A stretch of 47,676 nucleotides of DNA from Spirochaetales bacterium. GTDB lineage: Bacteria > Spirochaetota > Spirochaetia > Sphaerochaetales > Sphaerochaetaceae. Under the pieces are notes generated by a model that searched no databases, was not told the origin of the DNA, and worked only from the letters and a program-made list of their open reading frames with translations. A program made the translations under genes and the position numbers. Of the stretch, positions 1 to 47,676 are shown piece by piece (the stretch's first letter is position 1; each line of letters begins with the position of its first letter). The stretch spans positions 1 through 47,676 of the forward strand of contig JAAYFO010000051.1 in assembly GCA_012728215.1 (NCBI GenBank). Direction: 5' to 3'.

Positions 1-1214
1 ACATTCTCCACAGGTTCCAGCTTCTTTCCATTGGAGCCCTCCTTGAATATGATCTTTGGCCGCCCCACACAAAGCTCAAACCCCTCACGCCTCATCTGCT
101 CAATGATGATCGCCATCTGGAATTCGCCTCTGCCCTTCACTGTATAAGTGTCATCTTCATTCTTGACTATCTGGATTGATACATTGCGCAAGGATTCCTT
201 TTTCAGTCTCTCGCCAATCTTGGCAGAAGTGACGAACTGTCCTTCCCTTCCGGAAAGCGGTGAAATGTTCCTTGAAAAAAGCATCGACACTGTAGGTTCA
301 TCGACAGTGATTCTAGCAAGAGCCTTAGGATAGGACTTGTTGCAGATGGTATCTCCAATGGAAACTTCCTCTATCCCTGAAAGAACTATGATATCTCCAC
401 TTTCGACTTTATTGGCTTCTCCATACGAAGGTCCATTGTAGGTCTGCAATCTCGTCACTCGTAGAGGGACATGGTTCCCGTCTGCTTCAATGCAGACAAG
501 GCTGTCATTTGTGGTGACAGTTCCATTGATGACCTTTCCAATTGCCAGACGTCCAAGAAAATCCGAATAGCCCAGATCAGAAACAAGCATCTGAAACGGT
601 TCCTCATCGTCATATTCAGGTGCAGGAATATAGCTCACTATCTTATCCAGAAGGACATGAAGATTGTTCACATCCCGTCGATTCAGATCGTCAGTAACGA
701 TTCCCTCTCTTCCTATTGCATAGAAAACAGGAACCTCAAGCATTGACTCATCAGCCTTCAGCTCCAGAAGCAGATCATAGACTTCATTGAGGACTTCAGA
801 AGGCCTTGCATCCTGTCGGTCAATCTTGTTGATCACGACTATGACTGCCAGGTCCTTCTCCAATGCCTTTGAAAGAACAAATCTCGTCTGCGGCAATGGT
901 CCTTCGGCCGCATCTACCAGAAGCACCACCCCATCAACCATCGAAAGACCACGCTCCACTTCACCCCCGAAGTCCGAATGGCCTGGAGTATCAAGGATGT
1001 TGATCTTTCTGCCCTGCCAATGGATGGCGCAGTTCTTGGAAGTGATAGTTATTCCTCGCTCACGCTCAATCGTGCCGCTGTCCATGATTCTTGTCTGGTC
1101 ACCTTTGGTAACCAATCCGCTCTGCTTGATCATGGCATCCACCAAAGTGGTCTTGCCGTGGTCTACATGTGCAATTATTGCAATGTTTCTGATGTCATCA
1201 TTTCTTCTTTTCAT
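1..1214 (-). CDS. typA: Translational GTPase TypA/BipA (3' end cut by window edge)
   Basis: Ribosome-associated GTPase of the EF-G/LepA group, involved in ribosome assembly and stress adaptation. About 404 N-terminal codons are present. Near the start I read the P-loop AHVDHGKTTL, then DTPGHSDFGGEVERG (G3) and NKID (G4). Elongation-factor domains II and III/V follow, with the BipA-typical stretch GREGQFVTSAKIGERL. The frame stays open to position 1, so roughly the last third is missing. The start ATG (1212-1214) overlaps the TAA stop of the upstream sirtuin gene by one base (TAATG), so translation is probably coupled. It is the last visible gene of the folD-miaB-sirtuin-typA run. Family assignment is secure. 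Confidence 0.95.
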   Translation of the reverse strand, partial: MKRRNDDIRNIAIIAHVDHGKTTLVDAMIKQSGLVTKGDQTRIMDSGTIERERGITITSKNCAIHWQGRKINILDTPGHSDFGGEVERGLSMVDGVVLLVDAAEGPLPQTRFVLSKALEKDLAVIVVINKIDRQDARPSEVLNEVYDLLLELKADESMLEVPVFYAIGREGIVTDDLNRRDVNNLHVLLDKIVSYIPAPEYDDEEPFQMLVSDLGYSDFLGRLAIGKVINGTVTTNDSLVCIEADGNHVPLRVTRLQTYNGPSYGEANKVESGDIIVLSGIEEVSIGDTICNKSYPKALARITVDEPTVSMLFSRNISPLSGREGQFVTSAKIGERLKKESLRNVSIQIVKNEDDTYTVKGRGEFQMAIIIEQMRREGFELCVGRPKIIFKEGSNGKKLEPVEN

Positions 1215-2008
1215 TATTTCTCTTTCTTATCCAAATACTTATTCAATGCCTGACAAGTCTGATTCAAGTCATTGAACCTGAATGTCGCATAATCATCCAA
1301 CGGCGTCTCCTGTGCATTAACTATCACAAGAGTACTGCCTTGCTGAACGGCCATGTATGGAAACTGGTTCGCTGGGCTCACATTCAGGCTGGACCCCAAA
1401 ACCATGCACATATCGCACCGTCTTCCAAATATCTCTTCCGCCTTCTGAAGCGTATGTGGATTCAACATCTCACCATAGAACACTATGTCAGGTTTTATCA
1501 CTCCATGGCAACTGCAGTAAGGGACTTTGCCCTGACTGGCTATCGGTGCAATCTGTTCGTATGAATAATGCTTATGGCAACTTGTGCAATAATTATGCAT
1601 CGGACTTCCATGCACCTCATAAATTTCCTTAAAACCCGCAGCCTGATGAAGCAGATCTATATTCTGAGTGAACACTTCATGTATCACACCCAGTCTCCCC
1701 ATCCTGGCCACTGTCTCATGGACTATGTTTGGTTTGTAGTTCTCAAGCTTGAACCATACATCAGCAGCCCATTTGTAGAATATTTCAGGATGAGTATTGA
1801 AGAAATCAATATTGAGAATCTTTTCCACATCCATATGCTCATACTTGCTGGTGTAAATTCCACCAGTTCCCCGGAAATCAGGAATCCCACTCATCGTGGA
1901 AACTCCGGCACCTGTAAGCACTGCAATGTATCTGGATTTTGAAAGTCGCTGCTCAAAAAGTTCAAACTTAGGATTGAACACTTCTGGAGCTTCACTGTAA
2001 TCAAGCAT
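1214..2008 (-). CDS. cobB: Sir2-family NAD-dependent protein deacylase
   Basis: NAD+-dependent lysine deacylase of the sirtuin family, 264 aa from the chosen start. Visible motifs: GAGVSTMSGIPDFRG (about residues 33-47, NAD binding), TQNID (114-118), catalytic His133 in EVHGS, and a zinc knuckle made of Cys141/Cys144 and Cys165/Cys167. The second pair is C-x-C rather than C-x2-C. GSSLNVSPAN near the C-terminus contacts NAD in the family. I chose the ATG at 2006-2008 because AAGGAG sits nine bases upstream; an upstream in-frame ATG at 2038 lacks such a site. The gene overlaps the miaB end by 8 bases and runs into typA. The substrate is unknown, and the gene symbol is a family-level label. Confidence 0.9.
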   Translation of the reverse strand: MLDYSEAPEVFNPKFELFEQRLSKSRYIAVLTGAGVSTMSGIPDFRGTGGIYTSKYEHMDVEKILNIDFFNTHPEIFYKWAADVWFKLENYKPNIVHETVARMGRLGVIHEVFTQNIDLLHQAAGFKEIYEVHGSPMHNYCTSCHKHYSYEQIAPIASQGKVPYCSCHGVIKPDIVFYGEMLNPHTLQKAEEIFGRRCDMCMVLGSSLNVSPANQFPYMAVQQGSTLVIVNAQETPLDDYATFRFNDLNQTCQALNKYLDKKEK

Positions 2009-3329
2009 CTTCAAGGACTCCTTGGAATGTGTTGCCATTCAACGAATTGAATTTTACACTAACGACACTTCCAATTTCAAGCACATCACGTGCATCAAAA
2101 GCAACCATCTCCGAATGTTCATTTCTACCTAGCATCTGCTTACTGTCATCACGGGAAACCTGCGTAACCAGGACCTTCTGAACGTCTCCTACCCTGTTTC
2201 TCTTTATCAATGCACAGTTAGCCAGCTGAAAATCAATGATCTTCTGCAGACGGGCAACCTTGTCCTTCTCACTGATCTGACCTTCCATGTCATTGGCTCT
2301 CGTTCCTTCACGTGGATTCCAATAATACATGAAGGCTTCAATAAAGCCTACCCGTTCCATTACTTTTCTGGTCTGTTCCGCTTCTTCTTCGGTCTCAGAG
2401 GGAAATCCCACCATGACATCAGTTGAAAAAGTCGCATCAGGAATTACGGCTTTTATCTTATCGATGATATCCAGATAACGGCTGACATCATAGCGCCTGT
2501 TCATAAGCTGGAGAATCCGGTCAGAACCACTTTGAAGAGGAATATGATAATGATGGGCAATCCTCGGCTCTCTTGCAAGCACCTCTATCACATCATCACC
2601 GAAGTCCTTTGGATGAGGGCTGTCGAATCTGACCCATTGTATATTCACAAGATGTCTGCATATCTCTGTAAGAAGCCTGGCAAACGTCCAATCGCCATAC
2701 TTATACGAATTGACATTCTGTCCCAGAAGCTGCACTTCATGGACACCCATGGCATCAAGCTGCTTGATTTCATCTATAATGCTCTCGACCGATCTGGAAA
2801 TTTCTCTTCCTCTGACATACGGAACAATGCAGTATGAACAGAAGTTATTGCATCCATTCATTATCGGGACATAAGCCGTCACATCATCCTTGCTGTAGTG
2901 CAGCTTGGCAAATTCATAAACGTCGCCCTTGACTGGAGCTTCAGCTCCCTTGACCCTGTCTAGTACAACGCCTTCCTTTGTCACTCTGGAATTCAGGATA
3001 TCGACGATCCTCATTTTGTCGTTGGTACCAATTATGTAGTCAATGTAGCGGGCTCTGGAAGAAAGCTCCTCAGGTATACGCTCTGCCATGCATCCGGTGA
3101 GAATCAGAACAAGCGGCTGAACGCTCTTCTGATGGGCAAAGAAGCCAAGACGTCCCCATATCCGGTTCTCAGCTGTCTGCCGCACCGAACAGGTATTGAG
3201 AATGACAGCCTGAGCTTGTTCAGAAACCGAAGCCTTTGTCCAACCCTGTCCAAGAAGCAATGATTCTATTGCATCGGATTCAGCCTTGCTCATCTGACAT
3301 CCGTATGCTTCCATCCAATAGCTTCTCAT
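2001..3329 (-). CDS. miaB: tRNA-2-methylthio-N6-dimethylallyladenosine synthase MiaB
   Basis: Radical-SAM methylthiotransferase that adds a methylthio group to i6A37 of tRNAs reading UNN codons. The 442-aa protein has the usual three parts. The N-terminal UPF0004 domain carries cluster cysteines C11, C47 and C80. The radical-SAM core has C160-x3-C164-x2-C167, followed by YVRGREISR. The C-terminal TRAM domain is about residues 375-440. Length and cysteine pattern match MiaB better than RimO or MtaB. The ATG overlaps the folD TGA (ATGA), and the 3' end overlaps the sirtuin start. A weak AAGGAA-type ribosome site lies upstream. The cell would also need miaA, which is not in this window. Confidence 0.95.
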   Translation of the reverse strand: MRSYWMEAYGCQMSKAESDAIESLLLGQGWTKASVSEQAQAVILNTCSVRQTAENRIWGRLGFFAHQKSVQPLVLILTGCMAERIPEELSSRARYIDYIIGTNDKMRIVDILNSRVTKEGVVLDRVKGAEAPVKGDVYEFAKLHYSKDDVTAYVPIMNGCNNFCSYCIVPYVRGREISRSVESIIDEIKQLDAMGVHEVQLLGQNVNSYKYGDWTFARLLTEICRHLVNIQWVRFDSPHPKDFGDDVIEVLAREPRIAHHYHIPLQSGSDRILQLMNRRYDVSRYLDIIDKIKAVIPDATFSTDVMVGFPSETEEEAEQTRKVMERVGFIEAFMYYWNPREGTRANDMEGQISEKDKVARLQKIIDFQLANCALIKRNRVGDVQKVLVTQVSRDDSKQMLGRNEHSEMVAFDARDVLEIGSVVSVKFNSLNGNTFQGVLEDA

Positions 3330-4204
3330 AGATTTCTTTCCTTGAGTCTGAATGCCGCCTCTATGGTGTTCTCCATCAGCATTGCTATCGTCATCGGTCC
3401 GACACCACGGGGAACAGGCGTCATTGCACTGCAGACACTTGAGACAGACTCAAAATCCACATCGCCTTCCCAGTGGTACCCCTTCGCGGAGCCGTCCTCG
3501 ATCATTGTTATTCCCACATCAATCACTACAGCTCCGGGCTTGACCATGGATGATTTGATCATTCCAGGCTTTCCCACCGCCGTGATCACGATATCGGCGC
3601 CTTTTACATGATGCGAAATATCATTCGTAAGGGAGTGACATACAGTGACAGTCGCATTGCGGTTTTTCTGCATAAGCATGGCTGCCAGTGGCTTTCCGAC
3701 AATGTTGCTGCGCCCGATTATGCAGACATCCTTTGAATCAGTGGAAATGCCATAATCATCAAGCATTCGAAGTATTCCCTTGGGAGTGCATGGAACTAGA
3801 CATTTATTTCCAATCAGAAGATTGCCCATGTTTATCGGAGTGAATCCATCAACATCCTTGGCAGGAGAAATCCGATCGATCACCTTGCTTTCATTGATAT
3901 GGGACGGAAGAGGAAGCTGAACAAGGATTCCATCCACTTCCTCATTTAAATTCAGCTCATCTATGAGCTTCAAAAGATCCGCTTCACTGGTATGAGATTG
4001 AAGAAAAATATCACGATGCTCTATTCCAACCAGATCACATGCCTTTCTCTTGCCAAGAACATAGCTTTGGCTGGATGGGTTGTCCCCTACGAGTATGACA
4101 GCAAGCGATGGCCTTCTTCCATTGGCAGTGAAAAAGCATTCTGCTTTTTGCTTGCATTGCTGTTTTATTCTAGCGGCCAACTCAGTGCCGAAAAGTATAA
4201 TCAT
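3326..4204 (-). CDS. folD: Bifunctional methylenetetrahydrofolate dehydrogenase/cyclohydrolase FolD
   Basis: Interconverts 5,10-methylene-, methenyl- and 10-formyl-tetrahydrofolate in the cytoplasm, supplying one-carbon units. The 292-aa protein has the catalytic Y48-x3-K52 pair (SYVLGK), the substrate-site signature DGILVQLPLP (91-100), PCTPKGILRML, and the NADP-site IGRSNIVGKP. GAGGAG six bases before the ATG fixes the start. It is the first gene of the folD-miaB-sirtuin-typA run and is divergent from the barrel gene at 4323. The run promoter should lie in 4205-4290, where TATATT-like boxes occur. Assignment is secure. Confidence 0.96.
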   Translation of the reverse strand: MIILFGTELAARIKQQCKQKAECFFTANGRRPSLAVILVGDNPSSQSYVLGKRKACDLVGIEHRDIFLQSHTSEADLLKLIDELNLNEEVDGILVQLPLPSHINESKVIDRISPAKDVDGFTPINMGNLLIGNKCLVPCTPKGILRMLDDYGISTDSKDVCIIGRSNIVGKPLAAMLMQKNRNATVTVCHSLTNDISHHVKGADIVITAVGKPGMIKSSMVKPGAVVIDVGITMIEDGSAKGYHWEGDVDFESVSSVCSAMTPVPRGVGPMTIAMLMENTIEAAFRLKERNL

Positions 4205-4322
4205 CCAAACTCCTCAAAAATTCACAGAAAGGTTGTAACCCTGGTCTTTTTTAATTGATGAATATAATATACTATTTTGTTGGTTTCTAATAAAGAACCT
4301 AGTATAAATGTTTGAGGTATTT
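4205..4322. promoter_or_regulatory. Divergent promoter region between folD and the barrel gene
   Basis: For the plus strand, TTGGTT (4280-4285), a 17-base spacer and TATAAA (4303-4308) form a moderate sigma70-like promoter about 15 bases before the ATG at 4323. The -10 box overlaps an ATG at 4308, which argues against that upstream start. For the minus strand, AT-rich TATATT-like hexamers around 4262-4275 could serve folD, but I find no clear -35 box. GAGGAG (folD) and GAGG (barrel gene) are the ribosome sites. Confidence 0.5.
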
Positions 4323-4922
4323 ATGAAAAAGGTATTTCTGGCGATGATAATCGTCACACTATCCGCTTCCATGGCGTTCTGTGCAGATGATGCATACCAA
4401 TATGAAGTCGGGAATCAGGTCTTTTCATTTCAGGCAGGGACTACTCTCCCTGGTTTCTTCTGGTTCTTTAATGACACATCAGGGAGCGGCTTTGCAGGCT
4501 GGACAGACACTCATCTTAAAGTCGGCGGAATCGGTTCGCTTTCTTACATGTACTTTGTGTCCCCCAGAATAGCTCTGGGCGGTTCAATTGGATATAGTTT
4601 CAATTACGCATTGTCTGGAAAGCTGATGACACAGATTCCATTGATGGCAAGAGCCTCATGGTATGCAGTCACAACACCGAAGTTCGATCTTATCACAAGC
4701 CTTTCGCTTGGTGTCACCTTCAATCGATACAACGAAAGCTTCTATGCTTCACCTTCCGCAGAACTTGAGATTCAGCCAGTGTTCTACATAAACGAGAATT
4801 GGGGAATTGGAATATCGGGAAGCCTGTCAACCTCCGCTGAAATTTATTGGAAGGACAAGAAGGATGATTCAAGCATCGCTGGAATGATTCCAATCAAGCT
4901 CACTTGCCATTATCGTCACTAA
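4323..4922 (+). CDS. Predicted small outer-membrane beta-barrel protein, unknown function
   Basis: I do not recognise a named family. The 199-aa product begins with a Sec signal peptide (MKKVFLAMIIVTLSASMAFC, cleavage probably just after). The rest alternates hydrophobic and polar residues in short stretches with many Gly, Tyr, Phe and Ser (for example VSPRIALGGSIGYSFNYALSG), as in 8-stranded barrels of the OmpW/OmpA-like size class. The protein ends IPIKLTCHYRH rather than with a terminal Phe or Trp. GAGG five bases before the ATG at 4323 decides the start over ATG 4308. The lipoprotein gene follows after 11 bases, so the two are co-transcribed. The barrel call is inferred from sequence texture, not from a motif. 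Confidence 0.6.
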   Translation: MKKVFLAMIIVTLSASMAFCADDAYQYEVGNQVFSFQAGTTLPGFFWFFNDTSGSGFAGWTDTHLKVGGIGSLSYMYFVSPRIALGGSIGYSFNYALSGKLMTQIPLMARASWYAVTTPKFDLITSLSLGVTFNRYNESFYASPSAELEIQPVFYINENWGIGISGSLSTSAEIYWKDKKDDSSIAGMIPIKLTCHYRH

Positions 4923-4933
4923 GGAGTCACAAG

Positions 4934-6004
4934 ATGAAAAAGAATAAGATTATCCTTGCAGTAATATCCCTTGTTATTTGCCTGGTTGCAGCAAGTTGCA
5001 ATCTGGATGCCACACAAGGTCTGTTCAGAGAAATATCCACTTCTGTGGAAAGCACAGGAACCAGAATAATAAAATCCGCTGGATATGACACTGCCTCAAA
5101 TACAGCATACTTCGTCTCTGATTATGGTCTATGCAGTCAGAGCAAAGGTTCGACAGAAATCAAGACGCTGGTCAATAACACCGAAACAATGCAGATACGT
5201 GAAGCTTCTCTTGCAGGTGGAAAAATAAATTATATCTACCAGAACCCGGCGAATTCCCAAAAGCATTATGCCACATTTGACCTGTCAACTCCTGGGACAA
5301 CTGAGGATTCCACAAAAAAGATCATTGCGATTTCTGGGGACTTTGAGATTACTCTGGATGCAGACAATCACTTGAATGTAACTTCTCTGTCATCTTCCTT
5401 ATCCAAGGCCACGACTCAGGTTGCCAATCCTGACAAATTCCAATATATCAATTCCAGTCAGTCGGTCCTTTCTCTAAGCAAGACTTCTGAACTTCTTGTG
5501 AGATGGCAGGATACAGATGCAAAGGATCACATAACCTTATTTGTCAACACCGGCAGCCAGTTGAACGACTACGATCTGGATTTCTCTGATTTTACTAACC
5601 TTTTAATCGCTTCATTCGCATTCAACCAGAGCAATAATTCGCTGGTTCTCATTGGTCAGAAGAATTCAAGCATCTATTACGTTGAAAATGTCACCTCCAG
5701 CACCAAGCTGGTCAATTCCTCCAAGAAGCTCACAGATAGTTTTACAAGTACCCCTTCAGCTTCATTCTGTGCAAATGGCAAATACTATTTCAAGGGAAAG
5801 AGCGCCTACAGCATTGTGACTTGGGGAGCATCAAATGCCTTTACATTCGAAAACATCACATCGGGATTTGCAAATGGACTTATCGTAACTACACCTGCAC
5901 TGATCAGAATATCGGCAAATGAAGTTCTCGTATTCACTGAAGACAGCGGCTTGTTCAAGATGGATGTAAGCTCCACCAACAACCCAGTGAAGTTTTCAGA
6001 TTGA
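4934..6004 (+). CDS. Predicted lipoprotein, unknown function
   Basis: The 356-aa product starts MKKNKIILAVISLVICLVAA followed by SC: a lipoprotein signal with lipobox VAASC, so the mature protein is probably lipid-anchored at Cys22. AAGGAG (4921-4926), seven bases before the ATG, overlaps the stop of the barrel gene and sets the start; a longer frame from 4904 has no such site. The mature part is rich in Ser, Thr and Asn, with repeated short strands ending in aromatic residues (YFVSDYG, KINYIYQN, KYYFKGK), which could be a beta-propeller-like fold. No catalytic motif is visible. It ends at the terminator at 6024-6055. Confidence 0.65.
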   Translation: MKKNKIILAVISLVICLVAASCNLDATQGLFREISTSVESTGTRIIKSAGYDTASNTAYFVSDYGLCSQSKGSTEIKTLVNNTETMQIREASLAGGKINYIYQNPANSQKHYATFDLSTPGTTEDSTKKIIAISGDFEITLDADNHLNVTSLSSSLSKATTQVANPDKFQYINSSQSVLSLSKTSELLVRWQDTDAKDHITLFVNTGSQLNDYDLDFSDFTNLLIASFAFNQSNNSLVLIGQKNSSIYYVENVTSSTKLVNSSKKLTDSFTSTPSASFCANGKYYFKGKSAYSIVTWGASNAFTFENITSGFANGLIVTTPALIRISANEVLVFTEDSGLFKMDVSSTNNPVKFSD

Positions 6005-6023
6005 TGAATTGAATACTTAAATC

Positions 6024-6055
6024 GGGCCTTGTGGAGAAAAGCACCCACAAGGCCC
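6024..6055 (+). terminator. Rho-independent terminator after the lipoprotein gene
   Basis: GGGCCTTGTGG (6024-6034) pairs perfectly with CCACAAGGCCC (6045-6055) around a 10-base loop, followed by ATTTATTTG. It lies 20 bases past the lipoprotein stop and closes the two-gene plus-strand unit. Confidence 0.9.
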
Positions 6056-6273
6056 ATTTATTTGAATCCTGGCAACGATCAAAAAGGGAGAGAAACCGTT
6101 ACCATTCTGCTTTTCAAACACAACCTTTTCAGGTTGTCTGCACATAATAATATCTTCATCGAAAATATATGCCCACTTAGCAGAATTTCGACTCAGTTTA
6201 CATTACTGAAGAAAACCTAACACGCATTTGAAATATTGTCAATCATAAAGCATTATAATAAAAAGAATTGCGA

Positions 6274-6550
6274 TATGACAAAAGACAAAACCATGCAAAT
6301 TTGATTACCTTATAAATAAATTAAAATGCAAAAAAATATCTTTCATTAATTAAACAAACAGATATGACAATAATCAAATTGATTATCTCTTTGCTTAGCA
6401 ATGTCGAGTAGTTGGTTTAGTAAATTGCACTCACAATTGTATATTCTATCTGTCATATGTCATAACTGGGTATTGCCATTAAAGAATCAATGTTGCCAAT
6501 GCAATTTCAAATACCCATAGTAGCCCATTTTTACTATTCACTATGTCATA
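6274..6550. repeat. Cluster of TATGACA/TGTCATA words
   Basis: Exact copies are at 6274-6280 and 6363-6369 (TATGACA), and at 6451-6457, 6458-6464 and 6544-6550 (TGTCATA, the reverse complement). Two are extended to TATGTCATAA (6456-6465, 6542-6551), close to the 5-1-5 palindrome TTATGACATAA. The first two sit in longer similar contexts: GATATGACAA, then TTGATTA at 6301-6307 and 6379-6385. Confidence 0.55.
6370..6386. repeat. 17-base perfect palindrome
   Basis: ATAATCAA (6370-6377), a central A, then TTGATTAT (6379-6386). It directly adjoins the TATGACA copy at 6363-6369. It looks like a dimer-binding site, but no neighbouring gene start is obviously controlled by it. Confidence 0.5.
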
Positions 6551-6617
6551 AGTTTCATATTATTTTGGACTGTTTGTTATAAGTTTGACTGAAAAAATTC
6601 CTGTTATGTTAAAAATC

Positions 6618-7238
6618 TCAGTTGCTGTCGCCCCTGATTTCATGAAGTATTCTTCTTACTTCAGGATCCTTGTAAACAGCATCAATCTCACTGGCCTCAA
6701 GACCTACGAACTCATGGCATAGATAATGAATCCAACTTTCCTGATCTTCAGATTCCATGACATGCTTTCTACAATAATAATCAGGCTGAATTGGAAGAGG
6801 TGGTACTTTCTTGTAAAGAGGAACTTTGTAATCAAAGACAGCAATCTTAATATCTTCACGAGGGATTCCCTTATTCAAGATGATGTCAGTAAGAGCATTG
6901 ACTGTCTTTCCAGTGTCGAAAATATCATCGACAATCAGTACCTTGTCTCCACTTCTTAGATAATCAGGAGAATATGTCCAGCCATCCACCATCACTTTCG
7001 TCTGGCAACGGATATCGGAATAGCTTCTTGCAACAACTGCAGCATAGAATACTGGTCTCTTGTTTTCCTTGGAACGGACTATCTTGTAATATTCACTCAT
7101 GACATTGCCCATATAGACACCGCCACGAAGTGATACATAGATGACATCTGGAACAAAGTGATCGACTGAATACATGTGATGACAAAGCTTCAATGCTTCA
7201 TCTCTGATAGTCTCCGGAGTTACAAATTCTTTATGCAT
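6618..7238 (-). CDS. Phosphoribosyltransferase (purine base salvage, probable)
   Basis: A type-I phosphoribosyltransferase of 206 aa. The PRPP-binding signature VLIVDDIFDTGKTVNAL is near the centre, preceded by a YVSLRGGVYMG loop near residue 40. This pattern fits hypoxanthine/xanthine-type enzymes that join a purine base to PRPP; the exact base cannot be read from sequence. I chose the ATG at 7236-7238 because AGAGG lies five bases upstream; an in-frame GTG at 7244 would overlap that site. It is the last gene after map in the gap-to-map unit and has no hairpin directly after its stop. It would complete nucleoside salvage with the transporters and hydrolase at 27-38 kb. Confidence 0.85.
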   Translation of the reverse strand: MHKEFVTPETIRDEALKLCHHMYSVDHFVPDVIYVSLRGGVYMGNVMSEYYKIVRSKENKRPVFYAAVVARSYSDIRCQTKVMVDGWTYSPDYLRSGDKVLIVDDIFDTGKTVNALTDIILNKGIPREDIKIAVFDYKVPLYKKVPPLPIQPDYYCRKHVMESEDQESWIHYLCHEFVGLEASEIDAVYKDPEVRRILHEIRGDSN

Positions 7239-7253
7239 AGACACCTCTGTTAA

Positions 7254-8012
7254 TCATATGGTTAGGATTTCCAGACCATTTTTCGTAATACCAATCGTAT
7301 GTTCAAAGTGAGCGGAAGGTTTTCTATCAGCAGTAAGCACTGTCCAACCATCACGGAGGACTTTGATCTTGTGGGTTCCCATGTTGATCATTGGCTCAAT
7401 CGCAAGGACCATTCCTTCCCTAAGCTTCATATTGGATGCATATGGAGAAACAAAATTCGGCACATTGGGATCTTCGTGAATTCCGAAACCAACTCCATGT
7501 CCGCAGAAATCCCTTACTACACCGAAATGCTGTGCATTGGCATGTTCAAATACTGCAGATGAAATATCATTCATCCTTGCACCTGGCTTTTCTGCTGCAC
7601 GTATTCCAAGATCCAGACATTCACGTGTTGTATTCACAAGCAAGGCAGTCTTCTCCGGAATGTCACCCATCACAAAAGTCCTTGTGCTGTCAGCGAAATA
7701 ATTGCCTTTCTTATCAACTACAATGTCTATACTGACAATATCCCCAAGCTTGATAATCTTATCCTTGTGGGGAATCCCATGAATCACCTGCTCATTGATC
7801 GAAATACAAGTGCCTGCAGGATAACCCTCAAATCCTTTGCAACTGGGAAATGCTCCTCGCTGAGTTATGTAATTCTCACAGAATTGGTTGACATCCCAAG
7901 TTGACATCCCAGGTTCCATCCATGACTCAAGCTCGTCAAAAAGAGTACGGATGATAATTCCATTCTCATGGATCCTATCCATGTCACTTTGTGTCTTAAG
8001 TTCAATCATCAT
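7254..8012 (-). CDS. map: Type I methionine aminopeptidase
   Basis: Removes the initiator methionine from nascent proteins in the cytoplasm. The 252-aa protein lacks the N-terminal zinc extension and carries the metal ligands in order: His79 (substrate site, HGIPH), Asp96 and Asp108 (SIDIVVDKKGNYFADST), His172 (GHGVGFGIHEDP), Glu206 (IEPMIN) and Glu237 (FEHTIG). Two adjacent ATGs (8012, 8009) are possible; AAAGGA five bases upstream fits the first. The start overlaps the end of nusB by 11 bases, so the two are translationally linked. Assignment is secure. Confidence 0.96.
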   Translation of the reverse strand: MMIELKTQSDMDRIHENGIIIRTLFDELESWMEPGMSTWDVNQFCENYITQRGAFPSCKGFEGYPAGTCISINEQVIHGIPHKDKIIKLGDIVSIDIVVDKKGNYFADSTRTFVMGDIPEKTALLVNTTRECLDLGIRAAEKPGARMNDISSAVFEHANAQHFGVVRDFCGHGVGFGIHEDPNVPNFVSPYASNMKLREGMVLAIEPMINMGTHKIKVLRDGWTVLTADRKPSAHFEHTIGITKNGLEILTI

Positions 8013-8463
8013 TGATTTCCTTTCTCACATAGGAGTCAAGGACGCCATTCACAAACTTATAATTCCTATCAGAGCTGAATTCCTGTGAAAGCTTCACAGC
8101 TTCGTCTATGACAATATGTGGATGGACATCAGCACAGAAAAGCAGAGAGAACAAACTGATTCTAAGAATATTCCTGTCTACCATGTTGATTCTATCCAAG
8201 GATCTGTTCTTTGAATACTCGGAAATTAGACTGTCAATCCTCTCAAGATTCTCTATAGTACCCTGAATCAGGAAGGCACTGTAGTACCTTATGTCTGCTT
8301 CGAGCTGATTCTCTTCCTCTTCGGTGATTCCGGCAAGAGCAACTTCCGTACCCAGAAGCTGCTCAAAAACCGGATTATTCTGTTCGTCATACAATCTATG
8401 TGCGAAATCCAGAGAATAAAGAGTCTGCATCGCCAGCGAACGGGCTAGATGACGTGATTTCAT
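8002..8463 (-). CDS. nusB: Transcription antitermination factor NusB
   Basis: Small helical RNA-binding protein that, with NusE/S10, binds boxA and supports rRNA antitermination. The 153-aa protein starts MKSRHLARSLAMQTLYSLDF, the family N-terminus, and ends with the expected block: DRINMVDRNILRISLFSLLF, then IVIDEAVKLSQEFSSDRNYKFVNGVLD. The start ATG overlaps the stop of the isomerase gene (TGATG). Length is typical. There is no rRNA or ribosomal protein gene nearby; here it sits between protein-folding and protein-maturation genes. Confidence 0.94.
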   Translation of the reverse strand: MKSRHLARSLAMQTLYSLDFAHRLYDEQNNPVFEQLLGTEVALAGITEEEENQLEADIRYYSAFLIQGTIENLERIDSLISEYSKNRSLDRINMVDRNILRISLFSLLFCADVHPHIVIDEAVKLSQEFSSDRNYKFVNGVLDSYVRKEINDD

Positions 8464-9509
8464 CAGTTTGCCTCTTTGTAGAGAATATTGATCCTTGCTT
8501 CCTTGGTCAGTTCATCTATTACAAGAGCTGAGGCCTGGTTGAACACTTCAGAAGCTTTCTGCTGCTGAAGAAGATAGACGATATAATCGGTTACTGTGGC
8601 AGACTCAGTAGGAGAAAGCGGATCAGTAAGAGAAAGCACCTTGAAGGAAGTATGCTGAAGAACCTTTAGAATCACATAACCAATATTGGAATCAATGACC
8701 TCAGGGGTAATTTCACCATCATCAAGATCAAATGCTTCATTGAAGAAAGCCTCGCCGAAAAGATTCTGATATTCTGTATTATCAATGGTCAGCCAACCGA
8801 CCTCTCCACCTTTGCTCTTGGAGGCTGTATCCTCTGAGTACAAGGACACGGCTTTTTCAAATGTAATAGATCCGTTCTTGACCTGAGCAAGCACACCCTG
8901 AAGCTTGGCAAGAATCTCTGCGTTCTTCTGAGCATCATCTGTCTTGTTCATCAGAATAACAGAAATCTTCACAGCTTCAGGATTTACGAACTGAGAAGCA
9001 TTCTTTCTGTAGAATGTATTGATTTCCTTATCAGTCGGAGTCAATGCTTCAGCAGAGAACATGTTCTGCTTCTTGCTGGCAACATAAGACTGAATCACAT
9101 ATTGCTGTGCAATTGAATCCCTGTATTCGCTCACAGTCATTCCAAGCTGTTCGCTGAGAACCTGCTGGAACTGTTCATCAGTCATCGTCTGACCTATCTG
9201 CTGCTCAAGACTGGCCTTCTGGGAAGCAAGAAGGGAATCCTTCTGATCTTCAGTAAGTGTAACACCATCCCGTGCCGCTCCCTGGAGAATCAGCTCCTGT
9301 CCAATCATCGACTGTAGCACCTGCAGTGCAGAAACATTGGTAACTCCCTGACTCTCATACGACTTGACCGCACTATCAAGCTGAGCAGTTGAAATGATTG
9401 TGGTCTTTGTCAGGTTGACAGTAGCCGCCGGTGTGGCAACAGCGGCAAACGTTGCTGATGCAGCGATTGTCAGAATGACCAATATTGCAAATAAGTGTTT
9501 TCTATTCAT
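8463..9509 (-). CDS. Exported parvulin-type peptidyl-prolyl cis-trans isomerase (SurA/PrsA-like)
   Basis: A 348-aa periplasmic foldase candidate. An N-terminal Sec signal peptide (MNRKHLFAILVILTIAASAT, cleavage near FAAVA) is followed by a Gln-rich helical SurA-N-like chaperone region (about 35-160). A single rotamase domain spans about 175-290, seen in VKISVILMNKT, FEKAVSLYSEDTASKSKGGEVGWL (in part) and VIDSNIGYVILKVL. There is no lipobox. The ATG at 9509 is preceded by an AGGAGAAT-type site, and nusB begins at its stop. It probably assists folding of exported or outer-membrane proteins such as the LptD homologue at 20-23 kb (inference). Confidence 0.88.
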   Translation of the reverse strand: MNRKHLFAILVILTIAASATFAAVATPAATVNLTKTTIISTAQLDSAVKSYESQGVTNVSALQVLQSMIGQELILQGAARDGVTLTEDQKDSLLASQKASLEQQIGQTMTDEQFQQVLSEQLGMTVSEYRDSIAQQYVIQSYVASKKQNMFSAEALTPTDKEINTFYRKNASQFVNPEAVKISVILMNKTDDAQKNAEILAKLQGVLAQVKNGSITFEKAVSLYSEDTASKSKGGEVGWLTIDNTEYQNLFGEAFFNEAFDLDDGEITPEVIDSNIGYVILKVLQHTSFKVLSLTDPLSPTESATVTDYIVYLLQQQKASEVFNQASALVIDELTKEARINILYKEAN

Positions 9510-9529
9510 GGATTATTCTCCTAAAATTA

Positions 9530-9958
9530 TTAATTATTGGAAAGTTTAAGTCTTTTCCCCATTGCTGAGGCCATAGCAGGCGAATCCAGTATCTCAAAGT
9601 TCGTAATGAACGCACCTTGGGATTCAACTGCTTTCATCAGAGTCTGAAGAGTCTTACCCTTCCTCATTCCTTTCTTGCTTACAAAGCAAAAACAACGTTT
9701 CCCTGAAACATTGCCACAGCTTTTCAAGAAATCATAAACAGAGTGAGGAATCTTTCCACCAAAGAAGGTAGATGATTCTGAACCAAAGACATAATAGTCG
9801 TAATAGGAAATGTTCATTCCCTTCTCACGAAACATATTGAATGATTCAACAGTAGGAGCACCCTCCTGCTGAGAAATCCCTCTTGCAAGCGAATCGACAA
9901 TCGATTTCAGCTTTGCACTGTCTACAACTGATCCACAATACAGCACACAGACTCTCAT
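9530..9958 (-). CDS. Flavodoxin-like protein
   Basis: The 142-aa protein has an alternating beta/alpha pattern. Strand 1 is MRVCVLYCGS; the phosphate-loop region (GSVVDSAKLKSIV) is atypical and lacks the Thr/Ser-rich loop of classical flavodoxins. YDYYVFGSESSTFFGGKIP corresponds to the strand 3-4 region that shapes the flavin site in the family, followed by KRCFCFVSKKGMRKG. It may bind FMN, but this is not certain. It lies between secG and the isomerase gene, after the secG terminator. Function unknown. Confidence 0.65.
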   Translation of the reverse strand: MRVCVLYCGSVVDSAKLKSIVDSLARGISQQEGAPTVESFNMFREKGMNISYYDYYVFGSESSTFFGGKIPHSVYDFLKSCGNVSGKRCFCFVSKKGMRKGKTLQTLMKAVESQGAFITNFEILDSPAMASAMGKRLKLSNN

Positions 9959-9982
9959 GATTATTCCCCTTAAACAACAACA

Positions 9983-10008
9983 GCCTACCCTGCTAGGGCA
10001 AGGTAGGC
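9983..10008 (-). terminator. Terminator downstream of secG
   Basis: On the minus strand GCCTACC pairs with GGTAGGC, extended inward by TGC/GCA after one mismatch, followed by TGTTGTTGTTT. It lies 20-45 bases past the secG stop and before the flavodoxin-like gene. The T tract is interrupted, so readthrough is likely. Confidence 0.75.
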
Positions 10009-10027
10009 CTTATTTCGAAGTTGAACG

Positions 10028-10339
10028 TCAGTTCTGAGCACTCTCTGTCTCAACTACCTGAGTCTGCTGCTGAGCTGCAGCCTGACTCAAAATCGAACTG
10101 GAAGGTGATTTGTTAAGAACCGCAACAAGAATGGCAAGAACGATGAATGCAGCACCAAGCCAGGCAGTGATCTTGTTCACAACCTTACCTGAACGACCGC
10201 CGAAAGCAGATGAACTGCTGTCGCCACCGAAAATTCCACCCAGACCGCTGCTGTCTTCACCTTGAATCGAAACCATGAAAATCAAGGCAAGCGAAACCAG
10301 AACGAACAGAACCAACAAAACAATACTCAATATCGCCAT
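10028..10339 (-). CDS. secG: Preprotein translocase subunit SecG
   Basis: Accessory membrane subunit of the SecYEG channel. The 103-aa protein has two membrane helices (about 2-24 and 55-78) joined by a Gly/Ser-rich cytoplasmic loop containing IQGEDSSGLGGIFGG, the SecG signature region. A polar Gln/Ala-rich tail follows. I chose the ATG at 10337-10339 with GGAG seven bases upstream; the longer frame from a GTG at 10357 starts inside the tpiA coding end. It starts four bases after tpiA stops, the common tpiA-secG arrangement. Confidence 0.92.
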   Translation of the reverse strand: MAILSIVLLVLFVLVSLALIFMVSIQGEDSSGLGGIFGGDSSSSAFGGRSGKVVNKITAWLGAAFIVLAILVAVLNKSPSSSILSQAAAQQQTQVVETESAQN

Positions 10340-10343
10340 CTTC

Positions 10344-11099
10344 CTACTCCAAGGCACATTTTACAATCGGAACGAACTTATCTGCTGAGAGAGAAGCGCC
10401 TCCAACCAGTGCTCCATCAATGTTCTTACGAGCCAGAAGCTCCTTCGCATTTGATGCTTTTACTGAACCACCATACTGTATAATCGTGTTTTCTGCAACA
10501 GTTTTTCCATATAATGATTCGATTAATCCACGAATATAGGCATGAGCATCATCAGCATCATCGGAAGTGGCGGTCATCCCTGTGCCGATTGCCCAGACTG
10601 GCTCATAGGCAATGGTGATTCTTTCCATATCCTTAGCACTGACATCACTTAGACCGACCTTGATCTGTCTTGAAAGGACCTCTTTAAGATGTCCGCCCTT
10701 GCGTTCATCGAGAGTCTCACCTACGCAGAGATCGATGTTCATTCCCTGTGAAAGAGCATACTTTACCTTTCTGTTGATCCATTCATCATTCTCTCCGTAA
10801 TATGAACGTCTCTCGCTATGACCGATGATCACATCGTTCACTCCAAGGTCCTTGAGCATCTGGCATGACACTTCACCAGTATAGGCACCGCTCTCCTTGT
10901 CGCTGACATTCTGTGCAGCAACAATGATGTTGGAACCCTTCACTGCTTCAACAACAGCAGGAAGTGTCACAAATGAAGGAGCAATCATCACCTTCACATC
11001 CACACCCTTCAGCTGATCTTTCAATTCAGCGGCAAGCTTGGCACCCTCGCTGGGTGTAAGATTCATTTTCCAGTTACCTGCAATATAAGGTTTTCTCAT
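10344..11099 (-). CDS. tpiA: Triosephosphate isomerase
   Basis: Interconverts dihydroxyacetone phosphate and glyceraldehyde-3-phosphate. From the chosen start the protein is 251 aa, typical for the family. It opens MRKPYIAGNWKMN with catalytic Lys11. Catalytic His is in IIGHSERR, catalytic Glu in AYEPVWAIGTG, and the phosphate-binding GGS is near the C-terminus. The open frame extends 39 codons upstream, into pgk, but family alignment and GGAG nine bases before ATG 11097-11099 fix the start. It lies between pgk and secG in the glycolytic unit. Confidence 0.96.
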   Translation of the reverse strand: MRKPYIAGNWKMNLTPSEGAKLAAELKDQLKGVDVKVMIAPSFVTLPAVVEAVKGSNIIVAAQNVSDKESGAYTGEVSCQMLKDLGVNDVIIGHSERRSYYGENDEWINRKVKYALSQGMNIDLCVGETLDERKGGHLKEVLSRQIKVGLSDVSAKDMERITIAYEPVWAIGTGMTATSDDADDAHAYIRGLIESLYGKTVAENTIIQYGGSVKASNAKELLARKNIDGALVGGASLSADKFVPIVKCALE

Positions 11100-11118
11100 T
11101 ATTGAATTCTCCATTAAA

Positions 11119-12300
11119 TTATTTTTCAAGTGCTTTGATTCCAGGAAGAATCTTGCCTTCGAGGAACTCAAGTGAAGCTCCGCCACCAGTGGAAACATGG
11201 TCGATCTTTGAAGCAAGATTGAACTTGTTCACTGCAGCGACTGAATCACCACCGCCAACGACCGTTGTTCCCTTGCACTCAGCAACTGCCTTTGCAATCT
11301 CCAAAGTACCTTCAGCGAAGGATTTGAACTCAAACACACCGACAGGTCCGTTCCAGACAATGCTCTTGGCATCCTTTATAGCGTCCTTGATCAATGCAAT
11401 TGTCTTAGGTCCGATATCCATTCCAATCAGATCTGACGGAATGTCTATTGAATCGACAAGCACAGGCTCGGCAGTCTCGGAGAATTCCTTTGAACAGATA
11501 TGATCGACAGGAAGGATGACCTTGACACCATTCTTCTTGGCGGCAGCCATGAAGCTTGTAGCAGTTTCCAGATAATCAGCTTCAAGAAGGCTCTTTCCAA
11601 TCTCATGACCTTCAGCCTTGAGGAAGGTATAGGCCATTCCACCACCAATGACGATGATGTCGCATCTTGAAGAAAGACTCTCAAGAACCGTGATCTTGGA
11701 GGAGACCTTCGAACCACCGATGATAGCGGCGAAAGGATGCATTGGATTCTCAAGAAGAGGAGCCATGAACTTGATCTCCTTCTCAATGAGGAAACCTGCA
11801 TATGCAGGAAGATAATGAGCCACGCCCTCTGTCGAAGCATGCGCACGATGAGCTGTGCCGAAGGCATCATTCACATACACATCACCGAACGAAGCAAGTT
11901 CCTTTGCAAACTCAGGATCGTTGGCCTCTTCACCAGGATAGAATCTGACATTCTCAAGAAGAAGCACATCGCCAGCTTTAAGAGCCTTGACTTCCTTTGC
12001 GACTTCAACTCCGATCACATCGGAGGAAAGGATGACTTTTCTCCCAAGGAGCTCTGAGAACTTCTCTGCAACTGGCTTCATGGAGAAATCTGGATTCTTC
12101 GTCCCTTTTGGTCTTCCGAAGTGGGACATGATGACAAGCTTGGTTCCTTTCTGGTCAAGAATATACTTGATGGTAGGAAGAGCCGCAATGATTCTTGTTG
12201 GGTCAGTGACGATTCCGTTCTTTACCGGAACATTGAAATCGACTCTGCAAAGAACTGTCTTTCCTTGCAAATCAGCTTCTTTAATGGTATTCAACTTCAT
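11119..12300 (-). CDS. pgk: Phosphoglycerate kinase
   Basis: Cytoplasmic kinase converting 1,3-bisphosphoglycerate and ADP to 3-phosphoglycerate and ATP. The 393-aa protein has CRVDFNVP near residue 22, the substrate-binding region MSHFGRPKG, the hinge/ATP region GGSKVSSK, and the C-terminal [11 protein letters not shown] and [13 protein letters not shown] motifs. AAGGAG six bases before the ATG at 12298-12300 fixes the start; the longer frame runs back into the gap terminator. It is the second gene of gap-pgk-tpiA-secG, separated from gap by a hairpin. Confidence 0.97.
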
Positions 12301-12321
12301 AAAATACTCCTTAGGAAAAGA

Positions 12322-12344
12322 AGGCCCGCCCATAAGGCAGGCCT
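12322..12344 (-). terminator. Hairpin between gap and pgk
   Basis: On the minus strand AGGCCTGCC pairs with GGCGGGCCT (9 bp, one G-T) around a five-base loop, followed by TCTTTTCC. It starts about 24 bases after the gap stop. The short T tract suggests partial termination, which would give more gap than pgk message. Confidence 0.8.
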
Positions 12345-12368
12345 GTTATGACTGCGAAAGTCCGGCTA

Positions 12369-15839
<3,471 letters not shown>

Positions 15840-15841
15840 GG

Positions 15842-16633
15842 CTATTCGGAATCGATGGAATTCTTCAATTCAATCTTGATCGAATTGATCTTGTGACCGT
15901 CAATTGACTCGACAGTGAAGTCTGCATCATCAGAAGTCGTGGTGTCGCCCTTTTCAGGGATACGTCCGAACTTCTCAAAAACATACCCACCTATTGTCTC
16001 GTAATCGTCTTCTGGAATATTCAGGTCAAGTTCATCATTGACATCATCGATAGGCGTCCTTGCATCACAGATATATGTATGATCATCCTGCTTCTGAATA
16101 TTCGCCTCTTCGTCAGCATCGAATTCATCCTGTATATCACCGACAATGACCTCTATGATGTCTTCCATGCAGACAATTCCAGAAACGCCGCCGTATTCAT
16201 CCACGGCGACTGCAATATGAACCTTCTGCTTTCTGAAATCCCTGAGCAGATCATCAAGATGCTTGCTTTCAGGAACAAAGAAAACATCACGCATGATCTT
16301 GCGGATGGAAAAATCCTTCTCGATATTATTTCTGATCAAATCCTTTGCATAGAGGATACCGATGACATTGTCAACGCTATCCTCATAAACAGGATACCTT
16401 GAAAACCCAAGTTGTTCGATGAAATCTATAACCTGATCATATGTGGAATCCACATTAATGCATTCCACATCAATTCTTGGAACCATGACTTCCTTGACGG
16501 TCTTCTCATCAAGTTCGGATACACCCTCAATCATGTCCTTACGTTCTTCAATCTCTTCCTCTTGCGCTTTTCGCGAGAGAGGATCCTCAGATTTCTTTCC
16601 CTTATCTCCAAACAAGGATTTCAAAAAACTCAA
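15842..16633 (-). CDS. CorC/HlyC-type CBS-domain protein
   Basis: A 263-aa soluble protein with an acidic, charged N-terminus. Two CBS domains follow: one after VKEVMVPRIDVECI (about 50-110), another ending AVDEYGGVSGIVCMEDIIE (about 135-165). A C-terminal CorC_HlyC transporter-associated domain starts near DDHTYICDARTPIDDVN. There is no membrane region, unlike full-length CNNM/YfjD proteins. Homologues beside ybeY and phoH are linked to Mg2+/Co2+ homeostasis. The start overlaps ybeY by four bases (ATGA). It is the last gene of the operon starting at the nucleoside hydrolase, and its end nearly abuts the GH2 end. Confidence 0.9.
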   Translation of the reverse strand: MSFLKSLFGDKGKKSEDPLSRKAQEEEIEERKDMIEGVSELDEKTVKEVMVPRIDVECINVDSTYDQVIDFIEQLGFSRYPVYEDSVDNVIGILYAKDLIRNNIEKDFSIRKIMRDVFFVPESKHLDDLLRDFRKQKVHIAVAVDEYGGVSGIVCMEDIIEVIVGDIQDEFDADEEANIQKQDDHTYICDARTPIDDVNDELDLNIPEDDYETIGGYVFEKFGRIPEKGDTTTSDDADFTVESIDGHKINSIKIELKNSIDSE

Positions 16634-17100
16634 AACTGTCCGCCCTTAAGCATATTCAGCAACGTTTCCTGATGTCGGAGCATTCCTTCTTCAGGATCAT
16701 TGCTTGCATGATCTTCACCTATCAGATGAAGACATCCATGTATCAGAACTCTACAGAGTTCCTCTTCAAATTGAATACTAAAATATTCTGCATTGTTTTT
16801 CAAGCTCTCAAGCGAAATCACAATGTCACCTAGTGAATCAGGTTCCCCTTCCTCTCCTGGAAAAGCGACATCTTCGTCAGCATCATGGGAGACAAAGCTC
16901 AGAACATCGGTGCTTTCATCGATATAACGGAACTGCTTGTTCAGGCTTCGGATTGATTCATCTGAAACGAACGAGCAGGAAACCTCAATATCCTTGCAGC
17001 CAAGCTGGCGAAAGGTGCCATTCAGGACCTTCTTTACAAGAGCCCTGGGAGCTTTTTCCTTCATTGCGGGATCTTCATACGAAATCAGAATTCTATTCAT
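16630..17100 (-). CDS. ybeY: Endoribonuclease YbeY
   Basis: Zinc endoribonuclease for rRNA maturation and 70S quality control. The 156-aa protein has the metal triad His121-x3-His125-x5-His131 (HGCLHLIGEDH) and the conserved substrate-site segment FRYIDESTDVLSF (about 57-69). The ATG overlaps the HD-protein stop, and its own end overlaps the CorC-like gene. The phoH-(HD)-ybeY-corC order is widespread in bacteria, which supports the call. Confidence 0.95.
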   Translation of the reverse strand: MNRILISYEDPAMKEKAPRALVKKVLNGTFRQLGCKDIEVSCSFVSDESIRSLNKQFRYIDESTDVLSFVSHDADEDVAFPGEEGEPDSLGDIVISLESLKNNAEYFSIQFEEELCRVLIHGCLHLIGEDHASNDPEEGMLRHQETLLNMLKGGQF

Positions 17101-19337
17101 TTCTTAACCTCCTCAGGATAAGATATACGACTGTGATAGCGCCCTGTAAGTGAATCAGACAGAGATTTGACCACAGTGTTCAAATCTGTAATCGTCATCT
17201 GGCAGCTGTTAAGCTGCTTGTTGACTATCTTCTTGATCAGAATCATCGAAATCATCTTCTCGATTTTGTTTGGAGTCGGCTTGGCTATGCTTCTGCAGGC
17301 TGCCTCACTGCAGTCGGAAAGCATGACAATCGCCTGTTCCGGCGTCTGTGGAGGCTGACCCAGATATGCATATTCCTCAATCTTTGGTTCTGCATACTGC
17401 TCAGGATTATCCTGATGAAGCTTCATTGCCTCATTGTAGAAGTAAGTCACAACATCATTGCCATGGTGGTTTCCGATGATATCAAGGACTTCCTGAGGCA
17501 ATCTGATCTGCCTTCCCTTCTCCACGCCAAGCTTCACATGGCTCTTGATGATTGCTACCGAGAGATTCCTGTTGATATTCTCATGGTTCTGAGCAGCATT
17601 GGAATTGCCAAGCAACGAAATGTTCTCTGTGAAGTATTCAGCATGGTCCATCTTCCCGATATCATGGTACATGGCTCCGACCTTGACCAGACCGGCATCT
17701 GCTCCAATTGCACGTGCAGCGTTCTCAGCAATCTCTGCAACAGACATGCTGTGACTGTAGGTCCCAGGTGCTTCCTGAGAAAGTCTCTTGAGCATAGGGG
17801 AACGCTCATTTGCAAGCTCCCTAAGCTTGAAGCGGGTCGGTATGTTGAAGATTTCCTCAAGAAAAGGAAGGAACAAGGCCACAAGAACAAACGAAATGAC
17901 GATGTTGCATATCTGAATCAGAGCGCTGAAGAAAAAACCACTCATTGTACTTTTCTCAAGCAGGAACCAAAGCAGGAGATACAATATCGAAAGACCGGCG
18001 GTCAGAAGCCATTGGATTGCAAGATCTCGTCTCCGATCAAGAAATGTTATCAAGAACAAGCTGGACACTGAACAGAGAACACAGAAAAGGAATGTTCCGT
18101 AGTCAGATCCCGGCACCAAGCAGAATGCAGAGGATAGCAGCATTGTGCAAATTGTTCCAAGCGATTTCTTTCCAGAAACCAGTGACAACAGCAGAGGAAG
18201 TGCAAAAGAAGGAATCAAGACTTCATAAATCGGAATAGAGAATATTTCATATAACTTGTAAAGGAAGAACCCTGCAATAATTGTTAGAATGCCTCCAATG
18301 AGGAACACGAGGAAGAACTCGAATTCATGAAGGCTGCCCTTGGAGAATATATCGAAGGAAAGAACTGCCATCGAAGTCAGAATCAGCATTGTGAGGAACG
18401 ACCCGAACAGCTTGACTTTGGATACCGAAGTGTCCTGCAAGGAAAGAAGATAGAGAATCCGACTGCTCTGTTCGGTGATTATTGTGTTATTCTCAATGAT
18501 GATCTGCTGTGGTACCAATGTGTATGAAACCTTGCTCTTTTCAGGATCGACCCGGCTTTTCAACTTTGATGTCATCAATTCGCTATATTCGAGGTTTGGG
18601 TAGACAATCTGAGAAACAAGCTTGCTCATGATCTCCTTCTGGGAGGTGCTTATGCTCTCATAGTCTGCGAGCTGGAACTGCACGAAACCGCCGACACCGC
18701 TTTCTGTAAGGCATCTGCTCTTCATCACAGTCACAACATCTTCACTCTGGAGATTCAAGCTCATCATGACATTCACCGTTGAAAAACCTGAAGCATTGGT
18801 CTTCAGGTCGTCAGCTGAAAACAGACCCGTATCATTGACCATCTGTGAAAGCTGAATAAGAAGCGGTCCTAGAATCTTCGAATCTGGGGAAAGGGTATCA
18901 TACGCCACGATGGCCAGTTCCTTGTTCACTCCTGACACCACTGCGGCATTGAGAAAATCCGTACTTGACCCTGAAAGTCCCTTGGATATCAGACTTGCCC
19001 TCTCCACTGTCTTGAGACAGTTTCCGACATCGTTGACAAACACAGGTGGAACGCTGTTCATCATGTTCAGATATTCCTGCCTTGACTTCTCCTCATCGAT
19101 CAGATAGTAGGAAGAATCGGAAAAAACCGATTCCGAAGCCAGGTAACCCGGCTTCAGCCGATTGTAGGCCGCTTTATAGACTTCACTCTGATTCTTGTTG
19201 AGAAAGAAGAAAAGAAGGCTGGAAAGGACACAGAATACAAATCCAAGGCATAGAACTGTTGCAATCCTGCCTTTCTTCATGCCTGAGAAGAATGGAAAAC
19301 GGATAAAAATCGGATTATTTGTTCTTTTCATATGCAT
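17097..19337 (-). CDS. 7TM-HD cyclic-di-AMP phosphodiesterase (PgpH-like)
   Basis: A 746-aa membrane protein. One helix lies near 23-45, then a large extracytoplasmic region (about 50-300, 7TMR-HDED type), then about seven helices (roughly 305-490). A cytoplasmic HD domain has His558/Asp559 in YHDIGK, preceded by PGTYSHSMSVAEI and followed by NHHG. Family members degrade c-di-AMP; activity here is inferred. AGGA six bases before ATG 19337 supports this start, which overlaps the phoH end by 23 bases. An alternative start is Met20. The gene sits between phoH and ybeY, as in Firmicutes. Confidence 0.9.
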   Translation of the reverse strand: MHMKRTNNPIFIRFPFFSGMKKGRIATVLCLGFVFCVLSSLLFFFLNKNQSEVYKAAYNRLKPGYLASESVFSDSSYYLIDEEKSRQEYLNMMNSVPPVFVNDVGNCLKTVERASLISKGLSGSSTDFLNAAVVSGVNKELAIVAYDTLSPDSKILGPLLIQLSQMVNDTGLFSADDLKTNASGFSTVNVMMSLNLQSEDVVTVMKSRCLTESGVGGFVQFQLADYESISTSQKEIMSKLVSQIVYPNLEYSELMTSKLKSRVDPEKSKVSYTLVPQQIIIENNTIITEQSSRILYLLSLQDTSVSKVKLFGSFLTMLILTSMAVLSFDIFSKGSLHEFEFFLVFLIGGILTIIAGFFLYKLYEIFSIPIYEVLIPSFALPLLLSLVSGKKSLGTICTMLLSSAFCLVPGSDYGTFLFCVLCSVSSLFLITFLDRRRDLAIQWLLTAGLSILYLLLWFLLEKSTMSGFFFSALIQICNIVISFVLVALFLPFLEEIFNIPTRFKLRELANERSPMLKRLSQEAPGTYSHSMSVAEIAENAARAIGADAGLVKVGAMYHDIGKMDHAEYFTENISLLGNSNAAQNHENINRNLSVAIIKSHVKLGVEKGRQIRLPQEVLDIIGNHHGNDVVTYFYNEAMKLHQDNPEQYAEPKIEEYAYLGQPPQTPEQAIVMLSDCSEAACRSIAKPTPNKIEKMISMILIKKIVNKQLNSCQMTITDLNTVVKSLSDSLTGRYHSRISYPEEVKK

Positions 19338-20274
19338 CGACGATCCTTTGAACTATTCGAGAACGGACTACATCCTGGGAATGAAAATTCACAAAGCTGA
19401 TCCCTTCGATCCCCTGAAGAATGGACATCGCATGAACCAATCCTGACACTTTGTTACGTGGGAGGTCTGTCTGGGTGATGTCTCCGGTCACTATCGCAGT
19501 GGAATCCTCACCCAGCCTGGTCAGGAACATCTTCATCTGCTCCACAGTGGTATTTTGAGCTTCATCCAAAATTATGCACGCATGATGAAGGCTTCTGCCT
19601 CTCATGTACGCCAATGGAGAAATCTCGATCATGCTGCTGTCCTCCAGACGCTTGATCATCTGAGGTGAAATGAGAAATTCCATTGAATCATAAAGAGGCT
19701 TCAAATATGGATTGAGCTTCTGTCCCAGATCACCTGGAAGAAACCCCAAAGACTCCCCTGCCTCGACAACAGGACGAGAAAGAATAAGCTTCTGCTTCCG
19801 TCCGCTGATAATCTGAGAAAGTGAATATGCAACTGCAAGAAAAGTCTTTCCAGTTCCTGCCGGACCTCCTGCAAATGTTATCTGAGAGTTCGCTATCGCC
19901 TCTAGATACTTCTTCTGGGTCCTGCTCTTAGGAAAGACAGACCGATTTCCGAGGTTGATCGTCAAGGAAGCGGGATCAGACGCTGCCGCCTCTTCCGCTT
20001 CTGGAAACTGCATTTCAGTAAGAAGACTCTGATATTCCATGAATATCTCTGATTCAGCAATCGGAACTCCTGCCTTGGCAAGTTTCTCAAGCCTCTTCAT
20101 CAAGGACTGGAACATCTGACTGACACTTCTGTTTTCACCATCATAGGAGATATCGACGCCTCTGACATAGATCGTAGTATCAAGAAGATTCTCCAAATAA
20201 GGTATGTTTGAATCATTAACTCCACAGATCATGCCAAGAACATTCTGATCCTCAAAATTCACCGTAGTACTCAA
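19315..20274 (-). CDS. phoH: PhoH-family ATPase
   Basis: Cytoplasmic P-loop ATPase of the PhoH group, 319 aa, with proposed roles in RNA metabolism. Walker A is GGPAGTGKT (136-144), Walker B IILDEAQN (234-241). The LSRPVVEAGESLGFLPGD and TGDITQTDLP motifs are family hallmarks. A degraded KH-like region precedes the ATPase domain. The likely start is a TTG at 20272-20274 with GGGAG eight bases upstream, overlapping the lptD TGA (TTGA). Met15 is an alternative. The order phoH-HD-ybeY-corC is conserved. Confidence 0.93.
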   Translation of the reverse strand: MSTTVNFEDQNVLGMICGVNDSNIPYLENLLDTTIYVRGVDISYDGENRSVSQMFQSLMKRLEKLAKAGVPIAESEIFMEYQSLLTEMQFPEAEEAAASDPASLTINLGNRSVFPKSRTQKKYLEAIANSQITFAGGPAGTGKTFLAVAYSLSQIISGRKQKLILSRPVVEAGESLGFLPGDLGQKLNPYLKPLYDSMEFLISPQMIKRLEDSSMIEISPLAYMRGRSLHHACIILDEAQNTTVEQMKMFLTRLGEDSTAIVTGDITQTDLPRNKVSGLVHAMSILQGIEGISFVNFHSQDVVRSRIVQRIVDAYEKNK

Positions 20275-23200
20275 TTGTCAGTCTCCCACTCCTTTTCCCT
20301 TTGAAGCTTGATATCGGGAATCGCCACCCATTGCACATAGAAGGATGCCGTCTGTTCCCAAACCCAGCTTCCATCAGATAATACAACGCTGGCATTGTAT
20401 TTGCAATGCAAATTCCAATCTTTCATGTAATGAACCAGTTCGGCACTCATGCTGGAAAGATTGAAACTGGTGTTTTTTCTCCCCCCGTTAAAGAAATCAA
20501 ACGAGCGCCACAGGTCCTCCATCATCCAGGAGAATCTGAACTTGTCCTCATTGTCAAAATATCTGTAGAAACCATTATTCTGTGAAGAAACGGAAAAAGT
20601 CAGGTCCAGAAATTCGGCTATGGCGAATTTGAAGTCCAGCTTGGCCTTGAGGCTCGAAGCATACTTATTCAAAAAGTCATAGACTAAATCCAGATCAAGC
20701 GAGATTTCTGAACTGATTCTTCCTCGCCAGAAGGAAAACCTTAGCTTGGATACATTTACAACCGTCTCCAGATCTTTGACCTTCAGCATCCAGCTACCAT
20801 TGGTTTTCTCTTCACCCTGCACACCCAAGGCAATGAGATTCTTTCTGTACGAAAGCCTGAGATCAAGCGACTGAATCCTGAAATTTTCCTCAGCCTTGAG
20901 TTGATCTGAAAGACAAAGTCCATCTTTCCAGAAGAACCATGAAAAATCCTGCGAGAAGCCGAACGAATCCCAGCCGTTCTCAATCCTTGAGAAATCATAA
21001 TTCACTGCAGCAGATACGGAAATCAAAGAACGAGAAAAACTTAAGCTGGAAGAAAGAACAGTCGGAGCAAGCTTCAATCCATTCTTTTCGTCGAATTTCT
21101 GAGAAATCGAGGCCTTGATTCCCCAGTTGCTGAACGAGACGGCGGGAGTCAATGACTGTTGTGTCGGAGGAAGAGTCTGGGAAAGCGAAAGAGTGAAGGC
21201 ATCGATTGGAAGACTTAGCTTCAAGTTATGAAGGCTGACATTTGTCGAGTTCCATTCAAAATACTTGAACTGCTCCTCCGAAACGAAACTCATTATCTTC
21301 CAGTTAAGCGAATAAGTCAGCCCTAGCAAAGGAATTGCCATTTCCAGCTTGTCAACGACCTTTCCCGTCTCGACTGTCACGTTTTCCTTGTCCGAATGTT
21401 CAAAAGAAGGGTCAATTGCATTATTAAGACGGAAAAGGCGATTTCCAAGATTCGTTGAAATAACCAAAGAACCACTTGTGCTGTAATTCAGGTTCTTGCG
21501 ATTCAAAGCTCCATCAAAAAGCTTAAGCTCATTGAGAAAACTCTGATTCCAATCATAAGCAATCGAGAAATCATCTGAATAAGAAGAACTTCCACTCACT
21601 GTCTGGGGAAGGAACAAGCTCAGCCCCACTTCAGGCAACGTGGCAGACTCAGAATCTCCATCTTTTAGAGATTGCAGTTCCTCCAGCATCTTCTTTGCGA
21701 CATTGTCCGAATACCGGTCCCTTTGAGAAGCAGCCACATCATGACTGGCAGATATATCGACAAGCGTTCCTTTGACAGAAGTCGAGAATGAAGGAAGCGT
21801 TGCTGATTTGATCTGGAATTTCTCATTGACCGAATCCCATTCAAAATCAAGAAGCACCTTGAGCTGTTTGATCCTTGCTTCTGTAAGATAGTGACCTGCC
21901 CATTTGACAGGCATGCTTGCAGAAACATCAAGTTGCCATTGGAATGACGAGATATTCGAAGCTGTGGAAGGGAAAATCTGCTCACTGCCAAGAATTGAAT
22001 CCAAGGAGAACGAAGTGAGCCGGTTTCCATATGTCTTGTATGCAGTCCTATCACTATAGAACGGAATGCTGAATTCCAGCTTTATATCGTCAAGATTCAC
22101 TTTTCCAGATGTGATTTCGAAATACCTGATTCCCTTGGTGCTGTCAGCAAAATCCATCGCCACTCCGCCAAATGAATCAATTCCTATCTTCTTGGCAGCG
22201 AGATTGTTCACAGTCTTATAACCAAGAAACACTCCACCCTTCTGATAGACGTCCCCAAGGATGGCAAAATAGCTGCCTGAAGAACTTGCCCATTGCTCAA
22301 CACTTCCGTAATCCTTGTCCTTGGACTTGGGATTGTAGATGATTCCATCCGCAACCATTTCACCTGTGTCTCCAGACATAAGAAGGGCGGCAAAAGATGA
22401 TGAGGACTTAAGCTCCCCACGTGATATTGGAAATGTCCCATATATTTCTGTGGTGGTGTTCAAAAACATCCCCCGATCAGAGGCAAGTCCTATTGCCGGA
22501 TTGAATATCAATCTGGTTCCAGGATAGAAAAAAGCTGGAAACCAGAGAATCGGGACACGTCCCAGAAAAAGCACCGCATTGAAGATGAAAAGGTCTCCAC
22601 CACCAAGCAATGCGGTACGGGCAGAGCTGATACCCCAGTATGGATCGGATTTGCTTGTAGAAATCGTGCCGTTCTCAAATACTATCACATCCTCATCGCC
22701 GATATAGCGGACAGTGGAACCTGTGGCATGAAACTCTACAGTGTTGCCTTCATTGTTCTTTCTAAGCGAACTGATATCGCCACCTTGCAGATTGATATCA
22801 GAAGTATCCCAATTGTACGATACGATTTCCCCAAGCAGTTCCTGCCTGGAAGAATCCTCCGATGCGTCCTTGAAAACTGCATTTCCAATCGCAGTGAGGA
22901 TCCTGTTATCCATGTCCATCACTATCCGATCTGCGCCAAGGAGTTTTTTGCCCTTGTCATCATCAGTTGAAAAGGAAAGGCTCACGTTGCCTTCCAGGAC
23001 CATGAATCCGTCATTGACTGATATGCTGTCACATTTCTCGATTTTCAGCTGATAGCCTTTATTATCTGTCTCAGCATTTGAATCAGAAAGAAGTTCTCCT
23101 TCCAAGGATCCTTGGTACGCCAATGAAAAATAACTTTTCAAAGCATTTCGAAGTTCTTCCTCGTCTCCGTCTGAACCTATGGAATATGCAGCTGCCATAG

Positions 23201-23327
23201 TCTGCAACTGACTCAAATCTGCATTCTCAAATGAAGAGAGAAGAAGATTTGCGCATAGAAGCGGAACAAGAAAGCCCATTGCCATGAGAAGAATGAGAAT
23301 CAGTCTTTTTTCAAATTCTCTGATCAT
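20271..23327 (-). CDS. lptD: LptD/OstA-like outer-membrane protein
   Basis: A large exported protein of 1018 aa. A signal peptide or N-terminal helix (about 8-27, LILILLMAMGFLVPLLCAN) is followed by an OstA-type beta-jelly-roll (about 80-240) containing LEGNVSLSF and ADRIVMDM. The LptD-typical segment LGRVPILWFPAFFYPGTRL follows, then about 700 residues of amphipathic strands consistent with a beta barrel. Few cysteines are present, so the disulfide pairs of enterobacterial LptD seem absent. ATG 23325-23327 overlaps uvrA by 17 bases; a longer frame from 23444 lies within uvrA and lacks a signal peptide. The family inserts LPS; the glycolipid here is unknown. Confidence 0.82.
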   Translation of the reverse strand: MIREFEKRLILILLMAMGFLVPLLCANLLLSSFENADLSQLQTMAAAYSIGSDGDEEELRNALKSYFSLAYQGSLEGELLSDSNAETDNKGYQLKIEKCDSISVNDGFMVLEGNVSLSFSTDDDKGKKLLGADRIVMDMDNRILTAIGNAVFKDASEDSSRQELLGEIVSYNWDTSDINLQGGDISSLRKNNEGNTVEFHATGSTVRYIGDEDVIVFENGTISTSKSDPYWGISSARTALLGGGDLFIFNAVLFLGRVPILWFPAFFYPGTRLIFNPAIGLASDRGMFLNTTTEIYGTFPISRGELKSSSSFAALLMSGDTGEMVADGIIYNPKSKDKDYGSVEQWASSSGSYFAILGDVYQKGGVFLGYKTVNNLAAKKIGIDSFGGVAMDFADSTKGIRYFEITSGKVNLDDIKLEFSIPFYSDRTAYKTYGNRLTSFSLDSILGSEQIFPSTASNISSFQWQLDVSASMPVKWAGHYLTEARIKQLKVLLDFEWDSVNEKFQIKSATLPSFSTSVKGTLVDISASHDVAASQRDRYSDNVAKKMLEELQSLKDGDSESATLPEVGLSLFLPQTVSGSSSYSDDFSIAYDWNQSFLNELKLFDGALNRKNLNYSTSGSLVISTNLGNRLFRLNNAIDPSFEHSDKENVTVETGKVVDKLEMAIPLLGLTYSLNWKIMSFVSEEQFKYFEWNSTNVSLHNLKLSLPIDAFTLSLSQTLPPTQQSLTPAVSFSNWGIKASISQKFDEKNGLKLAPTVLSSSLSFSRSLISVSAAVNYDFSRIENGWDSFGFSQDFSWFFWKDGLCLSDQLKAEENFRIQSLDLRLSYRKNLIALGVQGEEKTNGSWMLKVKDLETVVNVSKLRFSFWRGRISSEISLDLDLVYDFLNKYASSLKAKLDFKFAIAEFLDLTFSVSSQNNGFYRYFDNEDKFRFSWMMEDLWRSFDFFNGGRKNTSFNLSSMSAELVHYMKDWNLHCKYNASVVLSDGSWVWEQTASFYVQWVAIPDIKLQREKEWETDN

Positions 23328-26151
23328 CAAGCATCTTTCTGAGGTAGTGACCGGTATACGATGAATCACAGGAGGCAATATCCTCCGGTGTCCCGGTACA
23401 CACAATCTTTCCTCCCTCGTTTCCTCCTTCCGGTCCAAGGTCAATGACGTAGTCTGCCATTTTTATGACATCAAGGTTATGTTCTATTAGAATAACAGTA
23501 TTTCCATTATCAGCAAAGCGATTAAGCACTTCCATCAGCTTCTTGACATCTGCGAAATGCAGACCAGTAGTCGGCTCATCCAGAATGTAAAGAGTCTTTC
23601 CTGTGCTTATCTTGGATAATTCCAACGAAAGCTTCACCCTCTGAGCTTCTCCGCCGGAAAGTGTAAGCGCACTCTGTCCAAGACGGATGTAATCCAACCC
23701 GACCATGTTGAGCATTCCAAGCTTCTTCTTCAATGAAGGAATCGCCGAAAAGAATTCGTATGCCTCGGCGACAGACATCTGAAGCACATCATAGATGCTC
23801 TTTCCCTTGTATTTGACGGAAAGGGTCTCCTGATTGTAGCGTCTTCCATTGCAGACATCGCATTTGACATAGACATCAGAGAGAAACTGCATCTCAATCT
23901 TCTTTGTGCCATCGCCTTTGCAGGATTCGCATCGCCCTCCAGGAACGTTGAATGAGAATCTTCCTGATGAATAGCCTCTTGCCTTGCTTTCCGGAAGCGA
24001 GGCAAAAAGATCCCTTATTACGTTAAAGAATCCCACATATGTCGCAGGATTGCTTCTCGGAGTTCTTCCTATTGGGCTTTGGTCAATGCTTATCACCTTG
24101 TCAATGTTTTCGAGGCCTTCAATTGAACAATACCCATCCAGAACTTCCCTCTGGCGGTTGAAATGTCGTTTCAAGGCAGGAACAAGCACCTGATTAAGCA
24201 AAGTGCTCTTTCCACTTCCAGATACTCCTGATATGACGATCATCTTTCCTAAAGGGAAATCAACATCAACACCATCAAGGTTGTTCTTCCTTACACCCTT
24301 TATTCTAAGAAAGGCTCCATTACCCGGTCTTCTTAGAAGCGGCAGCAAAATCTGAAGCTTGCCACTGAGATACTGCCCGGTTATGCTCTCCGGATGCATT
24401 GCGACTTCTTCCGGAGTTCCTTCAGCGATGATCTCACCACCCTTTTCTCCTGCACCAGGTCCCATGTCAACGACATAATCTGCCTGGCGGATAGTATCTT
24501 CATCATGTTCCACGACGATGACGGTATTGCCAAGATCCCTCAGATTCTTCAATGTATCAATGAGCTTCTGATTATCACGCTGATGGAGGCCTATCGAAGG
24601 CTCATCCAATACATACAGGACACCCGAAAGAGAAGACCCAAGCTGAGATGCAAGCCTGATTCTCTGCGCTTCTCCACCAGAGAGAGTTGCCGAGCTTCTA
24701 GACAGAGTCAGATAATCCAGACCTACGTTCCTTAGAAACACCAACCTGGACAGAATCTCCTTGCAAATCTGACGGGCAATCGTCTCTTCGTTTGGAGAAA
24801 GCTTCATCTGATTGAAGAACGTCATGGAATCCTTGACGCTAAGATCCGTCAGATCCATGATGTTCCTATCACATACAGTGACAGCAAGAGATTCGGGATT
24901 GAGTCTTCGTCCATGGCAGTTCTCGCAGGTCGAGGAGCTTTGATACTGTGCCAAAGCTGACCTTATTGCCATAGAGCTGGTTTCTGCCATCCTTCGCTTC
25001 AGATCGTTCACTACACCAGCCCACTTTCTCATTCCGTTATAGCTGAATCCATCCTTCTGATTCACATGGACGCTGATCATTTCATCAAAACCGTAGAGAA
25101 TCACATTCATGATATCAGGAGAAAGATCACAGAAAGGAGTGTCCAATGAGAAACCAAGCTTGTCAGCCAGGGCCTCAAACGAAGCTCGAGAGAAATATGC
25201 TTCAGGATTCATCGACTTGATTGCTCCCTGATTGAAGCTCAGACGGCAATCAGGAATTATCTTGGCAGGATCAAACTCAATCTTGAACCCAAGCCCGTTG
25301 CATTCCTTGCAAGCGCCAAAAGGGCTGTTGAAGCTGAAAAGCCTCGGCTGAAGCTCACCAATGCTGATTCCGCACTCAGGACAACTGTTCTTTTCAGAAA
25401 AAACCACGTATTCAGGTTCGCCATCCCCTTCGGGCAAAAATCCGACCTCAACCAGTCCACCAGACATTTCAGCGGCCGTCTCCAGTGAATCGACAAGTCT
25501 CTGCCGGTTTTCCACTCGCAATATCAACCGGTCAGTGACTATGCCGATCGAATGCTTGACTTTCTTGTCCAGTACAATTGGATTATCATCGAGAACAACA
25601 ATTCTGCCATCTATTTTGGCTCTTGAGAAACCAGATTTTTTGGCATCGGACAATGTCTTCTTGTATTCACCCTTCTTTCCAATCGCCACCGGGGAAATAA
25701 TCAAAAGCCTGGACATATCAGGATGATCGAATATCCTGTCTGTTATCTGGTCTATGCTCATCTCTGCGATTTCACGTCCGCAATTTGGACAATGAGGATG
25801 TCCGATCCGGGCAAAAAGCAGGCGATAATAGTCCAGGATCTCAGTGATTGTACCGACTGTTGAACGAGGGTTCTTGTTCACTGACTTCTGTTCGATTGAG
25901 ATTGCCGGACTCAGACCTTCAATGGAATCTACATCAGGCTTATCCATCCTGCCAAGAAACTGCCGTGCATAGGCAGACAGCGATTCCATGTACCGTCGCT
26001 GACCTTCCGCAAATATTGTGTCAAATGCAAGGGAACTCTTTCCACTGCCGCTAAGCCCTGAAATGACAATCAGCTTGTCCTTTTTTAGCACAAGCGATAC
26101 ATTCTTCAGATTATGCTCCCTGGCACCTTTGATTACGAGTTTATTGTTCAT
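23311..26151 (-). CDS. uvrA: Excinuclease ABC subunit A
   Basis: DNA-damage recognition ATPase of nucleotide excision repair, 946 aa. Two ABC modules each have a Walker A (GLSGSGKSSLAFDT near residue 33; GVSGSGKSTLLNQ near 640) and a signature (LSGGEAQRIRLA; LSGGEAQRVKLS). Zinc modules include CPNCGRE, CPECG/CKECNGLG and CESCKGDG/CDVCNGRR. Both DEPSIGLH and DEPTTGLH are intact. It starts six bases after ispG and overlaps lptD. The ribosome site is weak, so coupling to ispG translation is likely. Confidence 0.97.
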   Translation of the reverse strand: MNNKLVIKGAREHNLKNVSLVLKKDKLIVISGLSGSGKSSLAFDTIFAEGQRRYMESLSAYARQFLGRMDKPDVDSIEGLSPAISIEQKSVNKNPRSTVGTITEILDYYRLLFARIGHPHCPNCGREIAEMSIDQITDRIFDHPDMSRLLIISPVAIGKKGEYKKTLSDAKKSGFSRAKIDGRIVVLDDNPIVLDKKVKHSIGIVTDRLILRVENRQRLVDSLETAAEMSGGLVEVGFLPEGDGEPEYVVFSEKNSCPECGISIGELQPRLFSFNSPFGACKECNGLGFKIEFDPAKIIPDCRLSFNQGAIKSMNPEAYFSRASFEALADKLGFSLDTPFCDLSPDIMNVILYGFDEMISVHVNQKDGFSYNGMRKWAGVVNDLKRRMAETSSMAIRSALAQYQSSSTCENCHGRRLNPESLAVTVCDRNIMDLTDLSVKDSMTFFNQMKLSPNEETIARQICKEILSRLVFLRNVGLDYLTLSRSSATLSGGEAQRIRLASQLGSSLSGVLYVLDEPSIGLHQRDNQKLIDTLKNLRDLGNTVIVVEHDEDTIRQADYVVDMGPGAGEKGGEIIAEGTPEEVAMHPESITGQYLSGKLQILLPLLRRPGNGAFLRIKGVRKNNLDGVDVDFPLGKMIVISGVSGSGKSTLLNQVLVPALKRHFNRQREVLDGYCSIEGLENIDKVISIDQSPIGRTPRSNPATYVGFFNVIRDLFASLPESKARGYSSGRFSFNVPGGRCESCKGDGTKKIEMQFLSDVYVKCDVCNGRRYNQETLSVKYKGKSIYDVLQMSVAEAYEFFSAIPSLKKKLGMLNMVGLDYIRLGQSALTLSGGEAQRVKLSLELSKISTGKTLYILDEPTTGLHFADVKKLMEVLNRFADNGNTVILIEHNLDVIKMADYVIDLGPEGGNEGGKIVCTGTPEDIASCDSSYTGHYLRKMLDDQRI

Positions 26152-26157
26152 GATGTC

Positions 26158-27192
26158 TTAAAGTTCCTCGAACGCTTTCCAAAAAGCATCCAGAGCTTGT
26201 TCCTTGCTTACCTTGCAAAACAGTTTTCCTTTCTTGTAAAGAAAAATCGAGTTTCCAAGACCAGTGACAGCAAGATCAGCATTTGCAGCTTCTCCGGGAC
26301 CATTGACCTGGCATCCCATGAAGGCAACGCAGACTGTCTTTCTGGATTGCATGAGCTTGGGTTCGACCGCTGAAAGGAATGATTCCGAGTCAAACATGTA
26401 TCTTCCACATCTGGGGCAGGCAACAATCCGCACACCCTGCTTCCTCAGACCCAATGTACGAAGCAGTTCCACTGCCGCATAGACTTCGCTTGTCATCGGA
26501 CCATTTATCGAATAACGTATAGTGGCACCGATTCCAGAAGAAAGGAGTCTTCCAAGAGTCCATGTGCCTCTTACAGCCGAACTTATCACACTGCCGGCTT
26601 CCGTCACCCCAAGATGCTGGGGATAGGTAGAGCGGGCTGCGAATTCCTTGGCCGCAAGGAAGGTTTCCTCCGGGTCCGAAGACTTGAGGGAAACCACCGT
26701 ATTGAAGAAATTCTCCTTCTCAAACCAGTCGATATATTCCAGTGCAGTCTCCACCATAAGCTCATGGGGCCTTAGATTCGAATCGTTTCGTGGAAGACTT
26801 CCACTATTGAGTCCTATGCGAATGCATTTACCCATATCACGGGCCTTCTTCACGACTTCCAAGGTCTTCCATTTGGCACCGATATTCCCCGGGTTTATCC
26901 TTATCTTCTGAAATCCCAGATCCATGGCAAGCATTGCCATCCTGTAGTCAAAATGAATATCTGCAACAAGGGGCATGGGAGAACGTGCAGATATCTCACG
27001 ATATCCATCACTGTCACCTTCATCGCAGAAGGTGAACCTGAATATATCGCAGCCAATGGCATTGAGCTCACACAACTGAGAAACGACACTGTCAATATCC
27101 TTGCCAATCGGCCTGTCATACATCGACTGCACAGCAATGGCCTGACCTTTTCCTATTGACACGTTTCCGATGGAAGCTACAGTTGTGTTCAT
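26158..27192 (-). CDS. ispG: 4-hydroxy-3-methylbut-2-en-1-yl diphosphate synthase IspG
   Basis: Iron-sulfur enzyme of the MEP isoprenoid pathway, converting MEcPP to HMBPP. The compact bacterial form, 344 aa: an N-terminal TIM barrel (VQSMYDRP, ADIHFDYRMA, RINPGNIG) and a C-terminal reductase-like domain. That domain carries the cluster ligands Cys259, Cys262, Cys294 and Glu301 (CPRCGR and GCQVNGPGE). AAGGAG eight bases upstream marks the ATG, which overlaps the nucleoside hydrolase stop (ATGA). It shows the organism makes isoprenoids by the MEP route. Confidence 0.96.
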   Translation of the reverse strand: MNTTVASIGNVSIGKGQAIAVQSMYDRPIGKDIDSVVSQLCELNAIGCDIFRFTFCDEGDSDGYREISARSPMPLVADIHFDYRMAMLAMDLGFQKIRINPGNIGAKWKTLEVVKKARDMGKCIRIGLNSGSLPRNDSNLRPHELMVETALEYIDWFEKENFFNTVVSLKSSDPEETFLAAKEFAARSTYPQHLGVTEAGSVISSAVRGTWTLGRLLSSGIGATIRYSINGPMTSEVYAAVELLRTLGLRKQGVRIVACPRCGRYMFDSESFLSAVEPKLMQSRKTVCVAFMGCQVNGPGEAANADLAVTGLGNSIFLYKKGKLFCKVSKEQALDAFWKAFEEL

Positions 27193-28115
27193 CCGATTCG
27201 CTCCTTGAGCTGCTGGAAGCTATTGCAAAGAACATCCCAGAATCGTTTTGTATTGACGTTTCTTGCAAAATGAACATTGAAATCTGTCAAAGACCTGCCA
27301 AGGCATGTCCTTCCATAGGCCAAATCACCCTTGGTCTCCACATCGATTTCTTCATTGGTGAACTCGAACATTTGAGGATCAATCAGATAAGCTATGCAGC
27401 AGGGATCATGCATGGCAGGATAGTCATGAATATATCTACGGCAACTTTCAATATAGTATGTCATGCTTGCCTTGAACAATTCAATCGCCTTTCCTCCGAC
27501 AGAATAAAGCCGTTGCTGTATTTCGGGGTTCAAAACGACGTTCAAGGTGCAATCAAGAGGCATGAGATATATGTCAGCACCACTATGGAAGACAATCTGA
27601 GCCGCTTCCGGATCGGCATAAATATTGAACTCAGCGGAAGAAGTGACATTCCCCAAAGTCGAGCTTCCACCCATGAGCACAATGCGCTTCAGATTGCGGG
27701 CAAGTGCCGGTTCTGCCTTCAATGCTATGGCCAGATCGGTATAAGGTCCGACCGAAACAAAGCTTATCTCGCCTGGATTGCGCATAACGGTATCAATGAT
27801 GAATTCTATGAAGTTCCCATCCTGCACCTGCTTGACTCTTGGGCCAAAGACAGGCCCCTCAAATCCATTCTGACCATGAATGGAACCGGCTGTCACCTGA
27901 GAACGTAGGAGAGGACCATTTGAACCGGCATATACTGGTGCATCCAACTTCAGGGCATCAGTCAGATTCAATGTGTTTTCAAGTGAATTCTTCAAAACAG
28001 TATTGCCAGCAGTGGCAATTATCCCTTCGATCTTTATGAGCGAACAGCCTGCCGCCATATCGATGGCCACTGCATCATCATGGCCAGTATCAACATCAAG
28101 AATTATCCTTTCCAT
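27189..28115 (-). CDS. Ribonucleoside hydrolase (inosine-uridine preferring family)
   Basis: Hydrolyses the N-glycosidic bond of nucleosides to free base and ribose. The 308-aa protein has the calcium/ribose-binding N-terminus LDVDTGHDDAVA (Asp7, Asp9, Asp13, Asp14), VYAGSNGPL, GPYTDLAIAL, MGGSS followed by AEFNIYADPEAA, and MHDPCCIAYLI. GAGG six bases before ATG 28113-28115 sets the start. Purine or pyrimidine preference cannot be read. It directly follows the nucleoside-type transporter operon after a terminator, so imported nucleosides are the likely substrate. It heads the long operon to corC. Confidence 0.92.
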   Translation of the reverse strand: MERIILDVDTGHDDAVAIDMAAGCSLIKIEGIIATAGNTVLKNSLENTLNLTDALKLDAPVYAGSNGPLLRSQVTAGSIHGQNGFEGPVFGPRVKQVQDGNFIEFIIDTVMRNPGEISFVSVGPYTDLAIALKAEPALARNLKRIVLMGGSSTLGNVTSSAEFNIYADPEAAQIVFHSGADIYLMPLDCTLNVVLNPEIQQRLYSVGGKAIELFKASMTYYIESCRRYIHDYPAMHDPCCIAYLIDPQMFEFTNEEIDVETKGDLAYGRTCLGRSLTDFNVHFARNVNTKRFWDVLCNSFQQLKERIG

Positions 28116-28139
28116 CACTTTCCTCACCGTTAAACAATA

Positions 28140-28169
28140 ACTTTAAATGGGAAAAAATACAACTGTGAA
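28140..28169 (-). promoter_or_regulatory. Possible promoter of the nucleoside hydrolase operon
   Basis: TTCACA (28164-28169), an 18-base spacer and TAAAGT (28140-28145) on the minus strand. The -10 box is a weak match. TATGACATAA at 28180-28189, just upstream, resembles the word repeated at 6.3-6.6 kb. Confidence 0.35.
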
Positions 28170-28193
28170 CACTTTTGACTATGACATAATAAA

Positions 28194-28226
28194 AAAGGAC
28201 CTGCAGCAAAATACTGAAGATCCTTT
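28194..28226 (-). terminator. Terminator of the first transporter operon
   Basis: A 13-bp minus-strand stem, AAAGGATCTTCAG with CTGCAGGTCCTTT (one mismatch, one G-T), with a 7-base loop and a TTTATTA tail, about 20 bases past the permease stop. Confidence 0.85.
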
Positions 28227-28244
28227 CTTCCAGTACAGTCTTCG

Positions 28245-29186
28245 TCACCTCAGACCCTTGTCATAAGGTATACCTTCAGACTTTGGAGCACGTGAATGAC
28301 GTGATGTAAAAGCCAGGACCACCAGCGAAATGATATAAGGCATCATGTTGTAGACTGAACCAGGAATATTCAGGCTCTGAAGCGCTGGGAATCCAAAATA
28401 CACATTGCTCAAAGCCCTGAAAGCTCCGAAAAGCAAAGCACTCATTGCAATTCTGATAGGCTTCCATTGTCCGAAGATCATGACGGCAAGGGCCAAGAAT
28501 CCAAAGCCCGCAACGCCATTTTCGAACTTCCACTCACTCACACCGGCAAGAAGGTAGCAAATTCCGCCAAGTCCTCCAAGGACTCCTGAAATGAGAACGC
28601 CACTCCAACGCATCTTGAAAACATTGATTCCAACGGAGTCTGCAGCCTGAGGATTTTCACCACATGCAACCAGACGAAGCCCGAATCTCGTCTTGTAGAG
28701 AATCAGATAGGCGACTATCACAGCAATGACGGCAATGAGCATGAACCAGTTGAATTCAAAAGTGCCGATGTTGACAATGAAGTTCTTCTTCGGCTCGATA
28801 TACTGAATCGTTGAAGAAACGTCATCTGGATTGGCGGCAGTGTTGATGGCCTTGACAATCACTGTTGCACCGGCAGTACCGAGCATGTTCAATGCAGTTC
28901 CGACAATAGTCTGATCAGCACGGAAGTTTATGCACGCCACAGCAAGAAGTGAAGAATACAAAGCGCCAAGAGCGATTGCGCAGAGAATCACCACAAGAAT
29001 CAGCAGAAATGCTGGAGTATTGGGACTCAGATACCGCATTGCAAGTGCTCCACCAAGCCCTCCCATGACCATTATGCCTTCCAAGCCAAGGTTGATCACA
29101 CCACTATGTTCTGAAAAACATCCGCCAAGAGCAACCAATGTAAGGACTGATGAAAAAATCAATGTATATTGTAACAGCAGCAGCAT
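28245..29186 (-). CDS. BMP-type nucleoside ABC transporter permease (second permease, system 1)
   Basis: A 313-aa integral membrane protein of the BPD_transp_2 (RbsC-like) class, with about eight to ten helices. GCFSEHSGVINLGLEGIMVMGG near residues 22-43 and INFRADQTIVGTALN are typical of the second permease (YufQ/NupQ type) of nucleoside importers. GLRLVACGENPQAADSVGIN is the cytoplasmic coupling loop. The start overlaps the partner permease gene by one base. Distal gene of system 1, followed by a terminator. The nucleoside substrate is inferred from the family and the adjoining hydrolase. Confidence 0.88.
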   Translation of the reverse strand: MLLLLQYTLIFSSVLTLVALGGCFSEHSGVINLGLEGIMVMGGLGGALAMRYLSPNTPAFLLILVVILCAIALGALYSSLLAVACINFRADQTIVGTALNMLGTAGATVIVKAINTAANPDDVSSTIQYIEPKKNFIVNIGTFEFNWFMLIAVIAVIVAYLILYKTRFGLRLVACGENPQAADSVGINVFKMRWSGVLISGVLGGLGGICYLLAGVSEWKFENGVAGFGFLALAVMIFGQWKPIRIAMSALLFGAFRALSNVYFGFPALQSLNIPGSVYNMMPYIISLVVLAFTSRHSRAPKSEGIPYDKGLR

Positions 29187-30319
29187 CAGGCTATCCCTCC
29201 TTTGTCATTTTCAAGCTCTGACTTCTTGATTTCCTTTTCTTCCCTGCGGGAGACAATAGCGTTCATTGCAAGCTTGAGGAACAGCACAAATCCGCAAAGG
29301 TAAATAATGATTGCACTTATCAGATCTGAAATCTGAGAACAATACATCGTCTTGTCCACATAGGCTCCACCAGCAGTGATATGCTGAATGAAGTACGATG
29401 AGAATATTGTGCCAATTGGATTGAGTCCGCCAAGGAAGGTAGCGGCGATACCATTGAATCCCATCCCTGGCACGGAAGAAGTTGAGCATTCCCACTGAGT
29501 GAATCCGGTCTGATATAGAAGAGAAGCTCCCATTCCAGCCAGTCCGCCAGCTATGGCCAAAGTCAGGATCGTGTTCTTCTTTTCAGCCATTCCGCAGTAT
29601 CTTGCGGCATTCTTGTTGAAGCCTGTCGCCTTAAGCTCATACCCAAACTTGGTCTTGTCAAGAAGAATCATTATGAGAATGGCCATTATTATCGAAAGCG
29701 GTATGGCGATAGTGACATATATATTGTTATTGAAAAGCTTTCCCAAGCCCAGACTTGGAAGAATCGCTTCAGGAGAAGTGGTGCGGATCTCGAATGTATA
29801 TGGGGAAGTTGTCTCCTTTACCTGAGAGAGAATCATGTTAGTGCCATAGAGAATTATCCAGTTCAGCATTATTCCACTGATCACCTCATTGACATTGCAG
29901 TACGACTTGAGCAGACCTACTATGCTTCCGAACACTGCTCCCGCAAGGATGGCAAACAGCATGCAAGGAAGCCATCCCCAATGCCATTTCAATGCCGCAT
30001 AGAGGCAGGCGCATATCCCGGCACAGTACTGTCCCGAAGCTCCGATATTGAACAATCCTACCTTGTAAGCGAACATTATCGACAAGGCGCACATCAGAAG
30101 CGGTGCCGTCTTGACAAGTGTGCTTCCAAAGTATTTAAGCTGAGCTGACGTCCTGCTGTATGTGAAGAAGTTCTTCATAACAGTGAAAATTGCTTCTGCG
30201 GCACCGGCAGGATTGATGAAAAGCAGAACGAGAAAGCCAATCAGCATTCCAAGCACTATGCAGATAAGTGAAGCAATCAACGATTTGAATCCTTCCGATT
30301 TCCATAGATTCTTTTTCAT
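29186..30319 (-). CDS. BMP-type nucleoside ABC transporter permease (first permease, system 1)
   Basis: A 377-aa membrane protein of the YufP/NupP type, with an N-terminal helix at about 14-36 and a BPD_transp_2 core. Markers are AYKVGLFNIGASGQYCAGI, LKSYCNVNEVISGIMLNWI and GYELKATGFNKNAARYCGM (coupling loop). AGGAGG precedes ATG 30317-30319, and the ATG overlaps the ATPase stop (ATGA). The longer frame from 30382 lies inside the ATPase gene. It pairs with the permease downstream to form the channel. Confidence 0.88.
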   Translation of the reverse strand: MKKNLWKSEGFKSLIASLICIVLGMLIGFLVLLFINPAGAAEAIFTVMKNFFTYSRTSAQLKYFGSTLVKTAPLLMCALSIMFAYKVGLFNIGASGQYCAGICACLYAALKWHWGWLPCMLFAILAGAVFGSIVGLLKSYCNVNEVISGIMLNWIILYGTNMILSQVKETTSPYTFEIRTTSPEAILPSLGLGKLFNNNIYVTIAIPLSIIMAILIMILLDKTKFGYELKATGFNKNAARYCGMAEKKNTILTLAIAGGLAGMGASLLYQTGFTQWECSTSSVPGMGFNGIAATFLGGLNPIGTIFSSYFIQHITAGGAYVDKTMYCSQISDLISAIIIYLCGFVLFLKLAMNAIVSRREEKEIKKSELENDKGGIA

Positions 30320-31857
30320 GCATTCACCTCCTGACGCTTTGCACCAGCCATGTACAGTCCAAGTTCTTCCTCTGTAGTGCACTTCGGATCGAACTCCCCT
30401 ACTATCTCGCCTTTATGCATTACCAGTATTCTATCTGGAACATCCATGACCTCATCCAGTTCAAGAGAAATCAGCAGGACAGCCTTGCCTTCGTCACGTT
30501 GTGCGACAAGCTGCTTGTGAATGTATTCAATGGCGCCGACATCAAGACCTCTCGTGGGCTGAACCGCAACAAGAAGTTCAGGATCACGGTCTATCTCCCG
30601 TGCCACAATAGCCTTCTGCTGGTTGCCGCCTGACATGCTTCTTGCTCTAGTCACCGGACCTTGTCCACTTCTGATGTCATATTGCTCAATCAGGCGTTCT
30701 GCATACTTGCGGATGTTGTCCTTCTTCAAAAAGCCAGCCTTGTCAGTGAATTCGGGCTCAAAGTACCTCTGAAGAACTAGATTCTCCTCAAGCGAATAAT
30801 CAAGAACCAATCCATATTTCTGTCGATCCTCGGGAATATGACTCATTCCCATCACATTTCTCTTGCGAATCGAGACACGTGAGATATCATTGCCAGTCAG
30901 GGAGATGGAACCACTTGTCAGGGGCTCAAGTCCAGTAAGACCATAGACCAGTTCAGTCTGTCCATTTCCATCGATTCCTGCAATGCAGACTATCTCACCG
31001 CCTCTGACATTGAATGAGACATGCTTGACTGCATTGTTCTTGTGTGACTTGGAAGCGACAGTCATGTCCTTGACTTGAAGAATCACATCGCCAGGCTTTG
31101 ACTGATTCTTCTGAACATGGAAATTGACGTCACGTCCAACCATCATCGAAGAAAGTTCCTCAATGCTGGTATCCTTGGTGTTCACAGTTCCGACATATTT
31201 GCCTTTTCTAAGAACAGTGCAGCGATCGGATACCGCCATTATTTCGTCCAATTTATGGGAAATGAACAAAATTGATTTTCCTTCTGCTGAGAGATGCCTC
31301 ATGATATCCATCAGTTCATCGATTTCCTGAGGAGTGAGGACAGCAGTAGGCTCATCAAAGATCAGTATCTCATTCTCTCTGTAGAGCATCTTGAGAATCT
31401 CTGTTCTCTGCTGCATTCCTACTGTGATATCCTCGATTCTGGCATCAGGATCAACATGGAGTCCATATTTCTCACTTAGTGCCACGACCTTGTCTCTGGC
31501 TTGCTTCTTCTGAAGGAATCCTAGTCTGTTGACTGATTCAACTCCCATGATTATGTTGTCAAGCACTGTGAAGCATTCGACAAGCTTGAAGTGCTGATGA
31601 ACCATGCCGATTCCCAGCCTGTTGGCATCGTTCGGATCACCGATCTCAACTTCTTCACCGTTTTTCCTGATGAGTCCTTCCTCTGGCTGATAAAGTCCGA
31701 AAAGCACACTCATCAAAGTTGATTTTCCTGCACCGTTCTCACCGAGAAGAGCATGAATCTCTCCATTCTTCAGCTGAAGGGAGATGTTGTCATTCGCGAC
31801 AATACCTGGGAAACGCTTTGTAATGTTCAACATTTCTATAGCATATTCAGATTTCAA
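30316..31857 (-). CDS. Nucleoside ABC transporter double ATP-binding protein (system 1)
   Basis: A 513-aa fused dimer of ABC modules, the RbsA/YufO class. Module 1 has LLGENGAGKSTLMSVLFG and IFDEPTAVLTPQE. Module 2 has GIDGNGQTELVYGLTG (degenerate Walker A) and MSGGNQQKAIVARE, then VAVQPTRGLDVGA, in which the Walker B Glu is replaced, as is usual in this family. The start is a TTG at 31855-31857 with AGGAG eight bases upstream. A terminator-like hairpin separates it from the binding-protein gene, which probably lowers ATPase relative to binding protein. Confidence 0.92.
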   Translation of the reverse strand: MKSEYAIEMLNITKRFPGIVANDNISLQLKNGEIHALLGENGAGKSTLMSVLFGLYQPEEGLIRKNGEEVEIGDPNDANRLGIGMVHQHFKLVECFTVLDNIIMGVESVNRLGFLQKKQARDKVVALSEKYGLHVDPDARIEDITVGMQQRTEILKMLYRENEILIFDEPTAVLTPQEIDELMDIMRHLSAEGKSILFISHKLDEIMAVSDRCTVLRKGKYVGTVNTKDTSIEELSSMMVGRDVNFHVQKNQSKPGDVILQVKDMTVASKSHKNNAVKHVSFNVRGGEIVCIAGIDGNGQTELVYGLTGLEPLTSGSISLTGNDISRVSIRKRNVMGMSHIPEDRQKYGLVLDYSLEENLVLQRYFEPEFTDKAGFLKKDNIRKYAERLIEQYDIRSGQGPVTRARSMSGGNQQKAIVAREIDRDPELLVAVQPTRGLDVGAIEYIHKQLVAQRDEGKAVLLISLELDEVMDVPDRILVMHKGEIVGEFDPKCTTEEELGLYMAGAKRQEVNA

Positions 31858-31908
31858 AACACCTTCTCCTAAATTTTCATATGACAGTAATTCTATACCA
31901 AAGAAAAA

Positions 31909-31934
31909 GCCGTTGCAACTTAATTCGCAACGGC
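31909..31934 (-). terminator. Hairpin between BMP protein gene and ATPase gene (system 1)
   Basis: On the minus strand GCCGTTGC (31927-31934 side) pairs perfectly with GCAACGGC (31909-31916 side) around a 10-base loop, followed by TTTTTCTTT. It is a strong intrinsic terminator 27 bases past the BMP stop. TATGACA occurs at 31880-31886 between it and the ATPase start. Confidence 0.88.
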
Positions 31935-31961
31935 ATTTAGAAGTATCTACTTCAGAAACTG

Positions 31962-33071
31962 CTATTTGATGTTTCCAAGGTAATTTACATTGACATTGGT
32001 GGTGACTGGAGCATTTTCAATATCACTTGAAACCTTGATGGTTCCGGCAAGAATCTTTGCAACGAGATCTTGGCAATCCTTCTTTGTGAAGGAATCTGAC
32101 CACTGTGTGCCTGCTCCTGTAGGAATTCCAACGAAGTTTGCATCGAGATCAGTGCTGGAAACCAGTCCGAGGTTAGCAACCTTTCCGACCAGAGTATCCC
32201 ACTTTCCATCTTCGATGATTGTCTTCAAAGTAGCCTTTGTGGAAGCTGCAAGACCCTTGATTGCTGATGTGACAGTCATGCCTGCACCATAGTTTGCATC
32301 AATGATAGGAGCCTGGTCCACGTCAACGCCGATGACCTTTCCATTGACCTTGGCTGCTGCTTCTGCAACTGATGTGAAGATTCCACCGCCACAGGCAAAT
32401 ACGCATTCCATGCCCCTGCCGAACCATGTGTCCATATAAGCTGTGATATCAGCATCACCATAGAACTGATTGCCATAGACATAGTTCATGTTGAGTTTCA
32501 TCCCTGCTTCCTTGGCGGCAAGATCGACACCCTGGACGAATCCGTATCCAAAGCGGACAACCGCTGGAACAGCCATTCCACCGAGATAACCAAGCTTTGT
32601 GTAGCCGAGCTTGACTGCTGCATAACCAGCAATGAATCCAGCAAACTCTTCCTGATATACCATTGAGTAGACGTTGCTCATGTCAGCACCAGTGAGATCA
32701 TACTCAGAAACATCAAGTGCCACGAACTTAACATCAGGATACTGAGGAGCAGCTTCCTTGATGGCGTCGGCAAATGCGAATCCTGGCATGACGATGATGT
32801 TGAAACCCACGTCGACAGCCTTTTCCATCATTGCAACACGCTCTGCTGTTGAGTCTCCAGCTGGCTTGTAATAGGCAAATCTGATTCCCTGAGCTTCACA
32901 ATACTGCTTGCAAGCTTCATAAGTAGTCTGGTTGAATGACTGGTCGGTGATGTCACCATAGTCAGTGACCATTGCGACTGCATAAGACTCTCCCTTGGCT
33001 TCCTGAGCACCCTGTGCAAAGGCGGAAAAAGCAACGGCAAGAATCAGAAGTACTGAAAAAATCTTTTTCAT
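31962..33071 (-). CDS. BMP/PnrA-family nucleoside-binding protein (system 1)
   Basis: Periplasmic substrate-binding protein of the Bmp/Med family, 369 aa, the receptor for the ABC importer. A signal peptide, MKKIFSVLLILAVAFSAFA, ends without the lipobox Cys found in many family members, so it should be soluble or held otherwise. Family blocks: VAMVTDYGDITDQSFNQ (about 36), IIVMPGFAFADAI, FVALDVSEYD, GYLGGMAVPAVVRFGYGFVQG and VFACGGGIF. AGGAGG lies before ATG 33069-33071. It has its own promoter at 33117-33145. It forms a unit with the ATPase and two permeases downstream. Confidence 0.9.
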   Translation of the reverse strand: MKKIFSVLLILAVAFSAFAQGAQEAKGESYAVAMVTDYGDITDQSFNQTTYEACKQYCEAQGIRFAYYKPAGDSTAERVAMMEKAVDVGFNIIVMPGFAFADAIKEAAPQYPDVKFVALDVSEYDLTGADMSNVYSMVYQEEFAGFIAGYAAVKLGYTKLGYLGGMAVPAVVRFGYGFVQGVDLAAKEAGMKLNMNYVYGNQFYGDADITAYMDTWFGRGMECVFACGGGIFTSVAEAAAKVNGKVIGVDVDQAPIIDANYGAGMTVTSAIKGLAASTKATLKTIIEDGKWDTLVGKVANLGLVSSTDLDANFVGIPTGAGTQWSDSFTKKDCQDLVAKILAGTIKVSSDIENAPVTTNVNVNYLGNIK

Positions 33072-33116
33072 TTGATATCCTCCTAAAGATAACACCTGCA
33101 AACCGCAGGCAAAATA

Positions 33117-33145
33117 ATGCTAACATTGTTTGTTGATGATTTCAA
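33117..33145 (-). promoter_or_regulatory. Promoter of transporter system 1
   Basis: TTGAAA (33140-33145), a 17-base spacer and TAGCAT (33117-33122) on the minus strand. The short hairpin CCTGC-GGTTT-GCAGG lies in the leader at about 33095-33109, before the AGGAGG site. Confidence 0.55.
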
Positions 33146-33177
33146 GCATAAAAACTTTTTATCGACCATTTGAAATC
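33138..33177. promoter_or_regulatory. Nested inverted repeat overlapping the system-1 promoter
   Basis: GATTTCAA (33138-33145) and TTGAAATC (33170-33177) are perfect inverted arms. Almost concentric inside them is ATAAAAA-C-TTTTTAT (33148-33162). The left arm covers the -35 box. It could be an operator, or a terminator for the preceding operon, although no T tract follows the outer stem. Confidence 0.5.
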
Positions 33178-33200
33178 AACTACACAATTCACGATCAAGG

Positions 33201-34109
33201 TCAGGATGCTCCACCGCTATATGGCTTTCCACTGGCCTGAGGTGCATAATCCTTCCCACTGAATACAATAAGAGCAATCAGTGTTATAGCATATGGAAGC
33301 ATATTGAACCATTCAGCTGGAATTACCTTCAATGCAGGGAAATTCGTAGCGATGACACTGAAGGCCTGAGCTGCTCCAAACAGGAAGGCTGCTCCGGTGA
33401 CACCAAGCGGAGTCCAACGTCCGAATGCCACTGCGGCTATGGCGATGAATCCTCTTCCGTTTATCGTATTGGAAGTATATTGGATTGTCTGCGTAAGGAC
33501 TATGCATCCTCCAGCAAGCCCTGAAAGGATTCCAGAAACACCTACTCCGATATATCTGATTCTACGAACATTTATTCCAACTGACTCGGCGGCGGCAGGA
33601 TGCTCTCCGCAGGCTCTTAGATGGAGTCCGAATGGAGTCTTGTACAGAACATACCAGGCGACAAGGACAACGACAAGCGCTATATAAGCAGTAGGATACA
33701 GCCCCAACTTGTCAACTACCATTCCAACCTTGAATTCCTTGGTTCTATCTGCATGAAACAGAATCTGCGAAGCAAAGATAGTCACACCATCCGCAAGCAG
33801 GTTGATTCCTGTACCGGATATGGTCTGATCAGCATTGAAATTGATTGAAGCAACTGCATGTATCAGCGAGAACAGTCCGGATACGAGCATTCCTACAAGC
33901 AAGGCAACGGCGATGCTGTAACGTCCGCAACCAGCCGCTTCCATAAGATAATGAGTGCTTGCCGCTGCGCAGGCACCGATACCCATCAGCCCTTCCAAGG
34001 CAATGTTCACGACTCCTGATCGCTCACAGATCATTCCTCCGATTGCAGTAATGAGTATCGGAGCCACAATCATCAGGATTGTCGGTATACTGCTGATTAT
34101 CATGTTCAT
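33201..34109 (-). CDS. BMP-type nucleoside ABC transporter permease (second permease, system 2)
   Basis: A 302-aa paralogue of the permease at 28245-29186, the YufQ type. It has GGMICERSGVVNIALEGLMG near residue 24, INFNADQTISGTGINLLADG and the coupling loop GLHLRACGEHPAAAESVGIN. It has about eight to ten membrane helices. The ATG overlaps the stop of the upstream permease (ATGA). It is the last gene of system 2; the next gene is the system-1 binding protein, 130 bases on, with its own promoter. Confidence 0.88.
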   Translation of the reverse strand: MNMIISSIPTILMIVAPILITAIGGMICERSGVVNIALEGLMGIGACAAASTHYLMEAAGCGRYSIAVALLVGMLVSGLFSLIHAVASINFNADQTISGTGINLLADGVTIFASQILFHADRTKEFKVGMVVDKLGLYPTAYIALVVVLVAWYVLYKTPFGLHLRACGEHPAAAESVGINVRRIRYIGVGVSGILSGLAGGCIVLTQTIQYTSNTINGRGFIAIAAVAFGRWTPLGVTGAAFLFGAAQAFSVIATNFPALKVIPAEWFNMLPYAITLIALIVFSGKDYAPQASGKPYSGGAS

Positions 34110-35215
34110 TTTGCAAGCACCTCCTTCCTTACCTTCTGCTTTTCCCTAAGTTGCTTCACAAGTTCAAGTCCACTTCTCAAAGCGATGAATACAACAATCA
34201 GGCCTTGTATGATGAATGTGATTTCCTTTGGAATATCCATGTTCTGCATCAATGACTGAGACTCCTTGAGAATTCCAAAAAGAATTCCAGCTATGAAAGT
34301 CCCAAGTGCTGTGTTGTTTCCAACCAAGGCAACGGCGATTCCCATGAATCCGTAGTTATCCTGAGCAGCAAGAATACGGCCACTGGTGAAAGCACCGCCA
34401 AGAAGCACGCAAGCACCAGCCAAACCTGAAAAAGCTCCCGATATGGCCATTGCAAGACTTATGTTCTTCACGACGTTTATCCCACTGCAGCGTGCGGCAT
34501 CCTTGTTAAGCCCCGTGGCACGGAACCCAAAGCCAAGCTTTGTCTTCTCCATGATGAACCAGTACAGCAGACAGGCTCCGATCATTATGATGAAGGAGAT
34601 ATTGAGATTGGAAGTCGGTATGATCATTTTTGACAGGAATGCCTGTGAGGGAAGTGCGGCGGTCTTGTATGTGGTGGCGCCTGGAAGCTGAAGGCTCACA
34701 AGGCGAGACCCGTAAAGAGCTACATAGTTAAGCATAATCGTTGCTACGACTTCACTTACCTGAAACTTAGCCTTGAGAATGCCGACTATGCCACCCCAGA
34801 TTGCACCGCCAATGACAGCAAGTACCAGACACAGCACCCAGAGTCCTGGAAAAGCCGGGACCAGAAGAGCCACCATCTGTGCAATTGTCATTCCGATGAC
34901 GTACTGACCTTCACCTCCGATATTGAACAGGCCTACCCTGCAGGCAAAAGCCATAGTCAGACCAGTGAGAACATATGGGATCGAGTATGCAAGAGTCTCT
35001 CCAACATACCGGAAATTCCATATTCCCTTGTTGTTCGCCTGTCCCACCATGGAAACAAAGATCGCCTTGAACATGTTGAAAGGGTTTTTTCCGACCACTG
35101 CGACAAGAATCGTACCGAAAAGGAATCCAAGGAACACCACAGCGACCGAAGTCGCTCCGTTGCTGTTTATGAACCAGTCAATGAAGCTCTTCCTACGCTC
35201 AAGCTTTCTTTTCAT
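34106..35215 (-). CDS. BMP-type nucleoside ABC transporter permease (first permease, system 2)
   Basis: A 369-aa paralogue of the permease at 29186-30319. It has a basic N-terminus (MKRKLERRK), a helix at about 20-42, then CRVGLFNIGGEGQYVIGM, LKAKFQVSEVVATIMLNY and GFGFRATGLNKDAARCSGI. GGAGG precedes the ATG at 35213-35215, which overlaps the ATPase gene end by 17 bases. It pairs with the next permease as the transport channel of system 2. Confidence 0.88.
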   Translation of the reverse strand: MKRKLERRKSFIDWFINSNGATSVAVVFLGFLFGTILVAVVGKNPFNMFKAIFVSMVGQANNKGIWNFRYVGETLAYSIPYVLTGLTMAFACRVGLFNIGGEGQYVIGMTIAQMVALLVPAFPGLWVLCLVLAVIGGAIWGGIVGILKAKFQVSEVVATIMLNYVALYGSRLVSLQLPGATTYKTAALPSQAFLSKMIIPTSNLNISFIIMIGACLLYWFIMEKTKLGFGFRATGLNKDAARCSGINVVKNISLAMAISGAFSGLAGACVLLGGAFTSGRILAAQDNYGFMGIAVALVGNNTALGTFIAGILFGILKESQSLMQNMDIPKEITFIIQGLIVVFIALRSGLELVKQLREKQKVRKEVLAK

Positions 35216-36806
35216 CTGCTTCCTCCTTCCTTGCCTTGACTCCAGCCATCATCAGTCCGATTTCATTCGCAGAGACTTCACCTGCCTTGAAGGTGCCGAC
35301 TATTGTCCCCTTGCTGATTGTTGCAATCCTGTCACAAAGATTCATGATTTCATCAAGTTCAAAGCTTATCAGAAGAATTGCCCTTCCCTTGTCTCTTTCC
35401 TCCACGATTCTCTTTCTGATATATTCGATTGCACCGACATCAAGTCCTCGTGTAGGCTGGGCGACAAGAAGCACTGCTGGTGAAAGACTGATTTCTCTTG
35501 CAACAATCACCTTCTGCTGGTTTCCTCCAGACAGTGAACCGGCAAGAGTTTCAGACCCCTGCCCGCTTCTGATATCGAACTGCTCGATGAGAGCATCGGA
35601 ATTGCTCTTCATATGAGAAAAGTTCAAAGTTCCCAGTTTCCCGGAATACTTGTTTCCATAGAAGTCCTTCAGAACGCAGTTTTCGGCAATGGTCATTCCT
35701 GAAACCAGACCGTATTTCTGTCGATCCTCAGGAATGTAGCCCAACCCATCTTCTATTCTTTCCCTGATGCTCATCTTGTTGATAAGCTTTCCATCAAGAA
35801 GTATCTCACCACTTTCAGGCGTGGTCAGTCCGCTGAGTGCCTGAAGAAGTTCCGACTGCCCATTGCCATCAATACCTGCAATTCCAAGAATCTCACCGGA
35901 CTGGACATAGAACGAGCAGTTCTTCACTTTTTCAGCGCCAAGACTGTCGTTCACGCAAAGATCATTGACCTCAAGCATCTTGCGGCCGAGATTCGCCTTC
36001 TGCTTCTCTATCTCGAAGCTGACAGGACGACCGACCATCATTGTTGCCAGGTCTTCTTCGCTTTCATCCTGCACATTGACGGTGCCGATATATTTTCCTC
36101 GCCTCAGGACACTGCAGCGGTCTGCAACCTTCTTGATTTCCTTAAGCTTATGAGTAATCAGGATTATCGTCTTTCCTTCCTTCTTCAGACGAAGGATTAT
36201 CTGCATGAGTTCGTCAATTTCCTGAGGAGTGAGAACAGCAGTAGGCTCATCAAAGATGATTATGTCACTATCGCTGTACAGTGTCTTGAGTATTTCCACC
36301 CGTTGCTGCATTCCGACAGTGATATCTTCAATCTTGGCCTTGGGATCAACGGAAAGTCCATAACGGTCCGAAAGACTCTTGACCTTTTTTTCCGCAGATC
36401 CTAGTGAAACAATGGAAAAATTCCCCTTCTTTGGATTGATCTTCTGATCATTGACTGTTCTGGCAAACAAGGATCTTCGCGGCTCCTTGCCCAGAACTAT
36501 GTTTTCCGTGACGGTATAGTTGTGTACCAGCTTGAAATGCTGATGCACCATGCCTATTCCCAGTTCGGTAGCGACATTGGGGTCCTTTATCTGAACTGCC
36601 TGTCCATGAATCTTGATGATGCCGCTGTCAGCTGAATACGCACCGAAGAGAACAGACATCAAAGTTGATTTTCCTGCTCCGTTTTCACCAAGCAAAGCGT
36701 GAATCTCGTTAGTCTTCACTCTCAAAGTGATATTGTCATTTGCAATTATCCCTGGGAAAGTCTTTGTGATTCCCAGCATCTCAATCGCATAATCATCGGT
36801 CACCAT
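35199..36806 (-). CDS. Nucleoside ABC transporter double ATP-binding protein (system 2)
   Basis: A 535-aa RbsA/YufO-type fused ATPase. Module 1 has LLGENGAGKSTLMSVLFG and IFDEPTAVLTPQE. Module 2 has GIDGNGQSELLQALSG, LSGGNQQKVIVARE and VAQPTRGLDVGA. Compared with the system-1 ATPase there is an extra stretch of roughly 20 residues after IVLGKEPRRS, before the module-1 signature region. ATG 36804-36806 with AGGGGG just upstream is preferred over a longer frame from 36851 that enters the terminator. The C-terminus is rich in Lys and Glu. Confidence 0.92.
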   Translation of the reverse strand: MVTDDYAIEMLGITKTFPGIIANDNITLRVKTNEIHALLGENGAGKSTLMSVLFGAYSADSGIIKIHGQAVQIKDPNVATELGIGMVHQHFKLVHNYTVTENIVLGKEPRRSLFARTVNDQKINPKKGNFSIVSLGSAEKKVKSLSDRYGLSVDPKAKIEDITVGMQQRVEILKTLYSDSDIIIFDEPTAVLTPQEIDELMQIILRLKKEGKTIILITHKLKEIKKVADRCSVLRRGKYIGTVNVQDESEEDLATMMVGRPVSFEIEKQKANLGRKMLEVNDLCVNDSLGAEKVKNCSFYVQSGEILGIAGIDGNGQSELLQALSGLTTPESGEILLDGKLINKMSIRERIEDGLGYIPEDRQKYGLVSGMTIAENCVLKDFYGNKYSGKLGTLNFSHMKSNSDALIEQFDIRSGQGSETLAGSLSGGNQQKVIVAREISLSPAVLLVAQPTRGLDVGAIEYIRKRIVEERDKGRAILLISFELDEIMNLCDRIATISKGTIVGTFKAGEVSANEIGLMMAGVKARKEEADEKKA

Positions 36807-36860
36807 ATCCCCCTTTTGACAGAATCTTTTTTCTCTTCTGTCATGGAACACAATAAAATA

Positions 36861-36889
36861 ACCCCCTGAAGACCATATCCTCAGAGGGT
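36861..36889 (-). terminator. Hairpin between BMP protein gene and ATPase gene (system 2)
   Basis: On the minus strand ACCCTCTGA pairs with TCAGGGGGT (one G-T), extendable by about three further pairs, followed by TATTTTATT. It occupies the same place as the hairpin at 31909-31934 in system 1. Confidence 0.8.
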
Positions 36890-36906
36890 AGTGAAATCAT
36901 GATCAA

Positions 36907-38013
36907 TCAGTCATCAAGAGCACTCAGTCCAGCAGGAACTGCACCTGCTGCAAGAGCTTCCTTGTAAGTCTTGTATACAACGATCTTTCCGGAGATAATG
37001 TCGGCCTTGGCCTTCTCAGCGGCAGCCTTGGCTGCTGGATTGAGATCAGAATTGGCAGAAGAATATCCAACACCACCATCAGCCATGACCATCTCGATGG
37101 CAGCTGCGGTTGCTTCTCTGAATGTTCCAGCCTCGATCTTTCCAAGTGCATCCTTGGTCGAGTTCTCGACAAGCTTCAGCATGGAAGTGAGAACTGATGA
37201 CTTTGAACCTTCGTAGATTCCACGAGTGTACTGGTCAGAGTCAACACCAATTGACCAAACGTTCTTCCCAGCCATTCTGTATTCCTTGGACTGAGCGATA
37301 GTTCCGTTTCCGGTTCCACCAGCTGCAGAGAAAATGCAGTATACACCGTTGTCGAACCAGTTCTTTGCCTGAGCCTTGGCCAATTCCGGCTTGCCCCAGT
37401 CGTTGGCATAGTAATCGACGATTGTGGCATCTGGGAATACTGAAAGGACACCCATCACATAACCGACTTCGAACTTTGTGATTGTAGCTCCAGGAACTCC
37501 ACCGATGAATCCGAACTTAGGATTCTTGATACCATCAGCCTTGGCCTGTTCGGCAGCAATGACACCGACAAGGTAAGATCCCTGTTCCTCACCATAGATG
37601 TAGTTGAGTACGTTAGGCTGGATTATCCAGTTAACGTCAACTATCATGAAATTCTGATCAGGATAAAGTGGTGCTACCTCACCAAGGGCATCTGCCCATG
37701 TGAAGCCGGTGACGATGATGAGATCGTATCCCTCATCAGCAGCATTCTTCAAGTTAGGAATATACATATCAGCAGATGCTGCAGTCACTACATCATAAAG
37801 AGTTCCTCTTGACGGAGTATTGTCGATTGACTCACCATAGAACTCAACGATTCCACGCCATGCAGCTGCATTGAATGAATCATCATCAATTCCAGTGGCA
37901 TCAGTCAGAAGACGGACAGTCGGCTTGCTAGAAGCGACAGCTTCCTTTCCACCCTGAGCGAAGGCGGAGAAGACAACAGAAATAATCAAAAGAAGTGCAA
38001 AAAGTTTTTTCAT
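36907..38013 (-). CDS. BMP/PnrA-family nucleoside-binding protein (system 2)
   Basis: A 368-aa periplasmic binding protein of the Bmp family. Signal peptide MKKLFALLLIISVVFSAFA is followed by QGGKEA; there is no lipobox Cys. Family blocks: VRLLTDATGIDDDSFN near residue 38, GYDLIIVTGFTWADAL, FMIVDVN, GFIGGVPGATITKFEVGY and IFSAAGGTGNG. GGAGG lies ahead of ATG 38011-38013. It is clearly divergent from the system-1 protein (different ligand-loop residues), so ligand preference may differ. It is separated from the V-ATPase operon only by a hairpin. Confidence 0.9.
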   Translation of the reverse strand: MKKLFALLLIISVVFSAFAQGGKEAVASSKPTVRLLTDATGIDDDSFNAAAWRGIVEFYGESIDNTPSRGTLYDVVTAASADMYIPNLKNAADEGYDLIIVTGFTWADALGEVAPLYPDQNFMIVDVNWIIQPNVLNYIYGEEQGSYLVGVIAAEQAKADGIKNPKFGFIGGVPGATITKFEVGYVMGVLSVFPDATIVDYYANDWGKPELAKAQAKNWFDNGVYCIFSAAGGTGNGTIAQSKEYRMAGKNVWSIGVDSDQYTRGIYEGSKSSVLTSMLKLVENSTKDALGKIEAGTFREATAAAIEMVMADGGVGYSSANSDLNPAAKAAAEKAKADIISGKIVVYKTYKEALAAGAVPAGLSALDD

Positions 38014-38031
38014 GAAAACCTCCAAAGAAAT

Positions 38032-38054
38032 TCAGGACTGAACATCAGCCCTGA
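38032..38054 (-). terminator. Hairpin between V-ATPase operon and BMP system 2
   Basis: TCAGGGCTGA pairs with TCAGTCCTGA on the minus strand (10 bp, one G-T, loop TGT), followed by ATTTCTTT. It lies 15-40 bases past the subunit K stop and directly upstream of the BMP ribosome site. I see no separate promoter in the 56 bases before the BMP gene, so partial readthrough from the V-ATPase operon is possible. Confidence 0.65.
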
Positions 38055-38069
38055 TTATATTTTATAGCA

Positions 38070-38504
38070 TTATTTGTTCAAAAGCAACATCGAAAACACG
38101 AGAGTGAAGAGGGCAACTGTCTCTATGACACCAACAATGATGAAATAGTTCGCTGTTCCCTTTCCAGTCTCTGCAAGTGCATCACATGCAGAGGCGGCTG
38201 CCTTTCCCTGCATCCAAGCCGATAGTCCGATAGCAAGACCACCGAATACTCCGGTGAAAAGTCCAAGAAGCGGATCAATCGTCTCAAGCTTGTTTCCGAT
38301 GAAGTTCATCAGAAGAAATCCATAGATGGTCTGTGTGAGCGGAGCTCCACCGAAAGCCACCATGATGAACGGAGCAGGCTTGCCGTTTGCGTAGCACTTC
38401 TTCCATCCGCCGACAGCTGCCTGTCCAGCGGCACCTGTTCCAAGACCTGACCCCAGAGCCGAAAGGCAAAGGGCACAAGCCATTCCAATATAAACCATGT
38501 TCAT
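38070..38504 (-). CDS. ntpK: V-type ATP synthase subunit K (c-ring proteolipid)
   Basis: Rotor ring subunit, 144 aa, four membrane helices (two fused hairpins). Helix 2 reads APLTQTIYGF, with Thr57 and Gln58. Helix 3 has Gln99 in WMQGKAAAS. Helix 4 has the ion-carrying Glu128 in GVIETVALF. These positions line up with Thr64, Gln65, Gln110 and Glu139 of Enterococcus hirae NtpK, which bind Na+. AAGGAG six bases upstream marks the ATG. It is the last gene of the V-ATPase operon and is followed by a hairpin. Confidence 0.94.
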   Translation of the reverse strand: MNMVYIGMACALCLSALGSGLGTGAAGQAAVGGWKKCYANGKPAPFIMVAFGGAPLTQTIYGFLLMNFIGNKLETIDPLLGLFTGVFGGLAIGLSAWMQGKAAASACDALAETGKGTANYFIIVGVIETVALFTLVFSMLLLNK

Positions 38505-38519
38505 TCCACACTCCTTGAA

Positions 38520-40367
38520 TCAGTTTGATTCAGTTGATTTGCAAAAAGGTTCGTACGCTATCCCTGTCCAAGTCATTCCTAGCTGTCCAGAGAACTCCAG
38601 TAGATTCAATCTGACTCCATGAACGACAACGCTCAGAAGTCCCATAACGATATTAAGGGAATGCCCGATCACGAGGATCAGCACACCGGCAGGAAGAGCA
38701 AGTCCGTTGAGCATCGACGATGCCATCGAATTGAAGCTCTTCGCTATCTCCACCGACGCCATTCCAACGGCGAACAGACGGATGTAGCTCATGATATTTC
38801 CAAAAGCACTGATAGTGTTGAGGAAAGTTGTGAAGAGGCCACCAGCGCCAGAGGCAAGTCCTATTGCGAACTTGACACCGGGACCCTGGCATCCAAAAAC
38901 CAGAACAAGAAGGAAACCTAATCCTACTCCGGCAAAGACGGCCATCGCATTGACAGCCTTGTTCAGAACCAGAAGAAGAACGAGGAAATACAGCGAGTCA
39001 ATCATGATGAGCCAGCCCACATCGGCCATGGCGGAAAGGTCCTTGGCACCAATCTTTCTGGACACGTTCATCACGCACGCCAGGCTGAGCTGAATCGTTC
39101 CGACAATGAAGCAGAACTGCATCACAGTATCCTGAACAGTCTTGTCAGGGACACCGAAGATTGATGGGAAATTGGCAAATTCCTTGATGACGAACATCTG
39201 AAGGAACTTGGAATCAGCCAGAATGACATCACTGCCAAACCATGTTCCGGTCACAGCCCCCCATACGGTTGTGGCTATTCCAAGCACATAGACAAGCAGA
39301 ACCAGATTGTCAGTCTTCCTCTTTTTCCAATGAAGGAACGCCGCAACTGCGATAAATAGCAGACCATAGGCGGCATCTCCAATGATCATTGCAAAGAAAA
39401 GTGCAAAGAACATCAAAAACCAAAGGCTGATGTCATATTCGTAGTATCCCGGGATTGTCCCAAGCATATCGAAAAGAGGCTTCATCAGACCAGTCACCTT
39501 GTTGTAGACAAGCTTGGTCGGAGGGTTGTCTTCTTCCTTCACATCTTCAAGCAAATAGGCAAAACGGTTATCGGAAACATATTTTCTGAAGGCTTCAAGT
39601 CCCGTTTGAGGAACAAACCCCACTATCCAGCAAAGGTTGTCTCCATCCACAGTGGAATTCTGCGCCATTTCGAACTTGATGCTCTCAGACACCATTGAAA
39701 TCTGTCTGTCATATTCATCGCAGAGATTGACTGATTGTTCAAGCTTCTGCACAAGCAATGCCAATTCAGCTTCATCTTCCTCGATGTTCTTCCTCATCAA
39801 GGAAGGGCAGTTATCATCAATGACGAATTCGGCTGCTCCGAATGAATCGGGGAGCTTGTTTCCTACAGATGCGATTGCACATTGTCCACTGACCGGTGAA
39901 AGACGGATATATCCGAGATTTTCAGGAATCCTTGCAATATCCTTCTTCGAAATTGTATAGAAAAAAAGCTTCAAGCCACAGCTGAAAAGATAACGATAGT
40001 CTTCACTGCTGTAATCGCCCCATGCACTGAGCTCTGAAAGCTTGATTCTTTTTCGTCCAAGACTTTCTCCCAGAAGCTTGATCCTGTCCAAGGCATCAGT
40101 CAACACCAGATCAGTGGATTTGAATTCCTCAGGAGAAAGACTTATCTGCCTTGCAGAATGCTTTTTGTCAACATGCTCATCCAAAGCCATTCTGACTCTT
40201 TTAAGAGATGTCAGACGGGAACGCAGCGAATCCAATCCAGGACTCGATACTGCAGAAGCCTTTTCCGACTTGATATGCATCAGTCCCAGATCACGAAGTG
40301 CAGATATCATCTGATTCTTGTCTGTCCGTTTCGAGACTACATACGCTTTATACATTTTCTCTATCAT
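38520..40367 (-). CDS. ntpI: V-type ATP synthase subunit I (a-subunit homologue)
   Basis: Stator membrane subunit forming the ion half-channel, 615 aa. The first about 300 residues are cytoplasmic and partly coiled-coil. After PLFDMLGTIPGYYEYD there are about seven to eight helices, beginning LMFFALFFAMIIGDAAYGLLF and ending GHSLNIVMGLLSVVVHGVRL, then NLLEF. The helix with SYIRLFAVGMASVEIAKSFN carries the family Arg in the ion path. The start overlaps the subunit D stop by four bases, and subunit K follows after 15 bases. Confidence 0.93.
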   Translation of the reverse strand: MIEKMYKAYVVSKRTDKNQMISALRDLGLMHIKSEKASAVSSPGLDSLRSRLTSLKRVRMALDEHVDKKHSARQISLSPEEFKSTDLVLTDALDRIKLLGESLGRKRIKLSELSAWGDYSSEDYRYLFSCGLKLFFYTISKKDIARIPENLGYIRLSPVSGQCAIASVGNKLPDSFGAAEFVIDDNCPSLMRKNIEEDEAELALLVQKLEQSVNLCDEYDRQISMVSESIKFEMAQNSTVDGDNLCWIVGFVPQTGLEAFRKYVSDNRFAYLLEDVKEEDNPPTKLVYNKVTGLMKPLFDMLGTIPGYYEYDISLWFLMFFALFFAMIIGDAAYGLLFIAVAAFLHWKKRKTDNLVLLVYVLGIATTVWGAVTGTWFGSDVILADSKFLQMFVIKEFANFPSIFGVPDKTVQDTVMQFCFIVGTIQLSLACVMNVSRKIGAKDLSAMADVGWLIMIDSLYFLVLLLVLNKAVNAMAVFAGVGLGFLLVLVFGCQGPGVKFAIGLASGAGGLFTTFLNTISAFGNIMSYIRLFAVGMASVEIAKSFNSMASSMLNGLALPAGVLILVIGHSLNIVMGLLSVVVHGVRLNLLEFSGQLGMTWTGIAYEPFCKSTESN

Positions 40368-40981
40368 AGCGGCTGGACCTTCAAAAGCTTGTTCTTTGCA
40401 ATCTTACCTCTGACAACAGCAGAAGTCTGCTGATCCCCAAGGTAAATTCCAATCTTGCGAATATTCTCCTTAGCTTCAGGAATCTTGACCTTCTCAAAGA
40501 GGTTGACTCTCTGACTTGTCGTAAGCAGTTCCTTCTCAAGCAGATAGACTTGCCTGCTGAGAGTGGAGTTCCTTGCATCAAGCTCGGCAATTTCCTTCAA
40601 TGCAGTGATTCCAATATCAACCCACAGAGGATAAGCGCCGAAATCGTATGCAATGGGCTTGAACTTGATTTCTTCAAATACAGGAATCGTGACACCAGCG
40701 ATATTGCCCACCCCTTTCTTGACAGAATCAATCTGTACCAGATCTTCCATTCTGTGTCTCTCAGGAAAAGTCACATTCTCATTGAACACAGCAACCCACC
40801 GTTCAAGCGACTTGACAAGTTCTTCCTTCTGTTTCTTCACTTTATCAGCCTCAGCCTCAATCTGGCGTATGACCATCTGAAGCTGCTGCTTCTTAAGCAA
40901 CAGAGTAGGAAGATACCTCTCGTACTGCTTGAGGGCATCCTTCTGCTTCTTCTGCTCATTCTTGGTAAGCTTTACCGCCAT
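40364..40981 (-). CDS. ntpD: V-type ATP synthase subunit D (central stalk)
   Basis: Central-stalk subunit inside the A3B3 head, 205 aa. It is mainly two long helices: an N-terminal one with LTKNEQKKQKDALKQYERYL and LLLKKQQLQ, and a C-terminal one with LDARNSTLSRQVYLLEKELL. The Lys-rich start is typical of the family. The ATG shares one base with the subunit B stop, and the end overlaps subunit I. Subunit F, its usual partner, is not encoded in the operon. Confidence 0.93.
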   Translation of the reverse strand: MAVKLTKNEQKKQKDALKQYERYLPTLLLKKQQLQMVIRQIEAEADKVKKQKEELVKSLERWVAVFNENVTFPERHRMEDLVQIDSVKKGVGNIAGVTIPVFEEIKFKPIAYDFGAYPLWVDIGITALKEIAELDARNSTLSRQVYLLEKELLTTSQRVNLFEKVKIPEAKENIRKIGIYLGDQQTSAVVRGKIAKNKLLKVQPL

Positions 40982-42279
40982 TACCGGACCTCCGGCTTCT
41001 TGTTCGGCCAGCGCTCCATTATCAGAGAGGATTTCAACCCTGTCTCATTAGGCTCGAAACAATCTGCGAGAATTTTCCATCCAAGATCCAATGCATCCTC
41101 GAGTGAAATATTCACCGTGAGAGCCATCAGCTTCTCTTCAAAGAGTCTTCCATACTTCAAAAGCTTCTTGTCCCATTCAGTCATCATGAATCCCATTGAT
41201 TTCTTCTCAAAGGAGTCCTTGTATGCTGCATAAAGCTTGATCATGCCGTCCATAAGCGCACGATGGTCATCTCGGGTGTCCTTGTTGACATTCTGCTTCA
41301 ATCTTGAAAGTGAGCCGAAAGGTTCGATTCTTCCATTCTTCAGATAATACTGACCTTCGGTGATATAGCCTGTGTTGTCAGGAACCGGGTGAGTGACATC
41401 ATCACCTGGCATTGTCGTGACTCCCAGGATGGTCAGAGAACCTGCACCCTCGAAGTCAACAGCCTTCTCATACCTTGAAGCGAGCTGGCTGTACAGATCT
41501 CCTGGGTAGCCTCGGTTGGAAGGCACCTGATCCATGGTGATGGCCATTTCCTTCATCGAGTCGGCAAAGTTGGTCATATCGGTCAGAAGCACAAGCACTT
41601 TCTTCCCATCTATTGCAAAGCGTTCCGCCACGGCAAGCGCCATGTCAGGAACCAGAGTGCATTCTACAGTCGGATCACTTGCAGTATGGATGAACATTAT
41701 CGTTCTTCCCATTGCACCGCTGTTCTCCAAGGTATCCCTGAAGAACAGATAGTCATCATACTTGAGTCCCATTCCGCCGAGGACAATCAGATCGACCTCA
41801 GCCTGCATGGCGATCCTGGCAAGAAGCTGATTGTAGGGTTCTCCGGAAACAGAGAAGATCGGAAGTTTTTGTGACTCTACGAGAGTATTGAATACGTCGA
41901 TCATCGGAATTCCAGTCCGGATCATGTTCCTTGGAATGATTCTTTTTGCCGGATTGACCGATGGGCCTCCGATCTCAATCATGTTCTCATCAAGTTCAGG
42001 TCCACCGTCCATCGGCCTTCCGCTTCCGGTGAATACGCGTCCAAGAAGGTTTTCCGAATAGGAAACCTTCATTGGAACTCCAAGAAATCTCACTTGATCA
42101 GTGGTTGAGATTCCCTTTGCTCCGGCAAACACCTGCAATGACACAAGGTTGCCGTCAAGCTTGATCACGTTGGCATAGCTGCTTCCGACCATGGCAAGGT
42201 CCTGGTAGCGGACACCTTCTGCCCTTACCGTTATAACATCACCAATGATTGATTCAATCTTTGTATATACTTTCTGCAT
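40981..42279 (-). CDS. ntpB: V-type ATP synthase subunit B (non-catalytic head subunit)
   Basis: Non-catalytic subunit of the A3B3 head, 432 aa. It contains [18 protein letters not shown] (about 58-75), [24 protein letters not shown] (in part), and [12 protein letters not shown]-like [18 protein letters not shown]. No true P-loop is present, as expected (VSGEPYNQL replaces it). [15 protein letters not shown] and [20 protein letters not shown] are hallmarks of the family. It shares one base with the A and D genes on either side, pointing to coupled translation and balanced amounts. Confidence 0.96.
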
Positions 42280-44018
42280 TAGCGGGCCTCCTGTCTGACC
42301 TTGCTGACCAGAAGCTGTTCAATGGCATCTTCGGTCTCGGCAAATCTCGGGTCGTCTGTCACCACTCCGTTCCAGTCAAGGAACTTCTGCCTCATCTCAT
42401 TGAAGAATTTTCTCGCACCCTTCTTGTCCTCCAGCACAAAGTCACTTGTAAGAACCTTGTACATGAGGTCGAATACATGTCTCTGCCTGTCTGGAAGAAC
42501 TGCAGAGTCGACAGGGTCGAATGAGTTCTGCTGAAGGAACGCAGAGTCAAGAAGCTCGCTCTTCTGATAGATGACATAATCGTCCACAGAAGTGCCTTCT
42601 TCACCTACAACCTTCATCATCTGATTGATCTCATTTCCTCTGAAGAGAATAGCTCTGGCCTTCTCAACTCTTTCAGAATCGATTATTCCCGGATACTTTG
42701 ACCATGAATCAAGCGGATGAATTGCAGGATACTTTCTGGCATCACTTCTTTCTCTTGACAACCCATGGAAAGCACCAACGACCTTCAGTGTGGCCTGAGT
42801 CACCGGTTCCTCGAAGTTACCACCAGCAGGGCTGACAGTACCGCCTATAGTGACCGAAGCGACTGAGCCATCATTGAGTCTGACTTTTCCAGCTCTTTCA
42901 TAGAATGCGGCAATGACGCTCTCAAGATAAGCAGGGAAAGCCTCTTCTCCAGGAATCTCCTCAAGTCTTCCGCTCATCTCTCTCATAGCCTGAGCCCAAC
43001 GGCTGGTGGAGTCGGCCAGAAGAAGGACGTTCAGTCCCATCTGCCTGTAGTACTCGCCCATGGTGACTGCCGTGTATACCGAAGATTCACGTGCCGCTAC
43101 CGGCATCGATGAAGTGTTGCAGATGATGATGGTTCTTTCCATCAATGTCTTTCCAGTCTTCGGGTCGATGAGTTCAGGGAACTCCTTCAAGGTCTCGACA
43201 ACTTCTCCAGCTCTTTCTCCGCATGCCGCTATGATGACTATGTCAACATCGGCATTTCTTGAGGTCATGTGCTGGAGAACAGTCTTTCCTGCTCCAAAAG
43301 GCCCCGGAATGCAATATGTCCCACCCTTTGCAATAGGGAGGAATGTATCAATGATCCTGACCTTGGTGATCAGCGTCTCGTCAGGTCTCAGCCTCTCCTT
43401 GTAGAGCTTGATCGGCTTCTTGACTGGCCAGGAGAAGACCATTGTGCACTTCTCCTCCCTTCCCTTTGGATCACTGAGAACAGCGATTTCGGCTCTGACA
43501 TTGTAAACACCCTTCGTCACGATTTTCTTCACAGTCCATGGAACTGCATCGAATCCGAACGGGACCATTATCCTGTGAGTGAAGACACCTTCCTCTACAG
43601 TACCCAATGTGTCGCCTGGACGGACTTTATCGCCGACTGCTACAACTGGAGTGAACTCCCAGTCCCTGTTTGGAATCGGATCAAGATAAATACCACGCTG
43701 GAGGAAGAATCCGCATTTCTCAGCAAGATCTGGAAGCGGATTCTGAAGTCCATCATAAATCTGAGTGAGAAGTCCCGGCCCGAGTTCAACGCTGAGCATT
43801 TCTCCGGCAAACTCGACCCTATCTCCTACCGCGACACCGTTGGTCATCTCAAAGACCTGCATGTCTGCAAGATTGCCTCTGATCTTGATTACTTCACCTT
43901 TAAGATGAGTATCGCCGACTACGATATAGCCGACCTCGTTCTTTGCAATCGATCCCTGGAACTCCACTGTGACCATGTTTCCATTGACACCGACCACATG
44001 ACCTTCATTATTCTTCAT
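42279..44018 (-). CDS. ntpA: V-type ATP synthase subunit A (catalytic)
   Basis: Catalytic ATPase subunit, 579 aa, with the family-specific extra domain after about residue 110. The P-loop is GPFGAGKT (239-246). The catalytic Glu/Arg region is AACGERAGE (264-272). [20 protein letters not shown] follows. The length matches bacterial and archaeal A subunits. It lies three bases after the DUF2764 gene and shares one base with subunit B. Direction of catalysis (ATP synthesis or hydrolysis) cannot be read from sequence. Confidence 0.97.
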
Positions 44019-44021
44019 AGT

Positions 44022-44582
44022 CTACTCCAACTTATTCTTCGTATCAAAAATTATGCTCTGCATATTGCAAAACAGCCTTTTGTATTCGGCCTTTCCTTCC
44101 AAAACAGAGAATTCATCCTTACGCAAAAGCAGCAGCAACTTGACCGCATACCCGAACAAGGCAGTCTGGTCAAACTGAGCAAGCCCAATCATATTGTCCG
44201 CATTCTGAAATAGAAACCTGAGCATGAAAAGCTCCGCTTCAAGCGGTTCCCTCGTACCTGTCTCTCCGTATGACATGGCAATGGCATGGGAAACACAATT
44301 GCTGATGGCGAAATCCTCATCCATCACAGATTCCACTGAAACAGAATGCTTTCTGCACCTTTGTGAGGTCAGGGTGTTGATGAACTTTCCGTAGAATTCC
44401 TTCCACTTTCTTGTGAATGTGCAGGCATCGTTTCCAGCAAGCGTCAGTGAACAGAGGTCATCGTAATCCGAATCAGTGATGTTTCCCTTGCAATGCTCAA
44501 GAAATGACTCCATTGTAAACGGAGCTCTTTCATCAAACGAAAGCGAAGGAAGGCTTGACATCATGTAGTAATAAAGAGACAA
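44022..44582 (-). CDS. DUF2764-type protein of the V-ATPase operon
   Basis: A 186-aa protein opening MSLYYYMMSSLPSLSFDERA, the N-terminal signature I associate with DUF2764, a family found inside V-ATPase operons of spirochaetes and Bacteroidetes. The rest looks helical, with no nucleotide site or membrane segment. The likely start is a TTG at 44580-44582, with a GGGGG site five bases upstream; no ATG gives the full signature. It lies between subunits E and A, the place where other bacteria encode subunit C (and F). No C gene is seen here, so a C-like stalk role is plausible but unproven. Confidence 0.75.
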   Translation of the reverse strand: MSLYYYMMSSLPSLSFDERAPFTMESFLEHCKGNITDSDYDDLCSLTLAGNDACTFTRKWKEFYGKFINTLTSQRCRKHSVSVESVMDEDFAISNCVSHAIAMSYGETGTREPLEAELFMLRFLFQNADNMIGLAQFDQTALFGYAVKLLLLLRKDEFSVLEGKAEYKRLFCNMQSIIFDTKNKLE

Positions 44583-44591
44583 GACAGCCCC

Positions 44592-45149
44592 CTATACGTT
44601 CAGATTGCCGATGAACGGCTTCAGCACGGCGGCGATCTCCTCATCTGAGAAATCATAGAAACCAGAACCATCCTTGCATGAAAGACGAGTTCCATCAAAA
44701 CCTGGAAGCGAAGTAAGCTTAAGGCCCTTTTCTATCTGCTTGGCAAGTGCATTCTTGAGTTCGGCATCAATCTGCTTGGAGACCAGCTCGTATTTTGCTG
44801 GGTCATCACCTTGAAGAGCTGCAATAACGATGGAGCCCATCGTCTTGGAATCAAGAGTAGAGCCGACTTCCTGGGCAAGAAGACTGCAAAGAATATCTGA
44901 TATTTCCTTCTTCAGTGAAATAACCACATCACGGCAAGCCTGTTTCGTTGCGGCAATCGAGCTTTCCCTCTCCAGCTCAAGTTCCCTGTGAGCGGCATCA
45001 ATAAGCTTCGTTGCTTCCATCCTGGCATCTTCTACAATTCTGACTGACTGTTGCTCAGCTGCACTGATGATCGCGGCCTTCTGCTTCTCGGCCTCCTCTA
45101 TTCCATCATGCTTGATGGAGGAAACCAAATCCTGAATCTGCAATTCCAT
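44592..45149 (-). CDS. ntpE: V-type ATP synthase subunit E (peripheral stalk)
   Basis: Peripheral-stalk subunit, 185 aa. The N-terminal half is a long charged helix rich in Ala, Glu and Lys (EEAEKQKAAIISAAEQQSVR, then ARMEATKLIDAAHRELELER), as in E/H stalk proteins. The C-terminal half is mixed alpha/beta and would contact the head. AAGGTGG upstream marks the ATG at 45147-45149. It is the first gene of the operon, with a strong promoter 20-50 bases upstream. The usual partner G/H is not encoded alongside. Confidence 0.88.
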   Translation of the reverse strand: MELQIQDLVSSIKHDGIEEAEKQKAAIISAAEQQSVRIVEDARMEATKLIDAAHRELELERESSIAATKQACRDVVISLKKEISDILCSLLAQEVGSTLDSKTMGSIVIAALQGDDPAKYELVSKQIDAELKNALAKQIEKGLKLTSLPGFDGTRLSCKDGSGFYDFSDEEIAAVLKPFIGNLNV

Positions 45150-45169
45150 CGTTTACCACCTTGAAATAT

Positions 45170-45198
45170 AATATATTGGGCTTATCTTAAAATTTCAA
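45170..45198 (-). promoter_or_regulatory. Sigma70-type promoter of the V-ATPase operon
   Basis: TTGAAA (45193-45198), a 17-base spacer and TATATT (45170-45175) on the minus strand, about 20 bases before the subunit E ATG. Confidence 0.7.
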
Positions 45199-45285
45199 GT
45201 TGAAAATGGCAAATATCACTTGTTTGTATTTCTGTTGAAAAATTCACAAAGAAAACAATGAAAAATTCCCATTTCCCAGCCATCC

Positions 45286-45315
45286 TTGATAACTTCATTG
45301 AGATTGAGATACAAT
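45286..45315 (+). promoter_or_regulatory. Promoter of the GIY-YIG-like gene, implying a leaderless message
   Basis: TTGATA (45286-45291), an 18-base spacer and TACAAT (45310-45315). The ATG at 45322-45324 begins seven bases after the -10 box, where transcription would start. No purine-rich ribosome site precedes it. Confidence 0.5.
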
Positions 45316-45321
45316 AAGCAC

Positions 45322-45597
45322 ATGACACAATACATAGGAATCATTGAAATTCGCAATCTGCTCTCAGACAGAAGGCTCTACATCAGTTCGGATGACACCT
45401 TTTCCGACTGTGCCAAGATCCGCTTTCAACTGGATCTAGGCACATATCCGCTGAAATCTCTTCAGGATGATTACAACGAGACAGGTCTGGAGCTTTTTAT
45501 CATCCACAAGGTTGAAACTCTTGGAGCACCAGCGGAAAAGCAGCTTGCCATCGCAAGATGGAACTCATCATGCCCTCAGGGAAGCCTCTATTGCTGA
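45322..45597 (+). CDS. Small degenerate GIY-YIG-like protein
   Basis: A 91-aa protein. The pattern G6-I-I-E-I-R-N, then L19-Y-I-S-S, R34-FQLDLGTY, then LQDDYNETGLELFIIHKVE matches the layout of short GIY-YIG-domain proteins (GIY / YIG / Arg / LQ-DW-x-YG). The Tyr of GIY is Ile8 and the Gly of YIG is Ser22, so nuclease activity is doubtful. The ATG at 45322 gives the domain with no extra N-terminus. In-frame TTG codons upstream lack ribosome sites. It is the only plus-strand gene in the right third, divergent from the V-ATPase operon and convergent with the MFS gene. Function unknown. Confidence 0.65.
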   Translation: MTQYIGIIEIRNLLSDRRLYISSDDTFSDCAKIRFQLDLGTYPLKSLQDDYNETGLELFIIHKVETLGAPAEKQLAIARWNSSCPQGSLYC

Positions 45598-45625
45598 CGT
45601 CCTGACAGACTGAACCGGCGGCATT

Positions 45626-46924
45626 TTACTGTTTTTCGGAGCTGGAACAGGTGTCGATTCCCTCAAAATGCCTTCGTCCGAAGAAGAGGAATGCAAAACC
45701 AATGGCAAACAGTATTACAATCGAGAGAATCGCATATGAACCTCTTCCGGTGAGACCTCTCACAAGAGAATATAGCGCAGGACCAAGCACAGCGGCGAAC
45801 TTTCCGAATATATCGAAGAATCCGAAATACTCCCCTGAACCTTCGGGTGGGACGAGCTTTCCGAAGAACGAACGTGAAATGGCCTGAATGCCGCCCTGCA
45901 CTGTTCCTACGAGAGTTGCAAGGACAAAGAACAGCACAGAAGCCTGACTCAACGTAAGAAATTCATTCTCCAAACCCAGCCCCATGATGAATCCGGTTAT
46001 GCAGATGAGGAAGTAGATCACGATTGAAGTAATGAGAAGCTTGATCGAGCCGTGCTTCTGGGCAAGCTTTCCAAACAGGATTGCACAAGGGAATGCGACT
46101 ATCTGAGTAATCAGAAGAGCAAGTATCATCTTTGTCGTATCCAGACCAATCGTCGCACCGTAAGCGGTGGACATGCTGATTACTGTGTTCACGCCATCGA
46201 TATAGAAGAAATATGCAATGATGAATAGAAACATCGCCTTGTTGGTGACTATCTTGCGTGCAGTTATTCCAATTCGGATGAATGCATCCTTCACTATTTC
46301 CTTTTCAGGCTTCTCGATTCCATATATCTGCTTGACGTTCTTCAAAAATGGAATTGAAAACAAGCCCCACCATACGACGGTTATGAGAAGAGAAATCTTC
46401 ACTGCCAGAACCCCGTCCACACCAAAGTTCTCGCCGAACATGATCAATGCAATGCAGACAAGAAACGGAATTGTCGAGCCACCTATGTATCCAAGTGCAT
46501 AAGCCCAGCTGGATACAGTGTCCATTCTTTCCGGTTTTGTGATATCGGTGAGGAAGCTGTCGTTGAGAAGGCATGAACCTTGGAATCCAATATGAGACAG
46601 CACGTACCCGACAAGCATCATCTTCCAGTTATCGGTGATGGCGTTCATCAGGGTGAAAACCAGTCCGATGACGAGAAATCCGGAAAAAAGCTTCTTCTTG
46701 CAACCCTTCACATCGGCGAAGGCTCCGATGACCGGAGCAAGGACCGCCAATGTGAATGTGGCGATCGAAGTTCCAATGCCCCACCAGAAATCACCTTCTA
46801 CATTGACACCACCGCAGACTGTGGCAAAGTAAGTCGGAAATATTGCTGCAAGCATGACGGTTGCATATACGGAATTTGCAACATCATACATGATCCAGCT
46901 TTTTTCACTCTTCGTCATCTTCAT
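45626..46924 (-). CDS. MFS transporter, UMF1/Atg22-like family
   Basis: A 432-aa protein with about twelve membrane helices. The N-terminus KSWIMYDVANSVYATVMLAA and the loop PVIGAFADVKGCKKKLF are typical of the UMF1 family. QGGIQAISRSFFGKLVPPEGSGEYFGFFDIFGK (in part) is its second-half signature. The substrate is unknown; relatives include vacuolar amino-acid effluxers. GGGG six bases before ATG 46924 sets the start, and the ATG overlaps the phosphatase-like gene stop (ATGA). It is the last gene before the convergent GIY-YIG-like gene. Confidence 0.88.
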   Translation of the reverse strand: MKMTKSEKSWIMYDVANSVYATVMLAAIFPTYFATVCGGVNVEGDFWWGIGTSIATFTLAVLAPVIGAFADVKGCKKKLFSGFLVIGLVFTLMNAITDNWKMMLVGYVLSHIGFQGSCLLNDSFLTDITKPERMDTVSSWAYALGYIGGSTIPFLVCIALIMFGENFGVDGVLAVKISLLITVVWWGLFSIPFLKNVKQIYGIEKPEKEIVKDAFIRIGITARKIVTNKAMFLFIIAYFFYIDGVNTVISMSTAYGATIGLDTTKMILALLITQIVAFPCAILFGKLAQKHGSIKLLITSIVIYFLICITGFIMGLGLENEFLTLSQASVLFFVLATLVGTVQGGIQAISRSFFGKLVPPEGSGEYFGFFDIFGKFAAVLGPALYSLVRGLTGRGSYAILSIVILFAIGFAFLFFGRRHFEGIDTCSSSEKQ

Positions 46925-47676
46925 ATGATACCCCTTTTATACTGCAAGCCCAGAACCTGAGCGGCGAGCCTTGTGACATCTATAACGTCTTCACATATGC
47001 TGTCTTCCTTCCAGGAAGTCAGAATGAATGTCCCATAATGATTTCTATCCAGGCTGTACCCATGCTCAGCCTTTTCAACAATGGCTTTGTCAAACACATA
47101 ACCTTCCCTTGCGCAAAGCCCGAAAGCCGCACCTGCTGCTAAGAAACCGGAGGAAGCCATCTCATTTTCTGTGACAAGCCGCTGAACTCCTTCCAGACCA
47201 AGGCAGAAGCTCTTCAGATCGCAGAGCCTGCGTTCACTGATCAGCCGAGGGAAGCAGAAGCAGGTCCCCCCACAGTAGTAGAAGAAAAATCGCATATGTC
47301 CATGGTTGGCAAAATCATTCATCGTGCTTTTGTCAGGATCGCAGAAACTGCTGTAGTTCAACTGACAGTGATCTGAGAACACTATTACTTTTGTATCAGG
47401 CTCGACCACTTTCAATATTCGGCCAAGATTTCTGTCCAATGTCAGAAGAGCTTCCTTGCTTTGCTCAGAGTACTTGCCGAATCTATGACAGGCATCGTCA
47501 TATGCGGTGAGATGAAGCATAATGAGACCAGGCTGCTGCTTGACCTTTCTTGCAAGGAGGTCCTCAAGCACCGAAGTGGCGAAATCATCCTTTTCAGGTT
47601 GCCGGGAGGGATCCTTTAGTGACAGCTTGCTTTTGAACCTGAGGAAGGAACCGAAGTTGAAGGCGATCTGCCCTGC
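46921..47676 (-). CDS. Alkaline-phosphatase-superfamily protein (5' end cut by window edge)
   Basis: The C-terminal 251 residues are present; the frame is open to position 47676, so the start lies outside. MLHLTAYDDACHRFG, then VIVFSDHCQ and FANHGHMRFFFYY match the order of metal ligands (Asp/His, Asp-His, His) in type I phosphodiesterase/nucleotide pyrophosphatase and related enzymes. Substrate class is not determinable. It overlaps the MFS gene by four bases, so product and transporter may act on related compounds. No signal peptide can be judged because the N-terminus is missing. Confidence 0.7.
   Translation of the reverse strand, partial: AGQIAFNFGSFLRFKSKLSLKDPSRQPEKDDFATSVLEDLLARKVKQQPGLIMLHLTAYDDACHRFGKYSEQSKEALLTLDRNLGRILKVVEPDTKVIVFSDHCQLNYSSFCDPDKSTMNDFANHGHMRFFFYYCGGTCFCFPRLISERRLCDLKSFCLGLEGVQRLVTENEMASSGFLAAGAAFGLCAREGYVFDKAIVEKAEHGYSLDRNHYGTFILTSWKEDSICEDVIDVTRLAAQVLGLQYKRGII

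What the first reader, a model, noticed from the sequence alone, without database searches (positions are those of the whole stretch)
38070..38504. c-ring subunit keeps the Na+-site residues, suggesting a sodium-coupled V-ATPase
Thr57, Gln58, Gln99 and Glu128 of subunit K line up with Thr64, Gln65, Gln110 and Glu139 of E. hirae NtpK, whose Na+ binding is established. Proton-type rings usually lack the two Gln residues. The alignment was made by eye.
Basis: partly seen in the sequence, partly recalled or inferred. Interest (0 to 1): 0.55.

Follow-up and report, generated by a model that had tools for sequence, protein, structure and literature searches.

The report
Predicted sodium-driven V-ATPase rotor subunit
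This spirochaete carries a rotary ATPase whose rotor protein keeps every side chain of a known sodium-binding pocket, beside a second rotary ATPase in the same genome that looks proton-driven; the reading is sound and useful, but the pocket is of an already recognised kind.

Summary
The gene at 38504-38070 (minus strand) encodes a 144-aa, four-helix V-ATPase proteolipid (subunit K). Thr57, Gln58, Gln99 and Glu128 align with Thr64, Gln65, Gln110 and Glu139 of E. hirae NtpK by pairwise search, MAFFT and a profile search (E 2.7e-28). Tyr61, Gln99 and Glu128 are invariant in 122 of 122 duplicated K sequences examined, Gln58 is kept in 121. A confident AlphaFold2 model has the NtpK fold, but proton-type proteolipids match equally well, so fold does not decide the ion. 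The strongest new evidence is internal: a second V/A-ATPase operon in the same genome has a one-hairpin K with Ile and Leu at the two Gln positions, a contrast repeated in 17 of 17 genomes of the family for which I held both sequences. The genome also has an Rnf operon and part of a sodium-pump decarboxylase beta subunit. Best reading: a Na+-coupled V-ATPase made of E, DUF2764, A, B, D, I and K, beside a H+-coupled one. Coupling is inferred, not measured. One correction: proton-type T. thermophilus K has Gln at the Gln110 position; the Gln65 position is the discriminating one.

The parts
38070..38504 (-). V-ATPase subunit K, duplicated (4-TM) proteolipid, 144 aa
   Evidence: NCBIfam NF005174 191.8 bits, cut-off 127; AF2 pLDDT 97.1, four helices 3-39, 48-71, 78-113, 117-142
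38334..38336 (-). codon of Thr57 (= NtpK Thr64)
   Evidence: T in 79 and S in 10 of 89 K-clade sequences
38331..38333 (-). codon of Gln58 (= NtpK Gln65), the discriminating ligand
   Evidence: Q in 88 of 89 (one N)
38322..38324 (-). codon of Tyr61 (= NtpK Tyr68, which stabilises the Glu)
38208..38210 (-). codon of Gln99 (= NtpK Gln110)
   Evidence: 89 of 89
38121..38123 (-). codon of Glu128 (= NtpK Glu139), ion-binding carboxylate
   Evidence: 89 of 89
38520..40367 (-). V-ATPase subunit I (stator a). Arg530 and Arg586 align with NtpI Arg573 and Arg629 (positions counted by hand on the printed alignment)
   Evidence: best PDB match 8wci_P, sodium ATPase subunit I, E 2.1e-19
40364..40981 (-). 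V-ATPase subunit D
   Evidence: PF01813 E 1.5e-40
40981..42279 (-). V-ATPase subunit B
   Evidence: PF00006 E 5.2e-52; B rather than A by size, lack of the PF16886 insert and gene order
42279..44018 (-). V-ATPase subunit A (catalytic)
   Evidence: PF00006 E 6.5e-66, PF16886
44022..44582 (-). DUF2764 protein of the operon, possible reduced C/d-like subunit
   Evidence: PF10962 E 9e-8; AF2 pLDDT 90.7, all helical; weak match to T. thermophilus Vo chain 8ywt_M, Z 4.4
44592..45149 (-). V-ATPase subunit E (peripheral stalk)
   Evidence: NF002424 E 2.4e-30, 105.6 bits, under its cut-off of 241; no Pfam match

Best explanation
Subunit K is the rotor proteolipid of a V-type ATPase that binds one Na+ per four-helix subunit. 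The ion sits between Gln99 (helix 3), Glu128 (helix 4), Thr57 and Gln58 (helix 2) and a helix-2 backbone carbonyl near Ala54, with Tyr61 holding Glu128. Hairpin 1 has no carboxylate of its own (Leu56 aligns with the T. thermophilus Glu), so the ring carries one site per two hairpins, as in E. hirae. Turning the ring past subunit I (Arg530, Arg586) moves Na+ across the membrane, driven by ATP hydrolysis, or makes ATP from a Na+ gradient built by Rnf and/or a carboxybiotin decarboxylase. A second V/A-ATPase in the same genome, with an aliphatic site, does the same with H+. Shown here: identity of the site residues, their conservation, the fold of the monomer, the operon, the second ATPase, and the Rnf and OadB-like genes. 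Inferred: Na+ binding, coupling, direction, division of labour.
For: Site residues align by three methods. In 89 K-clade sequences Q58 is kept in 88 and Y61, Q99 and E128 in 89; in 33 of 33 other duplicated K of the phylum Q65, Y68, Q110 and E139 are kept. In 80 loci from titled contigs: Q58 80, Y61 80, Q99 80, E128 79, T or S57 80 (helix 2 was the search pattern, so its counts are biased). Foldseek's best match is NtpK 2bl2 (E 1.2e-5); Z 18.3, rmsd 2.0 over 140 residues. K2 of the same genome has I, E, G, L, F at Q110, Glu, +1, +2, +5, and 17 of 17 genomes for which I held both sequences show TQYQE in the duplicated K and IEG(L/V)F in the single one. rnfCDGEAB operon. Sodium-pump decarboxylase beta, C-terminal part. 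Stator Arg pair aligned. Leu56 over the T. thermophilus Glu.
Against: No ion measurement. The fold matches H+-type eukaryotic proteolipids as well as NtpK (Z 18.3-19.1, tied). The decarboxylase gene is cut by a contig end. No pyrophosphatase (PF03030) and no PF03553 Na+/H+ antiporter was found in the genome. Rnf can move Na+ or H+ (PMC4511686, passages). The closest PDB match of both I subunits is NtpI, so subunit I does not discriminate. One of 80 loci has Lys at the Glu128 place.
Confidence: 0.77

Rival explanations
1. The ring can bind either ion and the enzyme is coupled to H+ (or to both) in the cell; the Na+ ligands are present but do not set the physiological ion.
For: Physiological use of Na+ depends on its excess over H+: an F. 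nucleatum study says its ring is in fact H+-selective and uses Na+ only when Na+ is in large excess, and describes the E. hirae enzyme as very weakly H+ selective (PMC3692424, passages). An N-type ring predicted Na+ was measured H+ (PMC5376962, passages). T. thermophilus, a proton enzyme, keeps one of the two Gln.
Against: The failed prediction and T. thermophilus both lack the polar residue at the Gln65 position (Met; Leu); this K has Gln there, as do 121 of 122 aligned sequences. The same genome already has a separate H+-type ring.
Confidence: 0.18
2. The motif is an inherited relic: the ancestor pumped Na+, and the side chains persist for packing reasons without ion selection.
For: The residues are near-universal in the duplicated K examined across the phylum, so their presence alone says little about this species' way of life.
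Against: The Gln positions are not kept in the one-hairpin K-like sequences (0 of 43 have the Gln110 equivalent). Three site positions are among the only five invariant columns of 122 sequences, while median column conservation in the K clade is 0.64.
Confidence: 0.05

Closest known systems
Enterococcus hirae NtpK (V-type Na+-ATPase subunit K; PDB 2bl2)
   Same: Duplicated 4-helix proteolipid, one carboxylate on helix 4, all five site side chains, fold
   Different: 29% identity over aligned columns (39 of 133); Leu56 for Gly63 and Ala54 for Leu61; the operon here has no C, F or G gene, subunits that bacterial V-ATPases typically have (PMC12018189, passages)
Spirochaete-type V-ATPase subunit K (NCBIfam NF005174) in an E, DUF2764, A, B, D, I, K operon; the Chlamydia/Spirochaete/Bacteroidetes group of PMC2359735
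   Same: K scores 191.8 bits against a cut-off of 127; K relatives in 156 of 296 phylum genomes, DUF2764 relatives in 96 of 128 class genomes
   Different: Nothing specific found; an ordinary member from a Sphaerochaetaceae-like genome (contig titles). That this operon layout is shared with Chlamydia is recalled, not tested
Thermus thermophilus V/A-ATPase subunit K (6qum, 8yy1)
   Same: Same superfamily; Gln at the Gln110 position
   Different: One hairpin, Leu at the Gln65 position, proton-coupled (PMC4511686 passage)
Second V/A-ATPase of this genome (contig C10, L003)
   Same: Rotary V/A-ATPase: C, I, K2, F, E, A, B and D all pass Pfam cut-offs
   Different: One-hairpin K2 (113 aa) with Ile at the Gln110 position and Gly, Leu, Phe at +1, +2, +5 of the Glu; holds the genome's only PF01990 (F) and PF01992 (C) matches

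Membership tests
V-type ATPase subunit K, duplicated proteolipid | Sequence family membership above curated cut-off | tested here: met
   NF005174 191.8 bits vs 127; PF00137 46.7 vs 24
V-type ATPase subunit K, duplicated proteolipid | Four-helix fold with one carboxylate, on helix 4 | tested here: met
   AF2 pLDDT 97.1; Glu128 in helix 117-142; Foldseek E 1.2e-5 to 2bl2
Na+-binding (NtpK-type) rotor site | Side-chain ligands Thr64, Gln65, Gln110, Glu139 and the supporting Tyr68 | tested here: met
   T57, Q58, Q99, E128, Y61
Na+-binding (NtpK-type) rotor site | Backbone carbonyl ligand at Leu61 | tested here: inconclusive
   The position aligns with Ala54; any residue has a carbonyl, but geometry was not measured
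Na+-binding (NtpK-type) rotor site | Na+ binding, Na+-dependent ATPase activity, Na+ protection from DCCD | not testable with these tools
   Needs purified protein
Complete bacterial V-ATPase operon of the E. hirae kind | Own genes for subunits F, C(d) and G beside A, B, D, E, I, K | tested here: not met
   45149-38070 holds E, DUF2764, A, B, D, I, K; the gap 45150-45625 has no ORF on the minus strand over 48 aa; neighbours are Atg22/MFS and Bmp genes; the genome's only PF01990 and PF01992 matches lie in the other operon. G was not searched genome-wide
H+-type V/A rotor site | Aliphatic residue at the Gln65 position | tested here: not met
   Gln58 in this K; Leu in K2 of the same genome

The most novel reading that the evidence does not exclude
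In this spirochaete family each cell runs two V/A-type rotary ATPases split by ion. One is a fuller, single-hairpin, H+-coupled enzyme. The other is a stripped-down Na+-coupled enzyme in which a DUF2764 protein replaces the C/d socket subunit and F is absent or borrowed from the other complex, since the genome holds one recognisable F gene and one recognisable C gene, both in the other operon. The pair would let a fermentative cell exchange ATP, Na+ and H+ gradients without a respiratory chain.
Probability: 0.4. Interest if true: 0.55.

Novelty: new member of a known kind. Interest (0 to 1): 0.33.

Why it matters
It turns an eyeballed motif into a testable contrast inside one genome: two V/A-ATPases, one with every Na+ ligand and one with none of the side-chain ligands but the carboxylate. 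PMC2359735 lists Borrelia and Treponema genomes with V-ATPase and no F-ATPase, and relatives of this K occur in Treponema contigs. Whether their energy cycle runs on Na+ bears on how these organisms conserve energy.

Tried and rejected
Fold as evidence for the ion: rejected, because NtpK and proton-type mammalian, plant and yeast proteolipids tie (Z 18.3-19.1).

Subunit I as a discriminator: rejected, because NtpI is the best PDB match of both I subunits.

Aligning only helices 3-4 of K with one-hairpin K: MAFFT shifted K's helix 3 by three columns, so Gln99 was read from the full-length alignment and the profile instead. The one-hairpin rows themselves align without gaps to NtpK there.

A wider sodium cycle: PF03030 and PF03553 gave no match in the genome. 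These are results against a broad Na+ economy. Other antiporter families were not searched.

DUF2764: Foldseek gave no match under E 1. VIA-align listed the T. thermophilus Vo chain 8ywt_M at rank 8 (Z 4.4, rmsd 6.2, 152 residues over 1..171), a level that may mean nothing for helical proteins. A profile search gave 3 matches up to E 1, best 3d0w (YflH protein, E 6.2e-4), none a V-ATPase chain. I do not claim that it is subunit C.

Literature: (open-access library only). I saw no measurement of ion specificity for a spirochaete V-ATPase in those listings or in the passages I read; subscription papers are not held, so this is no claim that none exists. The supplement with the c-subunit alignment of PMC2359735 and its coloured Fig. 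5 could not be seen, so I cannot say whether Treponema or Borrelia were marked Na+ there.

Rows dropped before counts: of 175 loci held, 165 were classed by BLAST score (89 K clade, 33 other duplicated K, 43 one-hairpin K-like, the last by 55 bits or more to K2; not otherwise checked to be V- rather than F-type). L001 and L002 (copies of L003 and the window), L034 and L035 (other families) and L004, L006, L018, L023, L026, L031 (too weak to class) were left out. The K-clade and other rows come from 90 of the 156 matched genomes (30 automatic loci plus 60 by place), 20 places (one proved one-hairpin) and automatic loci. The 17 paired genomes are those of the family for which I held both sequences, out of 61 searched.

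Full report
What is there. On the minus strand, 45149 to 38070 holds a compact V-ATPase operon: E, a DUF2764 protein, A, B, D, I, K. K (38504-38070) is 144 aa, 15 bases downstream of I, and is followed by Bmp/PnrA-type substrate-binding and ABC transporter genes. It passes the NCBIfam subunit K model NF005174 (191.8 bits, cut-off 127).

The observation. Three alignments place Thr57, Gln58, Gln99 and Glu128 on NtpK Thr64, Gln65, Gln110 and Glu139. A cryo-EM paper on the E. hirae enzyme names the pocket as L61, T64, Q65, Y68, Q110 and E139 (PMC10382590, passages). Leu61 contributes a backbone carbonyl (PMC2359735, passages); its place is Ala54 here, which neither helps nor hurts. Identity to NtpK is 39 of 133 aligned positions, and the five site residues are all among the identical ones.

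Conservation. In 89 K-clade sequences (window plus 88) the counts are: Gln58 88 (one Asn, L135), Tyr61 89, Gln99 89, Glu128 89, Thr57 79 with Ser in the other 10. In 33 further duplicated K of the phylum, Gln65, Tyr68, Gln110 and Glu139 are kept in 33 of 33, with Thr in 29 and Ser in 4 at position 64. Only five columns are invariant across all 122, and three of them are site residues. Among 80 loci from titled contigs, one has Lys at the Glu128 place, which I did not follow up.

Structure. AlphaFold2 with the 77-row alignment gives pLDDT 97.1 and four long helices. NtpK is Foldseek's first match. VIA-align Z values for NtpK (18.3) and for proton-type mammalian, plant and yeast proteolipids (up to 19.1) are tied. 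The NtpK site lies within one four-helix subunit (PMC2359735), so the monomer fold is the relevant one, but it does not choose the ion, and I could not measure distances.

The internal contrast. The genome (1.76 Mb in 212 contigs, 97% complete) has two PF00137 matches: this K, and a one-hairpin K2 on contig C10 within a fuller V/A-ATPase operon, where C, I, K2, F, E, A, B and D all pass Pfam cut-offs. No third ring gene was found, so no F-type ring was seen. At the five diagnostic places K2 reads Ile (Gln110), Glu, Gly (+1), Leu (+2) and Phe (+5). All 43 one-hairpin K-like sequences classed lack the Gln (Ile 32, Val 7, Thr 4) and have Leu, Ile or Val at +2 (30, 12, 1). In 17 of 17 genomes of the family for which I held both sequences, the duplicated K reads T-Q-Y-Q-E and the single K I-E-G-(L/V)-F. 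By the published rule (polar at the Gln65 place in Na+ enzymes, aliphatic in H+ enzymes; PMC2359735, passages) these are a Na+-type and a H+-type ring in one cell.

Reduced subunit set. The gap between E and the next gene upstream has no minus-strand ORF longer than 48 aa. The genome's only matches to the F family (PF01990) and the C family (PF01992) lie in the other operon. A subunit too divergent for these models would be missed, and G was not searched genome-wide.

Sodium economy. An rnfCDGEAB operon lies on contig C169; C, D, E, A and B pass their rnf subfamily cut-offs and G is under its own (73.4 bits against 102). The C-terminal 142 residues of a sodium-translocating decarboxylase beta subunit run off the end of contig C2 (166.2 bits, under the whole-protein cut-off of 190.6, as a fragment may be). 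Rnf moves H+ or Na+ depending on species (PMC4511686, passages). Against a broad sodium economy, no membrane pyrophosphatase (PF03030) and no PF03553 antiporter was found.

How it most likely works. One Na+ per four-helix K, because hairpin 1 has Leu56 where the one-hairpin T. thermophilus K has its Glu. The ring turns past Arg530 and Arg586 of subunit I, which align with NtpI Arg573 and Arg629 (positions counted by hand). E. hirae's enzyme has 10 sites per 3 ATP, can make ATP from a Na+ gradient in vitro, and is thought to pump Na+ out in vivo (PMC12018189, passages). I expect the same bidirectional chemistry here; the direction in the cell is open. Ring size is unknown.

The claim that proton rings usually lack the two Gln is right for the plant sequence displayed and for K2, but T. 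thermophilus K has Gln at the Gln110 place. The Gln65 place carries the discrimination. Sequence prediction of ion type is fallible: the B. pseudomallei N-type ring was predicted Na+ and measured H+ (PMC5376962, passages). That ring has Glu61, Thr62, Met63 and Tyr66, so it lacks the polar residue that this K has.

Known or new. Reading the ion from c/K ligands, and a divergent Chlamydia/Spirochaete/Bacteroidetes V-ATPase group, are in PMC2359735 (passages and sections 7 and 8). Relatives of this K occur in contigs titled Treponema, Bullifex and Sphaerochaeta. This is a new member of a known kind. The paired Na+-type and H+-type V/A-ATPases, and the reduced subunit set with DUF2764, are the parts worth a specialist's time. 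The family name Sphaerochaetaceae is inferred from the titles of the closest contigs, not from a tree.

Noticed in passing
44022-44582 (-): DUF2764 protein inside the V-ATPase operon: AF2 pLDDT 90.7, all helical. The only V-ATPase chain among the 50 weak structural matches shown is T. thermophilus Vo chain 8ywt_M (Z 4.4, 152 residues). It may be a reduced C/d-like socket subunit; the operon has no C, F or G gene, and the genome's only F and C matches are in the other operon.
   Followed up: partly
L003 (contig C10) 436-9374: A second V/A-ATPase operon in the same genome: an unclassed stalk-like gene, C, I, K2, F, E, A, B, D, then a universal stress protein gene, with a one-hairpin H+-type K2.
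   Followed up: yes
L003 9381-13433: Upstream of the second V/A-ATPase operon lie a PapD-like chaperone gene (PF00345 E 1.5e-7) and a 1096-aa gene without Pfam match that resembles an usher by eye.
   Followed up: partly
31962-38025 (-): Two Bmp/PnrA-like substrate-binding proteins flank a double-domain ABC ATPase and two BPD_transp_2 permeases directly downstream of K, a likely nucleoside importer.
   Followed up: partly
L219, L222-L226, L229-L238, L244, L251, L253: Close relatives of this K (57-73% identity) occur in contigs titled Clostridia and other Firmicutes, Neomarinimicrobiota, Omnitrophota, Planctomycetota or Scalindua, and Kiritimatiellaceae: gene transfer or mis-binning.
   Followed up: no
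L135 98-523 (-): A divergent K relative (about 40% identity) with Ser and Asn at the Thr57 and Gln58 places, the only K-clade sequence of 89 lacking Gln58.
   Followed up: no
G281 and G300: Two genomes of the same family show one PF00137 ring gene each, of the one-hairpin type (L093, L094). G281 is a 99% complete single contig with no match to the duplicated K, a natural comparison for Na+ dependence. For G300 (86% complete) only the PF00137 search was run.
   Followed up: partly
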